62,803 nucleotides of DNA, taken from Bryobacteraceae bacterium. GTDB taxonomy: Bacteria > Acidobacteriota > Terriglobia > Bryobacterales > Bryobacteraceae. The notes under the pieces were generated by a model that ran no database searches, was not told the origin of the DNA, and saw nothing but the letters and a program-made list of their open reading frames with translations. The stretch lies in contig JASHNT010000116.1 of assembly GCA_030041495.1 (NCBI GenBank), positions 73,998 through 136,800 of the forward strand. The letters run 5' to 3'. Below, one piece after another: positions 1 to 62,803 of this stretch. Within the stretch, counting starts at the first letter, position 1, and every line of letters begins with the position of its first letter. A program made the position numbers and the translations under genes.

Positions 1-135
1 ATACAGGCTGACGCCGCCGCCTTGCCAGGCGCCGGTGAAATCAGGTTTGCCGTCGGGTGTGCGAGGGATCGCCTTGGGCGCCTGCGCCAACGCCAGCGCT
101 GCGGAAAAAAGAATGCCGAACGCTAGAGGTTTCAT
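1..135 (-). CDS. Secreted protein of unknown function, 3' part outside the window
   Basis: Only the first 45 codons are present. The protein starts MKPLAFGILFSAALALAQA, a signal peptide with one Lys, a hydrophobic core and an AQA cleavage site, followed by IPRTPDGKPDFTGAWQGG. That P-D-x-x-G-x-W motif after the signal peptide is common in secreted acidobacterial proteins without assigned role. Its ATG overlaps the stop of the upstream small secreted gene (132-548) by four bases (ATGA), so the two are probably co-translated. It was found by reading the reverse complement of the window edge. The product beyond the edge cannot be judged. Confidence 0.7.
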   Translation of the reverse strand, partial: MKPLAFGILFSAALALAQAPKAIPRTPDGKPDFTGAWQGGGVSLY

Positions 136-548
136 TGTTTGGCGCCCTTGCTCGAATTCGGAGCCTCCTGCGCGGCGGGTCCGAAGTTGTACTTTTTCCC
201 GTCCGCGGTGGTGACTTCGCGGGCGGCGGCTCGCGCCGCGTTATCCCGCGCGCGATAGCCGGTGATGGTGATCGTGTCGCCAGCCGTCACGATATGCCGC
301 GTGAAGCCGGTGCGGGTAAGGGTGTTGGGCGGATAACCTTCCATGCCCCAAGTGGTCACCTTGCCACTGGCGTCCTTCACGTCAACGTAGATATAGGCGT
401 GGGGATTGGTCCATTCGACTTTGCTGACAACGCCGGTCAGCGTGACCAACGCCTGAGCGTCATACTCGGCTGCAAAGGAGTGATGCGCGGTGACCGGGAT
501 GGCGGCCATGAAAACAGCGGCGCCCGCGAGGAAAAGTCTCGATTTCAT
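132..548 (-). CDS. DUF6152-type small secreted protein
   Basis: A 138-residue exported protein. The start at 548 (MKSRLFLAGAAVFMAAIP) is preferred over one 14 codons upstream because it gives a clean signal peptide ending near TAHHSFAAEYD. The HHSFAAEYD stretch and the following GVVSKVEWTNPHAYIYVDV are hallmarks of the DUF6152 family, small periplasmic beta proteins whose role is not known. They often sit next to secreted proteins of the PDGKPDFTG type, as here (4-base overlap with 1-135). The C-terminal 25 residues are low complexity. Family assignment rests on motif recognition; function is unknown. Confidence 0.75.
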   Translation of the reverse strand: MKSRLFLAGAAVFMAAIPVTAHHSFAAEYDAQALVTLTGVVSKVEWTNPHAYIYVDVKDASGKVTTWGMEGYPPNTLTRTGFTRHIVTAGDTITITGYRARDNAARAAAREVTTADGKKYNFGPAAQEAPNSSKGAKQ

Positions 549-686
549 TCTGGGAAACCTCCAAGCCGCCGCTAAGATGGCGACTTGCATACAAGTTACC
601 GCGCCCCAGCCCGCCTGTCAACGCGAACACACGCCGACGCACGCCGTGTTAGCAGGCAAGCCGGGCGCGCTATCGTAAAAGAAGCA

Positions 687-1013
687 ATGGACGATCAGAC
701 CTTCCGCAACCGCGCCGATGCGGCGCTGGCCGATTTGCACAAGCGCCTTTCTCAGGCGTCCGACCGGCACGATTTCGAAGCCGATTTCAACGCCGGCGCC
801 ATGACGATCGAATTCGAAGACCGGCCGGCGAAGTTCGTGGTCAGTCCCAACGCTCCGGTGCGGCAGATCTGGGTTTCGGCGCATTCGAAAAGTTTCAAGC
901 TCGATTGGGATGACGTACGCGGCGCGTTCGTGCTCCCATCCACCAAACAAACTCTGGTGGAAATGATTGGGGAAGCGATCGGACAACAGCTTGGCGAAAC
1001 CGTGAGTCTGTAA
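687..1013 (+). CDS. cyaY: Frataxin-like iron donor protein CyaY
   Basis: A 108-residue protein starting MDDQTFRNRAD. It has the frataxin pattern: an N-terminal helix rich in acidic residues (RADAALADLHKRL), then the sheet EFEDRPAKFVVSPNAP, the strand RQIWVSAHSKSFKLDW with the conserved Q-I-W, and a C-terminal helix. The family binds iron on the acidic helix and strand and modulates Fe-S cluster assembly on IscU. Length fits bacterial CyaY (about 105-110). An in-frame start further upstream would add Arg-rich sequence not seen in the family. Four bases separate it from hemW, a radical SAM 4Fe-4S enzyme, which fits an Fe-S-linked operon. Confidence 0.85.
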   Translation: MDDQTFRNRADAALADLHKRLSQASDRHDFEADFNAGAMTIEFEDRPAKFVVSPNAPVRQIWVSAHSKSFKLDWDDVRGAFVLPSTKQTLVEMIGEAIGQQLGETVSL

Positions 1014-1017
1014 AACT

Positions 1018-2097
1018 ATGGCAGGAGTCTATCTTTCCTATCCGTTCTGCGCGCAGAAGTGCACCTATTGCAACTTCGCGAGCGGCGTGCAGCCGCGCGA
1101 GCTGGAGCGGGAGTATCTCGACGCCCTGCGGGAGGAGATCGAAAGCGCCAACTGGCCTTGGACACCGAAAACTGTGTATCTCGGTGGCGGAACGCCCAGC
1201 CAGATGGAGCCGGGGATCCTCGCTGAAATTTTGAAGCTGATCCCGGGCCGGCCGTGGATGGAAGCCACCATCGAAACCGCTCCCGGCTCGCTCACTCCGG
1301 CCAAAGCGCGAGCCTGGCGTGACGGCGGGATCAACCGCGTCAGCCTCGGCGTGCAATCTTTCGAGCCTCGGGAGCTGGCCCGCACCGGACGCAAACACAC
1401 CGCCGAAATCGTTGCACAAGAGATCGCGATGCTGCGCGAGCAAGGGCTCGCGAATTTCAATCTCGATTTGATCGCAGGGCTGCCAGGGCAGACCCGCGAG
1501 TCATGGAGGCGATCGCTCGATTGGATCGAGCGGCTGGATCCGCCCCACGTCTCCGTTTACATGCTGGAGATCGATGAAGACAGCCGCTTAGGCGCAGAGG
1601 TGTTGGCGCTCGGGAGGCGCTACGGGGCTCCGGAGGTGCCTTCGGAAGAGGCGATCGCGGAGTTTTATGAGACGGCCGTCGCACACCTGAGCAAGTTGGG
1701 CATCGCGCGGTACGAGATATCGAATTTCGCGCGTCCCGGCTCTGAATCGAAGCACAATCTCAAATACTGGCGCCGTGAGCCGTACCTCGGCTTTGGCGCG
1801 GATGCGCATTCCTTCGACGGCGCGACGCGTTGGCAGAATGCGGAGACTGCCGCGGCATACGTGGAGCGGCGCGCGCGCGGTTTGCCCTTCGCTACGGAGA
1901 TTGCTCCCGCGCAACCGGGCGAGGCGTTTTTCCTGGGACTGCGGCTGGAGCAGGGCATGGAAGCGGACTGGGCGCCCTACGAGGGGGCCATGCGAAGGTT
2001 CGAACTCGACGGGCTGGTCGAGCGCGAGGGCAACCGAGCGCGCCTGACACCGCGTGGCGTGCTGCTGTCGAATGAAGTTTTCACGGAGTTCGTATGA
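1018..2097 (+). CDS. hemW: Heme chaperone HemW (radical SAM)
   Basis: 359 residues. The radical SAM motif [11 protein letters not shown] (Cys11, Cys15, Cys18) lies at the N terminus, followed by YLGGGTPS and a TIM-barrel core with [12 protein letters not shown] and [14 protein letters not shown]. The C-terminal [18 protein letters not shown] is typical of HemW (formerly HemN-like). HemW binds heme and inserts it into respiratory enzymes rather than acting as coproporphyrinogen dehydrogenase. HemN's own extra N-terminal residues are absent, supporting HemW. It lies between cyaY and the threonine aldolase gene, whose ATG overlaps its stop (ATGA at 2094-2097). Confidence 0.9.
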
Positions 2098-3137
2098 GCG
2101 GCGCCCATCTGATTGATCTGCGAAGCGACACGGTCACCAAGCCGACTCCGGCGATGCGCCGCGCGATGGCGGAGGCTGAGGTCGGCGACGACGTGTACGG
2201 GGAAGATCCGACCGTTAATCGCCTGGAACAACGCGCCGCGGAGATGGTAGGCAAGCAAGCCGCTCTGTTCGTGCCTACAGGCACCATGGGCAACACCATC
2301 GGCATCAAAGTGAACACCAATCACGGTGAAGAAGTGCTGTGCGACGACCGCGCGCACATCCTGGATTGGGAACTCTCCATGACCGCCTGGTTCAGCGGAT
2401 GCCTGGTGCGGGCGGTGCCGTCTGCGGACGGGGTTCTCCGCTGGCGCGACATCGAGCCCCATTTGCGGGCCAGTGGGCCGCACAACGCGCCGACTTCGCT
2501 GGTCCATCTGGAACATCCGCACAACATGGGCGGCGGCACTTTGTATCCGCTGGAGGAAATCGATACGATTTGCGAGCGCGCGCATGAACGGGGCGTCCGC
2601 GTGCACATGGACGGAGCCCGCCTGTTCAACGCTGTCGCGGCTTCGGGCCTTCCCGCCTCGCGCATCGCCGCGAACGTCGATACCGTCATGTTCTGCCTGT
2701 CGAAGGGATTGGCCGCGCCGGTAGGCTCGATGCTGGCGGGTGCGCCCGAGGCGATGGAGCGCGGGCGCTTGTACCGCAAGCGGCTCGGCGGAGGGATGCG
2801 GCAGGCGGGCGTGCTGGCCGCGGCGGGATTGATCGCGCTCGAGGAAATGCCGAAGAGGCTGTGCGAGGATCACTCCAACGCTAAGTTCCTTGCGGAAGGT
2901 CTCGCTAAGCTGCCCGTCGTCTGTATCGACCCGGGCAAAGTGGTAACCAATATCGTGATCTTCGATATGGCACGCTCCAGCCTCGCTCCGGAACAGTTGA
3001 CAGCGGAGGCGCAGGCTCGCGGCCTGCTGCTGGCGGGCGTAGGAGGAACACGAATCCGCCTGGTCACTCACGTGGACGTGACGCGCGCGGATTGCGAACG
3101 GGCTCTGGAAGTCCTCGGCTCCCTGCTGGGAGGCTAG
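2094..3137 (+). CDS. ltaE: Low-specificity L-threonine aldolase
   Basis: 347 residues, PLP fold type I. The N terminus [19 protein letters not shown] and the [17 protein letters not shown] segment are diagnostic of threonine aldolases, which cleave L-threonine or L-allo-threonine to glycine and acetaldehyde. The PLP-binding lysine lies in [15 protein letters not shown], near residue 200. [10 protein letters not shown] supplies the aspartate contacting the PLP ring nitrogen. Translation is probably coupled to hemW by the 4-base overlap. The stop codon shares the palindrome CTAG with the stop of convergent rpsU, so the two genes overlap by four bases. Confidence 0.9.
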
Positions 3138-3346
3138 CGGGCGGGTTCGGCTACGGTATCGCGGGTGCGGCGCTTACGGTTCCGCTTGCGGGCGAGAGCC
3201 GACTTGATGCGCTTCTTCTCCCCTGGCTTCAGGTAGAAGGAATGGCGCTTGGTTTCCTTGATGATGTCCTCTTGCAGAACCTTGCGTTTGAAGCGGCGCA
3301 ACGCGCTTTCGATGGTCTCGCCATCCACGATGTAGACTTCAGCCAA
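3134..3346 (-). CDS. rpsU: 30S ribosomal protein S21
   Basis: A 70-residue basic protein starting [19 protein letters not shown] and containing [19 protein letters not shown], then a Lys/Arg-rich tail with [16 protein letters not shown]. This is the complete S21 pattern (usual length 60-75). S21 sits on the small-subunit platform near the anti-Shine-Dalgarno end of 16S rRNA. It is transcribed convergently with ltaE and shares its stop-codon palindrome. Confidence 0.93.
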
Positions 3347-3408
3347 CCGGAACTCTCCTTGATTCAGTGTAGGCTTTCAGGATAACAGTTTTAAGGGCAG
3401 CAACGCGT

Positions 3409-3423
3409 GGGGAGCTGCTCCCC
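3409..3423. terminator. Short perfect hairpin between two minus-strand genes
   Basis: GGGGAGC and GCTCCCC form a 7-bp perfect inverted repeat around a single T. It lies 8 bases past the stop of the RRM gene (3431-3745) and upstream of rpsU. No U-run follows on either strand, so this is not a canonical intrinsic terminator; it may limit 3' decay or readthrough. Confidence 0.3.
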
Positions 3424-3430
3424 GATTGAT

Positions 3431-3745
3431 TTACCAGCGGCCGCGTCCGCCGTGCCCGCCGCGTCCGCCGCCGCCGCCGAAGGAACGCCCTCCGCCCTGA
3501 GGTTTCGGGCGAGCTTCGTTCACGTTCATCGTCCGTCCGTTCAGCTCCGCGCCGTTCAATTGGCTGATGGCGTTCTCGGCCTCCTGCCGGTTGGTCATTT
3601 CCACGAAGGCGAATCCGCGCGGCTGGCCAGTGTCGCGATCGGTGATGATGTTGACGCGCTCTACGCTCCCGAATTGGGCGAAAGCAGCGTACAATTCATC
3701 CTGGGTGGTCTGGAAATTGAGATTTCCTACAAAAATGTTGGTCAT
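3431..3745 (-). CDS. RRM-domain RNA-binding protein, Gly-rich tail
   Basis: 104 residues. A single RNA recognition motif spans residues 3-80, with RNP2 IFVGNL (4-9) and RNP1 RGFAFVEM (43-50), the aromatic residues that stack on RNA being present. The tail from about residue 82 is Gly/Arg/His-rich (GGGRSFGGGGGRGGHGGRGRW), shown here as the full 21-residue C terminus split by type: mainly Gly repeats with Arg and His. Such small proteins are known from cyanobacteria and other bacteria, often linked to cold or stress. It precedes rpsU on the same strand with an 84-base gap. Target RNAs cannot be inferred. Confidence 0.88.
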   Translation of the reverse strand: MTNIFVGNLNFQTTQDELYAAFAQFGSVERVNIITDRDTGQPRGFAFVEMTNRQEAENAISQLNGAELNGRTMNVNEARPKPQGGGRSFGGGGGRGGHGGRGRW

Positions 3746-3920
3746 TCAGTTCTGATCCTTGTATCCACGATACACAAAAATTATCTTCGGCAGACGGCGT
3801 CGAAATCCAATCTGAAAAGGACCAGAACGCAGCACAGCAGGCAGCCCCCGAAAAGACGCGAGCACCATCAAAGACATCCCAAGTGTACCACTCGGAGTGC
3901 CGGGTTGGAGCGGCCGTTTG

Positions 3921-4358
3921 CTACTTCACCAAATCGAGGAATCGGGAGCGGAGCGCGCGGGCGGTTTTTGGATCCGGCGCGACCACCAGCACGGTGTCGT
4001 CGCCGGCAATGGTTCCGGTGACGTCGGGCCAGTCGGCATGATCCAGCGCCGAAGCCAGTGCGTTGGCGTGACCAGGCGGTGTCCGAAGCACCAGCAAGTT
4101 TTGCGCCAGCCGCACATCCCGCAGGAATTCGCGGGCGACGGAATCGAACGCCGGAGCGGCGGGCGCGCCGGGGCCGGGCGTTTGCGAGTAGCCATCCGGC
4201 GTCTTGACCAAGCCGAGCTCATGGATATCCCGCGAAAGAGTGACCTGCGTGGCGGAGATACCTTGTTCGCCGAGCGCGGCCGCGAGTTCTTCCTGGGTAT
4301 GGATACGGCGGCCGCGGACGAGTTTCAGGATCTGGCCGTGGCGATAACTCTTGTTCAT
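3921..4358 (-). CDS. argR: Arginine repressor ArgR
   Basis: 145 residues from the ATG at 4358, one base after the argH stop; a longer reading frame would overlap argH and add unrelated sequence. The N-terminal winged helix-turn-helix includes [15 protein letters not shown] and [17 protein letters not shown], the SR-containing recognition helix. The C-terminal domain ends with [15 protein letters not shown], where the Asp pair contacts L-arginine and supports hexamer formation. The co-repressor is arginine. It is the last gene of the argG-argH-argR run, giving feedback within the same cluster. Likely targets are the two boxes upstream of argF (8090-8123). Confidence 0.9.
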
Positions 4359-4359
4359 C

Positions 4360-5742
4360 CTACAAGCGCCAGGACTGAAGGCGCTGTGCGGCTTCCTCCA
4401 GCGCGGCGGCGACGGAGGACGGTCCGGTGCCACCTTTGATTTCGCGGGTTCTCATTCCTTGCGCCGGATTCATCAGTGCGATCATCTCGGCCTTGAATTC
4501 CGGAGCGAAGCTGGTGAGCTCGCTGGCCGTCCATTGCGCAGGCTGCTTGCCCTTCTGCAGGCTCTCCAATACCAGGCGGCCGACAATCTGGTGCGCTTGA
4601 TGAAACGGCGTGCCATTGCGCGCGAGCGCCTCCGCCAGATCCGTTGCGACTGCCCAGCTTTCCTCGGCGGCCGACGCCGGCCGCGCGGGATTGAGGCGCG
4701 CGGAGCTGATCACCGCAGCCATCATCTCCAGCGATCCGGTGAGATGATGCGCGGCGTCGAACAGAGGCTGCTTGTCCTCCTGCAAGTCGCGATTGTACGT
4801 CGACGGCAAACCTTTCAGCGTGACGAACAGCGCCGTCAGGTCGCCGAAGACGCGGCCGGATTTGCCGCGGATCAGCTCCAGCGAATCAGGATTCTTCTTC
4901 TGCGGCATCAAACTGGAGCCGCTGGTGACGTCGTCGGCCAGTTCCAGCCATGCGAACTCTTCGCTCGAATACAGAATCCAGTCTTCGGCCAGGCGGCTCA
5001 GGTGCAGCATGGTGGTGGAGGCGGCGTAAAGAAAATCCAGCGCGAAATCGCGGTCCGCTGAAACATCCATGCTGTTGTTGGTAACGGAGGCAAAGCCGAG
5101 ATCGCGCGCGATCGCCTCTCGATCGAAAGCGAAGCCGGAGCCGGCCAGAGCTCCGGAGCCGAGCGGCAGAACGTTCACGCGGGTTCTGGCCTGCTTGAGG
5201 CGTTCCAGATCGCGGGCGAACATCTCGAAATACGCCAGCAGATAGTGCGGCCACAGCACTGCTTGAGCCCGGCGAAGGTGCGTATATCCGGGGACGATCG
5301 CCTCCGGATTCTTGCGCGCGCATTCGAGCAGCGCTTCGAGCAGCGCCAGCAGCAACGCCGAGGCACGGTCGATCTCTTCGCGCAGCCACAGCCGCAGGTC
5401 GAGCGACACCTGCTCATTGCGGCTGCGGCCGGTGTGAATTTTATCGGCCAACGCGCCGGCGCGATCCTTCAGCTTGCGGATGACCAGCGTATGCACGTCC
5501 TCGTCGGTCGCGCCGTCGTAGAAATGTGCGCTGCGCGCTTGTTCCCGCAGGGTCTCGAAGGCTTGGACCAGAGTGGCCCGCTCCGTTTCGGTGAGAATGC
5601 CGACGCTCTCTAGCGCCCAAGCGAAAGCAATGGAGCCGCGGATATCGGCGTCGATCAGGCGGCGGTCGAAGTCGAGAGAGCCGGAGAAGCGTTCGAAGAC
5701 TGCTGACGGTCCTTCGGCGAAACGGCCGCCCCAGAGCTTCAT
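4360..5742 (-). CDS. argH: Argininosuccinate lyase
   Basis: 460 residues. It starts [18 protein letters not shown] after Met, contains [17 protein letters not shown] and the superfamily signature [11 protein letters not shown], whose serine loop carries the catalytic base. The enzyme splits argininosuccinate into arginine and fumarate, the last step of arginine synthesis. Its ATG overlaps the argG stop by four bases and argR follows after one base, so argG-argH-argR form one transcription unit. Confidence 0.95.
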
Positions 5743-6959
5743 ACCGATTTTTTGTGAGCCTTCTGAAGCGACGCCCGCACTTGCACGGGCAAACCGATCA
5801 GGTTGATGAAGCCGCGCGCGTCGCGTTGGTCGTATTCGGCGCCCATGGTGAAGCTGGCGATATCCAGCGAGTATAGCGAATATGGCGACTTGCGGCTGAC
5901 CGGTTGTATGTTTCCTTTATACAAGCGAAGCGCGATTTCACCGGTTGTGGTTTCGCTTGCCTTCTCAAAGAACGCGTCCAGCGACTCGCGCAGAGGCGTG
6001 AACCACAGGCCGTTATAGACCAGCTCCGCGTAATCCAGCGCCAGCTTCTGCTTGTAGTGCGCCATGTCCTTGGGGAGCGTCAGCGCTTCCAGCTCCCTGT
6101 GCGCGGCCATGATCAACGTGCCGCCGGGAGTCTCATAGCAGCCGCGAGATTTCATGCCGACGAAGCGGTTTTCGACCAGATCGATACGGCCGATGCCGTT
6201 CTCCGATCCGATGCGATTCAATTCTTCGAGTAATGCGACTGCCGAGGCTTTCTTGCCGTTGACCGACACCGGCCGTCCGTTCTCGAAGCCGATGGTAACG
6301 TCGGTTGCCTTATCCGGGGCTTCCTTCGCGCTTTCGGTGAGCATCCAGATATCGTCCGGAGCCGCGTTGGCGGGGTCCTCCAGCGCGCCGCCTTCGTGCG
6401 AAATGTGCCAGATGTTCCGGTCGCGCGAGTAAATTTTCGTGGTGGATTGGGAGATCGGAACCTTGTGCTTGGCTGCGTAGGAGATGGCATCCTCGCGCGA
6501 AACAATGTCCCACTCGCGCCACGGCGCGATCACCGCCAGATGCGGCGCCAGGGCCTTGTAGGTGATCTCGAAGCGGACCTGATCGTTGCCCTTGCCGGTG
6601 CATCCGTGCGCCAGCGCATCGCACCCGGTGGCGAGCGCCACCTCAACCTGCTTCTTTGCCAGCAGCGGCCGCGCGATTGAGGTGCCAAGGAGATACTTGT
6701 GCTCGTATTCCCCGCCGGCGCGCACCAGCCGCCACAAATACTCGGAAACGAATTCCTCACGCATGTCGGCGACGTGAACGTCGGAAGCTCCGGTCGCGCG
6801 CGCTTTGGCTTCGAGGCCGGTCAGCTCGTCGCCGCCCTGGCCGATGTCGCCGCAAACTGCGACGACTTCGCAGCCGTAGTTTTCTTTAAGCCACGGAATA
6901 ATAATGGATGTATCCAGGCCGCCCGAATAAGCAAGGGCTACCTTCTTGGGTTTGGTCAT
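5739..6959 (-). CDS. argG: Argininosuccinate synthase
   Basis: 406 residues. The ATP-pyrophosphatase loop AYSGGLDTS lies at residues 10-18. Further family motifs are CGDIGQGGDEL, GCTGKGNDQVRFE and SRGCYETPGGT. It joins citrulline and aspartate at the cost of ATP. The gene heads argG-argH-argR, separated from argF by 164 bases that contain two degenerate copies of the dispersed repeat (6981-7029). I saw no ARG-box-like palindrome in that gap, so repression may act mainly through argF. Confidence 0.95.
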   Translation of the reverse strand: MTKPKKVALAYSGGLDTSIIIPWLKENYGCEVVAVCGDIGQGGDELTGLEAKARATGASDVHVADMREEFVSEYLWRLVRAGGEYEHKYLLGTSIARPLLAKKQVEVALATGCDALAHGCTGKGNDQVRFEITYKALAPHLAVIAPWREWDIVSREDAISYAAKHKVPISQSTTKIYSRDRNIWHISHEGGALEDPANAAPDDIWMLTESAKEAPDKATDVTIGFENGRPVSVNGKKASAVALLEELNRIGSENGIGRIDLVENRFVGMKSRGCYETPGGTLIMAAHRELEALTLPKDMAHYKQKLALDYAELVYNGLWFTPLRESLDAFFEKASETTTGEIALRLYKGNIQPVSRKSPYSLYSLDIASFTMGAEYDQRDARGFINLIGLPVQVRASLQKAHKKSV

Positions 6960-6980
6960 AGAAATTCCGATTGTACCCCT

Positions 6981-7029
6981 TAGTCACGAATCGGCGCGAA
7001 CCGGATCTCAGCCACGAATCAACGTGAAC
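6981..7029 (+). repeat. Two degenerate copies of a dispersed ~21-bp repeat
   Basis: TAGTCACGAATCGGCGCGAA (from 6981) and CAGCCACGAATCAACGTGAA (from 7009) lie in tandem in the argF-argG gap. They resemble the copies at 23955, 26358 and 27502 (consensus roughly AGCCRCGAATSRACGCGAA). The element contains two CGAAT half-motifs about 10 bp apart. Its role is unknown. Confidence 0.6.
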
Positions 7030-7123
7030 GAAAGAAAAATTACGACGCCGGCGCGGACGTCATCGCGTTCCATCAAACCGGTCGTCATGATCCGCGCCAG
7101 GCTCCATAGGGCCGGCGAGTTAT

Positions 7124-8074
7124 CTAAGAGCTGAGGAGCGTCAACAAAAGAGCCTTCTGCGCGTGCAGGCGGTTTTCAGCCTGATCGAAGACCACCGAGC
7201 GCGGCGATTCGATGACTTCCTCGGTAACTTCTTCGCCGCGATGCGCCGGCAAACAATGCATGAAGATGGCGTCGGGGCGCGCCTGCGCGAACATCGCTGC
7301 ATCGACTTGATACGGCTGAAACGCGGCCAGGCGGACGGCCGATTCGGATTCTTGCCCCATGCTGGTCCAAACGTCGGTGTAGACCGCGTGCGCCCCGGCG
7401 AGCGCCTCGGCAGGATCGTGAGTGATGGTGATGCGGCCGGCCTTCGAAGCCTGCTCGGCAATGGCGGCGTTAGGTTCATACCCGGCCGGAGTGGCCACGG
7501 CCACGTGAACGCCCAGGCGCCCGGCGGTCAGCATCAGCGAATGCGCGACATTATTGCCGTCCCCGATGAACGCTAACTTCAGTCCCTCCAGGCGGCCGTA
7601 GTGCTCTTCGAGCGTTTGAATGTCAGCCAGGATCTGGCACGGATGGTACAGATCGCTTAGGGCGTTGATCACCGGGATGTGCGTCCAGGCCGCGAGCTCC
7701 TCAATGGTGGTGTGAGAGAAAACACGCGCGACAATTCCTTGGGTCCAGCGGTCGAGGTTGCGGGCGACGTCCTTGACCGGCTCCCGGCCGTTGATGTGTC
7801 CGGCGTAGTTGACCGCGTCGCCGCCGAGCTGTTTGATGGCGAGCTCAAAGGTCAGGCGCGTGCGCAGCGATGGTTTCTCGAACAGCAGAGCCAGGTACCG
7901 GCCGGCCAGCGACTGCGCGTAACGCAGCGGCGTCCGCTTCATGCGCCCGGCCAGCTCGAGCAGGCGCTCGATCGCACCGGTGGAAAGGTCGAGATCGGTA
8001 ACCAGCCGGGTTGGTTTCGGCTCAGCCGGCGTTTTCTGGAGCATCGCGGTGTCGACAAGGACAGGCATGGCCAT
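7124..8074 (-). CDS. argF: Ornithine carbamoyltransferase
   Basis: About 316 residues. Carbamoyl-phosphate binding is shown by FEKPSLRTRLTFE, where the usual Ser-Thr is Ser-Leu. Ornithine and carbamoyl-phosphate motifs ALSDLYHPCQILAD and HCLPAHRGEEVTEEVI are intact. Three in-frame ATGs lie at 8080, 8074 and 8068. The GGAGG just before the first leaves it no spacer, so 8074 (6-base spacer) is preferred. Transcribed ahead of argG, with its own promoter overlapped by two ARG-box-like sites. The HPCQ and HCLP motifs argue for ornithine rather than aspartate transcarbamylase; N-acetylornithine cannot be fully excluded. Confidence 0.92.
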   Translation of the reverse strand: MAMPVLVDTAMLQKTPAEPKPTRLVTDLDLSTGAIERLLELAGRMKRTPLRYAQSLAGRYLALLFEKPSLRTRLTFELAIKQLGGDAVNYAGHINGREPVKDVARNLDRWTQGIVARVFSHTTIEELAAWTHIPVINALSDLYHPCQILADIQTLEEHYGRLEGLKLAFIGDGNNVAHSLMLTAGRLGVHVAVATPAGYEPNAAIAEQASKAGRITITHDPAEALAGAHAVYTDVWTSMGQESESAVRLAAFQPYQVDAAMFAQARPDAIFMHCLPAHRGEEVTEEVIESPRSVVFDQAENRLHAQKALLLTLLSS

Positions 8075-8089
8075 GGGCATCCTCCACTA

Positions 8090-8124
8090 AGAATACTTAT
8101 ACATCATGGTGAATAAAAATGCAA
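8090..8124 (-). promoter_or_regulatory. argF promoter with two ARG-box-like operators
   Basis: On the forward strand AGAATACTTATACA (8090-8103) and TGAATAAAAATGCA (8110-8123) each match 11 of 14 positions of the ARG box core TGAATAATTATTCA. Their centres are 20 bp apart, close to the 21-bp spacing of paired E. coli ARG boxes. Reading the minus strand, TTGCAT (8119-8124) and TATAAG (8096-8101) are separated by 17 bp, a sigma-70-like promoter that the boxes would cover. The pairing with argR 3.7 kb away supports arginine-dependent repression. Confidence 0.65.
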
Positions 8125-8190
8125 GCCCGTGGAGGGGGGATGGAGACACGATGCAGCGCCGTTCCGGAAACGAGCGACGGGGAACCGGGA

Positions 8191-8421
8191 TCAGGCTTTC
8201 GGCGCGGGCGGCGGAAGCTCGCGCGCCGGGCAAAGAGACTGGAACCCTTGCTTGCGATGCGATCCGTCGCAGAAAGGTTTGTTTTCGGAATGGCCGCAGC
8301 GGCACAGGCCGATGGAGGCTCGGCCGCCCAACCCGAAGGCGTTGCCCTCGGAATCGGTAATGACGAAGTCGCCCTCGACGCGGATGGAACCGTTGGGATT
8401 GATAGTGATCTTGGCTGGCAT
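8191..8421 (-). CDS. CDGSH-type iron-sulfur protein
   Basis: 76 residues. The cluster-binding motif CRCGHSENKPFCDGSH has the three-Cys, one-His arrangement (C-x-C-...-C-x2-x-H) that holds a redox-active, pH-sensitive 2Fe-2S cluster. The N-terminal half is a small beta region (KITINPNGSIRVEGDFVI) common in bacterial members. The tail ends with a short Pro-rich stretch. Role in bacteria is not settled; Fe-S or redox transfer is likely. It lies upstream of argF on the same strand, 110 bases away and separated by the argF promoter. Confidence 0.88.
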   Translation of the reverse strand: MPAKITINPNGSIRVEGDFVITDSEGNAFGLGGRASIGLCRCGHSENKPFCDGSHRKQGFQSLCPARELPPPAPKA

Positions 8422-8514
8422 CTCCTATCGATGCTAACAGAAGCCGTCTCCAGCGCGAGCGCGCGGGTATCTATAATGGGCCATGCCGTTTTCTTCCGGA
8501 GAACCTGAAAACAA

Positions 8515-9636
8515 GTGATTCATCTATCGAGCGACGTCGGGGATTTGTTCGAACAATCTTTCCAGTTTTCGCAAAAGCAGGTGCGCAGGCTCGTCGAGAA
8601 GCATCCGGGGTTTTATCCGCTGTACACGCAGAACGGGCGCTGGAAACACGAGGGCCAGACCTGGACCCATTGGTGCGACGGATTCCTTCCCGGCATGATG
8701 TGGATCTTTTACAAGCACAGCGAAAGAGAGGGCCCCGAGGGCAAATTCTGGCTGGAGCACGCCGTCAAATACACCAAGGAGCTGGAACCGCGCAAACACG
8801 ATCCGGAAGTGCACGATCTGGGGTTTCTGTTCTTCTCCACCTACTACCGCTGGCACCGCCTGACGCATGATCCGGCGCTGCGCGATGTGCTGATCGAGGC
8901 AGGGAAGACTCTGGCGCAGCGGTTCCAGGAAAAGGGCCAATACTTGCGCTCCTTTGTCGGCCACAACTCCCTGTTCATCGACATCATGATGAACGTTGGG
9001 ATCATCTTTTACGCGGCTCGCGAAACCGGCGATCGCCGCTTGCGCGACATCGCCATGCGGCACTCCTTGACCACCCGGCGGGTCCTGGTGCGCGGCGACG
9101 GCTCAACCGCGCACGAGGGCATCTTCGACACCGACACCGGAGAATTTCTGAGGCAGACCACGCATCAGGGCTATCGCGGAGATTCCTGCTGGTCGCGCGG
9201 GCTGACCTGGGCCTTGTACGGTTTCACCACCGCATACGAATATAGCCGCGATCCGCGATTCCTGGAAACCGCGCAATCCTGCGCCGACTTTTACATCACG
9301 TTCAGCCCCACGGACGGAATTCCCCCGTGGGATTTCAATGCTCCGCCGGAGAATCGCACTCTGCTCGACACCTCTGCCGCTGCCATCTGCTCGGCGGGCC
9401 TGCTGCGCCTGTGCCGGCTGGTTCCGGATTCGTTGAAGGGCCATCTGTACTGGTCGACGGCGGTGCGAATCCTTCGCGCCTTGTGCGAGAACAACGTGAA
9501 CCGTACGGACACCAGATGGGAAGGCATCCTTCGCGGTGGCGTCTACCACGTCCACAAAGGTTTGGGCGTGGATGAGAGTGTCGCCTGGGGGGAGTACTTC
9601 TTTTGTGAGGCTCTAGAGCGGGTGCTGTGGCCGTAG
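8515..9636 (+). CDS. Glycoside hydrolase family 88 (unsaturated glucuronyl hydrolase-like)
   Basis: 373 residues from a GTG start, a full (alpha/alpha)6 barrel. Characteristic segments are WTHWCDGFLPGMMWIFY, HDLGFLFFSTYYR and RGDSCWSRGLTWALYGF; the aspartates in WCDGF and HDLGF correspond to the acid/base pair of GH88. The family hydrates the enol ether of unsaturated uronic acids released by polysaccharide lyases. There is no signal peptide, so it should act in the cytoplasm on imported oligosaccharides. No lyase or transporter gene is adjacent, and GH105 is the main alternative. Convergent with the SDR gene, 5 bases apart. Confidence 0.85.
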   Translation: MIHLSSDVGDLFEQSFQFSQKQVRRLVEKHPGFYPLYTQNGRWKHEGQTWTHWCDGFLPGMMWIFYKHSEREGPEGKFWLEHAVKYTKELEPRKHDPEVHDLGFLFFSTYYRWHRLTHDPALRDVLIEAGKTLAQRFQEKGQYLRSFVGHNSLFIDIMMNVGIIFYAARETGDRRLRDIAMRHSLTTRRVLVRGDGSTAHEGIFDTDTGEFLRQTTHQGYRGDSCWSRGLTWALYGFTTAYEYSRDPRFLETAQSCADFYITFSPTDGIPPWDFNAPPENRTLLDTSAAAICSAGLLRLCRLVPDSLKGHLYWSTAVRILRALCENNVNRTDTRWEGILRGGVYHVHKGLGVDESVAWGEYFFCEALERVLWP

Positions 9637-9641
9637 CGGAG

Positions 9642-10361
9642 CTACTTCTGGCTTAACCCGCCATCGACCGCAAGAATCTGGCCTGTGATGTAGTTACTTG
9701 CCGATAGAAAGAAAACCACCGCGTCCGCGATTTCGTCGGCAGTGCCCGCGCGCTTGGCCGGGGTCGCCGCGATGAATCGGTCGATCTCCGGCGAGTGCTC
9801 GCCGAAAGGGATCACTCCGGGAGCGACCGAGTTCACCGTCACTTTCGGCGCGAACGCTTTCGCGAGAGCCTTCGTGAGCATGATGAGGCCGGCCTTCGAA
9901 GCGCAGTAGTGCGCATGATCCGCCCACGGCCGGATGCCGCCGAGGGAGCTGATATTCACGATGCGCCCGCCCTCGCCCGCGAGCATGTGCTTTGCCGCCT
10001 GCTGGTTGCAGAAGAAAGCCGCCTTGAGATTCACCGAATGAATGAAGTCCCAATCGGCTTCGGTGATCCGGAGCGGGTCGATCTTGGTGAACCGTGCGGC
10101 GTTGTTCACCAATCCGTCAATTCGCCCGAAGTGTTGCACCACTTGCTCAAAGAGCGCCTCGATCTCCGGGACGCGCTCCAGATTCGCGCGGAAAATGGGC
10201 ACACTTCCGCACTCCGCCGCAGTGGCGCGAGCCTCGGCTTCCGATCCTCCGTAATGAATCGCCACCCGGGCGCCCTCGCGAGCCAGCCGCAAAGCGATGC
10301 CGCGCCCCACGCGTTTGGCCGCGCCAGTGACCAAGATAACGCGGCCGGCGAGCGAATCCAC
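9642..10361 (-). CDS. Short-chain dehydrogenase/reductase
   Basis: 239 residues. The Rossmann dinucleotide loop is TGAAKRVGRGIA, with NNAARF as the NNAG variant. The catalytic Ser-Tyr-Lys set lies in NISSLGGIRPWADHAHYCASKAG (Ser, then Tyr and Lys in YCASK). The TGAAKRVGR loop with Arg is typical of NADPH-dependent pteridine reductase/FolM-like and 3-oxoacyl-ACP reductase-like members, so both are possible. Substrate cannot be assigned. It follows the MFS gene on the same strand with 9 bases between. Confidence 0.85.
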   Translation of the reverse strand: MDSLAGRVILVTGAAKRVGRGIALRLAREGARVAIHYGGSEAEARATAAECGSVPIFRANLERVPEIEALFEQVVQHFGRIDGLVNNAARFTKIDPLRITEADWDFIHSVNLKAAFFCNQQAAKHMLAGEGGRIVNISSLGGIRPWADHAHYCASKAGLIMLTKALAKAFAPKVTVNSVAPGVIPFGEHSPEIDRFIAATPAKRAGTADEIADAVVFFLSASNYITGQILAVDGGLSQK

Positions 10362-10370
10362 GTTCTTATC

Positions 10371-11687
10371 CTACACAGTCGGATCGCCGTGGACCTCGAC
10401 CTCTTCGGGCTCAACGCCAGCCAATGCCGGCTCGGGCAGACGGCCGGAGAGATTCGCCCAGCCCCAGAAGATCGCGGTGGTCGAGCTGAGGACGCCGCTG
10501 ACCGCGCCGATCAAACGCAGATTGACGTGATCCGCCACCAGTCCGGTGATGCCCATGGAGACGATCATCGTCATCCAGGTCCAGGTTTCGATGGTGGAGA
10601 ACACGCGGCCGCGATAATCGTTGCGCACGTGGCGCAGAAGTTGCGACGTATTGAGCACGGAGCTGACCGCGACCGCCGCGCGCGAGAGCCCGATCCACAA
10701 GCAAGCCCACGCGAACGTCGGCGCCTGGCTGAAGAGCACGTAGGAGCCGCCGTGCACCACGTAGGCGATCGAGATCGCCCGTTTGTAGGAGTCGAAACTC
10801 ATGCGGCGGCCGAAGCTGTTGGCGAAGAGCGCTCCGCAGATCAGCCCGATGCCGGCACAGCCCCAAATAATTCCGATGCCGTTTGCCCCGCGATTGAAGA
10901 CCTTCTCGCCGAAGAGGCTGAACAGGATCTGGGCGGCTCCTCCTCCAGTTGCCCAGCCGACGGCCACCAGTCCGATGCCCAAAATCAAGGGCGACGATCG
11001 CATGTAGCGAAGCCCCTCGACGTATTCGTGCCATGGCCGTGCGACCTTGTCTTCAGCGAGCGCGGTGCGCTCGACGTCTTCTGCCACAGCGGTGCATTCG
11101 GCGCGAAAGCCTCCGTCAACGCGAAGCCGCGAAATGCACGCGGCCGAGAACAGGAACGACAGCGCGTTGAACAGGAATGCGATCTTGTAGCCGAAGCCGC
11201 TCACCGAGACTCCTCCCAGGAAGGAGCCGATCGTGACCGTGGTCCATTGCGTCAACTGCGTCAGCGAATTCGCGGTGTGTAGTTCGTCTTTGGTGGCGAT
11301 GGTCGGTAGGATCGCCGCGCGCCCGCTGGTGAAGAACGGCGAAGCGAACATCAGCATGCCGCTCAGCAGGAAGAGCAGCCAGGTTCGGCCCTGGGGAATC
11401 GCGAACAGAAACAGGATGGCGATCGCGGCGCGTGTCAGGTCGCTGGCGATCATGATCTTCTTCCGGTCGAAACGGTCGAGCAGCACACCGGCCACGGGTC
11501 CTGCGGGAAGAATCAGGAATCCGCGCGAAAGCAGGATTCCCGCGACCACAAGGCCGGAGCCGGTATTCGCCAGGGCTAGGCTGAACACGGCGATGTTATT
11601 GAAGTTGTCGCCGACTTCGCTGACCACTTGGCCGGTCCAGGTGCAGCGGTAGTTGCGATTCGACCGTAGCAGCGCGAGAAAACTCAC
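10371..11687 (-). CDS. MFS transporter (enterobactin-exporter-like)
   Basis: 438 residues from the GTG at 11687, one base after the mazG stop; a start further upstream would add Arg/Ser-rich sequence lying over mazG. About 12 hydrophobic helices are visible, with the MFS loop motif LLDRFDRKKIMIASD between helices 2 and 3. The opening LLRSNRNYRCTWTGQVVSEVGDNF is typical of the EntS/TIGR00900-like group of exporters. The cargo is unknown. Position between mazG and an SDR gives no substrate clue. Confidence 0.82.
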   Translation of the reverse strand: MSFLALLRSNRNYRCTWTGQVVSEVGDNFNNIAVFSLALANTGSGLVVAGILLSRGFLILPAGPVAGVLLDRFDRKKIMIASDLTRAAIAILFLFAIPQGRTWLLFLLSGMLMFASPFFTSGRAAILPTIATKDELHTANSLTQLTQWTTVTIGSFLGGVSVSGFGYKIAFLFNALSFLFSAACISRLRVDGGFRAECTAVAEDVERTALAEDKVARPWHEYVEGLRYMRSSPLILGIGLVAVGWATGGGAAQILFSLFGEKVFNRGANGIGIIWGCAGIGLICGALFANSFGRRMSFDSYKRAISIAYVVHGGSYVLFSQAPTFAWACLWIGLSRAAVAVSSVLNTSQLLRHVRNDYRGRVFSTIETWTWMTMIVSMGITGLVADHVNLRLIGAVSGVLSSTTAIFWGWANLSGRLPEPALAGVEPEEVEVHGDPTV

Positions 11688-11688
11688 G

Positions 11689-12501
11689 CTACTTTCCTGC
11701 TTGCTTGGCTTCCTGCCAGAGCTGCTCCATCTCTTCGAAGGTCGCCTCCTTGAGCGTCTTGCCCGAATGTTCCAGGCCCTGCTCCACATGCGCGAAGCGG
11801 GTGCGGAACTTGGCGTTGGTCGCACGCAGCGCTTGTTCGGGATCGACTTTCAAAAAGCGCGCCAGGTTGACGACGACAAACAGAATATCGCCGATCTCGC
11901 CTTCAATCTCTTTGGCAGACGCGGCCGCGCGGGCGGCGTCGAGCTCGGCGAGCTCCTCGCGCAGTTTATCGAAGACTTCATCGATATTCGGCCAATCGAA
12001 TCCGGCATCGGCGGCACGGGAAGCGATGCGGCGAGCTTCCACCAATGCCGGAACCGATCGCGGGACATTCGCTAGTAGGCCCTTTGGCCGCTGAGGTTTC
12101 TCCTCTGCCTTGATTTCATCCCAGCGCTTCTTGACATCGTCGGCGGTCTTGGCGTCGCCCGCGGCGAAAACATGGGGATGGCGCCGGATGAGTTTTTCGT
12201 TGATCGCGGTAAGCGCATCGGCGATGTCGAAGCGGCCTTGTTCGGAAGCCATCTGTGCGAAGAATACGGGCTGCAACAGCAAATCGCCTAGCTCCTCTGC
12301 AAGCCCTTCGAAATCGCGCGCGTCAATCGCGTCCATGACTTCGTAGGCTTCTTCCAGCAGATACGGTTTGATAGTGTCGAAATTCTGCTCGCGATCCCAG
12401 GGGCAGCCGCCGGGTGCGCGCAGGCGAGCCATGATCTCGACCAGCTTGGTGAAAGCTTCGCCGGGCGACGGTTTCTTCTGAGGAGAATTCGGGGAAGACA
12501 C
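11689..12501 (-). CDS. mazG: Nucleoside triphosphate pyrophosphohydrolase MazG
   Basis: 270 residues from a GTG start. The duplicated MazG fold is visible: first half MARLRAPGGCPWDREQNF, EEAYEVMDAI and EELGDLLLQPVFFAQ (the E-x-x-E-12-E-x-x-D metal motif); second half DEVFDKLREELAELDAA and EGEIGDILFVVVNLAR. It hydrolyses NTPs and dNTPs, including non-canonical ones and possibly ppGpp-related pools, to monophosphates and pyrophosphate. Downstream MFS gene starts one base after its stop. Confidence 0.92.
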   Translation of the reverse strand: MSSPNSPQKKPSPGEAFTKLVEIMARLRAPGGCPWDREQNFDTIKPYLLEEAYEVMDAIDARDFEGLAEELGDLLLQPVFFAQMASEQGRFDIADALTAINEKLIRRHPHVFAAGDAKTADDVKKRWDEIKAEEKPQRPKGLLANVPRSVPALVEARRIASRAADAGFDWPNIDEVFDKLREELAELDAARAAASAKEIEGEIGDILFVVVNLARFLKVDPEQALRATNAKFRTRFAHVEQGLEHSGKTLKEATFEEMEQLWQEAKQAGK

Positions 12502-12558
12502 GCGAAACCTCAGCGTAGCATTGCGCTCATGCCGGTTGCGCCGCGATCGCGCGGTCCG

Positions 12559-13152
12559 CTATCCACGCGATGCCAACGCCGCACGAATCACCTCGAGATT
12601 CGCATTGGCGAGAGCCGTCGCGACTTCCGTCGCCCGGTCGTCCAGCTCGAAAGCCGGCGCAACCATATGAATCAATCCCCACGCGGCAGCTTCGGCAGTC
12701 GAGAAGATACGGCCGGTCAGAGCGAGCTCCAGCGCGCGCCGGCGGCCGATGGCGTTCGCGACCGCATCCACCACGGGGTCGCACCAGCGGCCTTCGCGAA
12801 TGTCGACCAGGCCGAAAGTCGAGCCCTGGGCGGCGATAGCAATATGCGCGTTGGCGATGAGCGCGAGGCCTGCGGAAACTGCCGCTCCCTTGACCGCAAC
12901 CACAATCGGCTTGGCGGAGCGCTGGCCGATGGTGAATAGATCTGGAGAAGGCAGCGAACCGGGATCCATGCCGCCGCAGAACATCTGCCCATCGGCTTCG
13001 ACCAGAATCGCGCCGGTCTCGTTGTCCGCGCCCGCCTCGGCGATCTCGCGCAGCAGATTTCCGGCGAGCTCCGCATCGAGCACGTTCCGCCGTTCAGGCG
13101 CGGCCAGGGTGATGCGGCGCAAGCGGCGGTCCTGTTCGATGCGGAGGCTCAC
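12559..13152 (-). CDS. Enoyl-CoA hydratase/isomerase family protein
   Basis: About 197 residues from the GTG at 13152, which overlaps the carboxylase stop (GTGA); an upstream start would add out-of-family sequence. The crotonase fold is shown by ITLAAPERRNVLDAELAG, the oxyanion-hole segment EADGQMFCGGMDPGS, and KPIVVAVKGAAVSAGLALIANAHIAI (oxyanion Gly). It is shorter than the usual 255 residues, lacking much of the C-terminal helical lid. Coupling with an acyl-CoA carboxylase beta subunit suggests branched-chain amino acid or fatty acid breakdown, as in liuB-liuC-type pairs. The exact substrate is not determined. Confidence 0.8.
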   Translation of the reverse strand: MSLRIEQDRRLRRITLAAPERRNVLDAELAGNLLREIAEAGADNETGAILVEADGQMFCGGMDPGSLPSPDLFTIGQRSAKPIVVAVKGAAVSAGLALIANAHIAIAAQGSTFGLVDIREGRWCDPVVDAVANAIGRRRALELALTGRIFSTAEAAAWGLIHMVAPAFELDDRATEVATALANANLEVIRAALASRG

Positions 13153-14738
13153 AACGTTTCCATCGTCAGATGTTCGCGATGACCGTAGGCGGTCGCGGCT
13201 TCTAAGGCAAATTCCAGCATTCGCCGCGTTTCCAAAGGATCCAGAATCGTGTCCAGGTGCCCGCGCGCGGCCGCGTAACGGGCATCCAGCCAATGCTCAT
13301 AATCGGCGCGGGTTTGAGCGATCTCGGCGGCCAACTTCTCGGGAACGGGCTTGCCTTCGGCTTTCAGCCGCGCCAGCTCCGTGCCGTGCACAGCTTGCAC
13401 CGCCGCGTCGCCCTCCATCACTCCGATCCGCGCGGTGGGCCAGCCGAAGGTGAAAGAAGGGTCGAAGCCTTGGCCGGCCATCGCGTAATATCCCGCGCCG
13501 CTGGCGTGATTCAACGTGAGGACGATTTTAGGCACGGTCGCGCAGGCCATGGTCTCAACCATCTCCGCGCCGGCCCTGATGATGCCCTCGCTTTCCGCCT
13601 CTCCGCCGACCATGAAGCCGGAAACGTCCTGGAGATAGAGTAGCGGGAGATTGTGGCGCTCCGCGGTTTCGACGAAATAGGCGACCTTGCGTGCCGACTC
13701 AGTGTAGACGATGCCGCCGATGTGCGGGCCTTCGGGAGTCTTGAGGAAGCCCCGGCGGTTCGCAACGATCCCGATGGCCCGACCGCCGAGCCGCGCGTTA
13801 GCACACAGCATTTCCGGGGCGTGCTGCGGCTGGAACTCGAGATAATCTTCGGCGTCGACCAGCCGCTCAATCACTTCTTCGATGTTGTAAGGCAGGCGGT
13901 GATCTGCCGGCAGGACGTCGTAAAGTCCGTCCGCCGATTTTGCGGGCGCGCCGGTGTTGTGGTGCGAAATTGGCGCGGGCAGCTCGCGAACCTTTTCGCG
14001 GATAATCCGCAGGCAATGCTCGTCATTATCGGCCGCATAATGCGCGACCCCGCTCTTTTCCGTGTGCAGCAATGCGCCGCCCAGCGATTCGGCGTCAATC
14101 TCCTGTCCTACGGCTCCCTTGACCAGATTCGGCCCGCCGAGCCCCATAAAGCTGACTCCGCGTACCATGATGATGACGTCGGACAGCGCCGGCAGATAGG
14201 CTCCGCCGGCGATGCACATTCCCATCACCGCCGCGATCTGCGGAACTTTCAGCCGCCGGCGCATCAGAGAATTGTAATAGAAAATGCGCGCCGCTCCGTA
14301 TTGGCCTGGAAAAATGCCATCCTGGTAGGGCAGGTTCACGCCCGCCGAATCTACCAGGTAGACGATCGGTAGCCGGTTGCGCATGGCGATTTCCTGCGCG
14401 CGCAGAATCTTGTGGATGGTCTCCGGCCACCAGGCTCCGGCCTTGACCGTCGCGTCATTGGCGACGATCACGCTGGGGCGGCCTTCAATGCGCGCCACAG
14501 CGGTGACCACACCGGCCGAGGGAGCCTGGCCTTCGTACTTGTCGTAACCGACCAGCAGCCCGATCTCGATCATCGGCGAGCCGGGATCGATCAGCTTGGC
14601 GACCCGCTCCCGCGCGGTCATCTTCCCTGCGTCATGTTGCTTGGCGATGCGCTTGGGCCCGCCGCCGGAGCGAAGCTTGTCCTCCAGGCGCTGGTAATCT
14701 TCAACCAGAGCGCGCATGCGGTCGGCGGGGCTGGGCAC
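13149..14738 (-). CDS. Acyl-CoA carboxylase carboxyltransferase (beta) subunit
   Basis: About 529 residues. The family opening LRSGGGPKRIAKQHDAGKMT with ARERVAKLIDPGS follows, then VVANDATVKAGAWWPETIHK and two crotonase-like halves. GGAYLPALSDVIIMV and LTLNHASGAGYYAMAG are the two oxyanion Gly-rich segments that bind acyl-CoA and biotin. This resembles methylcrotonyl-CoA or geranyl-CoA carboxylase beta subunits more than propionyl-CoA ones, but no biotin subunit lies in the window. Start choice is GTG 14738 or ATG 14717; neither has a clear ribosome site. The start region is partly duplicated at 15280-15318. Confidence 0.87.
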   Translation of the reverse strand: MPSPADRMRALVEDYQRLEDKLRSGGGPKRIAKQHDAGKMTARERVAKLIDPGSPMIEIGLLVGYDKYEGQAPSAGVVTAVARIEGRPSVIVANDATVKAGAWWPETIHKILRAQEIAMRNRLPIVYLVDSAGVNLPYQDGIFPGQYGAARIFYYNSLMRRRLKVPQIAAVMGMCIAGGAYLPALSDVIIMVRGVSFMGLGGPNLVKGAVGQEIDAESLGGALLHTEKSGVAHYAADNDEHCLRIIREKVRELPAPISHHNTGAPAKSADGLYDVLPADHRLPYNIEEVIERLVDAEDYLEFQPQHAPEMLCANARLGGRAIGIVANRRGFLKTPEGPHIGGIVYTESARKVAYFVETAERHNLPLLYLQDVSGFMVGGEAESEGIIRAGAEMVETMACATVPKIVLTLNHASGAGYYAMAGQGFDPSFTFGWPTARIGVMEGDAAVQAVHGTELARLKAEGKPVPEKLAAEIAQTRADYEHWLDARYAAARGHLDTILDPLETRRMLEFALEAATAYGHREHLTMETL

Positions 14739-14743
14739 GAATA

Positions 14744-15220
14744 CTATCGTAACGGCTGTAGCCGGGGGTCTGGCGCAACGCGCACAAAAACGAGCCACAG
14801 GAAGAATGCTGCAACGCCGACCCAGACTATAACCCGGAGGCCTTTGGCCCAAGTCCATCCAGGCCGCTCATAGGACGTTAGGGGGGCGATTCGCGCCGAC
14901 GCAACCTGAGCCTTTCGTTCCCATGAAGATGGGGCGTGGTCGCAGTAGTCGAAACCGATCCTCTCCATCACCACGGGATCGCAACCGGCATAGCGGTAGC
15001 AGCCGACGCACGACGCATCGAACGCCGCGAAAGCCTGTTCCATTTCGGCCTCGGTCTCCGGCTGCTTCTTCCAAATGCACTGATCCTTATTCGGATCGGC
15101 CCAGCCGATCAAGTCCGGCGCTACTGCATGCGGCGCGCCACAAGAAAGACACTCGCCATTAACTACATAGAACTCGCCTGGAGCTGAGTCAGGGTGGGGT
15201 CGAAACTTTCTCTCCAGCAT
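14744..15220 (-). CDS. Cys-rich ferredoxin-like protein with C-terminal membrane anchor
   Basis: 158 residues. The N-terminal half has cysteines in CLSCGAPHAVAPDLIGW, CIWKK and CVGCYRYAGC, an arrangement resembling an irregular ferredoxin or metal-binding domain (E-C-L-S-C-G-x-P is typical of some acidobacterial and cyanobacterial ferredoxin-like proteins). A single transmembrane helix, VIVWVGVAAFFLWLVFV, lies near the C terminus, so the domain should be held at the membrane. I do not recognise a named family. It lies between two copies of the carboxylase 5' sequence (14713-14753 and 15280-15318). Confidence 0.6.
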   Translation of the reverse strand: MLERKFRPHPDSAPGEFYVVNGECLSCGAPHAVAPDLIGWADPNKDQCIWKKQPETEAEMEQAFAAFDASCVGCYRYAGCDPVVMERIGFDYCDHAPSSWERKAQVASARIAPLTSYERPGWTWAKGLRVIVWVGVAAFFLWLVFVRVAPDPRLQPLR

Positions 15221-15279
15221 TCCCGCCTCCCTTTACCGACAGTTTACAAACTTTCGCATCGCCGTCTCCGACAAGGCAC

Positions 15280-15318
15280 GCATGCGGCCGGCGGGTGTGG
15301 GTAAATACTATGGTAGAA
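15280..15318 (-). repeat. Partial duplicate of the carboxylase 5' region
   Basis: CGCATGCGGCCGGCGGG followed by TGGG and AATACTATGGTA matches 14714-14753 (CGCATGCGGTCGGCGGG, TGGG, AATACTATCGTA) at roughly 31 of 39 positions. Read on the minus strand, the copy still encodes PAGRMRAL against PADRMRAL in the carboxylase and then diverges to a stop. The two copies flank the ferredoxin-like gene in direct orientation, about 566 bp apart. Confidence 0.6.
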
Positions 15319-15364
15319 GATACTGGTTAAACTAGGAATCGCCTGCTAGGGTGGAAAGGCCATT

Positions 15365-15595
15365 ATGACCATCATTGAAATCCCCGACGACGAAGCCGCC
15401 TCGCTCAGAGCAAAGGCAGCCGCGCAAGGGCTTACCCTGACGGAGTGGCTGGAAAGGCTTGCGCGGGAGACTGCGCCGTCGCCACAGCCGCTGAAAACCG
15501 GCCGCGGCCTGCTCGCAAAGTATGGCACGGCGCCATCCAAAGCAGACATCGACGAAAACCGCCTTGAAATGTTTCGCGCCTTTGCGCAGGAATAG
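15365..15595 (+). CDS. Antitoxin of a VapBC-type pair
   Basis: 76 residues. MTIIEIPDDEAASLRAKAAA followed by GLTLTEWLERLA has the strand-helix-helix pattern of a ribbon-helix-helix/VapB-type DNA-binding domain (EIPDDE as strand, then two helices). The C-terminal half (GRGLLAKYGTAPSKADIDENR) would wrap around the toxin. It ends directly before the PIN-domain gene (stop TAG then ATG with no gap). This pairing is the main reason for the call. Autoregulation is expected from the family. Confidence 0.78.
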   Translation: MTIIEIPDDEAASLRAKAAAQGLTLTEWLERLARETAPSPQPLKTGRGLLAKYGTAPSKADIDENRLEMFRAFAQE

Positions 15596-15997
15596 ATGAT
15601 CGTAGGCGTTGCTGACACGCACAGTGCCCTCTGGTATTTATTCAACGATGCCCGATTGTCTGTGGCGGCGGGAACTTTCTTGGACCAGGCCGGCGCCGCT
15701 GGAAGTCACATCATCATCTCCGCGATCAGCTTGGCTGAGATCGTCTACCTGGTGGAGAAGAGGCGGCTGACGCCGGAGGCTTACGAAGAAATCAAGGCAG
15801 CTCTCGACGACCCCGGGCACATGTTCAAGGAGGCGCCACTTACTGCGGAGATTGTCAACGTGATGCCTCAAGTGGAACGGACCCAGGTTCCTGATATGCC
15901 TGATCGCATCGTGGCCGCGACGGCGGTCTATCTGAAGGTCCCAATCGTCAGTCGGGATGGCCGGATTCGCGCTTCGACCCTCCGCACGATCTGGTGA
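15596..15997 (+). CDS. PIN-domain toxin (VapC-like)
   Basis: 133 residues. PIN-domain acidic residues are visible: Asp7 in GVADTHSALWYL, Glu in SLAEIVYLVEK, Asp in DMPDRIVAATAVYL and Asp in SRDGRI. The D-T-H-x-x-L-W opening is typical of the VapC subgroup with the H-x-x-x-W motif. VapC enzymes are Mg-dependent endoribonucleases that often cut initiator tRNA or rRNA. It directly follows its antitoxin gene. Confidence 0.85.
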   Translation: MIVGVADTHSALWYLFNDARLSVAAGTFLDQAGAAGSHIIISAISLAEIVYLVEKRRLTPEAYEEIKAALDDPGHMFKEAPLTAEIVNVMPQVERTQVPDMPDRIVAATAVYLKVPIVSRDGRIRASTLRTIW

Positions 15998-16024
15998 GTG
16001 GGCACGAACTATGTTGGCGGCGGG

Positions 16025-16447
16025 CTAGCGGGGAGCGGCGTTTTCGCTGTTAGTGCGCCTGGAAAACAGAGGGGTGTCCACCTTATCGAACACGTCAAGG
16101 CCAATAATGATCACGTAGACAAGCAGCAACGCGGCAGCAAAGTAGTGGCGCGATGCGGAGTACGGGGAATCGAGAAGCAGGACGTTCGCGCCTGCGAAAA
16201 ACACGGCCAGGAACCACAGCCCGGATCGGACTGGGTTGCCCTTGGCGCGCTTTCCCTTCAACCAATCGGTGGTGGTGTACAGCCGATTTTGCCGGCGCTG
16301 CAAAGAGATGTTGACAACGGCGGCCGAGAGCACGGCGGCACCGCCGGCGACCACCCCGGCCTTATTTGGTTTGGCCCCGGCCGCGAGCAGGGCGGAAACC
16401 AACAGTAGAGTCCCCAGGATGTACAGGACCACGGCCGTTCTTCGCAC
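16025..16447 (-). CDS. Membrane protein of unknown function
   Basis: 140 residues from a GTG start. Four hydrophobic segments are visible: VVLYILGTLLLVSALLAAG, GVVAGGAAVLSAAVV, SGLWFLAVFFAGANVLLL and YFAAALLLVYVIIIGLDVF. The loop RRQNRLYTTTDWLKGKRAKG between helices 2 and 3 is basic and probably cytoplasmic. No family is recognised. The start directly abuts the stop of the cytochrome gene, so it is probably the second gene of that operon. Confidence 0.6.
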   Translation of the reverse strand: MRRTAVVLYILGTLLLVSALLAAGAKPNKAGVVAGGAAVLSAAVVNISLQRRQNRLYTTTDWLKGKRAKGNPVRSGLWFLAVFFAGANVLLLDSPYSASRHYFAAALLLVYVIIIGLDVFDKVDTPLFSRRTNSENAAPR

Positions 16448-17776
16448 TTACTGCGAGTCCCCCAGCGCCGCCAGCGTCGGACCGGCCGGGCCGCGCGGAA
16501 GCAGGCTCGGGCCGGAGCGCTTGAATAATTTCGCGGCGTCGTCGTTGGCGCTGAAAATCAGTCCGACGAAGGCGTTGCTCATCTCATCCCAATTCTGCGG
16601 GCCCCACACCACGTTCTTGCTGGGGTCGGGATTGTATTTGTTGTTGGCCGAATTATCGAAGTGCGAGATCGCGATCAACCGGGTGCCCTTGGGCAGCGGA
16701 ATCGGCTTGGCGAAATCGTAGCCGAGCTGCCAGTTGAAATCGAATACGCCTTTGAACAGCGTCTGCGCTTCGCCCGTTGGATAGATGGCGCGCAGTTCCA
16801 TATCCTTCCCGCGCAGGTGCATGTGCGGCTGCACATAGACCAACTTGGCGTCATCGAGCCCGACGGTGACTTCGCTGACCACTTCGGCATTGGAATCGCC
16901 CGCGGGGATCATCAGGTTCAAGGCTGTCGGCCCGCTCGACAAGAAATAGCGCGTGGCCGGCGGATGCTTGGCCAATACCAGGCCGAGCTTGCTCCTGTCG
17001 GAAGTGGCTTTTCCGACGGCAGTGTAGTGCAGCTCGAAAACCAGGTCAGAGCCCTTGGGCACGAACTTGGCCGAGCCGTCGATATCGAAGCTCTGCGCGC
17101 CCAACCCGGGGTTGAACTTGCCGAGAATGTCATTGCCGTCCGCGGCGTCATTGCGGCCGGTTTCGCGGCCCTCATACGGCATACCGGGAACGGCATCGGC
17201 CATCCATTTCGAACCTGGTGGCACCACCCACACCTTGCCGTGATGCAAAACGGCGGGGTTGCTGGGGCGCATCTCCGCGGCGCTGACCCAGATATCCTCC
17301 GGGAAACTGCCCTTCACGCGGATGTACTGATAGTTGATGGTTCCCGTAGCCGGAATCGGAAACGAGTTCGGCATCTCGATCACCATATCCGGCTTGATCT
17401 GCCATCCGTCTTCGAACGCTACCGGAGCAGGCTTGTCTTTCGCGTCGCCTTCCGGAGCCCCTCCGTCAACCCACGCGACCAGGGTATCGATATCGGCCTG
17501 GCTCAAGCGGCGATCATTAGCAAAATGTCCGTAATTCGGATCGGCGAACCACGGTGGCATCTTGCGCGTGGCCACCGCGTTCTTGATCGCTTTGGCCCAC
17601 GGCCGCGCCTCGCTGTAACTGAGTAGTGACATGGGCGCGACTTCGCCGGGCCGATGGCAGATCTGGCAATTGTTCTCCAGGATCGGCAGCACATCGCGAT
17701 TAAACGTCGGTGCGGAAGCGGCCGACGCTATCATCCCCAGTGCCGCGGCGGCGATCGATATCGGGTAAGCTCGCAT
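16448..17776 (-). CDS. Secreted cytochrome c fused to copper-monooxygenase-like domain
   Basis: 442 residues. A signal peptide (ending ASAASAPTFNRDV) is followed by one c-type heme site, CQICHRPGEVAPMS, with the axial Met expected further on (KMPPW). The C-terminal 280 residues form a two-layer beta region with HLRGKDMEL preceded by QPHM, matching the copper-binding H-x-H of peptidylglycine/dopamine-type monooxygenase folds. This architecture is frequent in acidobacteria, planctomycetes and verrucomicrobia, where the role is unknown. Full Cu(M)/Cu(H) histidine sets would need alignment. It acts in the periplasm. Confidence 0.78.
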   Translation of the reverse strand: MRAYPISIAAAALGMIASAASAPTFNRDVLPILENNCQICHRPGEVAPMSLLSYSEARPWAKAIKNAVATRKMPPWFADPNYGHFANDRRLSQADIDTLVAWVDGGAPEGDAKDKPAPVAFEDGWQIKPDMVIEMPNSFPIPATGTINYQYIRVKGSFPEDIWVSAAEMRPSNPAVLHHGKVWVVPPGSKWMADAVPGMPYEGRETGRNDAADGNDILGKFNPGLGAQSFDIDGSAKFVPKGSDLVFELHYTAVGKATSDRSKLGLVLAKHPPATRYFLSSGPTALNLMIPAGDSNAEVVSEVTVGLDDAKLVYVQPHMHLRGKDMELRAIYPTGEAQTLFKGVFDFNWQLGYDFAKPIPLPKGTRLIAISHFDNSANNKYNPDPSKNVVWGPQNWDEMSNAFVGLIFSANDDAAKLFKRSGPSLLPRGPAGPTLAALGDSQ

Positions 17777-17856
17777 AGTTCCCGTTCCTCCTGTTGCTTC
17801 AAATGATAGTGAAAGGTTGGAATGAGCGCAAGGGTTTCGGCGTATCCTAATAAAAC

Positions 17857-18897
17857 ATGCTTGGACTCGACCGGCGCGTCCTCAAGGCCGCCTGGACCGT
17901 GTTCGCGTTCGTGCTGGCCCTGCTGGCCATCTACGCGATCCGCCGCACGCTGGTGCTGTTTGCGCTGGCTCTGTTCCTGGCGCATCTCCTCGGCCCAGTG
18001 GTGGACCGGGTGCACTGGCTGATTCCGCCGTCCGGCTCGCGTGGTCCGGCAATCGCCATTGTGTATTTGGCGCTGGTTGGGGCGTTGGTTGGGTTGGCGA
18101 TTCCGATCGGGTCCAAGATCGGAGAGGAAGCAGTTGCGCTGGCGGGGAAGTTGCCGTCCGCCGTGCAAGCCGAGCCTCTGGCACGGCTGCCTTTGCCGGC
18201 TTGGCTGGAAAACGCGCGAGAACAGATTGACGCCTTTCTGATCGAGCGCGTCCAGCAGTTGGGCCAAAACGTTGCGCCGCTTCTTAGCGCAGCGGGCGAA
18301 CAGGTCCTACTGGGACTCGGCAATCTTTTGCGGTTGATCCTGATCCCGATCCTGAGCTTCTTCGTTTTAAAGGATGGGCCGCAGATCCGGCGGGCCATCG
18401 TAACAACCGTGCACCCGGACTCGCGTGAGTTGGTCGACGGCATCCTGATGGACTTGCACTTAGTGCTGGCTCGCTATATGCGCGCGCTTCTGCTCCTGGC
18501 GATAGCCACTTTTGTTGCTTTCGGCAGCTTCTTTGGGCTGATGAGCGTACCCTACGGCTTGCTGCTGGCAGGCATTGCGGCTGCGCTCGAAGTGATTCCC
18601 GTGATCGGCCCGCTGGTCGCCGCCGTCAGCATCCTGTTGGTTGCGCTCCTGACCGGGTATTCGCATGTCCTGGTGCTGGTCATCTTTCTGGGTGTCTACC
18701 GCCTGTTCCAGGATTATGTGCTCAGCCCTTTTCTCATGAGCGAAGGAGTTGAGGTGCATCCCTTGATGGTCTTGTTGGCGGTGCTGGCGGGCGAGCAGAT
18801 CGCCGGAGTGCCGGGGATGTTTTTCTCGGTGCCGGTGATCGCCGGCGTACGGGTGATTCTGACGCGATTGCGGAAGCATAGCAGTGCGGCGGATTAA
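17857..18897 (+). CDS. AI-2E family transporter
   Basis: 346 residues. The predicted topology is that of the AI-2E/PerM/TqsA family: two or three N-terminal helices (TVFAFVLALLAIYAI, LVLFALALFLAHLLGPVVD), a central amphipathic segment, then LILIPILSFFVLKDGPQI and a C-terminal helical block with GLLLAGIAAALEVIPVIGPLVAA. The E-x-I-P-x-x-G-P motif in that block is the family hallmark. Substrates vary widely (AI-2 export, Na+/H+ exchange). It ends 14 bases inside the HupE-like gene, which it probably co-expresses. Confidence 0.85.
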   Translation: MLGLDRRVLKAAWTVFAFVLALLAIYAIRRTLVLFALALFLAHLLGPVVDRVHWLIPPSGSRGPAIAIVYLALVGALVGLAIPIGSKIGEEAVALAGKLPSAVQAEPLARLPLPAWLENAREQIDAFLIERVQQLGQNVAPLLSAAGEQVLLGLGNLLRLILIPILSFFVLKDGPQIRRAIVTTVHPDSRELVDGILMDLHLVLARYMRALLLLAIATFVAFGSFFGLMSVPYGLLLAGIAAALEVIPVIGPLVAAVSILLVALLTGYSHVLVLVIFLGVYRLFQDYVLSPFLMSEGVEVHPLMVLLAVLAGEQIAGVPGMFFSVPVIAGVRVILTRLRKHSSAAD

Positions 18898-19807
18898 CGG
18901 CTGGTCTCTCTGGCTCAGCCTGGTATTGGCGGCCTCCGCCCAAGCCCACGTGGTCTCGATCAGTACCGGCGAACTCCACATGGACGGACCCACGGCCGTG
19001 TTCGAGCTACGCATTCCCATGTACGAAGCGGCTCCGGTGCCGCATCCGGAGACCACTCTGCTTGCGCAATTCCGTTTCGGCGACGGGCACCTGACGCGTT
19101 CAAACTGTCATGAAGAAGAAGGAACGTATGTGTGCCGCGGGGAGTACGAGTTTCCGGGTCTGCATCCGGATTCCCTGCACGTGGAGTGCACGCTATTCCG
19201 GGTGACGGTTCCGAATCACATTCACATTCTCACCGCGAACGAGGGAACCAACACGGACCAGGAAGTCTTCGATCAGCGTTTCTACTCCGGCGAGGTGCGG
19301 TTTCATCCGCCTTCGCCGGCGGAGAAGCTCGCGCGCGATGCGGTGGACGGGGCGGGCCGAGTGCTTCAAAACGCGATGGGACTGCTGTTTCTCGTAGGGC
19401 TCGCACTGGCGGCACGCAGCGCGGGGGAAGCAATGGTTTTCGGCGCACTCTTCTTTGCGGCGGAAGGAGTGGCTCGCCCGCTGGGCCCCTTGCTTCCGCT
19501 GTCGCTATCCGCACAATCGCTGGAGGCCGTGCTCGGGTTGACGGTCGCGTATCTCGCCGTCGAAATTCTGTTTCTGCCGGAGGGCCGCGGGCGCTGGGTG
19601 GTGGTGGTGATTCTCGGGTTGTGCCATGGGTTTTCGCTGGCTGGTCTGCCGGCGGCTTATTTGATCGGCGCCGTTCCGCTGCAGGCGCTGGTGCTCATCG
19701 TGCCGGCGGCGGCTGCGCTCAGAATGCCGGCTGGGTGGAGGCGTCCGGCGGCGGCGCTGCTGCTGGCGGCGGGCCTGGGAGGTTTTGCGGTCCGGATGTG
19801 GCGATAG
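18884..19807 (+). CDS. HupE/UreJ-like membrane protein
   Basis: 307 residues from a GTG start. A signal peptide ending AQAHVVS is followed by an exported beta domain of about 130 residues and then six hydrophobic helices. The helix LGLCHGFSLAGLP holds the HGF/L motif of HupE/UreJ proteins, which pass metal ions, mainly nickel, across the membrane. The extra N-terminal domain is the form found in HupE_UreJ_2 members without hydrogenase genes. No Ni enzyme is nearby. The cargo is therefore uncertain. Its last 89 bases overlap the convergent phosphatase-like gene. Confidence 0.72.
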   Translation: MRRINGWSLWLSLVLAASAQAHVVSISTGELHMDGPTAVFELRIPMYEAAPVPHPETTLLAQFRFGDGHLTRSNCHEEEGTYVCRGEYEFPGLHPDSLHVECTLFRVTVPNHIHILTANEGTNTDQEVFDQRFYSGEVRFHPPSPAEKLARDAVDGAGRVLQNAMGLLFLVGLALAARSAGEAMVFGALFFAAEGVARPLGPLLPLSLSAQSLEAVLGLTVAYLAVEILFLPEGRGRWVVVVILGLCHGFSLAGLPAAYLIGAVPLQALVLIVPAAAALRMPAGWRRPAAALLLAAGLGGFAVRMWR

Positions 19808-20249
19808 TGTCGGGTGGCGACCATTCCTTGGCGCGGCGGAAGTGGCCGATCAGGAAGCGCACGAAGGTTTCCATGCGGTCGCGCACGGCCCGGTGCGATT
19901 CCAGATCGTCCGCGAGAGGCGAGGGTACCAGCGGCTCCAGCACCAGCGCGGTTGTCGCGGGCAGGTTGAAGGCGCCCAGGTTGACGACGACGTCAAACCA
20001 GGAAAGATCCAGATTGGCCAGCGGCGTTGGCTTTTGATCGGCGTACAGCGGCGTGCCGGTCTCCGCCATGACTGCGCGAGCTGCGGCCGAAATCCCGATG
20101 GCTGGACGAGTTCCGGCGCTGAACGCAAGCAGAGAATCTTCGCCGAGCATCCGCGCGAAAGCCTCCGCCATCTGATCGCGGCAGGCGTTGGTCTCGGAAA
20201 CGAACAAGACGCGGCCGCGGCGGTATTGCAATGTCTCAAACAGGCTCAT
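19719..20249 (-). CDS. Low-molecular-weight phosphatase-like protein lacking the catalytic Cys
   Basis: 176 residues. The N terminus GRVLFVSETNACRDQMAEAF aligns with the LMW-PTP/ArsC loop V-C-x5-R-S-x-M-A-E, but the nucleophile position is Ser18 rather than Cys; Cys23 and Arg24 remain. The middle (FSAGTRPAIGISAAARAVMAETG) is typical of the fold. The usual D-P general-acid loop is not evident (LEPLVPSP). The Pro/Ala-rich tail is read from sequence antisense to the HupE-like gene. It is thus probably a non-catalytic binding or regulatory protein. It follows the degenerate kinase gene on the same strand. Confidence 0.75.
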   Translation of the reverse strand: MSLFETLQYRRGRVLFVSETNACRDQMAEAFARMLGEDSLLAFSAGTRPAIGISAAARAVMAETGTPLYADQKPTPLANLDLSWFDVVVNLGAFNLPATTALVLEPLVPSPLADDLESHRAVRDRMETFVRFLIGHFRRAKEWSPPDTIATSGPQNLPGPPPAAAPPPDASTQPAF

Positions 20250-20251
20250 CT

Positions 20252-20271
20252 CGCCGATTCCAGAATCGGCG
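20252..20271 (-). promoter_or_regulatory. Perfect hairpin abutting the start of the phosphatase-like gene
   Basis: CGCCGATTC and GAATCGGCG form a 9-bp perfect inverted repeat with a 2-base loop, ending 2 bases before the start codon at 20249. In the transcript this would fold across the ribosome-binding zone. It could also be an operator. No terminator U-run is present. Confidence 0.4.
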
Positions 20272-20363
20272 GCGCAGGAGGTTGCCGCAAGGGAACAGCG
20301 AGTTCATTCGCGCCCGGCCTGGACTAGAACCGGAGTACCAATCCCTCATCACGCGTGGCGGGA

Positions 20364-22073
20364 TCAACCGCCGCTTCTAACGGCGGCGGGGCGCGAGCGG
20401 GTTTCGATGTCGGCCAGAATCCGGTCGAGCTCGGCATCCTGAATCGGGCGGGACAACAGGAAGTCGCGATTTTGTTCCAGGCGGCGGGCGAGTTCCGCAT
20501 CCCATCCGCCGGTGACCAGGACGAAGGAAGGGGCGTGCGCTCGCAGCGCGTCATAAGATTCGGCCCAGGAGCGGGTGTTGGGATGGAGCGACCAGAAGAC
20601 CGAGTCGAAGCGGAGGCGTTGCGCCAGGTCGGGAGCTTCCTGCGGGGAGACGGGAACGCCGCGATGTCCCCGGGCGGACAACAGAGTGAGCAGGCCGCGC
20701 TGCGCCGCCGCGTCCGGATCCACCAACATCACGGTGAGCGCGCGGGGAGCTTTGCGGGGATCCGCGCCGGCAGGTTTTTCGGCTTCGCTGGAGGCCTGGG
20801 GCAGCTCGATTTCGAAATTCGCCAATCCGCCGCGCCCGCGGAAGCGGATCTCCCCGCCGTGGCTGCGGATGATGCCCTGGCACACGGCCAACCCGAGCGA
20901 GCCGCCTTCGAGAACGCTAGCGCTCGAAAATGGGTCTGCACCGGGCTCCTCGTCGACAGAGGTGGAATACGCGATTTCGATGAGGACTTTGCGCGCGATC
21001 GTGCTGCTTTGGATCGAGAGCGTCTTGGCGGGCGAGCGCGCGGCGCGATGTTCCGCATGGACGATCAAATTCAACAGCCCCTGTTCAATCTGGCTGCGGA
21101 AACCGGCCACCGGCGCCGGCTCATTCGGCAAGCGATGCTGGGCCAGAATGCCCAGCGACTTCCATTCCGGCTCGCGGAAGCGAATCAGCTCCGCGGCCAA
21201 CTCATTGATGTTGACGATGCCGCCGGAGGGCGGGTCGTCTTCGCGCGCGAAGGAGACCAGCCGCGCGACGATTTCCGAAGCCCGCTGGGATTCGCTGGCC
21301 AGGCGCAGGAGGTCGGGCGCAGAAGGAGGGCTTCCGGCGTGCGCGGCCAGCGACGCCGCCAGATTCACGATGTTCTCGATGGGCGTGCGGAGCTCACTGG
21401 CGACGCCGGAAATCAGTTGCCCGGTGGCGGCGAGTTTTTCGCTGTGGAACAGTTGCTCGCGCATGGTCTGGCGCTCATGCAGTTTCAGAGCGGCCGCGGC
21501 CTGGTTGGCCAGGTGCTGGACATCGGCTTGTTCCTCGGGCCGGAAGAACCCGGTCTTGCGGGAATTGGAAAGTTCCAATACGCCCTGCATTTCCTGCTGC
21601 GAGAACAGGGGCACGAGCATGGCCGAGCGGGGCAGGCTGGTTTGCGCTCCCACCTTCACCAGCGGATTGCGGCGCACATCGGGGATCTGGAGCAGGGTGC
21701 GGTTACGGAAACAAACCACGGCCGCATTGGCCAATCCTTCAGGAGGTGCATCGATGGATGCGGCCATGGGCTCCGGCTCGGCGGTGGTGGCAATGCGCTC
21801 CAGGCTGCGCGTGCGGCGCTGATAGAGAAAGAGGTTGACGGAGGTGGCCTGAATAACCGCCGGCAGCACGGTGGCGAGTTTTTCGGCGATGGCGGCGGGA
21901 GTAGGGGCCGAGATGATATCTTCGGCCAGGGTGTGAAGAGTGCGCTGGCGGGTCTGGTCCGCGCGGATACGGCGCTCCCTGCGCCACCACGCCAAGGCGA
22001 TCAGCGCCACGGCCACGGCTGCTCCGGTCCACACCCGCACCGGGATCATCGCGTCACTGAGGCCGGCAGTCAT
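20364..22073 (-). CDS. Hybrid histidine-kinase-like protein without phospho-acceptor residues
   Basis: 569 residues from the ATG at 22073, which overlaps the HAD gene stop (ATGA). Order: one N-terminal membrane helix (WTGAAVAVALIALAWW), a GAF domain about residues 45-200, a HisKA helix, a HATPase_c domain and a receiver-like domain from about 445. The H-box reads GVASELRTPI, with Ser226 where the phosphorylated His should be. The N-box reads NLIVHAEHRA (His for Asn). The receiver has FDSVFWS with Ser495 at the Asp position, and Arg for the conserved Lys (LLSRPIQ). The G-box (GGSLGLAVCQGIIRSHGGE) is kept. It is probably a pseudokinase sensor or scaffold. Confidence 0.8.
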   Translation of the reverse strand: MTAGLSDAMIPVRVWTGAAVAVALIALAWWRRERRIRADQTRQRTLHTLAEDIISAPTPAAIAEKLATVLPAVIQATSVNLFLYQRRTRSLERIATTAEPEPMAASIDAPPEGLANAAVVCFRNRTLLQIPDVRRNPLVKVGAQTSLPRSAMLVPLFSQQEMQGVLELSNSRKTGFFRPEEQADVQHLANQAAAALKLHERQTMREQLFHSEKLAATGQLISGVASELRTPIENIVNLAASLAAHAGSPPSAPDLLRLASESQRASEIVARLVSFAREDDPPSGGIVNINELAAELIRFREPEWKSLGILAQHRLPNEPAPVAGFRSQIEQGLLNLIVHAEHRAARSPAKTLSIQSSTIARKVLIEIAYSTSVDEEPGADPFSSASVLEGGSLGLAVCQGIIRSHGGEIRFRGRGGLANFEIELPQASSEAEKPAGADPRKAPRALTVMLVDPDAAAQRGLLTLLSARGHRGVPVSPQEAPDLAQRLRFDSVFWSLHPNTRSWAESYDALRAHAPSFVLVTGGWDAELARRLEQNRDFLLSRPIQDAELDRILADIETRSRPAAVRSGG

Positions 22074-22744
22074 TGCGGACGCTGGCGGGTGAGCCACTGT
22101 TCGAGCTCCGGCTGGAGGAAATCGCGAACCTCAAAATCGACGTTGGGGAGGGTGGCGGCATGGGTAAGGATTCCGACGGCACGCATGCCGGCCGCACGCG
22201 CAGCGGCAACGCCGACTTCGGAATCTTCGAATACGATGCAGTTGCGCGGGGCGACGCCGAGCCGTCCGGCGGCGGTGAGATAAACTTCGGGAGCCGGCTT
22301 GGCGCGCCGCACCTGGCTTCCGTCCACGATGACCGGGAACCACTGGCGGAGGTGGACGCCGTCCAGCACGAAGGCGACGTTGGCCGGCTCGGCATTGGTT
22401 GCCAGCGCGACGGGCAGCCCGGCGGTGCGGCTGAGGAACCCGGCGACGCCGGGGACCAAGGATTTTTCCAGATTCGAACCCATCAACTCGCGAAACAGCC
22501 GCTCTTTGGCTGCGCCATGTTCCAGTACTAGCTCGCCCGCCAGGTCCGGGCCAAGAAACTCGCGGACAATTTCGTCGTTACGGCGGCCATGCATTTGATC
22601 GGCGACGTCCCCCCGCGACACTCCCAATCGTTCCAGATAGCGCTGCCAAGCCAGCGTGTGGAGCGGCATCGAATCGACGACGACACCGTCCAGATCGAAG
22701 ATCAGAGCCAATCCGCGCTCCAGCGGGAGCCCTGAAGAACTCAT
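22070..22744 (-). CDS. HAD-family phosphatase (beta-phosphoglucomutase-like)
   Basis: 224 residues from MSSSGLPLE at 22744; an earlier ATG would add 21 residues lacking similarity. HAD motif I is IFDLDGVVVDSMPLH (both Asp present), motif II ALATNAEP, motif III KPAPEVYL, motif IV VFEDSEVGVAAARAAGM. The cap is the small helical C1 type of the beta-phosphoglucomutase/phosphoglycolate phosphatase group. Substrate is uncertain. It is the first gene of a run with the kinase-like gene. Confidence 0.85.
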   Translation of the reverse strand: MSSSGLPLERGLALIFDLDGVVVDSMPLHTLAWQRYLERLGVSRGDVADQMHGRRNDEIVREFLGPDLAGELVLEHGAAKERLFRELMGSNLEKSLVPGVAGFLSRTAGLPVALATNAEPANVAFVLDGVHLRQWFPVIVDGSQVRRAKPAPEVYLTAAGRLGVAPRNCIVFEDSEVGVAAARAAGMRAVGILTHAATLPNVDFEVRDFLQPELEQWLTRQRPQ

Positions 22745-22820
22745 TCGACACTCAGGATAACAGGAATATCCAAACTGTATTACCAGACCCGGCAAATGTA
22801 AAGGCAACTTAATGGATTTC

Positions 22821-23933
22821 CTAAGGGAAACTCGGTAGAATTACGGCATATGAGGGAGAGTTTGGCGCGGAGATACTATGTCTCCGGGCAGGTTCAGGGT
22901 GTCGGCTACAGGATGTTTGCACAGCGGACCGCGCGGGACTTGGGAATTCGAGGATGGGCTCGCAACCTTGCCGATGGCCGAGTCGAGGTGCTGGCCATGG
23001 GCGGCGGCCATCAACTGGAAGACTTCGAAGGCGAGCTGCGCGTGGGGCCTCCGCACGCCGAGGTGCGCGGGCTGGAAGTGGAAGAGACAACTCCGATGCA
23101 CGTGGAGGGATTCCATATCCGTTGACGGGCTCTCCTGCGGCGGGATGGGGCGGGTGAGTGGAATCAACGGGTTGTTGGGTTCGTTTCGCAGGAAGAGATT
23201 TGGCCGCGAATCCGGGACGGACAAGTTCACAGGAATCTTTTGAAGCCCGCAAAACGGCCAAACCAGATCCCCCTCCGGCAGGGCCTACGCCCTGCGGAGT
23301 GGGCTCGCGCCTTTGCGGTTGATTTTCTGAAGCCCGCAAAACGGCCAAACCAGGGTCCGATCCCGACGAGCTTACGCTCGGCGGGTCGTCCCCGCGCCTT
23401 TGCGGGCTGGCGGGCCAAGTTGTGCCGGGGAGGGAATCGGGGAAGTAGGGGGTGGAGGTTTTCGGGGCGGGGCGGGACTGGAGGTCGAGAAGGCGGGCGA
23501 GGGCTCGGCTAAATTGGCGATCGAGGGCGACGTCGTAGCGGAGGGTGAGCTCGGGCTGGAGGGAATCGGAAGAGGGTTTGAAGGCGAGGGCGGCGCGGAC
23601 TTCGGGCGTACCGAGGGCCGGGTCCTGAAGGGCAATCTCGCGGTCGAGAGCCACTTTCTGAAGGCCCCAGATGCGGAGCTGACGCCAGCGCGCGACGGCC
23701 ATGGTCTCGACCAGCATGAGTTGGGTTGCGGAGGCGGGGCGGAATTCCTCGATGAGGGCGCGGAGGAGTTCGAGGAAACGGGGCGTGGATTCTTCCTCGA
23801 GTACGACGGTGCGGGCGAGGAGGCCGTGACGGAGGCTGTTACGGGACGAGTTGAGTTTGCCTTGGATGGAGACGGGGCCTTTAGAGAGAGAGCCGTTGGC
23901 TCGGGAGGCGGCGGTTTGTTTGGGTGTTCGCAT
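22821..23933 (-). CDS. Acidobacterial multi-copy-type protein of unknown function; 3' half likely not native
   Basis: The open frame is 370 codons, but only the first ~175 (to about 23409) look like a protein family: an opening TPKQTAASRANGSLSKGPVS, then SRNSLRHGLLARTVVLEEES and VETMAVARWRQLRIWGLQKV. I recognise this type as a recurrent hypothetical family of acidobacteria, without known function. After that the frame runs through two copies of a repeated element (encoding GLAVLRASE and GLAVLRASK) and then antisense to acyP. The tail is Pro/Arg/Ser-rich. The simplest view is a real gene of about 175 codons whose original stop was lost when repeats entered. It precedes, in opposite orientation, the terminase locus. 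Confidence 0.55.
   Translation of the reverse strand: MRTPKQTAASRANGSLSKGPVSIQGKLNSSRNSLRHGLLARTVVLEEESTPRFLELLRALIEEFRPASATQLMLVETMAVARWRQLRIWGLQKVALDREIALQDPALGTPEVRAALAFKPSSDSLQPELTLRYDVALDRQFSRALARLLDLQSRPAPKTSTPYFPDSLPGTTWPASPQRRGDDPPSVSSSGSDPGLAVLRASENQPQRREPTPQGVGPAGGGSGLAVLRASKDSCELVRPGFAAKSLPAKRTQQPVDSTHPPHPAAGEPVNGYGIPPRASELSLPLPARAPRRAEAPRAARLRSLPVDGRRPWPAPRLGHRQGCEPILEFPSPARSAVQTSCSRHPEPARRHSISAPNSPSYAVILPSFP
22850..23125 (+). CDS. acyP: Acylphosphatase
   Basis: 91 residues. RRYYVSGQVQGVGYRMFAQR holds the acylphosphatase signature with the catalytic Arg (GVGYR) and GWARNLADGRVEVLAMG the catalytic Asn. It hydrolyses acyl phosphates such as 1,3-bisphosphoglycerate and carbamoyl phosphate. 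Full length. It runs antisense to the tail of the minus-strand frame 22821-23933; the conserved acylphosphatase sequence shows that the plus-strand reading is the real one here. Confidence 0.93.
   Translation: MRESLARRYYVSGQVQGVGYRMFAQRTARDLGIRGWARNLADGRVEVLAMGGGHQLEDFEGELRVGPPHAEVRGLEVEETTPMHVEGFHIR
23241..23413. repeat. Two copies of a 26-bp repeat with inverted Gcc-rich ends
   Basis: The 26-base sequence beginning TGAAGCCCGCAAAACGG occurs identically at 23241-23266 and 23328-23353. Each copy is followed after 45-60 bases by CGCGCCTTTGCGG (second copy extended to TTTGCGGGCT, 23399-23409), which pairs with AGCCCGCAAA. Each unit can therefore fold as a long hairpin, like REP-type elements. 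Sequence between differs. The unit lies in the 3' part of the minus-strand frame 22821-23933. Confidence 0.7.
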
Positions 23934-23954
23934 GGAACGCTCCTATGCGAGAAC

Positions 23955-23977
23955 TTTAGCCGCGGGTGGACGCGAAT
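23955..23977 (+). repeat. 23-bp direct repeat, left flank of the PRTase-SLOG cassette
   Basis: Starts TTTAGCCGCGGGTGGACG and continues CGAAT. It differs from the copy at 26358-26380 only at two positions (GG for AA) and has the same orientation. The pair brackets 2.4 kb. It lies 22 bases upstream of the start of the 23933 minus-strand gene. Confidence 0.75.
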
Positions 23978-24021
23978 GGGCTGGGGTTGGGGAGGGAAGT
24001 GGTTGGCGGGAAAGGCTCCTG

Positions 24022-24867
24022 CTAGCTTGCCTTCTCGTGTTTGCGGACTTCTTTTTCGAGTTCTGCGGCGAATGAATCGGCGTCGCTTTCGCGGATGAGT
24101 TCGGTCTTCACCGGTATCTTCTTGAGAATGTTCTGGGCCTTTACGAAGGCGGGTTGCAACTCGGCGTTCGACGGTTCGCCTAACAGAAGGTGGATTTGAA
24201 AGGGCTCCTTGCTTTCGCTAAGAGTTGTGGCACGGCCCAGCCAACGATTTGCTTTGTCGACGATCGACGTGCTCTCGACCAAATCGAAGGATACGGGTTC
24301 GTAAAGGTGCCAGACCTTGTTCTTCCATGCGTGCTCGAAGCGATACTCAAAGTTCGGAGCGGCAATTTGCTTGGGCGTTAGGTACGCGGTGACGTCACGG
24401 CGGTCCAAAGCCTCGCGGTATACGTTGCGCCAGACGTCGTCGTCCTCGCGGCGGGGAACGGCGCCAGTGTAGCGCTCGACGTAGCGGTCAAAAAGGTCGG
24501 CCACGGTCTGGCCGAGGTCGCGGCTTAACCCGACGCCCGCCGGAGAAAACTGCACGGAGCTATCATCCGGAGGCAGCACTTTGGCGAGCACCTGCTCGAT
24601 CGCGAGGCCCGGCTCGAAGGGAAACTTTGTGGCGAGGTCTTGGCCGATCGTGCTGAGCCGGTCCTCGATGTACCGGGTCAGTTGCCGGAACCGGTTCCCG
24701 TCGATTTTGGCAAACATGCGCGTGATCCGTGCGTAGTGGGTGGCACACCGCGCCCGCAGGAATTTCGCGTCGGGCGAGTAAACAGCGACTCCGATGTTGA
24801 CGAATTCCTGCGTAACGGAGTCATGGACGTAGCGTAGGACGCTGAAGCTATAAGGAATCTGATTCAT
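24022..24867 (-). CDS. DUF3037-domain protein
   Basis: 281 residues from the ATG at 24867, preceded by AGGAGG with a 5-base spacer. The N-terminal NQIPYSFSVLRYVHDSVTQE and FVNIGVAVYSPD define DUF3037, usually encoded next to a HipA-like kinase. Here the frame just upstream ends in a 4-base overlap (ATGA) and matches the end of such a kinase, but is broken (24864-25032). The C-terminal half (about residues 110-281) is not recognised. The function is unknown; HipA-like association suggests a toxin-antitoxin or regulatory role. Base composition differs from the flanking terminase locus. Confidence 0.75.
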   Translation of the reverse strand: MNQIPYSFSVLRYVHDSVTQEFVNIGVAVYSPDAKFLRARCATHYARITRMFAKIDGNRFRQLTRYIEDRLSTIGQDLATKFPFEPGLAIEQVLAKVLPPDDSSVQFSPAGVGLSRDLGQTVADLFDRYVERYTGAVPRREDDDVWRNVYREALDRRDVTAYLTPKQIAAPNFEYRFEHAWKNKVWHLYEPVSFDLVESTSIVDKANRWLGRATTLSESKEPFQIHLLLGEPSNAELQPAFVKAQNILKKIPVKTELIRESDADSFAAELEKEVRKHEKAS

Positions 24868-25032
24868 GCAAGCCTCCTGCTGACCTCCTCGGCAAATTCG
24901 TCGGTATGATCGGCGACGGCGCAAAGATGCTTGTCAATTCTGCCCAGGTCTTCATTGTTCCACTCCGCCGGTACTTCCGCCAGCATGTCATCGAGGCGGG
25001 CGCCTGGTAGTTTCTTCAGCGATGGCGCTCGT
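24864..25032 (-). pseudogene. 3' remnant of a HipA-like kinase gene
   Basis: In the frame that overlaps the DUF3037 start by four bases, the sequence reads SLKKLPGARLDDMLAEVPAE, then WNNEDLGRIDKH and ends EFAEEVSRRLA. The L-D-D-x-L-A-E-V-P-x-E-W segment resembles the C terminus of the HipA-like proteins that usually precede DUF3037 genes. No start codon or kinase domain remains upstream. Instead a different frame, MTVEGIKEAINTPPENERHR (25018-25077), abuts it and stops. The Met-Thr-Val-Glu-x-Ile-Lys start resembles small antitoxin-like proteins. The junction thus joins fragments of two genes. Assignment rests on short similarity and gene order. Confidence 0.5.
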
Positions 25033-25178
25033 TCTCGGGCGGAGTGTTGATGGCTTCTTTGATGCCTTCGACGGTCATACGCTCAACGTAACCCGGGGGT
25101 GGTTCTCTTGGAAGCAGGGAAGGCGACGAGGTGCCTCCTTCACGGCACTGGCGATGACGATGGACCGAAGGCCGGCAG

Positions 25179-25754
25179 TCAGGGGCGGGTTAATGAGGTT
25201 GAGGCGAGCTGGTTTTCCAGGCCCGGGGAGTGGCGGGTGTTGCCGAGCTTTGTGCGGATTTGGCGTTGCGCCTCCTGGATGTGCTCTGGCTCGCAGAGCC
25301 GCAGGAGGTCTTCAAGGTCTTGCTGGCTCGAGAGCTTGTGGAAGGTCTGCCGCGGGGCCAGGTAGACGAGCGTCTTCTTGCCGGCCGCTAACAGTTCCTG
25401 GATGTTGTTGAGAGTGCCCTTGCTCTTTCCATCCCACAGCATGACGCCGCATTTGGCGTCTTGGGTCATCTTCTGGTCTTTGGCCGCGTAGTAGGCGAAG
25501 TTGCGCGGCGTGCCCGGCGTCGTAATGTGGTTGGCCGGCCAGTTGCCCAGGTTGTTCCTGCAGGTGTCCATGCAATATACGACTACGTTTTGGTATCCGA
25601 CGGCGGCGAGGTAACCTTGGACAGCCTTGTCTGCGCCGTTGGCGTCCCCGACAAAGAAGACACATTGCCGCGACATCAAGTCGTCGAGCTTCTGGCGTAT
25701 GACCGCGTTAAGCCGTGAGACCGCTCGTGATCCGCCAATAAACACTGTCGTCAT
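25179..25754 (-). CDS. SLOG-fold (DprA/YpsA-like) nucleotide-binding protein
   Basis: 191 residues. VFIGGSRAVSRL (residues 4-15) is the G-G-S-R loop of SLOG/Rossmann-like proteins; FVGDANGADKAVQGYLAAV and MLWDGKSKGTLNNI match the second glycine loop and the W-D-G-x-S-x-G-T/N element of the YspA/cpYpsA-related group. The family is proposed to bind or process nucleotide-derived ligands, including in conflict systems (Burroughs and Aravind's nucleotide-centric analysis). Its ATG overlaps the PRTase stop (ATGA), so the two proteins are expected in fixed ratio. The C-terminal 40 residues are not conserved. Confidence 0.75.
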   Translation of the reverse strand: MTTVFIGGSRAVSRLNAVIRQKLDDLMSRQCVFFVGDANGADKAVQGYLAAVGYQNVVVYCMDTCRNNLGNWPANHITTPGTPRNFAYYAAKDQKMTQDAKCGVMLWDGKSKGTLNNIQELLAAGKKTLVYLAPRQTFHKLSSQQDLEDLLRLCEPEHIQEAQRQIRTKLGNTRHSPGLENQLASTSLTRP

Positions 25755-26344
25755 GAGAGTTTCCGCGTCTGCGTCAAGGTTAGCAAATAAACGCTCGCCG
25801 CGCCCGCGGCAGTCAATTGTTTCGCGATGGCACCAGCAGTGGCGCCTGACCGGTACAAGTCATCTAAAATGAGCACGCTCCGCCCGCGAATCTCCGCCGC
25901 TTCGATTGTGAACGCGTCCTTCAGGATTTCAGTGCGCTTGGCGTAGTCGAAAACGTCCTTCAACTGCGCCGTGCTGCGCACCTTCTTGATGCACGTCTCG
26001 CAAAGGCGGATCCCCGTTGCCGCGCTGAGCTGGGTTGCGATTTCGATCACGGGCTGTCTACGGCGGGCGCGGTCCGATGGAGGAACGGGCACGATCAGCT
26101 CGATCGCGGGATTCCACTTGTACAGGAACGCAACGAGAGTCTCGACGATCGGCGCGATGGCGGTTTCATCGCCGGTGTTCTTCAGGCGATAGAGTAGGTC
26201 GCCCAAAGGGGAGCGTGTGGTGTCAAAGACCGGATGCCCGAACGCGTTGTGACCGAGAAGCGTGCTGCTTACTGTATGGACATCAAGCGCGAAGCCGTCG
26301 CGCCAAGGGCCGCGGAGTTTCCTGGGATTAATGGAGACTGGCAT
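25751..26344 (-). CDS. ComF-like phosphoribosyltransferase
   Basis: 197 residues. The PRPP-binding loop VLILDDLYRSGAT (157-169) carries the two Asp and the Gly-Ala/Ser-Thr of PRTases; ELIVPVPPSDRARRRQPV (82-99) matches the ComF V-P-V-P-x-x-x-x-R-x-R-x-F region. No zinc finger of full ComF is seen at the N terminus. The substrate is unknown. It is the first gene of a minus-strand unit PRTase-SLOG-(HipA remnant)-DUF3037. A PRTase and a SLOG protein coupled in one operon suggest a nucleotide or nucleobase signal. Confidence 0.78.
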   Translation of the reverse strand: MPVSINPRKLRGPWRDGFALDVHTVSSTLLGHNAFGHPVFDTTRSPLGDLLYRLKNTGDETAIAPIVETLVAFLYKWNPAIELIVPVPPSDRARRRQPVIEIATQLSAATGIRLCETCIKKVRSTAQLKDVFDYAKRTEILKDAFTIEAAEIRGRSVLILDDLYRSGATAGAIAKQLTAAGAASVYLLTLTQTRKLS

Positions 26345-26357
26345 CTATAACAAGAAG

Positions 26358-26380
26358 TTTAGCCGCGAATGGACGCGAAT
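26358..26380 (+). repeat. 23-bp direct repeat, right flank of the PRTase-SLOG cassette
   Basis: Starts TTTAGCCGCGAATGGACG and ends CGAAT; 21 of 23 positions equal the left copy at 23955-23977. Located 13 bases upstream of the PRTase start and 90 bases before the small gene that opens the terminase locus. A third related copy is at 27502-27524. Confidence 0.75.
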
Positions 26381-26469
26381 AAAATCCTTGGATTTATTGC
26401 GGGTTAGCGATTTTGGGGAGAGTGGGCGGACGGAGCGGGGTGATAGGAGTGGGGCAGGAGGGTTGGGGG

Positions 26470-26718
26470 ATGAAACTGGACCGGGCGAAGTTGAGGCGGG
26501 ATGAGTTTGCGATACCGGAGCGGAGGGCGTATCCGATACCGGACCGGCTGCATGCGAGGCTGGCGCTGGATGAGGCGAACCGGGATCCGAATGGGAGGAC
26601 TCGGGCGAGGGTGAGGAGGGCGGTGAGCGAGAAGTTTCCGGAGCTGGCGGTGGACGCGGCGCATGACCATTTGCGGGATGTGACGGACGGGAGGGAGAAG
26701 AAACGAACGCGGCGGTGA
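26470..26718 (+). CDS. Small phage-type protein ahead of the terminase
   Basis: 82 residues from the ATG at 26470, which has AGGAGGG about 11 bases upstream. RDEFAIPERRAYPIPDRLHA followed by ARLALDEAN and ARVRRAVSEKFPEL shows the F-A-x-P-x-x-R-x-Y-P-I motif and two helices, a small domain I associate with phage structural and head-maturation genes (DUF6582-like). It overlaps the ATPase gene by four bases (GTGA), so it is translated with it. The function is unknown. Codons are rich in CGG/GGG/AGG, like the following two genes. Confidence 0.55.
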   Translation: MKLDRAKLRRDEFAIPERRAYPIPDRLHARLALDEANRDPNGRTRARVRRAVSEKFPELAVDAAHDHLRDVTDGREKKRTRR

Positions 26719-27506
26719 GCGGGTACACGTTTGGGCGACAACAGGCGGGACAGGGCGAAAGGCGAGTGGAGGCTCGGGAGGAGACGCCGGGGGTGGTGGA
26801 GTTTGCGGAGGGGCGGCTGGGGTTTTTTCCGGATGAGTCGCAAAAGAGACTGCTGAGAACGCGGGTGAGGCGGGGGATGGTGAAGTGCACGCGGCAGTGG
26901 GGAAAATCGACGGTGGCGGCGGTGATGGCGATTTACCGGGCCTATTTTCACGCGAAAAGCCTGATCGTGGTGGCGTGTCCGACGGAGAAACAGAGCGCGG
27001 AACTGGTGTGGAAGGCCCGGGACTTCGCGGTGAGGGCGGGAGTGAAGCTGAGGGGCGATGGGAGCAACCGGATCAGCCTGCGGTTTCCGAACGGGTCGAG
27101 GATTATCGGGATTCCGGGAAAAGAGGCGACGTTGCGAGGGTATTCGGCGGTGTCACTGTTGATCATCGACGAAGCTTCGCGGGTGGAGGATGCGGTGTAC
27201 AAGGCTTTGCGGCCGATGCTGGCGGTGGGGGATGGGGATTTGTGGCTACTGAGCACTCCGTTCGGCAAGCGGGGGTTCTTTTACGAGAACTGGGCGGGAG
27301 GGGATGAGGAGTGGACGCGGGTGGAGGTGAAGGCGACGGAATGTCCGCGAATTTCGAAGGAATTTCTGGAGGGAGAGCGGAAGCAATTGGGAGATGCGTG
27401 GTTCCGGCAGGAATATATGGGCGAATTTATCGATAACGATAGGCAGATGTTCGGGAGGGAATTAGTGATGGGCGCGTTGGAGGACGGGGACGCGCTGCAT
27501 TTTTAG
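26715..27506 (+). CDS. Terminase large-subunit ATPase domain as a separate gene
   Basis: 263 residues from a GTG start. The motor motifs are complete: Walker A-like CTRQWGKST (58-66), Walker B LLIIDEAS (148-155) and coupling motif LWLLSTPFGKRG (176-187), all typical of TerL packaging ATPases that drive DNA into phage heads. The frame stops in the linker that normally leads into the nuclease domain. The nuclease is encoded next, 16 bases on. No frameshift in the ATPase part is seen. Codon use is strongly biased to G-rich codons. It could be a functional split motor or a prophage relic. Confidence 0.8.
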   Translation: MSGYTFGRQQAGQGERRVEAREETPGVVEFAEGRLGFFPDESQKRLLRTRVRRGMVKCTRQWGKSTVAAVMAIYRAYFHAKSLIVVACPTEKQSAELVWKARDFAVRAGVKLRGDGSNRISLRFPNGSRIIGIPGKEATLRGYSAVSLLIIDEASRVEDAVYKALRPMLAVGDGDLWLLSTPFGKRGFFYENWAGGDEEWTRVEVKATECPRISKEFLEGERKQLGDAWFRQEYMGEFIDNDRQMFGRELVMGALEDGDALHF

Positions 27507-27524
27507 CCGTGAGTCAACACAAAT
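27502..27524 (+). repeat. Dispersed repeat copy at the ATPase/nuclease split
   Basis: TTTAGCCGTGAGTCAACACA then AAT, a diverged copy of the 23955/26358 repeat. Its TAG provides the ATPase stop codon (27504-27506) and its last bases enter the nuclease ATG (27523). The position suggests that the element split the gene. Confidence 0.6.
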
Positions 27525-28101
27525 GTACTTCATAGGGTTGGATTTGGGGCAGAGAAGGGATTATAGTGCCGTCGCGGTGGTGGAGAAAACGGATTGCCTG
27601 CATGTGAGGCATCTGGAGAGGCTGGCGCTGGGGACTCCGTATGCGGCGGTGGTGGCGCGGGTGAGCGAGATGGCGTGGCATCGGGAGCTGAGGGGAAACG
27701 TGAGGGTGGTGGTGGATGCGACGGGGGTGGGGGCTCCGGTGGTGGAGATGATGAGATCGGGGAGGGTGGGGTGCCGGGTGACGGCGGTGACGATTACGGG
27801 CGGCGAGCAGGAGCATGGACGGGGCGAGGATTGGCATGTTCCGAAGAAAGACTTGCTGAGCGGGGTGAGGGTGCTGCTGGAAGAGGGGCAGTTGAAAATT
27901 CAACGCGAGCTGGAAGAGGCGGCGACGCTGGTGCGCGAGCTGACGGAGATCCGAGTGCGGTACGCGGCGGGAGGGGGAATGCAGATGGGAGCGGAGGGCG
28001 CGGGCCAGCATGACGATCTGGCCGTGGCCGTGGCGCTGGCGTGCTGGAGGGCGCGGAGACGGGAGATCGGGTGGGGGACGAGGAGGCTGCCGGGGGTTTA
28101 G
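27523..28101 (+). CDS. Terminase large-subunit nuclease domain (RNase H-like) as a separate gene
   Basis: 192 residues. The RNase H-fold nuclease of TerL is shown by YFIGLDLGQRRDYSAVAVV (Asp7), VVVDATGVGAPVVEMM (Asp65) and GQHDDLAVAVALACW (Asp164/165), all catalytic acids kept. Together with the preceding ATPase (263 residues) this equals a normal TerL of about 450 residues. It starts at an ATG without a clear ribosome site. It precedes apt, on the same strand but unrelated. Shares the G-rich codon use of the ATPase gene. No small terminase, portal or capsid gene lies in the window. Confidence 0.78.
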   Translation: MYFIGLDLGQRRDYSAVAVVEKTDCLHVRHLERLALGTPYAAVVARVSEMAWHRELRGNVRVVVDATGVGAPVVEMMRSGRVGCRVTAVTITGGEQEHGRGEDWHVPKKDLLSGVRVLLEEGQLKIQRELEEAATLVRELTEIRVRYAAGGGMQMGAEGAGQHDDLAVAVALACWRARRREIGWGTRRLPGV

Positions 28102-28126
28102 GTGCTAAGATTGTCAATTCCCGAAC

Positions 28127-28642
28127 ATGGACCATCTCAAGAGCCTGATCCGCGAAGTTCCCGATTTTCCGAAGCCTGGAATCAATTTTTTCGACATCAC
28201 CACGCTGCTGAAGGACGCCGGAGGTTTGAAGGCGGTAATCGACGGCCTGGCGGGGCATTACGCCGGGAAAGGGATTCAGACGGTGGCGGGGATCGAGGCG
28301 CGCGGGTTTATTTTCGCTCCCGCCGTGGCGCACGTGCTGGGCGCGGGGTTTGTGCCGATTCGCAAACCGAAGAAGCTGCCGGCGGAGACGGAACGGGTGG
28401 AGTATGCGCTGGAATACGGCACCGATGTGGTGGAGATCCATCGCGACGCGGTCGAGCCGGGGCAGAAGGTGCTGATTGTCGATGACGTGCTGGCGACGGG
28501 AGGGACGGCGTCGGCGGCCGCGCGGCTGGTGGAAAAGCTGGGCGGAAAGGTCGCGGGGCTGGGATTCGTGATCGAGCTGGACTTTTTGCACGGCAGCGAC
28601 AAGCTGGCGGGGCGCGACGTGTATTCGCTGATTCATTATTAG
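28127..28642 (+). CDS. apt: Adenine phosphoribosyltransferase
   Basis: 171 residues. Complete [23 protein letters not shown] at the N terminus, [19 protein letters not shown] for the nucleobase pocket, and the PRPP loop [17 protein letters not shown]. It salvages adenine to AMP. It is followed after 4 bases by ispE and heads the housekeeping run to rplI. Confidence 0.94.
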
Positions 28643-28646
28643 GGCG

Positions 28647-29627
28647 ATGCCGTTGCGCCGCGCCACGCTTCGCTCGCTTGCCAAAATCAATCTGGATTTG
28701 CGGGTGCTCAACAAGAATCCGGAGGGATTCCACGAGCTGCGGACGGTGTTCCAGGCGATCTCGCTGGCGGACACCATCGATATCGAATGCGATGGCGCTA
28801 AGCGCCGCCAGGTCACAATCGAAGATTCTGTTGGGATTGCCGACAACCTGATCGTACGGGCGGCGCACGCGCTGCTGGATGAGATGAAGCTGGCGGCGCG
28901 GGTGCATTTCCGCCTCAAAAAACGCATTCCGATGGGCGGAGGTTTGGGGGGAGGGTCGAGCAACGCGGCGGCGGTGCTGCTGGCGCTGCCGGTGCTGGCG
29001 GGGCGCAGGGTGCCGGTGGAACGGCTGAGCGGGATTGCGTCGGCGTTGGGCAGCGACGTGCCGTTTTTTCTGCACGGCGGCACGCAGATCGGCGTGGGGC
29101 GGGGAACGGAGCTGTACCCGCTTCCGGACGTGCCCAAGGAGCCTCTCCTACTGGTGTTTCCGAGCGTGCAGGTTTCGACCGCGAAGGCCTACGCGGACCT
29201 CGGCCGTAGTTTGACTTTCACCGGATCGTCAAGTAGCATAAATAGTTTCCAGTATTATGCGCGGGCGCTTGGAAGCGGGCGCGGCGCTTTGGCGGCGAGC
29301 GAGTTCAGCGCGAACGATTTCGAATCGGTCGTTTTCAAGCAGTATCCCCAGCTTCGTAAGATTGCGGCACGCCTGAGGAGTCTGGGCGGCGGCGTCCGGA
29401 TGAGCGGGAGCGGTTCGACAATCTTCGCCCTGTTCGGTTCCGAGCAGGACCGCGAGCGCGCCCTGAAGAGTTTGAGTGGGGACCGTGTGGTGAGCGGATG
29501 CCGGCTGCTGGAAGCCTCTTTGGTGAGCCGCAGGAGTTACCAAGGGCTGTGGCGGCGGCAGTTGGCCGAGCACCTGGTTCCGTTCAAGGATGATTCATGG
29601 CCGCCCCGAAGCCGGTACGAGCGATGA
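28647..29627 (+). CDS. ispE: 4-diphosphocytidyl-2-C-methyl-D-erythritol kinase
   Basis: 326 residues, GHMP kinase. LAKINLDLRVLNKNPEGFHEL is the substrate-binding opening and PMGGGLGGGSSNAAAVLLAL the ATP loop. The C-terminal MSGSGSTIFALF is the third GHMP motif. It phosphorylates CDP-ME in the non-mevalonate isoprenoid pathway. It overlaps prs by four bases (ATGA). The last 30 residues extend past the usual fold end and run into the prs start. Confidence 0.92.
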   Translation: MPLRRATLRSLAKINLDLRVLNKNPEGFHELRTVFQAISLADTIDIECDGAKRRQVTIEDSVGIADNLIVRAAHALLDEMKLAARVHFRLKKRIPMGGGLGGGSSNAAAVLLALPVLAGRRVPVERLSGIASALGSDVPFFLHGGTQIGVGRGTELYPLPDVPKEPLLLVFPSVQVSTAKAYADLGRSLTFTGSSSSINSFQYYARALGSGRGALAASEFSANDFESVVFKQYPQLRKIAARLRSLGGGVRMSGSGSTIFALFGSEQDRERALKSLSGDRVVSGCRLLEASLVSRRSYQGLWRRQLAEHLVPFKDDSWPPRSRYER

Positions 29628-30568
29628 GGTTTAACCACTTCAAGGTGTTCACGGGCAACGCCAACACGGCGTTGGCCGCGGAGATCTGCTATGAACTGGG
29701 CTGCCCGTTGGGAGCGGCCAACGTGCGGCATTTTTCCGACGGCGAAGTGCATCTGCAAATTCAGGAGAACGTCCGGGGCGCGGATGTGTTCGTGATCCAG
29801 CCGACCTGCACTCCGGTGGACCGGCACCTGATGGAGCTGTTGCTGATGATGGACGCGCTGAAGCGGGCCTCGGCGGAGCGCATCACGGCAGTGTTACCCT
29901 ATTATGGGTATGCGCGGCAGGACCGAAAGGATCGCCCGCGGATGCCGATTTCGGCGCGTCTGGTAGCCAGTCTGATCGAGCGCGCGGGTGCCGACCGGAT
30001 TCTGGCCGTCGATCTGCACGCGGCGCAGATTCAGGGATTTTTCGACGTGCCGGTGGATCATCTGTTCGCCGCGCCGGTGATGGCGGATTATTTTGACGAA
30101 CTGCGGGGCGATAACCTGACGGTGGTTTCCCCGGACGCGGGAGGCGTGGAGCGCGCGCGGAATTTTGGCAAGCGGCTGGAAGCGCCTCTGGCGATTATCG
30201 ACAAGCGCCGCTCGGATGTGAACGTGGCGGAAGTGATGCATATTATCGGCGACGTGAAAGGGCAGCATTGCCTGATCGTGGACGATTTGATCGACACGGC
30301 GGGCACGTTGGTGAAGGCCGCGGAAGCTCTGCTGGCTCGCGGCGCCAAGAGCGTGCGGGCCTGTGCGACGCACGCGGTGCTCTCCGGTCCGGCGGTGGAG
30401 CGCATCGAGCAATCGGAGATCGAGGAGGTGATCGTCACCAACTCGATTCCGCTGCGCGAGGAGGCCGACAATTGCAACCGCATCAAGCAGCTCTCGGTGG
30501 CTCCGCTCCTGGCCAAGGCGATCCAGTCGATTCACGAAGACGGATCGGTCAGCACATTATTCGTTTAA
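29624..30568 (+). CDS. prs: Ribose-phosphate pyrophosphokinase
   Basis: 314 residues from the ATG overlapping the ispE stop; an ATG 27 bases earlier is less likely because the usual length is 310-320. FSDGEVHLQIQENVRGADVF, the flexible loop PYYGYARQDRKDRPRMPIS and the PRPP loop IVDDLIDTAGTLV identify it. It makes PRPP from ribose 5-phosphate and ATP. Its product feeds apt next door and the PRTase at 25751. ispE-prs-rplY-pth order is a common bacterial arrangement. Confidence 0.93.
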   Translation: MRFNHFKVFTGNANTALAAEICYELGCPLGAANVRHFSDGEVHLQIQENVRGADVFVIQPTCTPVDRHLMELLLMMDALKRASAERITAVLPYYGYARQDRKDRPRMPISARLVASLIERAGADRILAVDLHAAQIQGFFDVPVDHLFAAPVMADYFDELRGDNLTVVSPDAGGVERARNFGKRLEAPLAIIDKRRSDVNVAEVMHIIGDVKGQHCLIVDDLIDTAGTLVKAAEALLARGAKSVRACATHAVLSGPAVERIEQSEIEEVIVTNSIPLREEADNCNRIKQLSVAPLLAKAIQSIHEDGSVSTLFV

Positions 30569-30580
30569 AAGAAGGCTTAT

Positions 30581-31276
30581 ATGAGAAAAGACATTACTGT
30601 AACCGCGGAAACGCGTTCGGGTCGCGGAAAAAATGAGGCGCGACGGCTGCGCGCCACGGGCTCGGCGCCAGGTGTGTTGTACGGGGTCTCGGATACCTCC
30701 GTACCGGTGGCCGTGAATCCCAAGGAAATCGGCCGCATCCTGAGCAGCAAGACCGGCCACAACACGATTTTCAATCTGGCCGTCGCGGGAGGCGAGACTA
30801 CGCCGGTGATGGTGGTGGACTGGCAAAGCGATCCGGTCAAGAACCACCTGCTGCACGTGGATTTGAAGCGCATCGACCTGAATGAGCGGATTTCGGTGAA
30901 GATTCCGGTTCACACCACGGGCGAGCCGTCCGGCGTCAAATTGCAGGGCGGATTGCACGAGCTGATTACGCGTGAAGTGGAAATCGAATGTCTGCCGGAC
31001 GAGATTCCGGAGGAGTTCACGGTGGATGTAAGCGAATTGATGATCGGGCAGAGCATTCGCGCCTCGGCGCTGCCGATGACCGGGTCAATGAAACTGGTGA
31101 GCACTCCGGAAGCTGTGATTTCGCACGTGGTGGCGATGAAGGCCGAGGTGGTAGAGACGCCTGCCGCCGCCGAGGGCGCGGCTCCGGCCGCACCGGCCGA
31201 ACCCGAAGTGATCAAGAAGGGCAAGAAGGAAGAGGAGGGAGCGGCTCCGGAAGAGAAGGAGAAGAAGAAGAAGTAG
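30581..31276 (+). CDS. rplY: 50S ribosomal protein L25 (Ctc family)
   Basis: 231 residues. The N-terminal L25 domain (TVTAETRSGRGKNEARRLRA, about 1-95) binds 5S rRNA. The C-terminal TL5/CTC beta domain follows to about 185. The end is an Ala/Pro-rich linker and a tail of alternating Lys and Glu (GKKEEEGAAPEEKEKKKK), longer than most family members. Encoded 12 bases after prs. Confidence 0.92.
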   Translation: MRKDITVTAETRSGRGKNEARRLRATGSAPGVLYGVSDTSVPVAVNPKEIGRILSSKTGHNTIFNLAVAGGETTPVMVVDWQSDPVKNHLLHVDLKRIDLNERISVKIPVHTTGEPSGVKLQGGLHELITREVEIECLPDEIPEEFTVDVSELMIGQSIRASALPMTGSMKLVSTPEAVISHVVAMKAEVVETPAAAEGAAPAAPAEPEVIKKGKKEEEGAAPEEKEKKKK

Positions 31277-31306
31277 CCGCGGCGGGAACCGGGCTAGAGG
31301 CCAGGG

Positions 31307-31912
31307 ATGTCAGACAGCATCGAATTCCTGGTGGTGGGCCTGGGGAACCCGGGCGAGGAATACGAGTACACGCCGCATAACCTCGGATTTCTGGCGGTGG
31401 ACCAGCTCGCCGGAGCGCACTCGATCCGGGTGAGCCGGAAAGAAAACGAGGCGCGGGTGGGCCTGGGATCGGTCCGCGGTAAGCGGATCGCGCTGGCGAA
31501 ACCGCAGACTTACATGAATGAGAGCGGCCGCAGCGTGAAGGGGCTGCTGGGACGGTACGAGCTGACACCGGACCGCTTGGTGGTGGTTTACGACGAATTG
31601 GATTTGCCGTGGGGCTCACTGCGGATTCGCGGCGAGGGCTCGGCGGCGGGTCACAACGGAATGAAGAGCGTGATCGCTCATGTGGGCACGCAGAAGTTTC
31701 CACGGGTCCGGATGGGAGTGGATCGCGGCAGGGAGGGCGGCCGGGGAGCCGGTTATTTGCTTTCCCGGTTGAAGCGCTCGGAAAGGCAGGAAATGGAGGA
31801 GATGGCCGGCCGCGCGGCGGCGGCCGTCGAAACCATAGTCGCGGAGGGCGTCGAAAAGTCCATGGCGATGTTTAATCGTCGCGCCCAAGGCTTACAACAA
31901 GAGGAAGAATGA
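31307..31912 (+). CDS. pth: Peptidyl-tRNA hydrolase
   Basis: 201 residues. VVGLGNPGEEYEYTPHNLGF includes the catalytic His in the H-N-x-G motif; KPQTYMNESGRSVKGLL has the Asn, VVYDELDLPWGSLRIR the Asp, and GSAAGHNGMKSVIAHVG the final loop. It recycles peptidyl-tRNA that has dropped off ribosomes. It overlaps rpsF by four bases (ATGA). Confidence 0.94.
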   Translation: MSDSIEFLVVGLGNPGEEYEYTPHNLGFLAVDQLAGAHSIRVSRKENEARVGLGSVRGKRIALAKPQTYMNESGRSVKGLLGRYELTPDRLVVVYDELDLPWGSLRIRGEGSAAGHNGMKSVIAHVGTQKFPRVRMGVDRGREGGRGAGYLLSRLKRSERQEMEEMAGRAAAAVETIVAEGVEKSMAMFNRRAQGLQQEEE

Positions 31913-32379
31913 GAGTCTACGAAGAGTTGTTCATCGTCAAGCCGGGAACGCCGGAAGAGGAGATTGAGGCCTACGTCGGGCAGGTCAAAGACCTGATTGT
32001 CTCCGGCAAGGGAACCATCGAGAAGGTCGACAATTGGGGCACGCGGAAGCTGGCCTACCGGGTGCAAAAGTTCAACGAGGGGATCTACGTGCTGATCCAG
32101 TTCAACGCCCCGGCCGACCTGGTCAAGGAAGTGGAGCGGCGCATGCGCAACACCGACCTGGTGATCAAATTCATCACGGTGCGCATCGACGAGCGGTTGA
32201 AGAAGATCGGCAAACGCAAGGTGCATCGCGAAAAACGGGCGGCGCGGAAACCTCCGGCGCCGGTGAGCGCGCCCGCGGCGGCACCGGTCGTGCCGGCCGA
32301 GCCGGTAGCCGTGCCCGGAGCTCCCGCACCGGCCATGCCGGGCGCTCCGGCGGCAGCCGAGCCCAAGCCCACTGAATAA
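31909..32379 (+). CDS. rpsF: 30S ribosomal protein S6
   Basis: 156 residues. The S6 core (MRVYEELFIVKPGTPEEEIE to about residue 96) is followed by LVIKFITVRIDER and an added Ala/Pro-rich tail of some 50 residues, not present in E. coli S6. S6 pairs with S18 on the 30S platform. rpsR follows after 25 bases with no ssb gene between, unlike many bacteria. Confidence 0.93.
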   Translation: MRVYEELFIVKPGTPEEEIEAYVGQVKDLIVSGKGTIEKVDNWGTRKLAYRVQKFNEGIYVLIQFNAPADLVKEVERRMRNTDLVIKFITVRIDERLKKIGKRKVHREKRAARKPPAPVSAPAAAPVVPAEPVAVPGAPAPAMPGAPAAAEPKPTE

Positions 32380-32404
32380 CCTGGAGAATTGAGGAGACAA
32401 AAAT

Positions 32405-32710
32405 ATGGCGGAACAACGTAGCGGCGGCGGCAGACCCGTCAGCGCTTCCCAAAGGCCCACCGGCGGGGATAAAGCGATCGCCGGAAAGAAGCAATATTTC
32501 CGGCGCAAGAAGATGTGCCGGTTCTGCGTCGAAAAGATCGACGACATCAACTACAAAGACACCCGCATGCTGACTGCATTCATCAGCGAGCGCGGCAGGA
32601 TCACGCCCCGGCGGATCTCCGGGGTATGCGCTCCGCACCAGAGGCGGCTGGCGGAGGCCATCAAGCAGGCGCGCAACATTGCCCTGATGCCGTTCGCGAC
32701 GTCCTTATAG
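32405..32710 (+). CDS. rpsR: 30S ribosomal protein S18
   Basis: 101 residues. After a short Gly/Arg-rich lead ([17 protein letters not shown]) comes the S18 core [18 protein letters not shown] and [20 protein letters not shown]. The C-x-x-C and final Cys suggest the zinc-binding (C+) form of S18. GGAG lies just upstream of the start. Confidence 0.94.
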
Positions 32711-32738
32711 AACCGTTTTTTGGAAGAAGGCAATTCCC

Positions 32739-33185
32739 ATGGAAATCATACTGAGAGAAGATGTCGAAAAACTTGGCCAGCGTGGCCAGGTGGTGAAGGT
32801 GGCCCCCGGCTACGCGCGGAATTTCCTGCTGCCGAAGCGGCTCGCGGTGGCCGCGAGCGAGGCCAACAAGAAGATTGTCGAGCAGGAGCGGCAAGCGCAC
32901 CTGCGCCGTGAAGCCAAAGCGCAAGGCGACGCGCAAGACCTGGGCAAGCTGCTGGGCGCGGTGGAGCTGACCATCGCGCAGAAGGCCGGCGAGAACGATC
33001 AACTGTTCGGCTCGGTCACAACCGCCGATCTTGCGGCTGCGTTCGAGAAGCAGGGTTACACGATCGAGCGCAAGAGGATCCTGCTGGAAGAGCCGATCAA
33101 GACCCTGGGCGACTATAAGGTGAGCGTGCGCCTGCACCGCGAGGTTTCCGTGGACGTACCGGTTCACGTCGTAAAGGAAGACTAG
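32739..33185 (+). CDS. rplI: 50S ribosomal protein L9
   Basis: 148 residues. The signature GQVVKVAPGYARNFLLPKRL lies in the N-terminal rRNA-binding domain; the central helix and C-terminal domain (IKTLGDYKVSVRLHREVSVD) complete it. Last gene of the rpsF-rpsR-rplI set. The next gene starts two bases after its stop. Confidence 0.95.
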   Translation: MEIILREDVEKLGQRGQVVKVAPGYARNFLLPKRLAVAASEANKKIVEQERQAHLRREAKAQGDAQDLGKLLGAVELTIAQKAGENDQLFGSVTTADLAAAFEKQGYTIERKRILLEEPIKTLGDYKVSVRLHREVSVDVPVHVVKED

Positions 33186-33186
33186 C

Positions 33187-34758
33187 GTGGCTCCGGACGC
33201 GTCCGGGAGCCAATGGTCCATCGCTGCTTTCGATCCCGGACGTTACCAAGAAATCCCCGTCATGGAGTTGCTGCGGGCTGGCTCGCGCGGCTGGATCGGC
33301 ATCGACCGACGCCTGGTCCAAGCCATCCTCGACCGCGGCGCCGCGGGCATGGCCGACGCGCTTGCTTTTTCGCGCGAATCCCGGCGCGGGCATCGTATTT
33401 ACATCGATCCTCTGCTGGTCGATCTGTTTCACTACTCCCCGCAGCCGGAAGCGATCGAATATTTGCTGGACTTGATCGAGAGCGATCCGGAGCAGGTGGA
33501 CGATAGCTTGATCCAGGCTCTGTTGCCGCTGGGCCAGAGTGCGGTCGACGGGCTGCTGAAGCTGTATGAGGAGCTGGGCGAGGAGCAGGGAAGCGACGTC
33601 GCGTTTCTGCTGGCGGGCCTGCGCATTCGCGATTCGCGCGTGCTGAGCGTCCTCAAGGAACGGCTGGAGTATGACGCCGCGGACGGCGCATTTTGCCTGG
33701 GCCTGTACGGGGACCCAGCGGCGCGGCCGGCTCTCGAAAAGATGCTGGCGGAGATTCCGGAGCCAACGCCAGACGCGAAACCCGAAGACGCCAGGAGTGA
33801 AACCGAGCTGCGCCGGGAGATTTCGCACGCCATCGAAGCGCTGGAGGCGCCCGAGTCTCAATACACGGCGGAGCCTTTCGACATCCTGAAAGAGTATCCC
33901 GCGGTGGAGCTGCCGGCATTCGACCTTCTCACTGAAGAGGAGCGCACGGAGCTTCTGGCATCCCCGGAAGCAGCCGTGCGCGCGGAGGCGGCCTACAGCT
34001 TCTTCAATCGCGAGGTGACGCCGAAAGTGCGCTCGGCGTTGCTGGCGATGGCTCGCACGGATTCCGATCCGGCCGCGCGGGGCCGCGCTTGGGCATCGCT
34101 GGCCGATACGGCAGAGGATAAAGCCATCCGCGCGGAAATGATCGCCGTGCTAGCCGATACCGGCCGGCCGGTGGAAGAGCGCGGCGGCGCGGCGGTCGGG
34201 CTGTATGGGTTCGCCGACGAAGCGGGTGCGCAGAAGGGCATCGAAGCGTTGTATCAGGAAGGCGGCAAGGCGCGCGCGAAAGCTTTGGAGGCGATGTGGC
34301 GGTCGCTGTGGAAAGGCTACGCGAAATTCTTCGCGCCGCATCTGGATGACAAAGATGCGGCGATCCTGCACCAGGCTTTGCGCGGAGCCGGCTACTTTCG
34401 CCTGACGTCACAGGCCGACAAGATCGCGAAGTATCTCGAAGAGGACGATTTTCGCGAAGACGCGCTGTTCGCCTATGCTTTGGCGCTGCCGGGTGAAACC
34501 ACGCGCGGACGGGCACGCGGGATTCTGCGCAAGATCGATTCGATTACTCCGCTCGACGAAGACGAGGAGCGGTTGGTCAAGTTCGCCATCGACGAGCGGT
34601 TGCGCTTGCACGGGCTGGAGCCGGTGTTCGAGAACGAAGAAGAAGCCTCAGAGCAACCGGAAGCGGCGGAGGCAGCAAGAGCGGCGGAGCCGCCGGGACG
34701 AAACGATCCGTGCCCCTGCGGCAGCGGCAAGAAATACAAGAAGTGCCACGGAAAATAA
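33187..34758 (+). CDS. HEAT-repeat protein with C-terminal SEC-C zinc motif
   Basis: 523 residues from a GTG two bases after rplI. About residues 40-480 are helical repeats with alternating Leu/Ala heptads and HEAT-like pairs (for example PEAAVRAEAAYSFFNREVTP and PAARGRAWASLADTAED). The C terminus GRNDPCPCGSGKKYKKCHG is a full SEC-C motif (C-x-C-x8-C-H), the zinc site of SecA. The motif suggests contact with the ribosome, SecB or other proteins. A role linked to translation is plausible from context only. Confidence 0.75.
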   Translation: MAPDASGSQWSIAAFDPGRYQEIPVMELLRAGSRGWIGIDRRLVQAILDRGAAGMADALAFSRESRRGHRIYIDPLLVDLFHYSPQPEAIEYLLDLIESDPEQVDDSLIQALLPLGQSAVDGLLKLYEELGEEQGSDVAFLLAGLRIRDSRVLSVLKERLEYDAADGAFCLGLYGDPAARPALEKMLAEIPEPTPDAKPEDARSETELRREISHAIEALEAPESQYTAEPFDILKEYPAVELPAFDLLTEEERTELLASPEAAVRAEAAYSFFNREVTPKVRSALLAMARTDSDPAARGRAWASLADTAEDKAIRAEMIAVLADTGRPVEERGGAAVGLYGFADEAGAQKGIEALYQEGGKARAKALEAMWRSLWKGYAKFFAPHLDDKDAAILHQALRGAGYFRLTSQADKIAKYLEEDDFREDALFAYALALPGETTRGRARGILRKIDSITPLDEDEERLVKFAIDERLRLHGLEPVFENEEEASEQPEAAEAARAAEPPGRNDPCPCGSGKKYKKCHGK

Positions 34759-34762
34759 CGCC

Positions 34763-35533
34763 TTAATTATCGAAAGTAATGGTGGAATCCGCTTCGTACT
34801 TCCGGTAACCCGTAAACGTCAATTCATTCTTGGCGCGATTTTTGCCCCTGGTCACATAGGTTGTCCCTTTCACCGGTAGCATCAGCTCGCGTCCAGAGAT
34901 GTTGACCGGGCCGTAATCGGCGTCCCAGCCGCTGTCTTGAAACGGATAACCGGGCGGGGGATCGACGTGCGCCTCGATCCGCAACGGCATCCCTTCCGAA
35001 GGGTCGGCGAACACCAGTCCATGGAAACCGATCGGATAGCCGTGTTTGCCATCCGGGTAATTTTTGACTACCGGCTGGGCAGTGAAAGAGAGCACCGCGA
35101 CTCGCTTATCGGCGAGCGTCCGCCATCCGCTCCATTGCAACCTCGGGTTCGCGATCGGGGCGAATAGTGCGATGGGTAGGATTGCGCCGCCTAAGTATGC
35201 GGTATCGATCACGCCTCCGGCCCTCCTATACTCCTTGCGTGTGGGCTTGCCGTCGATCGAAAGCAGTTTGATGCCGGTTTGCCCCTGCCGGCCGAAGTAC
35301 ACCAGCATCTCCAGCACATCATGCTGCTTCCACTTGCCCGACCCGAAGGCCTCCCAGCGTGTCTCCTGTTCTGCCGCGATGAAATCCGGTAACTGACCGC
35401 GGAAGCGCAGCGCGGTGCGCTGAATCTTGTCCGTCAGCACTTTCTGTTCGGCCGCGTCCGGCGGGGCCTGCGCTTGAGCGCAGACGGGCACCCTAAGGAG
35501 GATGTAAGCACAGAGCGGTATTTTCATCTTCAT
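34763..35533 (-). CDS. Secreted protein of unknown function
   Basis: 256 residues. A short signal peptide (MKMKIPLCAYILLRVPVCAQ) precedes a mature domain with repeated beta-strand patterns and the phrases YFGRQGQTGIKLLSIDGKPT and TYVTRGKNRAKNELTFTGYRK. The end F-x-x-Y-R-K-Y-x-A-D-S-T-I-T-F recalls a group of acidobacterial periplasmic proteins of unknown role. Convergent with the SEC-C gene, four bases apart, and divergent from the PadR gene. Confidence 0.6.
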   Translation of the reverse strand: MKMKIPLCAYILLRVPVCAQAQAPPDAAEQKVLTDKIQRTALRFRGQLPDFIAAEQETRWEAFGSGKWKQHDVLEMLVYFGRQGQTGIKLLSIDGKPTRKEYRRAGGVIDTAYLGGAILPIALFAPIANPRLQWSGWRTLADKRVAVLSFTAQPVVKNYPDGKHGYPIGFHGLVFADPSEGMPLRIEAHVDPPPGYPFQDSGWDADYGPVNISGRELMLPVKGTTYVTRGKNRAKNELTFTGYRKYEADSTITFDN

Positions 35534-35558
35534 AGCCGGATACTTTGACGTTCTACAT

Positions 35559-35939
35559 ATGTGCTGCGAGCATACACTTAGTGCGCCCAGGCGTCAACAG
35601 CAAAACCGACACAGCAAAACCGACCTTCTGCAAGGCACCCTGGATCTGTCGATCCTTCGCGTGGTCAAGCTGGGGCCGATTCACGGTTATGCGATCGCCC
35701 AGCGGATCCAGGAGGTCTCGAAAGACGTTCTGCGGGTGCAGCAAGGGTCGCTGTATCCGGCTCTGCACCGGTTGGAGAAGCGCGGCTGGCTGAAAGCGGA
35801 TTGGCGCGAGACCGAGACCGGCCGTGAAGCCAAGTTCTACAGTCTGACCAAGCAGGGCTTACGTCAACTCGAGGAAGAAACTTCCGAATGGGAGAGGCTC
35901 TCCGCCGCGGCAGCCCTGATTTTGCGCACCACGGAGTGA
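35559..35939 (+). CDS. PadR-family transcriptional regulator
   Basis: 126 residues. KTDLLQGTLDLSILRVVKLG and GYAIAQRIQ form the first helices; VQQGSLYPALHRLEKRGWLK is the PadR recognition helix and wing. It is of the short acidobacterial group that precedes ADOP-type permease genes. Such a gene starts at 35944 but is broken. The true start may be one of several codons downstream of 35559. An ACATATGT palindrome lies at 35555-35562 over the start. Confidence 0.85.
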   Translation: MCCEHTLSAPRRQQQNRHSKTDLLQGTLDLSILRVVKLGPIHGYAIAQRIQEVSKDVLRVQQGSLYPALHRLEKRGWLKADWRETETGREAKFYSLTKQGLRQLEEETSEWERLSAAAALILRTTE

Positions 35940-35943
35940 CCCC

Positions 35944-36093
35944 ATGTTCAGACGCCGCAAGCCGGGAGAAGCGCTGGATGCGGAGCTGCGCTTTCACCTG
36001 GAGCAGCAGATGCAAAGCTACGTTTCGCGCGGCGATGGGCGATCCGGCGGAAACGCTGCGAGCCGGGTGAGGCGCGCAGGTTACAATCTGTAG
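35944..36093 (+). pseudogene. Truncated start of an ADOP-type ABC permease
   Basis: The frame MFRRRKPGEALDAELRFHLE continues QQMQSYVSRG and ends after 49 codons. This is the N terminus of acidobacterial duplicated orphan permeases (normally about 800 residues, MacB-like), which directly follow PadR genes. After YVSRG the reading shifts: a second frame contains MGDPAETLRAG then a stop. The membrane part is absent. The PadR gene therefore appears to have lost its partner. Confidence 0.65.
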
Positions 36094-36094
36094 A

Positions 36095-37162
36095 TTGACC
36101 TCCTTTCTTGAACACGCCGGCTGCTGGTTTCGGTGCTCCGGAATCCAAGAGGCGAGCGGCGGCGTAGCTCGTTATTATCGCTCTGACATCGGCCGCAATC
36201 TTCCGGTCTCGAATGAAATTACCGGTTACGCGGCCAGTGCTCTTGCCTACTTTTACTCGATCACCGGCGAAACAGGCTGCCGCGAGGCCGCCATTCGCGC
36301 CGCGCGTTCCTTGACGCGCCAGGCTTGGGATGCTTCCGCTTCCGCTTTCCCTTTCGAACCGGGTTCGGACCGCGCCTACTTTTTCGACACCGGAATCATC
36401 GTGCGCGGGCTGCTAGCCGTCTGGCGCATGACCGGCGAGGAGGAATTTCTCGATCGTGGGCGCGAAGCGGCGCTATCGCTAGCCTTCGACTTTCTGGGAG
36501 ACGGCGAACATCATCCCATTATCTCCTTGCCCGATAAGCAGCCTCTTGCGCACGAACCGCGCTGGTCGCGCAGCCCCGGCTGCTATCAGTTGAAAGCGGC
36601 GCTTGCCTGGCACGACATCGCGCAGGCCTGTGGCGATCAGCACGCGGAAAAGCTGTACGAGTCGGCGCTGGCCGGCGCGCTGCGAACGCACGAATCGTTT
36701 CTGGCGGCCGAGGTAGATCGTGAGAAAACGATGGACCGGTTGCACGCCTACGCCTACTTCCTGGAGGGTCTTCTGCCTGCTGCGGCGACGGACGCGGCTC
36801 GCGCGGCGCTGACTAGCGGCCTGGCACGAGCCTCCGCGCTGCGCCGCGAAATCGGGCCTCTGTTTGAGCGCTCCGACGTTGCCGCTCAGCTTCTGCGCGT
36901 CCGCTTGATCGCGCACCGTTTGAACGCCGTGGCTTTGAACGAAGCGGAGGCCTGCGAGGAAGCTGCGTGCGCGGCGTTCTATCAAGCGCCGGGCGATCAC
37001 GCCGATCCGCATCTGCGCGGCGGATTCTTCTTCGGGAGCCGCGGCGGCGAACTGCTTCCTTTTTCGAATCCCGTTTCGACCGCGTTTTGCGCGCAGGCGC
37101 TGGAATTGTGGCGGCAGCATCAGGAAGGGCGCTGGTCCTTCGATCTCCAGCAACTGATTTGA
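36095..37162 (+). CDS. (alpha/alpha)-barrel protein of unknown activity
   Basis: 355 residues from a TTG start, chosen because no in-frame ATG/GTG lies near the conserved N terminus. Helical repeats ending in short loops (EITGYAASALAYFYSITGET; DTGIIVRGLLAVWRMTGEEE; FLEGLLPAAATDAARAAL) have the pattern of six-hairpin glycosidases and related epimerases, but no catalytic motif is recognised. The C-terminal GGFFFGSRGGELLPFSNPVS is typical of a polysaccharide-associated group. Its stop overlaps the next gene, a glycosyltransferase fusion, by four bases (TTGA), so they likely work in the same glycan pathway. Confidence 0.6.
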   Translation: MTSFLEHAGCWFRCSGIQEASGGVARYYRSDIGRNLPVSNEITGYAASALAYFYSITGETGCREAAIRAARSLTRQAWDASASAFPFEPGSDRAYFFDTGIIVRGLLAVWRMTGEEEFLDRGREAALSLAFDFLGDGEHHPIISLPDKQPLAHEPRWSRSPGCYQLKAALAWHDIAQACGDQHAEKLYESALAGALRTHESFLAAEVDREKTMDRLHAYAYFLEGLLPAAATDAARAALTSGLARASALRREIGPLFERSDVAAQLLRVRLIAHRLNAVALNEAEACEEAACAAFYQAPGDHADPHLRGGFFFGSRGGELLPFSNPVSTAFCAQALELWRQHQEGRWSFDLQQLI

Positions 37163-39732
37163 GCGCGGTCAAGGTTCTGTTCGCTTCCGGATCGGACGCA
37201 GTCGCCGCGCAAACGCGGCGCGAGTTCGCCAAGATTTTCCCGGAGACGCCTTTGGTAGTTGTCTCCGAGTTCCCTCCGCCGCAGGCAGCCGGCGCGGAAT
37301 GGATCCGCTACCACATCCGGCGCAAGTTTCGCGAGAACTACGCGCTGGTGCGGTCGCGATTAGGCCCGCGTTCGATTCGTGTTGCGGCGATTATTCTGGA
37401 GCCCAACACGCCGCATTGGCCGATGCGTTGGCTGGGGATGGCCGTGGCTCCGCGGCGCTTGCTCGCCTTCACCGAAAACGGGCAGCATTTCCGCCTACGG
37501 CCGGATAGCGCGCCGGTGATGGTAAGGCATCTGCTGTGGCGCGCTAAAAATTTCGTCCGTAGTCAGACACGTGAAGGAGGGTGGCTGCGGCGCAAGTTCG
37601 AGTTGCTGGGGGATGCGCGCCGGCGCAAGCTGCTGTGGCTGTACCTGTGTGCGGGGCTTCGTGCCTGGCTCCCCGCCGCGCCGCGGCCGCTCGATCCTTG
37701 GCCCACGCGCGAGCTTTATGCCGGAGTCTCGGTTGTGATCCCTTCGCGCAACGGCCGCGATCTTCTCACGAAGTGCCTGCCATTGCTTGACGGCGCGGAC
37801 GAGATCATTGTCGTCGACAATGGATCCGACGACGGTACCGTGGAGTTTCTCCGCAGCGAGTATCCAAATATTGCGGTGGAAGAGAGCAGGGAAGCGCTGT
37901 CCTTCGCACAGGCCGTGAATCGCGGCCTGCGGCGAGCCCGCTCCTCGCATGTGTGCCTGTTGAACAACGACATGCTGGTCGAGCCTGGGTTCCTCGCCGC
38001 TCTGCGAAGCGCATTCGACAGTGTCCCAAATCTGTTCTCCGCGACTGCTCAGATCTTTCTCCCCGAAGGCGCGCGCCGTGAGGAGACCGGCAAGACCGTG
38101 TGGAGTCCCGGCATTGCCGCGGCGGACTTTCCCGTTCGCTGCGTGGAGCCGCTTGAAGGAGAGGATTCGAGTTACGTTCTCTACGGCAGTGGGGGCTGCA
38201 CGTTGTACGACGCCCAGAAGCTGGCCGCGCTCGGCGGGTTCGATCCGCGCTATGAAACCGCGTACGTCGAAGACCTGGATATCGGGGTCCGGGCTTGGGA
38301 GCGCGGCTGGCCGAGCGTATACTGCGCCGAGGCTCGCGTGCTGCATCGCCACCGCGCCACCACGTCGCGCTACTTCACGCCGGAGCAACTCGACGCGATC
38401 CTCGAGGAGAACTTCGTGCGCTTCCTCGCGCGCTTTCCTTACGGCATCCGGCGCGAAAACTTGCGGCGGCTGCGCTGGCAAGGGCAGGCCGAGGCTCTGC
38501 GGCTTGCGGCGCAATTGCCCGTGGCGCGCGATCGTGGCCGCGGCGAATTCCTGGCGCTGGTCTCCGGCGACATTGCCGTGTTTCCCGGACGAGCGCGGTC
38601 GGACCGGCCCGCGGTTCTTATCGCGAGTCCTTATCTTCCGTTTCCGCTTTCACACGGAGCCGCCGTGCGCATGTACAACCTGATGCTGCGGGCAGCGCGC
38701 GATTTCGACCTGATCCTGCTTTGTTTTGCCGACCGTCTCGCTCCGGTCCCCGCGGAGCTAAAGGAGATCTGCGTGGAGATTGTCACGGTGCGCCGCGCGG
38801 GCACGCATGCGATTCCCTCCACGCCGCGCCCGGACACAGTGGAAGAGTTCGATTCGCGGGCGTTTCATGCTGCTCTGCGGCAGAGCGCCGCGAAGTGGCG
38901 ACCGCGCATCGCACAGCTCGAGTTCACCCAAATGGCGCAGTACGCCGCGGACTGCAAGCCGGCGAGCACCATATTGGTGGAGCACGACATCACCTACGAC
39001 CTCTACGCTCAGTTGCTGGCGCACGAAGAAGATTGGGAAACGCGCCGCCAGTATGAGCGTTGGCTGCGGTTCGAAACACAAGCGTGGCGCGAGGCCGATT
39101 GCGTCGTCACGATGTCGGAAAAGGATCGCGCCGCCGTTCCGGGCTCGGTCGCGGTGCCCAATGGAGTGGACCTCGACCGCTTCCAGCCTGCGGCCCAAGA
39201 GCCCGACCTGCGAAGGCTGCTCTTCATCGGCTCCTTCGCGCACCCGCCCAATGTGCTCGGCCTGCAGTTCTTCCTGCGCGAAGTGTTCCCGCGGCTTGAA
39301 GGCGTCACGCTGCACGTGATCGCCGGTCAGAGGCATGAACGCTTTTGGGACCTGCGCCAGGATCGGGTCGAGGTGGAAGGATTCGTTGAGGACGTGCGGC
39401 CGGCATACCGTCGCGCGGCCTTGGTGATCGCCCCGCTGGTAGCCTCAGCCGGAACGAACATCAAAATCCTGGAGGCGATGGCGATGGGCAAGGCGATCGT
39501 CTCGACCGATGCCGGCATCAACGGGCTGGATCTCGATCGAGGCTCCGACGTGATGGTGGCGAATGGGGCGGACGAAATGGCAGCGGCAATCGAGCGGCTG
39601 CTCGATTCGCCCGCCGAACGGCACGCGCTAGAGCGCCAGGCCCGCAAGACCGCCGGACTCCGTTACGGCTGGGATGCGTCCGCGGCGGAACAGAAGCGCC
39701 TGTATACGCGCCTGATCGAATCGGCTACTTGA
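37159..39732 (+). CDS. GT2-GT4 fusion glycosyltransferase
   Basis: 857 residues from TTG at 37159 inside the previous stop (TTGA). Three parts are visible: residues 1-185, a domain of unknown fold; 188-430, a GT-A family 2 transferase with VSVVIPSRNGRDLL, IIVVDNGSDDGT and the metal-binding LNNDM; 475-857, a GT-B family 4 transferase with NPGxxR-like HPPNVLGLQFF and APLVASAGTNIKILEAMAMG. No membrane helix is obvious, so it is cytoplasmic or peripheral. Two transferases in one chain suggest consecutive sugar additions to a surface glycan. Donors and acceptor are not known. Confidence 0.85.
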   Translation: MSAVKVLFASGSDAVAAQTRREFAKIFPETPLVVVSEFPPPQAAGAEWIRYHIRRKFRENYALVRSRLGPRSIRVAAIILEPNTPHWPMRWLGMAVAPRRLLAFTENGQHFRLRPDSAPVMVRHLLWRAKNFVRSQTREGGWLRRKFELLGDARRRKLLWLYLCAGLRAWLPAAPRPLDPWPTRELYAGVSVVIPSRNGRDLLTKCLPLLDGADEIIVVDNGSDDGTVEFLRSEYPNIAVEESREALSFAQAVNRGLRRARSSHVCLLNNDMLVEPGFLAALRSAFDSVPNLFSATAQIFLPEGARREETGKTVWSPGIAAADFPVRCVEPLEGEDSSYVLYGSGGCTLYDAQKLAALGGFDPRYETAYVEDLDIGVRAWERGWPSVYCAEARVLHRHRATTSRYFTPEQLDAILEENFVRFLARFPYGIRRENLRRLRWQGQAEALRLAAQLPVARDRGRGEFLALVSGDIAVFPGRARSDRPAVLIASPYLPFPLSHGAAVRMYNLMLRAARDFDLILLCFADRLAPVPAELKEICVEIVTVRRAGTHAIPSTPRPDTVEEFDSRAFHAALRQSAAKWRPRIAQLEFTQMAQYAADCKPASTILVEHDITYDLYAQLLAHEEDWETRRQYERWLRFETQAWREADCVVTMSEKDRAAVPGSVAVPNGVDLDRFQPAAQEPDLRRLLFIGSFAHPPNVLGLQFFLREVFPRLEGVTLHVIAGQRHERFWDLRQDRVEVEGFVEDVRPAYRRAALVIAPLVASAGTNIKILEAMAMGKAIVSTDAGINGLDLDRGSDVMVANGADEMAAAIERLLDSPAERHALERQARKTAGLRYGWDASAAEQKRLYTRLIESAT

Positions 39733-41677
39733 CGTCGAAGTTCGCGGAGCGTTGCGCGCTGTGGCCGGATCCATCCGTGACCGTCGCTTCCAGCCGGTAA
39801 GCTCCGGGAGCTAGCGACGAAAGAGGCACATTGACACCCAGCGGGATCATGGTTTTTCCAGGCGGCGAGTTGAGCTTCGCCGCGCCCCCGTCCCAGGCCG
39901 TTTCACCGGTCATCGCGTTCACCACGCGCATTTGAAGCGTCAGCGAGCCGGCGGCGCCGCCAGCACCCGCGGCTGGATAAATCTCGAAGTAGCAGTACGC
40001 CGGTGCGGATTTTTCAAACGCATTCGCGCCGGTGGGGATCAATTCGACGCCGTTGATCTTGAGCGGCGTGCGGTCGTCGAAGAGTGACGCTGCCGGCGCC
40101 GCGCCCGCCGCGCCGTCTTTGCGCAGCTCCTTACCCAGCGCGAGCGCGCTCAAATCGAATTGTCCCGGCTGGCGGGGCTCAATCGCCAAGGCTTGAGTGA
40201 TTTTTCCGAAGCTCTCGCCGCCGGCGCTGAATACAACGGTCACGCCGTACTGGCCGGGCGCGATCTTGAATTCTTTCTGGTAATCGATCGGTTTCTGTTT
40301 CCAGGCCCCATCAGCCTCGTCGAAATCCAAGCTCATCGTGTCGCTGAAGCGCGCCGCGGTCTCACCCGCGGAAGTTGTGGCGATTCCCAGGACGTTCAGG
40401 TCCGCATGCAGCCGGCCGTTCTTCTTGTCGAACTTGATCGCCTCCGGATCAATCTCCATCGCGGCGTCGACACGCGCGACCCCGTCTTCCAAATAAAAGA
40501 ACGGAAGCCGCAAAGACGCGGCAATATCGGCGGCTTCCGCACCCGTCGCGCGCTTCGCCAAATCGTTCTCCGCAGAGTTGCCGGCCGCGAATGCCTCCTG
40601 CTTTTCGGTGCAATAACCGGATCGCGCGCGCAAAGTCAGCCCGGAGCGGCCGGTCTTCACGCGCAGCGCGTGACAACTTCCCTCCTTCGATTCCGCCGGC
40701 GTGAAGCCGATTGCGTAGTATTCCCCCTGTTCCTCGCCGATCTTCTGCAATCCGCTGAGAAGCTCGCCCGCGTTGCGGATGACGAATCCTCCCGTTCCGT
40801 TGGCGAGCGCGAACAGAACCTGTTGGCTGGCCCCCGTCGGATCGGCGGCCAGTTCCGGGCCGGCATCTCCGCCGTCGGCCGGCGCACCTCGGGGACGGGT
40901 CGAGGAGGTCAGAGTTCCTCCCATGAATCCGCCGCGGCCCCGCCTGACACCCGCGACGTTGCCTTCGTTCCCTTCGGCCACAGATGGGTCTCTGACGTCC
41001 ACGGGATAGACAGCCACGTTGGCGCGATTGCATTCCTCGATCGCTTCGTTGAGTACACCCTTCTGGGCGCCGTCCGCCACCAAACTTCCGGTCAGGAAGA
41101 CAATGGTCTTTCTTCCCGGGGCAGCAGAGAGCATGGTAGCCAGGTCCCGCAGCGCAATGAACCGGTCACGCGATCCCAAGTCGGAAGACGCGCCGGTTCC
41201 CGCTTTGGTGTTGTTGACTGAGATCGCGGTGGACTTCGCTCCCGTAACCGCGTCCTTTAGCCGGCCCGCGTTGCCCGTAAAGGTTTGGGCGATCCGCAAG
41301 CTCCCCTGGATGTCCGCGACCGCGATTCTGCGGTCCGGTCCCGCGTTCGCATCGATAAATTTCTCCGCGGCCTGCCGCGCGCGCAGTTGATCGCCCGCGT
41401 CCATGCCGGCGTAATCGAAGGCCAGCACCAGGTAATCGGTTTGCAGAACGCCTCCCGCGGCTCCCGCCGGTTGCAGCGCGAAGCTCTGGATGGCCTGTTC
41501 CTTGTTGTCGTCCCAGATGCGGAAATCTTTCGCGGTGAGGCCGTGAACGTAGGCGCCTTTTTTGTCGGTAGCCACTACGTCCACCATCACCAACTTAGTT
41601 TCGCTCTTGATCACCACCGGCGGCTGCGCCCAGACTGCCGAGCCCAGAGTCAGCAGGGCTGCGCACGCGAGCTTCAT
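39725..41677 (-). CDS. VWFA-related acidobacterial domain protein, type A (second copy)
   Basis: 650 residues with a signal peptide (MKLACAALLTLGSAVWAQ). ETKLVMVDVVATDKKGAYVH and LTAKDFRIWDDNKEQ form the N-terminal beta domain of the family; the von Willebrand A core follows with DYLVLAFDYAGMDAGDQLRA, where the D-x-S-x-S MIDAS loop is replaced by D-Y-A-G-M. A beta-rich C-terminal half ends as a carboxypeptidase-like module. Fourth of four related genes in order B-A-B-A; it overlaps the upstream type B gene by four bases (ATGA) and overlaps the convergent glycosyltransferase gene by eight bases. The role is unknown. Confidence 0.83.
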   Translation of the reverse strand: MKLACAALLTLGSAVWAQPPVVIKSETKLVMVDVVATDKKGAYVHGLTAKDFRIWDDNKEQAIQSFALQPAGAAGGVLQTDYLVLAFDYAGMDAGDQLRARQAAEKFIDANAGPDRRIAVADIQGSLRIAQTFTGNAGRLKDAVTGAKSTAISVNNTKAGTGASSDLGSRDRFIALRDLATMLSAAPGRKTIVFLTGSLVADGAQKGVLNEAIEECNRANVAVYPVDVRDPSVAEGNEGNVAGVRRGRGGFMGGTLTSSTRPRGAPADGGDAGPELAADPTGASQQVLFALANGTGGFVIRNAGELLSGLQKIGEEQGEYYAIGFTPAESKEGSCHALRVKTGRSGLTLRARSGYCTEKQEAFAAGNSAENDLAKRATGAEAADIAASLRLPFFYLEDGVARVDAAMEIDPEAIKFDKKNGRLHADLNVLGIATTSAGETAARFSDTMSLDFDEADGAWKQKPIDYQKEFKIAPGQYGVTVVFSAGGESFGKITQALAIEPRQPGQFDLSALALGKELRKDGAAGAAPAASLFDDRTPLKINGVELIPTGANAFEKSAPAYCYFEIYPAAGAGGAAGSLTLQMRVVNAMTGETAWDGGAAKLNSPPGKTMIPLGVNVPLSSLAPGAYRLEATVTDGSGHSAQRSANFDVK

Positions 41678-43407
41678 GGAATCACCACGCCTTCATTTTT
41701 CGCCGCCATGGAGCGGCCTTCGACGTCTCTCACCACCACACGCACAATATAGCGCCCGGGAGGAACATCGAAGTTGCTCTTAGCGATCTTCATCACTCCG
41801 GAATTCTGCACGGATTCAAGCGTCTGATCCCGCAACTGCATGTCGACCGTGGTTTGGGTCCCTTTGAGGTAGCGTCCGTTCTCATCGAATAAGCCCGTCA
41901 CCACCGTAAGAGTGTCCTTATTCCGATCATCCACTTTCTTGAACTTCAGATGGCTTAGGTCCGCTTCAGATTGCACAGTGAGCTGCGCTTTGGCCTCGCT
42001 TTGCTTGAAAAACTCCGTATGGAGTTGCAGTGGAATGTCGAGGATCTCCTCGCGGGAAAATACCGCGTCCTCGATCTCCTCTTTAGCTTCTTCCGCCGGA
42101 TCCAAGGCGTGGCTCGGAGCCCAGTAGCCGCGCCGCGCCTCGATGGTCAGGCCCGCTCCATTCTTCAAGGTTACCTTCAGCCGGTGATAGCTTCCGTCGA
42201 ATTTGAGATTATCCGGCGAAAATCCCAGCACGTAGAGATATTCGGGACGCGCGGCCAATTCCTTTATCCCTTGCCCCAGCGCGTTGTCATTGTGAAAGAA
42301 CCGTCCTCCGGTGTTGGAAGCAACCTCGCCCAGCAAGTCCTGCGCGAGGGAAACCGCCGCGTTCTCGTATTGCATCATCTGCCCGGCGGCACTGGAGGTG
42401 TAACTCTTATCGCTGGCTTCGAATCCCGAAAGCTGCGCCACGCCGCGCACGTCCATTGTATTGATGGAGATGTTGGCGCGAATCGCTTTGTCGAAGACGT
42501 CGTTTTCGTCGACTCGATGTTCGGACGCGAGCAGAAACCCGGGCGAGACCATCACGATGGTCCGGCTCCCCGGCAGAAGGGACATGCTGCGCACCAGGTC
42601 GCGCATCACGTCCAGCGAGACCTTGGTCTCCTCCATTCCGAAGCGCAGCGCCAGTTGCCCGGCATTACGCACCTGAGGCAGGACTTCCTGAAGACTAGTG
42701 CTTCGCAGGCAGGTCTCGGCTTCCTGGATCACCGCGTTCAGCGCCGGATCCGCCGAGATCATTTGGATTACTTGCTGATCGCTCCGCCCCGGGCTCAAAG
42801 ATTGATCCTGATTGATGAGCAGATCCGCAAGATAGTAGCTTATGTAAGGGCAATCCCGCTGTTTGTCCAGACCCTGCTCCCACGGGTGGATCGCATCCAG
42901 GGCCGCGCGCACTTTCTGGGCATCGCCGGTGAAGTCCTGAGTGGTGTTGGCGCTGGTGGTGAAGACTCCGATCCGGGTGCCTGCGTCCAGAGTTTGGGTC
43001 AATTGCCGTTCCACGGCCTGCCGCCCTTGGGCCAGATCCCCCGGTTGGGCATGGATATCGTCAAACAGAAAGGCGACAAAACGTTGTGGGAGCGCGGGGG
43101 CGCCGGATGAATCCGCTTCATCGGAGACTCTTGCGGCCGCAGTGGCGCCGGCAGTCTCCACCGTAAACTTGGTGATCTCCTGCGCCCGCCCTTTATCGGA
43201 GACCGCGAAATCCTCCTGCCGCAGATTGCCGACCGCCTTGCCATCCTTGTCGCGCACCACCACCGGCACCGATACCAGGTTGACGCGGCTGCTGAATGCC
43301 GCCGGCGCCTGGTGCGTAACCACTTCGGGGGCGGACTGCGGTGCGCTGGACTGCGCCCAAGCGCCGGCCGCCGACGCCAATAGCAACAAGGCTCCGCGGC
43401 GGTTCAT
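41674..43407 (-). CDS. VWFA-related acidobacterial domain protein, type B (second copy)
   Basis: 577 residues. Signal peptide (RRGALLLLASAAGAWAQ), then VNLVSVPVVVRDKDGKAVGN with LRQEDFAVSDKGRAQEI, the type B N-terminal module. The VWA core shows FLFDDIHAQPGDLAQGRQAV, with D-D-I-H replacing the MIDAS D-x-S-x-S. It ends KNEGVVIP like its paralogue at 45741. Four-base overlaps join it to both neighbours (43404-43407, 41674-41677). Confidence 0.83.
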   Translation of the reverse strand: MNRRGALLLLASAAGAWAQSSAPQSAPEVVTHQAPAAFSSRVNLVSVPVVVRDKDGKAVGNLRQEDFAVSDKGRAQEITKFTVETAGATAAARVSDEADSSGAPALPQRFVAFLFDDIHAQPGDLAQGRQAVERQLTQTLDAGTRIGVFTTSANTTQDFTGDAQKVRAALDAIHPWEQGLDKQRDCPYISYYLADLLINQDQSLSPGRSDQQVIQMISADPALNAVIQEAETCLRSTSLQEVLPQVRNAGQLALRFGMEETKVSLDVMRDLVRSMSLLPGSRTIVMVSPGFLLASEHRVDENDVFDKAIRANISINTMDVRGVAQLSGFEASDKSYTSSAAGQMMQYENAAVSLAQDLLGEVASNTGGRFFHNDNALGQGIKELAARPEYLYVLGFSPDNLKFDGSYHRLKVTLKNGAGLTIEARRGYWAPSHALDPAEEAKEEIEDAVFSREEILDIPLQLHTEFFKQSEAKAQLTVQSEADLSHLKFKKVDDRNKDTLTVVTGLFDENGRYLKGTQTTVDMQLRDQTLESVQNSGVMKIAKSNFDVPPGRYIVRVVVRDVEGRSMAAKNEGVVIP

Positions 43408-45698
43408 TGAATGTCGAAATCCGCCGTCCTTTGCGCTGTCCGGTTCGCCGAATCGGCTACCGTGAACTCGAGCGTGTATTCGCCAGGCGGCAGACCGGAA
43501 ACCGGCAGCTTGCTCCCCATGGGAATGGTCGCCTCTCCCACGGGCGGGGCGGGCGACAGGGCGAGAAGGCCCGTGTCGGATTTCTGCTCACCGGTCTTGC
43601 GGTCCAGCACGCGCATCCGGATGCCGAGCTGCGGAGCTTTCGAGGCGTCCCCGGAAGCGAGCAGTGGCTCATACATTTCGACGTAGAAAATCGCCAGGTC
43701 CTCTTTGCTGTAGGTGGGCGTGCCGGTGGGCACGATCTCGAGGCCGTTCGCAATCAAAGGCTTCTTATCTTCCAGCATGGCCACATCCAGCAAGCCGCCC
43801 AGCTCCGAGACTTTGCGATACTGCTTGCTCAAGGCGAGCGCGCTCACGCCCAGCGTATCGGAGGCGTAGGAGGACACATCCAGGGGGATCTCCAGCCTTC
43901 CGTAGCTGCCGTTGCCTTCGCTGTAGGCGACCTTCAAGGTGTACTTGCCCGGCGCGATGTCGAATTGATTTTCGTAATGCAGCGGCAGCCGCTTGGCGGC
44001 ATCCGCGTCGTCCTTGTCCGTATAGTCGAGATTCACCGTGTCGCTGAAGCGCGCCGCCACCGTGCCCTGCTGTGTGTAGGCGATTCCCAGAATATCCACC
44101 TGGGAATGCAGGTCGTTCTTCTCACCTTTCTTCTTTTCAAATTTGAGCTGATCGGTGGCGATGTCCATCGCCAGATTTACTCGCGCCACGTTGGGCCCGG
44201 TGTAGAAAAACGGCGCGCGCATCCCGCCGCCGATTTTGCCCGGCTTCGCGTCCGCGATCTCCGCCTCCAGTCCTTTGGTCACCGGGCTGGTCGAGCTCAA
44301 AACATCCAGCGGCTTGGCGCTGCAATACCCGGATCGCGCGCGCACCTCAACCCCACCGCGGTCCACCTTCACTTTAATCTCATGGCAGGAACCAGGCTTC
44401 GCGTCCGGAGGCGTGTAGCCGAGCAGATAGTACTGATTCTGCTCCTTCCCGATTTTGTCCAGGGCCGCTAATATATCGTTGTCGTCGTGGATCACGAACC
44501 CGCCTGTTCCGTCGGCCAACTGATACATCACCTGCTGATTGCCAACCACTGAGGAGGGGAGCTGAGGGATCAAAACCCGATTCGCGTTGCACGGGCTAAC
44601 GCCGCCGGGGGAAGCGCTTCCCCCAGCCATGGCAGGGCCGGCTCCGCACACCACCCCCGCACCTGCCGGAAGTGCAGCACCGGTCGGTCCGCGTCCCGTG
44701 CTAGTCGTGCCGGACTGCGTTCCGCTTTTCGAGCCGCTGGACGTAGAGGTGGAAGTGGACCCCCGGCCGCTAGGCGCCGAAGAAGTCTCGCCACCGTGGC
44801 CGCCCATATTGCTTCCGCCTCCTGCCGGCGCTCCGCCTCCCCTGGCTTGCGGCGCAAACGGTGGATTGGGCACGAATGCGACCGTCCGGAAAACGGACAT
44901 CGCGGGCGGCGCGAACAGCGGAGGCAGCTCCAGCCGATTGCGCAAGCTCGGAGCGCCGGTCACGACGCCCCGTACGTCCACCGGATAGATGGCGACATTG
45001 TCGCGGTTGCAATCCGAAACGATCGCAGTCACCTCGGACACCTCCTCGCTGTTCAGCGGGAACCCGGCCGTGAACCAGACCAGAATCTTGCGGCCCGGCA
45101 GACCGCTCATGCTCTTGGCCAGCGTGCGGATGTTATCGAGAGTGCTGTGAATCGCCAAATCGGCGGACATGCTCGGCTTGCCGTTCGGATCGGTGGTTCG
45201 GATAAGGGGAGTTTGAAGGCCGTTCACGATCGCCTTCAGCTTCGCGGGATCCGCCGTAAACTCCTGTCCGCCGCTGGCGATGCCGCTGGAATTCACGACC
45301 GTCATCATCCGGTTCGGGCCGGCGTTACCGTCGATAAATTTTGCCGCGGCTTGCCGGGCCCGCATTTGATCTCCGGTGCTCATACTGGCGTTGTCGAACA
45401 TCAGCGCCAGGTAGTGCGTGCGCTCCGTGCCGGAGACAGGGTCGGCCTCGAAGGAGAAACTTTTGAGCGGCTGCTCCTTGCCGTCCTCGAACACCTTGAA
45501 ATCCTTCTCCTTCAAATCCGCCACGTACGCGCCCTTTTTGTCGGTGACGATCGCATCCACCAGCACCAGGTTGGTTTCCGTGCGGATCAGAACGCCGCTA
45601 TCCGGCGCAGCGGGCTGTTCTTGCGCCGGCTGGGCTTGTTGGGCGTGAAGCCAGCACGAAAGAGCGATCATCGCGAATCCAATTGCGCGAACCTTCAT
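43404..45698 (-). CDS. VWFA-related acidobacterial domain protein, type A (first copy)
   Basis: 764 residues, about 114 longer than the other type A protein. Signal peptide (MKVRAIGFAMIALSCWLHAQ) precedes TNLVLVDAIVTDKKGAYVAD and LKEKDFKVFEDGKEQ. VWA core: ALMFDNASMSTGDQMRARQA, keeping D-N-A-S-M close to the MIDAS pattern. The extra length comes mainly from a Gly/Ser/Thr-rich linker around residue 285-345 (GGSNMGGHGGETSSAPSGRG and Ser/Thr runs). Such tracts may be surface-exposed spacers. It lies 42 bases after the upstream type B gene and overlaps the next by four bases. Confidence 0.83.
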   Translation of the reverse strand: MKVRAIGFAMIALSCWLHAQQAQPAQEQPAAPDSGVLIRTETNLVLVDAIVTDKKGAYVADLKEKDFKVFEDGKEQPLKSFSFEADPVSGTERTHYLALMFDNASMSTGDQMRARQAAAKFIDGNAGPNRMMTVVNSSGIASGGQEFTADPAKLKAIVNGLQTPLIRTTDPNGKPSMSADLAIHSTLDNIRTLAKSMSGLPGRKILVWFTAGFPLNSEEVSEVTAIVSDCNRDNVAIYPVDVRGVVTGAPSLRNRLELPPLFAPPAMSVFRTVAFVPNPPFAPQARGGGAPAGGGSNMGGHGGETSSAPSGRGSTSTSTSSGSKSGTQSGTTSTGRGPTGAALPAGAGVVCGAGPAMAGGSASPGGVSPCNANRVLIPQLPSSVVGNQQVMYQLADGTGGFVIHDDNDILAALDKIGKEQNQYYLLGYTPPDAKPGSCHEIKVKVDRGGVEVRARSGYCSAKPLDVLSSTSPVTKGLEAEIADAKPGKIGGGMRAPFFYTGPNVARVNLAMDIATDQLKFEKKKGEKNDLHSQVDILGIAYTQQGTVAARFSDTVNLDYTDKDDADAAKRLPLHYENQFDIAPGKYTLKVAYSEGNGSYGRLEIPLDVSSYASDTLGVSALALSKQYRKVSELGGLLDVAMLEDKKPLIANGLEIVPTGTPTYSKEDLAIFYVEMYEPLLASGDASKAPQLGIRMRVLDRKTGEQKSDTGLLALSPAPPVGEATIPMGSKLPVSGLPPGEYTLEFTVADSANRTAQRTADFDIQ

Positions 45699-45740
45699 GG
45701 CTCTTGCCTCCTAAACCTACGTCTTGCCTTCCAAACCGGG

Positions 45741-47471
45741 TTAGGGAATCTGCACGACACCGTTTTTGGCGGCCATCATCTGCCCCTGCGCGTCCCGCAC
45801 CACTACGCGGACGGTATACGCGCCTGGGGTTACGTCAAAATACGCGGGAACATTGATTCCACTGCTCTCGATTGCGTCGAGAGTCTGATCCCGCAGATTC
45901 ATCTCTACTGTCCGTTGCGTTCCGCTGACGAAATTTCCGTTGCGGTCGAACAACCCCGCCACGATCACCAGCGTGTCTTTGCTCCGGTCCTGGTCGCGTT
46001 GGAAGTGAAGGTTCTTCACGTCCACGTGCGAAATCACGGAAAGCCGCGCGTTGTTCTGCGAGGACTTGAAGAATTGCAGCCGCATGGCGATGGGGATGTC
46101 CTGCAGTTCGTCGCGGCTGAATACAGCTTCGCGAATATCCTCCTTCGCCGCCTCTTCCGGGTCGTCGGGACGCTTGGGCGCATAGTAGCCGCGGCGAGCC
46201 TGCAATGTCAGGCCGGCAGGATCCTTCAAGGTCACCTTCAAGCTGTGATACTGCCCGTCGTAGCGCAGGTCGGCGGGAGAAAACCCCAGCAGGTAGATGA
46301 ACTCCGGCTGCTTGGTCAACTGCTCCAGTCCCTCTTTAAACCCGTTGTCGTTGTGGAAAAAGGAGCCTCCGGTGCCATCGGCGAGCTCCTCCAAAATATC
46401 CTGCTGTGCAACAAAAGAAGACGTTTGGTAACTCGTCTGCAACGTCACATTGGTCGTGTTGACCGCCCGCGTATCGGCATTGCCGCCCGGAATCACGGTA
46501 AACACCCCGCGTGCGTCCAGCGTATTGATGGTCACGTTCCCGCGGATGGCCTTTTCCAGCAGGTCCATGAGATCCCGCTGGAGATCGGTGCTCGGAACGA
46601 TGAATCCCGGCGAGATCACCACAATGCTGCGGCTTCCGGGCATCGCTGTCATTCTCTCCGCCAGCGCCTTGACGCTGTTCATCGAAAACCTGGTCTCCGC
46701 CTCTCCGATCGACAGCGCCGAGAGCGCCGCGGTCCGCACCATCCCCTGCAAGCTGGTGTTATTCCCAGCCAGCCCGGAGCACGCCGCCGCATCGGCCGTT
46801 GCCACGGAGAGTGCCGTCATGTCTCCTTGGTTGATGATCAGGTCCGCCATGTACAGGCTGACGTTGGGGCAATCGTTCGACGCAGTCGGCATGGGCGTGT
46901 ACGGGTGGAATCCATTCAAGGTGGCGTGGATCTTCTGGAGATCCGCGGTGAAGTCCAGCGCGCCCATCCCCGACGTGCTGACGATAGCCACGCGCGTAAC
47001 CGGATCGAGCGAAGCGTCGATGTGCTCCAGGGTCACCTGGCGCATTCTTGCCAGGTCGCCGGCGCTCAGATGCACGTCGTCGAACAGGTAGGCGACGAAG
47101 CGTTCCGGAATCGCAGGCCCGGTCGCGGTCTCGCCTGCCAACGGAGGCGCCGGTTCTGCCGGCGAATCTCCCGTCACTTGCGTGGCGCCCACCGCGGGAA
47201 TATACGGCGTGCCGGCCTTTTCCACCGTGAATCGGGCGATCAACTGCGGCTTGCCTTTATCGAAAAGGAAGAAATCGTCTTTGGTGAGATTTCCCACCGG
47301 GTGGCCCTGCTTGTCGCGCACCACTACGGGAACTTCGACCAGGTTGCTGCGCGAGGTGAACCTCGCGGGAGCGTCATGCTGGCTGATCTCGGCTTGCGGC
47401 TGAGGCGCACTTTGCGCGCTGCATACACCGCAAGCGAGGAGCAGGGCGAGCCGGACCCGTCCGAAGCGCAT
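45741..47471 (-). CDS. VWFA-related acidobacterial domain protein, type B (first copy)
   Basis: 576 residues. Signal peptide (GRVRLALLLACGVCSAQ), then SNLVEVPVVVRDKQGHPVGN and LTKDDFFLFDKGKPQ. The VWA core has YLFDDVHLSAGDLARMRQVT. It ends KNGVVQIP, parallel to the copy at 41674. First of the B-A-B-A set; it starts 12 bases after the methyltransferase gene (47484-48929) and may share that transcript. Expected outside the cytoplasmic membrane. Confidence 0.83.
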   Translation of the reverse strand: MRFGRVRLALLLACGVCSAQSAPQPQAEISQHDAPARFTSRSNLVEVPVVVRDKQGHPVGNLTKDDFFLFDKGKPQLIARFTVEKAGTPYIPAVGATQVTGDSPAEPAPPLAGETATGPAIPERFVAYLFDDVHLSAGDLARMRQVTLEHIDASLDPVTRVAIVSTSGMGALDFTADLQKIHATLNGFHPYTPMPTASNDCPNVSLYMADLIINQGDMTALSVATADAAACSGLAGNNTSLQGMVRTAALSALSIGEAETRFSMNSVKALAERMTAMPGSRSIVVISPGFIVPSTDLQRDLMDLLEKAIRGNVTINTLDARGVFTVIPGGNADTRAVNTTNVTLQTSYQTSSFVAQQDILEELADGTGGSFFHNDNGFKEGLEQLTKQPEFIYLLGFSPADLRYDGQYHSLKVTLKDPAGLTLQARRGYYAPKRPDDPEEAAKEDIREAVFSRDELQDIPIAMRLQFFKSSQNNARLSVISHVDVKNLHFQRDQDRSKDTLVIVAGLFDRNGNFVSGTQRTVEMNLRDQTLDAIESSGINVPAYFDVTPGAYTVRVVVRDAQGQMMAAKNGVVQIP

Positions 47472-47483
47472 ATGCGCCCTATT

Positions 47484-48929
47484 TTACAGCTTCCGCGCGA
47501 AGATCGCGTAGTCGAGTCCGCCGAATAAAGCCTCGACCACGCCAGGCGGCAGTTCTTTCAGCGCCGGCATCGATTCTGCGGCGGGAGCCAGGCGCTCGAC
47601 TTCAATCCTGCCCATTCCAACTTCTTCCAAATAGAACCGCAGCAAAATCGAAGGAACGGGGCGCGTATGCGTGGGATCAATGTAGAAATACGTCGCGAAA
47701 ATCGCCAGGCATTCCGGATTCGGAGTCTCGATCGCCAATAGACCTCCCTGACGCAGTTTGGCGGCCATCAGGCGCACCAAGCCCGGCAAGCGCTCCGGCG
47801 GCAGGTGCTCGACCACCTGCGAACAGTAAATCCCGCCTAGGGATCGATCCTCCGTCCGGCTCAGATAGGAGAACAGATCCGCGCGCTCAGCCGCCAGGCC
47901 TTTCTGGCGGCATAGCGTTACGCATTCCTCGCTCAGTTCGATGCCCCGCGCCGGCAGGCCTGCCCGGCGCGCCGCCTCCAGAAATTCGCCCCGGCCGCAG
48001 CCCAGATCGAGAATATCGTGCACGATCCCGGCGAACCTGCGCACGTGCCGCTCCTGCCGCTCCCGAACCACCTCTTCCGGTCCTCGAAATGCCTCGGCGA
48101 AGCGCATCCAATCGATCGCAGCCGGGCTGCTTTCCCGCGCTGGAGCGTCTAAAGGCGGAGAAGGCGGCGCGCTAGCTTCCGCCGAAGTCCTCAGCGCCAA
48201 TCGTCCCTGCTGCCGCAGCATTCTCAGTTCCGTCGCAATCAGCGCCTCGATTTCCCCTCGCATCTTTACCAGATCGCTCCACAGGCGCTGTTGTACTTCG
48301 TCCGTATTATTGGCGAGGGCCCCGGTGAAATCGAGGTGCTGCGCGCGCACCGACTCGCGAAAACTCTGCTCCATTAACGTCACGCGATGCTGGAACGCGG
48401 ACTGAAGCTCGGAGATGGTCCGCAGCGTGTGGATCTCGCTCACGTTGCGACGGTCCTCGAAGCCTTGCCGCCATTCCACCCAGTGCTGGCGAACATCCAG
48501 CAATTGCTGAATCAGCGGCGCGAAATCCTCGCGAATCTGCCGCTCGCGAGCCATGGTGTCGTTCTGAAATTGCTGCTGGCGCGCAGCAATCGCGGCCAGG
48601 GCCCGGCTCATGTCCGCCATCAGCTCCAGATTCGCCTGGACGCAGGCCATAACGGCGCGATTGAACTCCACCTGCTCCCGCACATGCCAGTCGAGCGCCC
48701 GCGCAATCAGCCGCTTTAGCTTCTGCGCGACCACATTCTTCAAGCCGGGAGGCCGCGGATTGACGGTTCCGATGGCCGCTACCTTGGCTTCCGCCGCGTC
48801 GCGAGCGTGCACCAACGGCAGGAAGTCGGGCGCAGGAATGCCCTCCATCCCCAACGACCCGTTGGGAGTCGCCGCGCGCGCGCGATCCTTCACCGCCTGG
48901 ATCACCGCGGCCAGTTCTTCGTCACCCAC
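47484..48929 (-). CDS. Coiled-coil protein with C-terminal class I methyltransferase
   Basis: 481 residues from a GTG eight bases inside queF. The first ~270 residues are helical and coiled-coil-like with many Gln/Glu/Arg (ARQQQFQNDTMARERQIRED). The C terminus is a SAM-dependent methyltransferase with HDILDLGCGRGEFLEAARRAG (motif I), RGIELSEE and SQVVEHLPPERLPGLV, then ETPNPECLAIFATYFYIDPT. This layout resembles chain-terminating methyltransferases of O-antigen synthesis (WbdD-type), where a coiled coil measures chain length. There is no kinase domain. No glycan locus adjoins except the fusion at 37159. Confidence 0.75.
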   Translation of the reverse strand: MGDEELAAVIQAVKDRARAATPNGSLGMEGIPAPDFLPLVHARDAAEAKVAAIGTVNPRPPGLKNVVAQKLKRLIARALDWHVREQVEFNRAVMACVQANLELMADMSRALAAIAARQQQFQNDTMARERQIREDFAPLIQQLLDVRQHWVEWRQGFEDRRNVSEIHTLRTISELQSAFQHRVTLMEQSFRESVRAQHLDFTGALANNTDEVQQRLWSDLVKMRGEIEALIATELRMLRQQGRLALRTSAEASAPPSPPLDAPARESSPAAIDWMRFAEAFRGPEEVVRERQERHVRRFAGIVHDILDLGCGRGEFLEAARRAGLPARGIELSEECVTLCRQKGLAAERADLFSYLSRTEDRSLGGIYCSQVVEHLPPERLPGLVRLMAAKLRQGGLLAIETPNPECLAIFATYFYIDPTHTRPVPSILLRFYLEEVGMGRIEVERLAPAAESMPALKELPPGVVEALFGGLDYAIFARKL

Positions 48930-49353
48930 GTTTGCGATTCCTCGAATACGTAGCGGAAATCGTGGTCGAAATACCGCCGCGCGGAGCGAATTCGCCGGTC
49001 AGCTCCGCCGAAAGCGGGCGTGCCGCGCGCACCACGTCCCGCAGCATCTTGTTCACCACGTTTTCCTGAAAAATTCCCAGATTCCGGTACGCGAGAGTAT
49101 ACATCTTGAGCGACTTCAATTCCAGGCACAAACGATCCGGAACGTAGCGCAGGGTGAGCGTTCCATGATCCGGCAACCCGGTTTTCGGGCACACCGAAGC
49201 GAACTCCGGCATCACGATCTCGATCCGGTAGCCGGCGCGGCGTTGGCTGGGCCCGGCGCGGTACTGATTGGGCCATGTTTCGATCTCCGGCAGTTTCTCT
49301 TTGACCCCCGCTTCGGCATGTTCATCCGTATACTGTCGCGCCGTTTTCTTCAT
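48922..49353 (-). CDS. queF: NADPH-dependent 7-cyano-7-deazaguanine reductase
   Basis: 143 residues. PEFASVCPKTGLPDHGTL has the catalytic Cys of the thioimide intermediate and the conserved Asp; LELKSLKMYTLAYRN is the NADPH-binding QueF motif E-L-K-S-x-K-x-Y; GIFQENVVNKMLRDVV is also typical. It reduces preQ0 to preQ1 for queuosine synthesis. Short, YkvM-type length. Other queuosine genes are not in the window. Overlaps neighbours by 4 bases upstream and 8 downstream. Confidence 0.92.
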   Translation of the reverse strand: MKKTARQYTDEHAEAGVKEKLPEIETWPNQYRAGPSQRRAGYRIEIVMPEFASVCPKTGLPDHGTLTLRYVPDRLCLELKSLKMYTLAYRNLGIFQENVVNKMLRDVVRAARPLSAELTGEFAPRGGISTTISATYSRNRKRG

Positions 49354-50576
49354 CGCGCCGTGCCCATCTCGCGCCGCAGAGCCGCGGCCAGCAGCCCGAG
49401 AAACTGGCCGACGTCGGTGACTACACCCACGGCCTGCCCGGTGCCGCGGTCGCTAACTTTGGTGACCACCGCCGGGTTGATATCGACGCACACGATCTTC
49501 ACCCAGCTTGGCAGCATGTTGCCGGTGGCGATCGAATGCAGCATGGATCCCAGGCACAGCACCAGGCCCGCTCCCTTGAGCTGCTCCGCGTAGGCGTCCT
49601 GCGCGCGATTCATGTCCGTGATGGTATCGGGCAGCGGTCCGTCATCGCGCAGGCTTCCGGCCAGCACGAACGGCACCTCCGCCTTCACGCACTCATACAT
49701 CACTCCGCTGGTGAGCTTGCCCGAGGCGACCGCCTTGGCGATGCCGCCGGCGTGGTAAATCGCGTTGATGGCGCGCATGTGGTTGCGATGGCCGTGCTCC
49801 TCTTGCCGGCCATCTGTCTGCCTCACCCCTAACGAGGTACCGAGCAGAGCGTTCTCGATATCGTGCACTCCCAGCGCATTCCCGGCCAACAGCGCACTGA
49901 CCCAGCCGCCGCGGATCAATTCCGCCATCGCCGCCGTTCCGCCGGTGTGCACCACCACCGGCCCCGACACCAGCACGATCCTCTTGCCTTCGGCCCGCAC
50001 CTGCTCCATCAGCGTCGCCGTCTGGCGCACCGCGGTTTCGAGCTGCCGTTCGGAGGACACGCCGTTACTCATGAAGGCGAAGGCCAGCCGGTCGCGCTCC
50101 TTGGATTCCGGCATGACGCGGATGCCGCGCATCCCCATCACCACCCGGTCGCCTTTGCGCAAGTCGCGCAGGCGCCGGCAGAACGCCCGCCCGTCTTCGG
50201 CGACGATCATCGCGTCCATGCGCTGATTCTCTACCTCCACCCATTTGCCGGCGTGCCGGACCTCGGTACGATGATTCGTGGTGGAGTAAAAATCCTCGGG
50301 CGCGCAGCAATCGCGCCCGACAACTTCGAGCGCCGCGTCACCGGTGTCCACCGGAGTGCAGCCCAGACCCAGCAACTGCCCGAGCAACTGCTGCATCTCG
50401 CCGCCTTGCGCTGTTTCCAGCTTCAGGCGCAAATAAGACGCGTCGGCATTGGTGCGTCCAATGCGGAATTGTTCCACTTCAAAACGGCCGTTATATTCGA
50501 CCACCGTGTCGAAAATCCGCTCCATCATATGCGAATCGATCAGGTGGCCCGAGGCTTCGACGACTTCCTGCGGCAT
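49350..50576 (-). CDS. LOR/SDH-type enzyme (TIGR00300; ornithine cyclodeaminase-like)
   Basis: 408 residues. Begins EVVEASGHLIDSHMMERIFD, typical of TIGR00300 proteins (lysine-ketoglutarate reductase/saccharopine dehydrogenase bifunctional family in old annotations). YSTTNHRTEVRHAGKWVEVE and LVSGPVVVHTGGTAAMAELI follow; IVCVDINPAVVTKVSDRGTG lies in a C-terminal Rossmann-like domain. Members from Methanococcus (ornithine cyclodeaminase) and the C-terminal half of cyanobacterial AgrE/ArgZ convert ornithine to proline, so that is the likeliest activity. First gene of a unit with queF and the coiled-coil methyltransferase. Confidence 0.78.
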   Translation of the reverse strand: MPQEVVEASGHLIDSHMMERIFDTVVEYNGRFEVEQFRIGRTNADASYLRLKLETAQGGEMQQLLGQLLGLGCTPVDTGDAALEVVGRDCCAPEDFYSTTNHRTEVRHAGKWVEVENQRMDAMIVAEDGRAFCRRLRDLRKGDRVVMGMRGIRVMPESKERDRLAFAFMSNGVSSERQLETAVRQTATLMEQVRAEGKRIVLVSGPVVVHTGGTAAMAELIRGGWVSALLAGNALGVHDIENALLGTSLGVRQTDGRQEEHGHRNHMRAINAIYHAGGIAKAVASGKLTSGVMYECVKAEVPFVLAGSLRDDGPLPDTITDMNRAQDAYAEQLKGAGLVLCLGSMLHSIATGNMLPSWVKIVCVDINPAVVTKVSDRGTGQAVGVVTDVGQFLGLLAAALRREMGTAR

Positions 50577-50641
50577 AGGGGTAAATTCCAGGATAGCGTG
50601 CGGGCCGGTGGACCCGCAGCGCGCACGGCAGGGAACGGGTC

Positions 50642-51637
50642 CTATTGAACCCGCGCGGAACCGCAGCTTCGAGCGTCGCCGAGCTGAATATCGAGGGCCG
50701 CAGACGGGGGCAATTCCGGTGCGACGAAGACTCGCCCACGGTACGTCTGAAATCCGAATCGTCTCACTAGCAGGTCATAGGAGCCAGCCAGATCCTGCTT
50801 TGACGAGAATTCGCCTGAGCGATCAGAGCTAAGCCGTTCAACCATGCCGCTCGGGTCGACCAGAAGGATCTCGGCATCCGGAATGGAGTGGCCGACGGGT
50901 CCGGTAACGCGTCCGCGAAGCTCCCCGATATGCAGTTCCGCCGGAGGGCATGGGGTCAGGTCGATGTAGCTCAATCCACAATCGGTGGGGGCAAGCTCGA
51001 GTTCGAATTGATCCGCCGGTGCGTCAGGTTCTACCGAAACGGCGATCCGCCCGCCTATCGGGTTACCGTCGCGATGAAGAGTAAAGGGCCCTATATTCAG
51101 GAAGTAAATGCCGGGCGCAGTGATCCCAAAGTCGAAATCGCCGGCGCTGTTAGTGTGCACAGCAGCCACCTTTTGGCCCGAAGCGCCCACAAGCAGGCCG
51201 AGCGGAAGCTCCGGGCCAGGCTGGCCGGGGACATAGTTCGGAACGTGGAGGATGCCCTTGAGAGACCGGACCACTACCGGCGTGGTTGTGGGCCAAGCCA
51301 TGGGCACGGTGACATCACCCGGGCCGTCGGATTGGACCTCCAGAACTTTACCAGTCTGACCACCGACATCCTGCTCCGCGCTCAACGAATATAGGCCAGG
51401 ACTGAGGTCGTGGAATGCCGCGAAGCCATCCTCATCCGTGACCGCCTTGCGGTTGGCGGTATCGGACTTGACCGCAAGCGGCAGCCCTCGCACTGCGCGT
51501 CCGCCATGGTCGTCCACTTTGACGCGAAAGGTCGGACCGACGTGGATCGCTTGACTCTGCGACACCAAGTATACGCAGGCTAGGCAGCCAGGCGCCGAGC
51601 CGCACAGCACCAACGCGGGGAAGACGAATGCACGCAC
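50642..51637 (-). CDS. Secreted protein with carboxypeptidase-regulatory-like repeats
   Basis: About 331 residues from GTG 51637; an ATG at 51703 would lie in the putative vapB operator and add a stretch before the signal. A signal segment (VRAFVFPALVLCGSAPGCLA) could be a lipoprotein or Sec signal (Cys after Gly). Several beta-sandwich units follow: FRVKVDDHGGRAVRGLPLAV, then LRGRVTGPVGHSIPDAEILL and DRSGEFSSKQDLAGSYDLLV. Such modules occur in many acidobacterial envelope proteins. Divergent from the second antitoxin gene. Confidence 0.6.
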   Translation of the reverse strand: MRAFVFPALVLCGSAPGCLACVYLVSQSQAIHVGPTFRVKVDDHGGRAVRGLPLAVKSDTANRKAVTDEDGFAAFHDLSPGLYSLSAEQDVGGQTGKVLEVQSDGPGDVTVPMAWPTTTPVVVRSLKGILHVPNYVPGQPGPELPLGLLVGASGQKVAAVHTNSAGDFDFGITAPGIYFLNIGPFTLHRDGNPIGGRIAVSVEPDAPADQFELELAPTDCGLSYIDLTPCPPAELHIGELRGRVTGPVGHSIPDAEILLVDPSGMVERLSSDRSGEFSSKQDLAGSYDLLVRRFGFQTYRGRVFVAPELPPSAALDIQLGDARSCGSARVQ

Positions 51638-51696
51638 GTCCGGAGCATGCCACAGCAGAGCGCTCCGGGCAATCCCCCAAGGGCGCGATGCAAGAT

Positions 51697-51715
51697 ATGC
51701 CATAATTATGCCATA
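51697..51715 (+). promoter_or_regulatory. Direct repeat ATGCCATA x2 over the vapB start
   Basis: ATGCCATA occurs at 51697-51704 and 51708-51715, 11 bp apart (one helical turn), and the second copy reaches the first base of the antitoxin start codon. This spacing suits two RHH dimers, as in VapB autoregulation. Confidence 0.45.
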
Positions 51716-51939
51716 TGCGGACCACGATCGAGTTCCCTGACGAGCTCCTGAAGCTAGCGAAGAGCCGAGCTGCCTTGTCGGGGATATCGCTGCGGCAATT
51801 CTTCATCGAGGCGGTGGAGCACAAGCTCGCACCGCCGGTGCACAAGACGCGGAAGGACCCGCCGGTCATCGGCTCCGCCAAGGGCCGCCGCATCCCCGAC
51901 CTCACGGCAGAGCAGATTGATGAAGCGATCTTTGGTTGA
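51715..51939 (+). CDS. Ribbon-helix-helix antitoxin (VapB-like)
   Basis: 74 residues. MRTTIEFPDELLKLAKSRAA and GISLRQFFIEAVEHKL are the strand and helices of an RHH domain; RIPDLTAEQIDEAIFG is the toxin-binding tail. It overlaps the PIN-domain gene by 20 bases. Expected to bind the direct repeats at its own start (51697-51715). Confidence 0.82.
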   Translation: MRTTIEFPDELLKLAKSRAALSGISLRQFFIEAVEHKLAPPVHKTRKDPPVIGSAKGRRIPDLTAEQIDEAIFG

Positions 51940-52348
51940 TGTCAACGCGCTTCTGGCGCTTCTGGTGCGTCAGCACGTACATCACGCCGAGGCCCGGCGA
52001 TGGTTCGGCTCCCTCGACCCCGGAGAGGTGGATGTCTGCCGTGTCATCCATCTCGCATTGATCCGTCTCCTGTGCAACCAGAGCATCATGGGAGGCAACG
52101 TCCTCTCAGCGCCTGATGCCTTGGGCGTCGTTCAAGAACTCCTGACCGACGAGCGGTTCGAGCTCGTCGCGGAACCTTCCGGTATCGACGCTCTACTGCC
52201 CGGTCTTCTTGTTCATCCTGCTCCTGCCGGCAAGCTCGTGACCGACGCCTACCTCGCCGCGTTCGCAATAGCGTCATCGCGCCGCTTGGTGACATTCGAC
52301 AAGGGGTTCCGGCAATTCCGCGGGTTAGACCTGAACCTGCTGAGCTGA
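51920..52348 (+). CDS. PIN-domain toxin (VapC-like)
   Basis: 142 residues from ATG 51920 (a TTG one codon earlier is possible). RSLVDVNALLALLVRQHVHH gives the first PIN Asp and L-L-x-L-x-x-x-x-H; CRVIHLALIRLLCNQSIMGG is typical of the VapC group with H/T in place of the second acidic residue; LVTDAYLAAFA and LVTFDKGFRQFRGL provide the C-terminal acids. Ribonuclease activity is expected. Confidence 0.82.
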   Translation: MKRSLVDVNALLALLVRQHVHHAEARRWFGSLDPGEVDVCRVIHLALIRLLCNQSIMGGNVLSAPDALGVVQELLTDERFELVAEPSGIDALLPGLLVHPAPAGKLVTDAYLAAFAIASSRRLVTFDKGFRQFRGLDLNLLS

Positions 52349-52355
52349 ACCGGTC

Positions 52356-52640
52356 TTAAGCTGAATTGGCGCGGCGGCGGAGTCTCCAAAGAACGATTCC
52401 CGCGGCGATCCCGCCAAGAAACGTCAGACCGCTTAGCACCCGGCACAGCTTTCGGTGGAAGCCGCCGTCGAAAATCAAATCGATCGAGCAGGCTCCGCCG
52501 TAATCCCGGATGCACCGCGCTCAATTCGATCGGGTCGCGGGTTAGCCTCCTTCTCGAAAACAGGTACGTGAGCAAGGTGCTGGAGCGGATCAGGTAGTCG
52601 CCTCTTAGGCGGCAGGACGGCGAAATAGCATTGCCATGAG
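52356..52640 (-). pseudogene. Internally deleted, frameshifted copy of the membrane protein at 54374
   Basis: The 3' part reads, in one frame, ACSIDLIFDGGFHRKLCRVL then SGLTFLGGIAAG and a stop at 52356, paralleling CSIDFIFDGGFERKLCRVL of the intact gene at 54374-56371. One extra G after HPG shifts the upstream frame (RDPIELSAVHP versus RDAIGLSVVHP). Further upstream comes GDYLIRSSTLLTYLF, matching DDYLIRFSALFAYVF, but the roughly 230 residues that separate these in the intact protein are missing. The remaining 52641-52899 shows no gene that I can support. Confidence 0.7.
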
Positions 52641-52899
52641 CATGATTCTGTGGTAAGCTCCCCAAATCCAAAAGGCCTATTAAAGAATCGCTGGAGGAAC
52701 TTAGAGTGCCTGATCGCCTGTTATTCGTATTCTTCCGCGGCGCAAGAGCATTTGCCTACGCGACCACAGCGCGGGATGCGGCGTCGAACTCCGACGCGAG
52801 GGACGATGCTTCAGCCAGCCCGGTCTTCTCCCCTCAGACGGAGGCGGACGCCGGGAACGCTCCCTGCCACTTCGACTACGTTTCTTGAGTCCAGGGCTC

Positions 52900-54270
52900 A
52901 TGGCATCATCATCGAGCGAGCGAATTACAGCAGGGGATCGGGCGTTCGAGGAGCGCGTGCAGCGTGAGGCGCAACAACTGCATTCGCGATTCCGGTATCA
53001 CTCGATCGAGCTTCCAGATGGAACCATACTGCCGGGGATGCAGTCGATCGATCATTTGCGCTGGCGCCTCGGCCTTTTCGGGCTTCCGCATGATTTGAGC
53101 GGCAAGAGGGTGCTGGACGTCGGCGCATGGGACGGCTGGTTCAGTTTCGAGTGCGAACGGCGAGGGGCGGAGGTGGTGGCGGTCGACTGCATTCGGCTCG
53201 ACACCTTTCTCGAGGCGAAGGAGCGCATTGGGTCGAAGGTCGAATACCTCACGCTCGACGTGAACGAACTTTCCGCAGCGCGACTGGGTACGTTCGATAT
53301 CGTGCTGTTCTTAGGGGTGCTGTATCACCTGCGTCATCCGCTGTTGGGCCTCGAGAAAGCGGTTGAGCTTTCAACCGATCTCGTGCTCGTGGAATCGTTC
53401 GTGATCGCCAGCGAGAAGCGTCAGATTCCGGCGGTGATGGAATTTTACGAACGCACCGAACTGGGGGGGCAGTTGGATAACTGGTGTGGTCCGACACTGG
53501 AATGTTTGGTGGCGATGTGCCGCTCGGCCGGACTGGCGCAGGTCAATGTGATCGATATGACCAATCAGCGCGCATCGCTGGTGTGCAAGCGCCGCTGGCC
53601 CTTGCCGGATCGAGAGCCAAGCGTTGCAGCGCCACAGCTTCGTTCGGCGATCAACAGCCGGACATACAGGTCGAGCTTTCATCCACTTAAGGACGAGTAT
53701 CTTTCTTGCTATTTCAAGAGTGCTGAACCTGGGCTGACGGCGGATTCAGTGTTTGTAGAAGTAGATGGGTTCGACGTGCACACACTGGTGCTCTCGGCAA
53801 GCGAGGGCGATGGTTATCAAGCAAACTGTTTGCGTCCGCCGGGGCTGCGCCCGGGGCGACATGAGGTACGAGTGCGGACGGCGAGCAGCACGTGGAGCAA
53901 TCCGGTGACCTTCACAATGCTGGACGAATCCGGGCGTGAGATTGTCACTTTAAGCGCGGATCTGCCCGCCGAGGCGCCAGAGCTATGTAGCGCGGAATTG
54001 AAACCTTCCGACGATCAGCGCTTTGCGGTTAATCGCGGAGGATCGCTGATTTGTTACTTCCGCTCGCCGGCAAAATCGGTCGGGGCAGCGGACGTTAGCC
54101 TCGAAATGGGCGAGCGTGTCGCACGCGCCGATACCGTTAGCTGGTTGGGAGATAACGTCTGGCAAGCGAATCTGTTACTCGATCAGCCGCTCCCGCGTGG
54201 AATGGTGGTGCGGTTGCGCCTCGGGATAGGCGAATGGAGCCTCGCGTTGCAGGTGACCGGAGCGGTCTGA
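52900..54270 (+). CDS. CmoB-like methyltransferase with C-terminal beta domains
   Basis: 456 residues from the ATG at 52900. The N-terminal half matches tRNA (mo5U34)-type methyltransferases: WRLGLFGLPHDLSGKRVLDV, DVGAWDGWFSFECERRGAEV (SAM motif I) and FLGVLYHLRHPLLGLEKAV. After residue about 250 come two repeated Ig-like or carbohydrate-binding-like segments (DEYLSCYFKSAEPGLTADSV and GSLICYFRSPAKSVGAADVS). This combination is unusual. It lies between the pseudogene and the intact membrane protein gene. In such contexts these proteins modify glycans or lipids rather than tRNA. The acceptor is unknown. Confidence 0.75.
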   Translation: MASSSSERITAGDRAFEERVQREAQQLHSRFRYHSIELPDGTILPGMQSIDHLRWRLGLFGLPHDLSGKRVLDVGAWDGWFSFECERRGAEVVAVDCIRLDTFLEAKERIGSKVEYLTLDVNELSAARLGTFDIVLFLGVLYHLRHPLLGLEKAVELSTDLVLVESFVIASEKRQIPAVMEFYERTELGGQLDNWCGPTLECLVAMCRSAGLAQVNVIDMTNQRASLVCKRRWPLPDREPSVAAPQLRSAINSRTYRSSFHPLKDEYLSCYFKSAEPGLTADSVFVEVDGFDVHTLVLSASEGDGYQANCLRPPGLRPGRHEVRVRTASSTWSNPVTFTMLDESGREIVTLSADLPAEAPELCSAELKPSDDQRFAVNRGGSLICYFRSPAKSVGAADVSLEMGERVARADTVSWLGDNVWQANLLLDQPLPRGMVVRLRLGIGEWSLALQVTGAV

Positions 54271-54373
54271 CGATCGACCGTGGCTCGACGCTCTAACCTG
54301 ATCTGCCCGCGCCGCAATCTTTCGCAAACGGTAACTAACCGGTGTCTGTCTCGCCGCGGTCGCCATGGCATCT

Positions 54374-56371
54374 TCAACTAGACGGCGTTTTTCGCCTGCG
54401 AATCGCAACCACGGCTCCCACGAGCCCAGCCGCGAACGTTAGCCCACTCAGCACCCGGCAAAGCTTGCGCTCGAAGCCGCCGTCGAAGATGAAATCGATC
54501 GAGCAGGCTCCGTCGCAATCCGGATGCACCACGCTCAAGCCGATGGCGTCGCGAGTGACCCTCGCGGGCTTGCCATTGGCCGTCGCGATCCACCCCTTGT
54601 CGTAGGTGCTTTGAATCGAAAGCACCTGACCCGGATGCAACGTCGTGTCGATGTGCCCGCGATTCGGATCCGGCCAGGTCATGACATCGCCCGGCAAAGC
54701 AGGATCGTCCAGCGCCGCCACGTACTGTGCCACCTCCTCCGTATCTAACCCATGGATTGGCTGCCGCTTCACGATCGCACTCTCCGGAACCACGTGCGCC
54801 AGGGATTTGGTGCGCTCCGGCACGGAATAGATCGTATCATCCTCTTCATGCCACAGCACCGGCAGGACTCCGTCAAATTTTCGCGGATGATCGAACGGCT
54901 TGCTATCCAGGCGGCTCATCGGGCCCGGCACGTAGATCGCATGGCAACCATACGCTTTCAGCCACAGAATGCTGTTCTCGGCGCCTCGCGAGCCGGCGTT
55001 GGCATCCGACAGGATCGCGTAGGTGGCGGCCTCCTCCACCCAAAAATTGGGATTGAAAGGATCGTGCCCGGTATGCATTTGCGGCGTATCGGCGAAGACG
55101 TTCAGCCACGTCCCCGCCTGCGCCGTCACGAAGGCTCTCTGGTCCGGCATGTTGGTCTCAAACCAGTGCGCGACCTTATAGTCGATGGTCTGTGTCACGT
55201 CGATTTTTTTGACGATCTCGCGAGCGTACCGGCGATAGCTCACAGTCTGGTGGTAACCCGCAATCAGAACGAACCCAATTCCCGCGGCCTTCGCCACGGC
55301 AGGCCAGCGAATCACCACGCGGCGCAGCGCAAAAACGGCGATCAGCGAGAGCCCCAGCTCCATTTCCAGGCTGTACCTGTGCGGCTGCGGCAGAGCCGAA
55401 ACATTGCCGATCGCGTACAGCGCCACGATCTCAAAAAACACGTACGCGAACAACGCGCTGAAGCGGATCAGGTAATCGTCCACGCGGCGAATGGCGAAAT
55501 AGAGAAAGACCAGGCCGGGCAGGATCAGCAACTGCGTGGAAAGGATGGTCCCGGTCTTTACCACGCCGCCGACGTATTGTGAGTCTTGAGCAATCGTGCG
55601 CAGTAGTGTGGGCGTCAGGAACGGGCTCGCCAAGAGGTACGCGGCAATGCCCATCGCCAGCGTCAGCATGCTCGCCCGCAACATCTCACGCTTTGGCAGC
55701 GCCAGGATCAGGCAGCAGCATCCCACCAGAAGATCCACCGCGCCGAAAGCGTTCACCAGCGTAACGAACGCCAGTGCGAGCGTGGTCACGGCGCACCACA
55801 AATACTTACGAGTCGTCAGCGCCAGGTAGACCGCCAGCAGAGCCAGCGGCAAGGCGCTCAACACCGTGGTATGCGGCCCTTCGCCGTAGTAAACCAGCAC
55901 CCGCAGCCGCCACGGATCCCACAGTCCGACATCGCCCCGAAACAGCGGAAACATCGCCGCCGGTGAAAACAGTGAATACAGCAGAGCAGCAAGGAAGCTG
56001 GTCTCCAGGTATCCGGAAATGCGCCACGCGAAATAAAACAGAAACACCGGTCCCAAGACGAAGAAAAATCCGGTGACGAAGTTGAACGCTCGCGGCGTGG
56101 AGAAACCAGTGATCCACGCAAAGGCCGCATCCACCATGTGCAGCATCGGTGTGTAGCTGTTCTCGAAAGGCTCGCCGTTGAACCACCATGGGAACCAGCC
56201 CAGATGCGGCCAATGCAACTCGATAAACCGGCTGATCGCCATGAAGGAGCCGGCGTTGGTGCGCATGTTGTTGGTGAACTCCGCCAGGAACAGGTTCCCG
56301 GCGAAGTAGCAGTTCAGCGCCACCAGCAGACCGACATAGCACGCCACCCGGATCTTGGGCTTCACAGACAC
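54374..56371 (-). CDS. Polytopic membrane protein, GT-C glycosyltransferase-like
   Basis: 665 residues with about 12-13 hydrophobic helices and a soluble C-terminal domain. FLAEFTNNMRTNAGSFMAIS lies in the first large loop, which in GT-C enzymes carries the catalytic acid; YTPMLHMVDAAFAWITGFS and GDVGLWDPWRLRVLVYYGEG are other loops. The C-terminal part (after about residue 420) is beta-rich with PGQVLSIQSTYDKGWIATAN. The general form is of YfhO or 6-pyruvoyl-type membrane proteins in glycan assembly. A truncated copy is at 52356. One membrane helix ends the protein (LTFAAGLVGAVVAIRR). Confidence 0.65.
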   Translation of the reverse strand: MSVKPKIRVACYVGLLVALNCYFAGNLFLAEFTNNMRTNAGSFMAISRFIELHWPHLGWFPWWFNGEPFENSYTPMLHMVDAAFAWITGFSTPRAFNFVTGFFFVLGPVFLFYFAWRISGYLETSFLAALLYSLFSPAAMFPLFRGDVGLWDPWRLRVLVYYGEGPHTTVLSALPLALLAVYLALTTRKYLWCAVTTLALAFVTLVNAFGAVDLLVGCCCLILALPKREMLRASMLTLAMGIAAYLLASPFLTPTLLRTIAQDSQYVGGVVKTGTILSTQLLILPGLVFLYFAIRRVDDYLIRFSALFAYVFFEIVALYAIGNVSALPQPHRYSLEMELGLSLIAVFALRRVVIRWPAVAKAAGIGFVLIAGYHQTVSYRRYAREIVKKIDVTQTIDYKVAHWFETNMPDQRAFVTAQAGTWLNVFADTPQMHTGHDPFNPNFWVEEAATYAILSDANAGSRGAENSILWLKAYGCHAIYVPGPMSRLDSKPFDHPRKFDGVLPVLWHEEDDTIYSVPERTKSLAHVVPESAIVKRQPIHGLDTEEVAQYVAALDDPALPGDVMTWPDPNRGHIDTTLHPGQVLSIQSTYDKGWIATANGKPARVTRDAIGLSVVHPDCDGACSIDFIFDGGFERKLCRVLSGLTFAAGLVGAVVAIRRRKTPSS

Positions 56372-56505
56372 TGCTCTTGATTGTAAGCTGCGTAGGGGCT
56401 TATTCCGCGGCGGTTATCGTTCAGGTAAATCCGCCCTCGAAACACCAGAACATTCTTACCCTTTTCCGGTTTTTCCTGCTAGACTCGGAAACAGGCGGTT
56501 GTCTC

Positions 56506-56865
56506 ATGATTGTCCGGATCCAACTCGGAACGGGCCGCCGGGTGCAGCGCAAGGCGGGGAAAAACCGGCATCTTGCTCTGGCGTGCGGAGCTCTGCTTGC
56601 CCCGGTGGCGCTGGTGGCCTACGTCGTGGGCTTCTGGCGCATCGGTTCGGACATGGGTCTGCTGGCCGATTCCGGTATTACCGGTATCTTTGCGCACTGG
56701 CAGGTTGCCATGGCCACCGGCGCGCTGCTGCACCTGGCCGCCTGGATGCTCAATCGCTACGCCCGCCGCGGCGAATTCGAAATTCCGTCCGCGCTGAAGC
56801 TGCGCATGCTGCCGCTGCGTCCCTCGCAGCCGGCGCCGGAACGCCGCCGCGCGCATTCCGGCTAG
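56506..56865 (+). CDS. Small membrane protein of unknown function
   Basis: 119 residues from the ATG at 56506 (MIVRIQLGTGRRVQRKAG), chosen because the sequence upstream lacks coding character. Two hydrophobic helices are visible: ACGALLAPVALVAYVVGFWR and FAHWQVAMATGALLHLAAWML. The N-terminal and C-terminal ends are basic. No family is recognised. Isolated between convergent and divergent neighbours. Confidence 0.55.
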   Translation: MIVRIQLGTGRRVQRKAGKNRHLALACGALLAPVALVAYVVGFWRIGSDMGLLADSGITGIFAHWQVAMATGALLHLAAWMLNRYARRGEFEIPSALKLRMLPLRPSQPAPERRRAHSG

Positions 56866-56892
56866 ACTGCCTCACTTGCCGGGAGGCCGCGG

Positions 56893-57903
56893 CTACTTGC
56901 CCGGATGTAGCGTCAGCTTCTGCACCCGCCAGTTCTGGATCTCGCCGACCCACACCGTGTTCTCGGTCGGGCAGGCCATCTCATGCACCCATCCAAACTG
57001 TCCCGGTGCCTTGCCCGCCTTACCGAACGTGCCCAAAATATTGCCGTCCAGGTCTAGCTTGTAGATCCGTCCCGGAATCGAATCCGAGGAGTAGATCACC
57101 GGCTTCGGACCGTTGGTGATGCATATCGCCCAGGGAGCGCCCAGGTTGGTCCAGGCTTTGAGGAACTCGCCCTCGGTGTTGAAAATCTGGATGCGGTTGT
57201 TCTCGCGATCGCCTACGTAAATCCTGTTCGAAGGATCGATCACGAGAGTGTGCGGAGTGTGGAACTGCCCCGGCTCCGTGCCGCGGGTGCCCCACGACTT
57301 TACCCAGTTGCCGTCCTTATCGAACTTCGCCACGCGCGAGTTGTTGTAGCCGTCGCTGACGTAAATGTCGCCCTCGTTATCCCAGGCCACATCGGTTGGG
57401 CGATTGAAGGTGTTCGGCCGCGCCGGCGGAATCTGTCCGGGAGCCAGCGGCGCCGGAGCCTCCACGGCCTCCGGTTTGCGTCCCAGCACCATGATCACGC
57501 GGCCCTCCGGATTGAACTTGATCACCATGTTCGAGCCTTCATCCACGCACCAGATGTTGTCGTCCTTGTCGATGCGCACCACGTGGGCGAAAGTAAACCC
57601 GTACAGGTCCTTGCCGATCTCGCGGATGAACTTGCCGTTCGGGTCGAACTCAAAAAGCTGCGTGTGCCCTCCGCGATGGAACACGAAGACGTGGCCCTTG
57701 GAGTTGACCGCCACTCCCACTGCCTCTCCGAAATTCATCCCCTCGGGCAACTGCAGCGGATAAGCATCGGCGTCGTATTTGATCTCCGGCCCGGTGCCGC
57801 GGACGACAGCGGGCCCGCGTCCGCCTCCGCCGGGTCCTTCCACGGGAGCCTGCGCGAAAGCCACTCCGGCGGCCAGCACGATCAACGGCAGGAAAGTCTT
57901 CAT
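56893..57903 (-). CDS. Secreted NHL-repeat (peptidyl-amidating-lyase-like) beta-propeller
   Basis: 336 residues. From the ATG at 57903: MKTFLPLIVLAAGVAFAQ as signal peptide, a Gly-rich linker, then six NHL blades, for example VRIDKDDNIWCVDEGSNMVI, FNRPTDVAWDNEGDIYVSDG, HTPHTLVIDPSNRIYVGDRE and GWVHEMACPTENTVWVGEIQ. The pattern resembles peptidyl-alpha-hydroxyglycine lyase propellers, with the zinc-binding H in FAHVVRID and HTPHTL. Activity in bacteria is not established. Divergent from the PadR gene. Confidence 0.8.
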   Translation of the reverse strand: MKTFLPLIVLAAGVAFAQAPVEGPGGGGRGPAVVRGTGPEIKYDADAYPLQLPEGMNFGEAVGVAVNSKGHVFVFHRGGHTQLFEFDPNGKFIREIGKDLYGFTFAHVVRIDKDDNIWCVDEGSNMVIKFNPEGRVIMVLGRKPEAVEAPAPLAPGQIPPARPNTFNRPTDVAWDNEGDIYVSDGYNNSRVAKFDKDGNWVKSWGTRGTEPGQFHTPHTLVIDPSNRIYVGDRENNRIQIFNTEGEFLKAWTNLGAPWAICITNGPKPVIYSSDSIPGRIYKLDLDGNILGTFGKAGKAPGQFGWVHEMACPTENTVWVGEIQNWRVQKLTLHPGK

Positions 57904-57937
57904 GGCAACCTCCGTCCGCAAATTATATAAGATCCCC

Positions 57938-57985
57938 TTGACGGGGCTGCTATTACGCGATACGATACTACGTGATGCGTAATAG
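57938..57985 (+). promoter_or_regulatory. padR promoter with inverted-repeat operator
   Basis: TTGACG (57938-57943) and TACGAT (57961-57966) are 17 bp apart, a sigma-70-like promoter for the PadR gene. The -10 box is enclosed by a 9-bp perfect inverted repeat, CTATTACGC (57950-57958) and GCGTAATAG (57977-57985), 18 bp between arms. This fits autorepression by PadR. Confidence 0.55.
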
Positions 57986-58001
57986 GGCGCGATAACAAGT
58001 T

Positions 58002-58289
58002 ATGTCTGACCCGAATCTCCTCGTCCTTTCCAGCCTCGCCGCCGGGGACAAGCACGGCTACGCCATGATGGAAGACATCGAACGCTTCGCCGGCGTCCGT
58101 CTCGGCCCGGGCACTCTCTATGGGGCGATCACTCGCCTGGTCGAGCGCGGCTGGATCCGTCCGGTCGCCTCGGACGATCGCCGTCAGCCCTATACACTGA
58201 CCGCAGCCGGCAGGGCATATCTCGAGGAGCAGCTCGGCGGATTGGAGAAGGTCGTCAAGACGGGATTGAGGAGGCTGCGCCACGCATGA
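58002..58289 (+). CDS. PadR-family transcriptional regulator
   Basis: 95 residues. LLVLSSLAAGDKHGYAMMED and LGPGTLYGAITRLVERGWIR are the PadR winged-helix and recognition elements, with the S-x-x-T/P-Y-x-x-L pattern. It is the short form without a C-terminal dimerisation domain. It overlaps the following membrane gene by four bases (ATGA), a typical PadR-effector pair. Probably binds the inverted repeat at 57950-57985. Confidence 0.85.
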   Translation: MSDPNLLVLSSLAAGDKHGYAMMEDIERFAGVRLGPGTLYGAITRLVERGWIRPVASDDRRQPYTLTAAGRAYLEEQLGGLEKVVKTGLRRLRHA

Positions 58290-59020
58290 GACGCGTCATC
58301 GCTTGGCTGGCTTCTCTCTACCCATGTTCGTGGCGTGAGCGCTATGGCAACGAATTCACCGCTCTGCTCGACGATCTCGATCCGTCCCCTCGCACCGCTC
58401 TCAACGTGTTTACAGGAGCCCTCGCCATGCAGATCAAAACCATGAGTTACGGCTGGATTGCCGCATTTTCCGCCGTCAGCGCTGTTGCGGCGTTTCTCGC
58501 TCTGTACTCCCTTATCCCAAGCCATTTCGTCTCCGAGAGTCTCTTGAGATCGTCCGGCAACGTCGACCGCCAAGCGGCCGCGGACGCGATCTACAGGCTT
58601 TCGCAGCAGGTCGAAAGCCGCGCCAATCTCGCCAATATCATCACCTCACAGGACCTATACCGAGAGCTGCGGTCGCGGAAGCCCCTCGACAACGCAGTCG
58701 ACCAGATGCGGACGGATATTAAGATCGCGCCGGTCAACTCGTCAGGCCCGGAGCTCGCCTTCAAGGTCGCGTTCGACTACTCCGATCCGGATCTTGCGCA
58801 GCGAGTTTCGCGGGCACTCCTTTCGAGTTTGATTGAGACAACCTTGGCCGAGGACGTCACCGGTAAGCTGGGAATCTCCGTGGTAGTGCTCGACCCGCCC
58901 AGCCGCCCCCGGGCCTCGAGCCAGGTGCTTCGCACGGCGAGCGCTGCGGCACTTGCGGTAGGACTTTTGGCGTTTGCATTCCTTGGTCTCCTGCGCCGGT
59001 GCGCGCTTGCCAAGTCATAA
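58286..59020 (+). CDS. Membrane protein with periplasmic domain, PadR partner
   Basis: 244 residues. MRRVIAWLASLYPCSWRERY followed by GNEFTALLDDL is the short cytoplasmic start seen in proteins next to PadR genes. Two membrane helices (AFSAVSAVAAFLALYSLI and AALAVGLLAFAFLGLLRR) enclose a periplasmic domain of about 140 residues with weak similarity to Wzz/chain-length determinants (VVVLDPPSRPRASSQ, as in the P-x-x-P-x-x-P region of Wzz). Role unknown; possibly envelope stress. Confidence 0.65.
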   Translation: MRRVIAWLASLYPCSWRERYGNEFTALLDDLDPSPRTALNVFTGALAMQIKTMSYGWIAAFSAVSAVAAFLALYSLIPSHFVSESLLRSSGNVDRQAAADAIYRLSQQVESRANLANIITSQDLYRELRSRKPLDNAVDQMRTDIKIAPVNSSGPELAFKVAFDYSDPDLAQRVSRALLSSLIETTLAEDVTGKLGISVVVLDPPSRPRASSQVLRTASAAALAVGLLAFAFLGLLRRCALAKS

Positions 59021-59046
59021 ACTTCCCCGCGATATAGTGAGAGCAG

Positions 59047-60687
59047 ATGCGAGTTCTGCTCTGCCTGCTTGCGGCCGCTCCTCTATTCGCCCAATCCAAC
59101 CCCTGCGACGGCACTCCTGCCTGGTCGCCGTGCGATTGGTCCTTCGATCTCGCCGCTAACGAAAATCCCGACACCTTCGATCTCCGCGCCGAATTCCGCT
59201 CTCCGGTCAAGAACAAAACCTATCTGCTGCACGCCTTCCGCAACGGCCCGCGCCGCTTCACCATCCGCTTCGCGGCTACTGAGGAAGGAACGTGGGCTTA
59301 CCGGCTCACCAGCAACCTCTCGCGCCTCGAAGGACAGGAAGGGCACTTCCGCGCCTCAGCCTCTTCGGTGGCCGGGTTCATCCATACGGCAAACGTCCAC
59401 CACTTCGCCACCGCTGACGGGCAACCGCATCTCTGGATGGGCACGACCCTCGATAATTTCCTCACGATCCCGGAGGAAGACTTCGCCCGAGCCGTCGCCA
59501 AAATCCTTGACGAGAAGTTCACGCACGTCCGCGTCACCATCCCGGCCGGAGCCAATCTCGATCAGGTTTTCGATCGTATCCGCGAGATCAACTCCCACGG
59601 CTTGGTTGCCGATCTGGTGCTGGCTTCCATCCCCGCCGACGCTGCTGCGCGCCGCCAATACATCACCGATGTCGCGTCCCGCTTCGCCGCGTGCAACATC
59701 ACCTGGATGGGCCTGCCTGCGTTTGAAACCGTCCCCGACTCGCGACCGGTTCTCAAGGACGCCGGCGCGATCATAAAAGAGTACGACCCCTACGACCACC
59801 CCCGGGCCACGCTTGCCCAATCCACCTCGGGAACCTTCGGCAACGATCCCTGGGCCTCGGTGTTGACTTACGGTACCATCGATCCCAACATTGGCGCGGT
59901 GGAGCATCAACTCTACGCCGACCCCGATATCAACACCGCGATTCGCTCCTCCAACGATCTCTGGACCGCCGTGATGAACGGCCAATATCCAGCGTCCGGC
60001 TCCGGCGCATACATGAGCACCTGGTACAACCTGATGACCGCCGGCCGTTACTGGGAGCTTGAGCCCTATTTCGATATCGACGGTGCGCGCGCGGTGGCTC
60101 TGGAAGGCGTCGAATACATCGCCTATCTCGAAAAACCCGGTCCGGTGGAGATGAACGTCGAAGACCACGGCTACGATTTTGAATGGATCAATCCTGACAC
60201 GGGCGAGCGCACCAAGGCCAAAGGTTTTCGCGGCGCGCGCTTCACCGGCGAGCCCCCCGATAAATCCCATCCTTGGCTCCTTTATATTTATCGCGAGGGC
60301 GAAATCCAGAGCCGCAAAGCTTATTACTTCGATTCGCGCGAAGTTCCCATCCAGATTCAGCAGATCGAGGTGAACCCGGAGAAAACTCCCTACGAAGTGG
60401 CCGAGCCTGCCGATGGGACCGTCGTCACCGCTTCTGCGCCTCCCAAGTTCTCGCTGAAGATCACGCGCGCCAATCGCGCTACGCGCACATTGCTGATCGA
60501 ATGGACCGGAGAAATCACCGCTTCCGGCCAAGGCTATCGCGTGATCGGCGCCGGGCAGGAAGGCACGTTCCAGATTCCGGACGCGCTCTCGCTCGGCTTG
60601 CCCGCGAACATGCTGGTGCACGTCTTCGTGATGAACGCCTACGGCAAGGTCTACGAAATCGACAAAGTCTACGAGATGCACCCGTGA
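59047..60687 (+). CDS. Secreted DUF5060-type glycosidase-like protein
   Basis: 546 residues. Signal peptide (MRVLLCLLAAAPLFAQ) then a DUF5060 beta domain (FDLRAEFRSPVKNKTYLLHA and GTWAYRLTSNLSRLEGQEG), followed by a TIM-barrel like that of DUF4038/apiosidase-type enzymes (HHFATADGQPHLWMGTTLDN). No full catalytic pair was assigned by eye. A C-terminal beta module starts around residue 440. It is expected to act on plant or microbial glycans outside the cytoplasm. Its stop overlaps tsaB (GTGA). Confidence 0.75.
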   Translation: MRVLLCLLAAAPLFAQSNPCDGTPAWSPCDWSFDLAANENPDTFDLRAEFRSPVKNKTYLLHAFRNGPRRFTIRFAATEEGTWAYRLTSNLSRLEGQEGHFRASASSVAGFIHTANVHHFATADGQPHLWMGTTLDNFLTIPEEDFARAVAKILDEKFTHVRVTIPAGANLDQVFDRIREINSHGLVADLVLASIPADAAARRQYITDVASRFAACNITWMGLPAFETVPDSRPVLKDAGAIIKEYDPYDHPRATLAQSTSGTFGNDPWASVLTYGTIDPNIGAVEHQLYADPDINTAIRSSNDLWTAVMNGQYPASGSGAYMSTWYNLMTAGRYWELEPYFDIDGARAVALEGVEYIAYLEKPGPVEMNVEDHGYDFEWINPDTGERTKAKGFRGARFTGEPPDKSHPWLLYIYREGEIQSRKAYYFDSREVPIQIQQIEVNPEKTPYEVAEPADGTVVTASAPPKFSLKITRANRATRTLLIEWTGEITASGQGYRVIGAGQEGTFQIPDALSLGLPANMLVHVFVMNAYGKVYEIDKVYEMHP

Positions 60688-61310
60688 GGGCGCGCCGGCT
60701 GCTTGCCATCGATACCACCTCGGAATCCGGGAGTTTCGCCCTGGCCGAGGGCGATCGCGTCATCGAAGAGGCCGCCGTCGATTCTCCCGAGGGTTTCGGG
60801 CACGTGCTCTTCGATGAAATCCTGCGCCTGCTTTCACGCCACGGCCTTGCGCTGAAGGATATGGACGGCTTCGCCGCAGCCGCCGGACCCGGCTCCTTCA
60901 CCGGAGTCCGGGTAGGTTTAACCGCCGCGAAAGGCCTGGCCGAGGCCAATGCCAAGCAGGTGGTCGCCGTCTCGAATCTTCAGGCTCTGGCGTCTTTCGG
61001 CTCGCGCCCCTTGCGAGCCCCGTTCATCGACGCGCGCCGCGGCGAAATCTACGGCGCGGTCTACGATGCGTCATTAGAACTGGCTCAGGAAGAGGTCGTG
61101 ATGCCCTATGACGCTTGGCTTGCGACGCTCCCTTCAGGGGACCCCGAACTGATCAGGGGCGGCTCCGCGCCCCTCGCCGGAGCCGTCGCACGCATCGCCG
61201 CGCGGCGTTTCGAACTGGGCCTGGGCCAGGACCCCGCCGCGGTCGACGCCAATTACGTCCGCCGCTCCGACGCCGAGATACTTTGGCGCGCGCCCAAGAT
61301 CCGTAAATAA
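60684..61310 (+). CDS. tsaB: tRNA threonylcarbamoyladenosine protein TsaB
   Basis: 208 residues from the GTG overlapping the stop of the upstream gene; a longer frame would overlap that gene. LLAIDTTSESGSFALAEGDR, AAAAGPGSFTGVRVGLTAAKGL and FIDARRGEIYGAVYD are all diagnostic of TsaB, the non-catalytic ASKHA partner of TsaD in t6A tRNA modification. tsaD and tsaE are not in the window. Convergent overlap of 58 bases with the GT4 gene. Confidence 0.9.
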   Translation: MRARRLLAIDTTSESGSFALAEGDRVIEEAAVDSPEGFGHVLFDEILRLLSRHGLALKDMDGFAAAAGPGSFTGVRVGLTAAKGLAEANAKQVVAVSNLQALASFGSRPLRAPFIDARRGEIYGAVYDASLELAQEEVVMPYDAWLATLPSGDPELIRGGSAPLAGAVARIAARRFELGLGQDPAAVDANYVRRSDAEILWRAPKIRK

Positions 61311-62323
61311 AACTCTTCCGTCCGCCGGGCCGTTTCCTCCACCGAAAACCTCCGCGCCCGTTCCCGCGCGCGCGAGCCCATCTCGCGCAGCCTCGCCCGA
61401 CCCGACGCCGCCTCCGCAATCGCCTCCGCCAGCGCTTGCGCGTCTCCGGGAGATACCAGCCAGCCAGTTTCACCTGCCTCGATCATCTCCGCCAACCCTC
61501 CCATGTTCGACGCGATCACCGGAAGTCCCGCGGCCATCGCTTCCAGCGCCGCTAAGCCCCACGCTTCCGATCGCGACGGCATGAGGAATACGTCCAGCGC
61601 GGCCAGCAGGCGCGCGGGGTCTGCGATACGTCCGGGCAAGCTGACACCGGCGGGCAGGGAACCGGCGAGCCGCTCCCGCTCCGGCCCTTCGCCCCCCAGA
61701 ATCATCCGCAACTCCGGTATTCGGGCTGTGAGCAAACCGAAAGCCTCGACCGCCACGTCCTGCCCCTTCTCCTTCGTGAACGCGCCCAGGTGACCGGCGG
61801 CAAAATCGCCCGGCTGCAAACTCCAAAGTTTTCGCGCTTCCTCCCGCTCGTGCTCATCGGGCAGATCCGGGATTTCAACTCCAGTGGGAATAACTTCGAT
61901 CCGGTTGCCGGGAATGCCCGCGCTCATCGCCACTCGCCGAGCCGCCTGTGAAACCGCGATGATTCCCTCGCACAAGTAGCCGTACTTCAGGCGGTGAACC
62001 AGGGGATGGCGCGGCTCAAAGGCCACGTGCCGGGTGGCGACCCGTTTCACGGGCATCCCCATCGACGCCGAAAACGCCAGCGTCTGCGCCCGTCCCGTAT
62101 GGGCGTGAACGATCTCGACGCCGCGCATTCGCGAGCGCAAACCGGGCAGCGACAGCGGCGCGACTGGAAATCCCTCCGCGCGGGCTTTCCGCTCCAGTTC
62201 GCTCCCCGGAGGAGCCGCAATCGTCTGCACATGCTTCCGCGCCCGCAGCCCGCGAGCGAGCGTGAGCAAGGCCTGTTGCCCGCCGCGGAACTCAGACCCG
62301 GTATCGATGTGAAGGATGGTCAG
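61253..62323 (-). CDS. GT4 glycosyltransferase with uncertain start
   Basis: The GT-B fold is complete: VIPTGVEIPDLPDEHEREEA, GHLGAFTKEKGQDVAVEAFG and MPSRSEAWGLAALEAMAAGL with the E-x7-E motif. The first standard start in frame is TTG at 62269, but the conserved N-terminal strand and G-G loop TILHIDTGSEFRGGQQALLT lie upstream of it. The frame is open back only to a TAG near 62357, and offers only CTG codons (62323, 62356). The position 62323 is therefore a guess. Alternatively a frameshift has occurred: an ATG in another frame at about 62341 stops after seven codons. Confidence 0.75.
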   Translation of the reverse strand: MTILHIDTGSEFRGGQQALLTLARGLRARKHVQTIAAPPGSELERKARAEGFPVAPLSLPGLRSRMRGVEIVHAHTGRAQTLAFSASMGMPVKRVATRHVAFEPRHPLVHRLKYGYLCEGIIAVSQAARRVAMSAGIPGNRIEVIPTGVEIPDLPDEHEREEARKLWSLQPGDFAAGHLGAFTKEKGQDVAVEAFGLLTARIPELRMILGGEGPERERLAGSLPAGVSLPGRIADPARLLAALDVFLMPSRSEAWGLAALEAMAAGLPVIASNMGGLAEMIEAGETGWLVSPGDAQALAEAIAEAASGRARLREMGSRARERARRFSVEETARRTEEFYLRILGARQSISASERRT

Positions 62324-62426
62324 CGTAGTTTCGATTCTCTCATCTAAGGCTCCCAGCTAAGGTCCGGTCGCATACAGTCTAGACGTGATGTATACTCCGA
62401 GGAAGATTCCAGGAGGAGGAATCATC

Positions 62427-62759
62427 ATGACGCATAGGATCAGCAGTACAGGTGCGGTTATTTGTGCCCTCATATTCCCGCTGGCGCTGTTCGCCGATGT
62501 TACGGGCACGCAGACCTTGAATTCGGGGCAGGAGTTGAACCTCAGCAGCGGAGCTGTCGTCACTTCCGGAGGAGACATCCAGTGGACTGGTAGTGCTATT
62601 AATTTCCTTGGCGGCGCCGAATGTCAAGGGCGGAGTGAAAGTTTCCCATTGGGGCGGAGCAAAAGGGGACCACTTCATTCCTCCCTGGCCCGTGTTTCCT
62701 GGGCGTTTGGGGGCGGCTGGAGCGGAGCCCTGCGACGCCCGTTAGGGCGGCGCGCTTAG
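62427..62759 (+). pseudogene. Secreted beta-helix-type gene, interrupted after ~65 codons
   Basis: ATG 62427 follows AGGAGGAGG by 8 bases. Residues 1-65 are coherent: signal peptide (MTHRISSTGAVICALIFPLA), then GTQTLNSGQELNLSSGAVV and GGDIQWTGSAINFLGGA, like acidobacterial secreted proteins with repeated beta strands. From about 62620 the frame becomes Arg/Gly/Ser-rich and non-coding in character, coinciding with an IS21-like terminal sequence. The gene seems truncated by that element. Confidence 0.55.
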
Positions 62760-62803
62760 GGCGGAGCGGAAGCCGCTCTCAAACGCGGGCGATTCAGACG
62801 GCC
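62622..62803. mobile_element. Possible left end of an IS21-family element
   Basis: From 62622 the sequence TGTCAAGGGCGGAGTGAAAG is followed by TTTCCCATTGGGGCGGAGCA then AAAGGGGACCAC. GGGCGGAGTGAAA and GGGCGGAGCAAAA form imperfect tandem direct repeats 23 bp apart. IS21 elements begin with TG and carry such repeated end sequences. No transposase gene is within the window, so the call rests on the terminal pattern and on the abrupt end of the secreted gene. Confidence 0.4.

What the first reader, a model, noticed from the sequence alone, without database searches (positions are those of the whole stretch)
23955..26380. Repeat-bracketed PRTase-SLOG-HipA'-DUF3037 cassette inside a terminase locus
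Two direct repeats (21 of 23 positions identical, same orientation) lie at 23955-23977 and 26358-26380. Between them sit only four minus-strand genes: ComF-like PRTase, SLOG protein, a broken HipA-like gene and a DUF3037 protein, joined by ATGA overlaps. Outside the repeats both sides belong to a G-rich locus (RHGLLA-type gene; split terminase). Seen in sequence: repeats, order, overlaps, base composition. Known: SLOG proteins and PRTases are proposed parts of nucleotide-based conflict systems; DUF3037 normally pairs with HipA-like kinases. Inference: a small mobile defence or signalling cassette that entered between, or is excised through, these repeats.
Basis: partly seen in the sequence, partly recalled or inferred. 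Interest (0 to 1): 0.82.

Follow-up and report, generated by a model that had tools for sequence, protein, structure and literature searches.

The report
Mobile PRTase–SLOG toxin–antitoxin-like pair
A two-gene module that looks like a cell-poisoning enzyme and its antidote sits, next to the wreck of a second such module, inside an extra DNA element of a bacterial genome, and relatives of this gene pair travel in other bacteria as small self-contained cassettes.

Summary
In detail: two 28-nt direct repeats (25/28 identical) bracket PRTase, SLOG, a HipA remnant and DUF3037. The repeats are not the borders: they belong to a dispersed family (22 places with up to 2 mismatches), and homology to another RHGLLA copy runs through the left repeat to 24010. 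The four genes are not one unit: no DUF3037, HipA or terminase was found in 95 fetched SLOG loci (duplicates included). Two stacked modules are present: PRTase–SLOG, and a decayed HipA–DUF3037 (HipAD) system that keeps the antidote. All lie in a 5.0-kb RHGLLA–terminase segment between acylphosphatase and apt, which adjoin in two same-genus genomes. The pair is most likely a toxin–antitoxin/abortive-infection module akin to ShosTA/PsyrTA: order kept in 69 of 79 loci, correlated divergence, PRPP motif, SLOG fused elsewhere to two antitoxin domains. Elsewhere the pair alone is repeat-bracketed (attC-like sites, tRNA ends): 8 of 68 loci against 4 of 756 control intervals. A YpsA-type SLOG–PRTase gene pair is already in print (PMC6459960) as a neighbourhood; I found no toxin–antitoxin reading or cassette report.

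The parts
22850..23125 (+). acylphosphatase gene (named by eye), left host neighbour of the insertion
   Evidence: its match lies 9 and 18 bases from the apt match in G300 and G117
23148..24010 (.). RHGLLA unit (gene plus upstream region that contains the left repeat)
   Evidence: 23148-23189 and 23415-24010 match the C86 copy of the same genome, 90% and 88%
23478..23933 (-). conserved N-terminal part (152 aa) of the RHGLLA gene; its open frame runs on to 22821
   Evidence: 4 copies in the own genome; no Pfam or PHROG family
23950..23977 (+). left copy of the dispersed repeat
   Evidence: a copy also stands 24 bp from the start of the C86 RHGLLA gene
24022..24867 (-). DUF3037 protein (281 aa), antidote half of HipAD / PDC-M66
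   Evidence: PF11236 1.9e-20; PDC-M66B 3.3e-84
24864..25034 (-). remnant of the HipA-like kinase gene: its C-terminal 56 residues only
   Evidence: 52% identical to residues 154-209 of the HipA-like frame beside DUF3037 in genome G300; the 72-aa open stretch has no Pfam match above chance
25179..25754 (-). SLOG-type protein (191 aa), proposed antitoxin/sensor
   Evidence: homologues paired with the PRTase in 69 of 79 loci; remote matches to SLOG families
25751..26344 (-). ComF-like phosphoribosyltransferase (197 aa), proposed toxin
   Evidence: PADLOC PsyrT 1.1e-18, ShosT 1.3e-9; PRPP motif in 52 of 55 pairs
26353..26380 (+). right copy of the dispersed repeat, 8 nt upstream of the PRTase start
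26470..26718 (+). small gene of the terminase unit
   Evidence: 77% identical homologue in the C61 paralogue
26715..27506 (+). terminase large subunit, ATPase part
   Evidence: PF03237 3.6e-10; phrog_7579 3.9e-50
27523..28101 (+). terminase large subunit, nuclease-like part as a separate gene
   Evidence: Terminase_6C 0.002, below its cut-off; phrog_27743 5.6e-36
28127..28642 (+). apt gene, right host neighbour of the insertion
   Evidence: named adenine phosphoribosyltransferase by eye, not by a family search

Best explanation
The live part of the block is a two-gene toxin–antitoxin-type module. The ComF-like PRTase is the toxin: by analogy with ShosT and RqlH/PsyrT it would act on PRPP and bases or nucleotides and upset the nucleotide pool or DNA. 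The SLOG protein, translated from an overlapping start, is the antitoxin: it binds the PRTase and a nucleotide-like or DNA-derived signal, and loss of binding (phage infection, DNA damage, loss of the gene) frees the toxin and stops growth. It landed in or beside an older HipA–DUF3037 (HipAD) module, of which only the antidote and a kinase stub remain, on the 5' side of an RHGLLA gene inside a 5-kb RHGLLA–terminase insertion. Shown: genes, pairing, correlated divergence, fusions, motif conservation, the HipA remnant, the empty outer site in two genomes, repeat-bracketed copies of the pair elsewhere. Inferred: toxicity, neutralisation, trigger, phage defence, and the order of the insertions.
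For: Pairing: PRTase directly upstream of SLOG on the same strand in 69 of 79 genome loci, profile ends 17 nt apart or less, in records titled Acidobacteria, Planctomycetes, Latescibacteria, Chloroflexi, Proteobacteria classes, Nitrospirales and others. Divergence of the two proteins is correlated: r=0.59 over 55 pairs, 1000 permutations reach at most 0.15 (shared ancestry of the hosts contributes to this). PRPP motif in 52 of 55; GDANGAD-type motif in 55 of 55. The PRTase matches PADLOC PsyrT and ShosT. SLOG is fused to the 'addiction module antidote' domain PF21716 (L046, L067, L147) and, in Thiothrix (L125), to the Fic antitoxin YhfG (PF10832) before an overlapping Fic gene. Asymmetry in 299 genomes of the class: all 8 PRTases of this family in one full-length frame have SLOG beside them (G053's SLOG is cut by the contig end), whereas in 7 of 15 genomes with SLOG the PRTase is absent or broken. 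Mobility: 98 plasmid records with SLOG, 55 typed conjugative. Print: the RqlH PRTase domain is needed for toxicity and RqlI binds it (PMC4670107, passages); DprA+PRTase protects against T7 and lambda (PMC9122126, passages); DUF3037 deletion makes the HipA system toxic (PMC12548924, passages).
Against: No toxicity or phage test exists for this pair. No PADLOC model matches the window's SLOG at E up to 1. SLOG has no PRTase beside it in 10 of 79 loci (L133 lies at a contig edge, L073 and L074 are the same sequence) and none is annotated beside it in the two rhizobial plasmid stretches read (that gene table is incomplete), so SLOG can serve other partners. The asymmetry is weaker than it looks: in 2 of the 7 genomes (G075, G249) the SLOG is incomplete too, and broken frames in metagenome assemblies may be sequencing errors. 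In RqlH the isolated PRTase domain was not sufficient for toxicity. Print offers another frame: a YpsA-type SLOG–PRTase pair discussed in terms of nucleotide signals and conflict systems (PMC6459960, section 14 read). No phage record in the collection holds the SLOG, and the viral-contig scan gave 4.
Confidence: 0.68

Rival explanations
1. One reading: a four-gene cassette entered between, or is excised through, the two 23-nt repeats.
For: The repeats sit close to both ends of the block; the right copy lies 8 nt before the PRTase start, near where borders of bracketed copies fall elsewhere.
Against: Dispersed family, 22 places; left homology to C86 continues past the repeat to 24010; the genes do not travel together; the pair itself has no flanking exact repeat over 9 nt within 300 bp in the window.
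Confidence: 0.1
2. The pair is a nucleotide signalling or salvage unit (PRTase makes a nucleotide, SLOG hydrolyses or senses it) with no toxin role.
For: SLOG proteins include base-releasing enzymes and nucleotide sensors (PMC9503650, passages); a YpsA-type SLOG branch paired with a PRTase is described beside conflict systems with nucleotide signals (PMC6459960, section 14); 20 columns are invariant in 30 SLOG sequences, as expected of a ligand pocket.
Against: Antitoxin-domain fusions, plasmid carriage and attC-like brackets, patchy distribution (15 of 299 genomes), the asymmetry.
Confidence: 0.2
3. Decayed leftovers: both modules are degenerating junk in an old insertion.
For: The HipA gene is reduced to 56 residues; some RHGLLA and terminase copies in relatives contain stops.
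Against: The PRTase and SLOG frames are full length with conserved motifs.
Confidence: 0.1

Closest known systems
YpsA-type SLOG paired with a PRTase (branch of the YpsA family tree in PMC6459960)
   Same: [quoted passage not shown] the window family has GAD within GDANGAD, which fits the GxD/E signature named there (motif in 55 of 55)
   Different: Whether it is the same branch is not shown: the window protein has no Pfam match, 1 of 30 relatives matches PF06908 YpsA (0.026) and 7 match PF10686 YAcAr (best 0.0018); that paper gives no toxin or cassette reading in the section read
ShosTA (PRTase toxin + DprA-like antitoxin)
   Same: Stand-alone PRTase with an adjacent Rossmann-type partner; ShosT model matches at 1.3e-9
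   Different: The window SLOG has no PADLOC match and no Pfam DprA match; 11 of 30 relatives match DprA weakly, best 8e-5, so kinship is remote
PsyrTA / RqlHI
   Same: PRTase domain similar (PsyrT 1.1e-18, positions 540-686 of 689)
   Different: No helicase part: 197 aa against a 689-position model; partner not recognised as DprA
HipAD / DS-6 / PDC-M66 (HipA-like kinase + DUF3037)
   Same: DUF3037 protein matches PDC-M66B at 3.3e-84
   Different: The kinase is only a 56-residue C-terminal remnant here
ComF / GntX (competence, DNA utilisation)
   Same: PRTase domain and motif (TIGR00201 40 bits)
   Different: Far below the 233.55-bit cut-off; the 26 lower-scoring hits have frames of 256-404 aa, and of their genomes only G113 has a SLOG match
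Toxin–antitoxin gene cassettes of integrons (recalled)
   Same: In L114 and L118 the pair lies between two attC-like 60-nt sites (the one from L114 folds)
   Different: In the window no such site or flanking repeat surrounds the pair

Membership tests
ShosTA/PsyrTA-type toxin–antitoxin | PRTase with PRPP motif | tested here: met
ShosTA/PsyrTA-type toxin–antitoxin | DprA-family antitoxin | tested here: not met
   window protein: no PADLOC match at E up to 1, no Pfam match at 0.1. Remote kinship: 11 of 30 relatives match PF02481, best 8e-5; hhalign probability 41, E 2.8e-4
ShosTA/PsyrTA-type toxin–antitoxin | two-gene operon of PRTase and partner | tested here: met
   69 of 79 loci
ShosTA/PsyrTA-type toxin–antitoxin | toxicity of the PRTase relieved by the partner | not testable with these tools
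   needs expression tests
PsyrTA / RqlHI | RecQ-like helicase fused to the PRTase | tested here: not met
   197-aa protein, only the C-terminal part of the model is matched
HipAD / PDC-M66 | DUF3037 protein | tested here: met
HipAD / PDC-M66 | intact HipA-like kinase | tested here: not met
   only residues 154-209 of the G300 homologue align
SLOG superfamily | sequence kinship to SLOG families | tested here: met
   weak but consistent: the two most frequent Pfam matches of 30 relatives are DprA (11) and YAcAr (7), with YpsA in 1; DprA profile alignment. The window protein alone matches no Pfam family
SLOG superfamily | SLOG fold | not tested
   structure prediction switched off; no solved relative found
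YpsA proper (SLOG clade) | match to the YpsA model | tested here: not met
   1 of 30 relatives at 0.026, the window protein none
integron cassette | attC-like site at the cassette border | tested here: not met
   window: longest exact repeat within 300 bp on both sides of the pair is 9 nt; attC-like sites present at L114 and L118
ComF | score above the curated cut-off | tested here: not met
   40 of 233.55 bits

The most novel reading that the evidence does not exclude
PRTase–SLOG is a widespread toxin–antitoxin family not yet described as such, in which the two partners work on the same N-glycosidic chemistry (the PRTase makes a toxic nucleotide, the SLOG protein senses or undoes it), and the bare 1.2-kb pair is itself a minimal mobile unit that enters genomes without its own recombinase, through attC sites, tRNA-gene ends and other duplicated targets.
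Probability: 0.15. Interest if true: 0.85.

Novelty: new variant of a known kind. Interest (0 to 1): 0.5.

Why it matters
PRTase effectors of ShosTA, PsyrTA and retrons are known; the partners I met in print are DprA-like proteins and retron parts, and a YpsA-type SLOG–PRTase gene pair without an assigned role. If the window's family is a toxin–antitoxin pair, the Rossmann-type partner is an exchangeable control part (fused in relatives to two unrelated antitoxin domains), and a short system is at hand in which the PRTase chemistry and its trigger can be tested. Copies bracketed by attC-like sites or tRNA ends with nothing else inside are a natural case of a gene pair as a very small travelling unit.

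Tried and rejected
Rejected: the repeats as cassette borders; the four genes as one unit (the blank answer was repeated with positive controls); the PRTase as ComF. Led nowhere: a solved relative of SLOG (none convincing); SLOG in phage records (none); viral contigs (4 loci, not followed); a Pfam name for the HipA remnant (one unrelated weak match at 0.16; solved by comparison with G300); Burroughs et al. 2015 on SLOG systems is not held. My own slip: the query for the small terminase gene was one base out of frame; one search repeats it in frame (only the window and the C61 paralogue match among the loci).

Papers. Searches. One search was noise; two searches were empty; one search listed 20 papers, of which I opened two (PMC9122126, PMC12593503, passages). 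On a SLOG–PRTase pair these searches gave one statement: PMC6459960 (section 14 and passages) names a branch where YpsA pairs with a PRTase. In the passages of PMC9503650 and PMC7824862 I saw no such pair. I found no report of toxicity, neutralisation or cassette mobility of it, in open-licence papers only. Pu et al. 2025 on ShosTA was seen only as cited in a review (PMC12593503, passages).

Weak points. Toxin–antitoxin genes beside RHGLLA were picked partly by eye, unblinded and post hoc; two by-eye candidates (L227, L235) had no Pfam match and are not counted; left out of that test were all 20 matches of G069, one of 2 in G311, two of 7 in G317 and one edge copy in G093. One search scored at most 6 candidates per genome, so copy numbers are lower bounds. 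Control intervals come from the same loci and are not independent of one another. One SLOG locus (L068) has a remote RHGLLA-family frame 0.3 kb from a SLOG fragment, which my E-value cut missed.
Full report
THE OBSERVATION. Two direct repeats lie at 23950-23977 and 26353-26380, 25 of 28 positions identical (21 of 23 for the stretch named). With up to 3 mismatches the pattern is expected 0.01 times per shuffled window and found twice. Between them are PRTase (25751-26344), SLOG (25179-25754), a HipA remnant (24864-25034) and DUF3037 (24022-24867), all minus strand. ATGA overlaps join PRTase/SLOG and HipA'/DUF3037; about 145 nt separate SLOG from HipA'.

THE REPEATS ARE NOT THE BORDERS. A 21-letter core of the repeat matches 22 places in the 6.1-Mb genome with up to 2 mismatches, the window's two included, with 0 for the reversed control. 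The RHGLLA gene has 4 copies in this genome; repeats stand near three of them (two at C86, two at C119, and the window's own) and none was found near the C61 copy. At C86 the upstream repeat is 24 bp from the gene start, as in the window. The C86 copy matches the window at 88% from 23415 to 24010, straight through the left repeat, so the left junction lies between 24010 and the end of DUF3037 at 24022. The right copy resembles the same upstream region over 33 nt; its origin is open. With 25 of 28 positions identical in broken runs, excision by ordinary recombination between the two copies is unlikely (inference).

AN OUTER INSERTION WITH EMPTY SITES. In the window 5001 bases lie between acylphosphatase and apt. 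In same-genus genomes G300 and G117 the two tblastn matches are 9 and 18 bases apart; in G161 and G305 a frame of about 340 aa, fructose-bisphosphatase-like by eye, lies between them. I fetched 10 apt loci of the 22 genomes with an apt match; the acylphosphatase was found in 4 of the 10. So RHGLLA–block–small–terminase is an insertion relative to two genomes. A paralogue of the terminase in the same genome (C61) is 82% identical in the ATPase part; between it and the C61 RHGLLA copy, 7.4 kb away, lie other genes, among them an integrase and a PIN-domain gene. In G093, RHGLLA and terminase are about 200-300 bp apart at C95 and C57 (the C57 terminase contains a stop), and about 4 kb apart at C63 with DUF433, HigB/HTH genes and an amylase-like gene between.

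THE TWO MODULES. DUF3037 matches PF11236 (1.9e-20) and PDC-M66B (3.3e-84). Its partner in print is a HipA-like kinase; deletion of DUF3037 was toxic and the authors read it as the neutraliser (PMC12548924, passages; named HipAD in PMC13092281, passages). In genome G300 the DUF3037 homologue (65% identical) follows a HipA-like frame; only residues 154-209 of that frame have a counterpart here, 52% identical. So the kinase is gone and the antidote is left. The PRTase matches PADLOC PsyrT (1.1e-18) and ShosT (1.3e-9); the window's SLOG matches nothing in PADLOC (E up to 1) or Pfam (E up to 0.1), and in NCBIfam only one weak unrelated model (0.2).

PRTase–SLOG AS A CONSERVED PAIR. A scan of genome contigs with a SLOG alignment found 217 coding relatives, 79 loci kept. 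PRTase lies directly upstream on the same strand in 69 of 79; in 54 it covers at least 180 profile positions in one open stretch; 76 of the SLOG sequences are distinct. In 299 genomes drawn from the window's class, SLOG occurs in 15 and the PRTase family proper in 14 (55 bits or more; the 26 lower hits, with frames of 256-404 aa, I read as ComF), one of these a 54-aa remnant without SLOG in G173. The 8 PRTases in one full-length frame (G000, G219, G088, G202, G089, G053, G041, G007) all have SLOG beside them, G053's cut by the contig end. In 7 of the 15 genomes with SLOG the PRTase is absent (G231, G075) or broken (G113, G164, G142, G249, G288); in G075 and G249 the SLOG is incomplete too. Divergences of 55 pairs correlate at r=0.59; 1000 permutations give at most 0.15; host relatedness adds to this. 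The DDxxx[ST]G[AS]T motif is present in 52 of 55.

WHY A TOXIN–ANTITOXIN READING. SLOG carries a C-terminal PF21716 'addiction module antidote' domain in L046, L067 and L147 (L047 by its annotation). In Thiothrix, SLOG without a PRTase is fused to the Fic antitoxin YhfG (2.9e-17) and followed by an overlapping Fic gene (4.3e-17) in L125; L116 shows the same by eye and has a Fic gene 93% identical to L125's at the same place, and L124 has a shorter SLOG frame with the Fic gene about 0.4 kb downstream. 98 of 72,556 plasmid records carry SLOG, 55 of them typed conjugative. In one Enterobacter plasmid an IS3 element lies before a 112-aa gene that precedes SLOG; I read the short gene as a PRTase remnant. 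The known relatives act this way in print: the RqlH PRTase domain is needed for toxicity and RqlI binds it (PMC4670107, passages), a DprA–PRTase pair protects against T7 and lambda (PMC9122126, passages), and ShosT is reported to disturb purine metabolism (review PMC12593503, passages).

THE PAIR AS A MOBILE CASSETTE ELSEWHERE. For 68 distinct pair loci, the window included, I took the longest exact direct repeat between the 300 bp on either side: 17 nt or more in 8 of 68, against 4 of 756 same-length intervals placed at random in the same loci (Fisher one-sided p=5e-7). The eight: L136 (122 nt), L138 (63 nt of a tRNA-Ala gene), L114 and L118 (60-nt sites with CCTAAC...GTTAGG ends; the L114 site folds into a hairpin, z -6.4; the attC form is recalled), L083 (22 nt), L107 and L145 (18 nt; L145's is a palindrome and may be a terminator), L142 (17 nt across the end of a tRNA-Gln gene). 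In L138 the 1.27-kb unit holds only PRTase and SLOG, and I saw no integrase by eye in the called frames printed (2.5-10.5 kb of the locus). In 95 fetched SLOG loci (3 plasmid stretches and 92 genome loci, 80 of the 92 with a PRTase match, 80 distinct SLOG sequences; median length 10.3 kb) no DUF3037, HipA, terminase or small-gene match was found at E 1e-3. For RHGLLA the same cut gave none, but L068 has a remote family member 0.3 kb from a SLOG fragment (E 2e-5 to 5e-4 by blastp). In the window the longest repeat around the pair is 9 nt, chance level.

WHAT THE SLOG PROTEIN IS. hhalign of 30 SLOG sequences against 12 DprA domains from relatives gives probability 41 and E 2.8e-4 over 125 columns, with GSR and GDANGAD opposite GTR and SGMARGID. 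Of the 30, 11 match Pfam DprA (best 8e-5), 7 match the SLOG family YAcAr (best 0.0018) and 1 matches YpsA (0.026) at E up to 0.1. So it is a SLOG-type protein, remote from DprA and from YpsA proper. Twenty columns are invariant in the 30. The structure tool was off, so the fold is not shown.

WHAT IS IN PRINT ABOUT THE PAIR. PMC6459960 (2019; [quoted passage not shown] The window's family may be that branch; I could not compare sequences. The pairing as such is therefore not new. The toxin–antitoxin reading, the antitoxin fusions and the repeat-bracketed copies I did not find in print (searches listed under Tried and rejected). On checking I lowered the interest from 0.55 to 0.5 and the confidence from 0.70 to 0.68, and raised the signalling rival from 0.17 to 0.2, for this and for the weaker asymmetry.

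SIDE RESULT. In 23 RHGLLA loci of four genomes, Pfam-backed toxin–antitoxin genes lie within 3.5 kb on the 5' side in 7 of the 22 loci other than the window (two of the 7 show a single Phd-type antitoxin gene), on the 3' side in 1 of 22, and in distant control stretches of 5.5 kb in 1 of 17. Fisher one-sided p=0.023 and 0.052. Candidates were picked by eye and unblinded, the family tallies show only 25 families, and some 5' stretches are cut by contig ends, so this is a lead.

VERDICT. A real and good observation with the wrong borders: two stacked conflict modules, one dead and one apparently intact, inside a larger insertion. The intact one is a variant of PRTase-based toxin–antitoxin systems that is repeat-bracketed, as a pair, in some other genomes.

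Noticed in passing
window 22821-28101; L049, L050, L051, L148-L159: RHGLLA gene plus terminase forms a multi-copy element: terminase matches in 46 of 399 genomes of the class, all 46 of the window's own family. RHGLLA lies close by in several.
   Followed up: partly
RHGLLA loci L225-L240, L050, L051, L148: Toxin–antitoxin genes seem to gather on the 5' side of RHGLLA genes (7 of 22 against 1 of 22 and 1 of 17; post hoc, partly by eye).
   Followed up: partly
L125:6001-7321 (Thiothrix caldifontis): SLOG fused to the Fic antitoxin YhfG, with an overlapping Fic toxin gene downstream.
   Followed up: partly
L138:5257-6748: PRTase–SLOG pair alone between a tRNA-Ala gene and a 63-nt copy of its 3' part; a third, shorter copy of the tRNA end lies about 130 bp further on.
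   Followed up: partly
L136:5227-6752: 122-nt exact duplication around the pair that includes the start of a gene that looks like fmt (by eye).
   Followed up: no
window 23235-23405; L007 1410-1500: A second repeat (GAAGCCCGCAAAACGGCCAAACCAG ... CGCCTTTGCGG) occurs twice in the RHGLLA gene's 3' part; a similar stretch stands beside the C119 RHGLLA copy.
   Followed up: no
window 26715-28101; L049, G311:C79, G317:C50, G069:C27: The terminase large subunit is split into two genes in the window and its C61 paralogue, and its ATPase part stands in a short frame in G311:C79 and G317:C50; in G069:C27 the frame is 525 aa, unsplit.
   Followed up: no
L286, L287 (Mesorhizobium and Aquibium plasmids): SLOG with no annotated PRTase sits beside different toxin–antitoxin pairs at a similar backbone position.
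   Followed up: no
L068:2740-4137: A SLOG fragment lies 0.3 kb from a remote RHGLLA-family frame, the one SLOG locus outside the window where I saw the two families meet.
   Followed up: no
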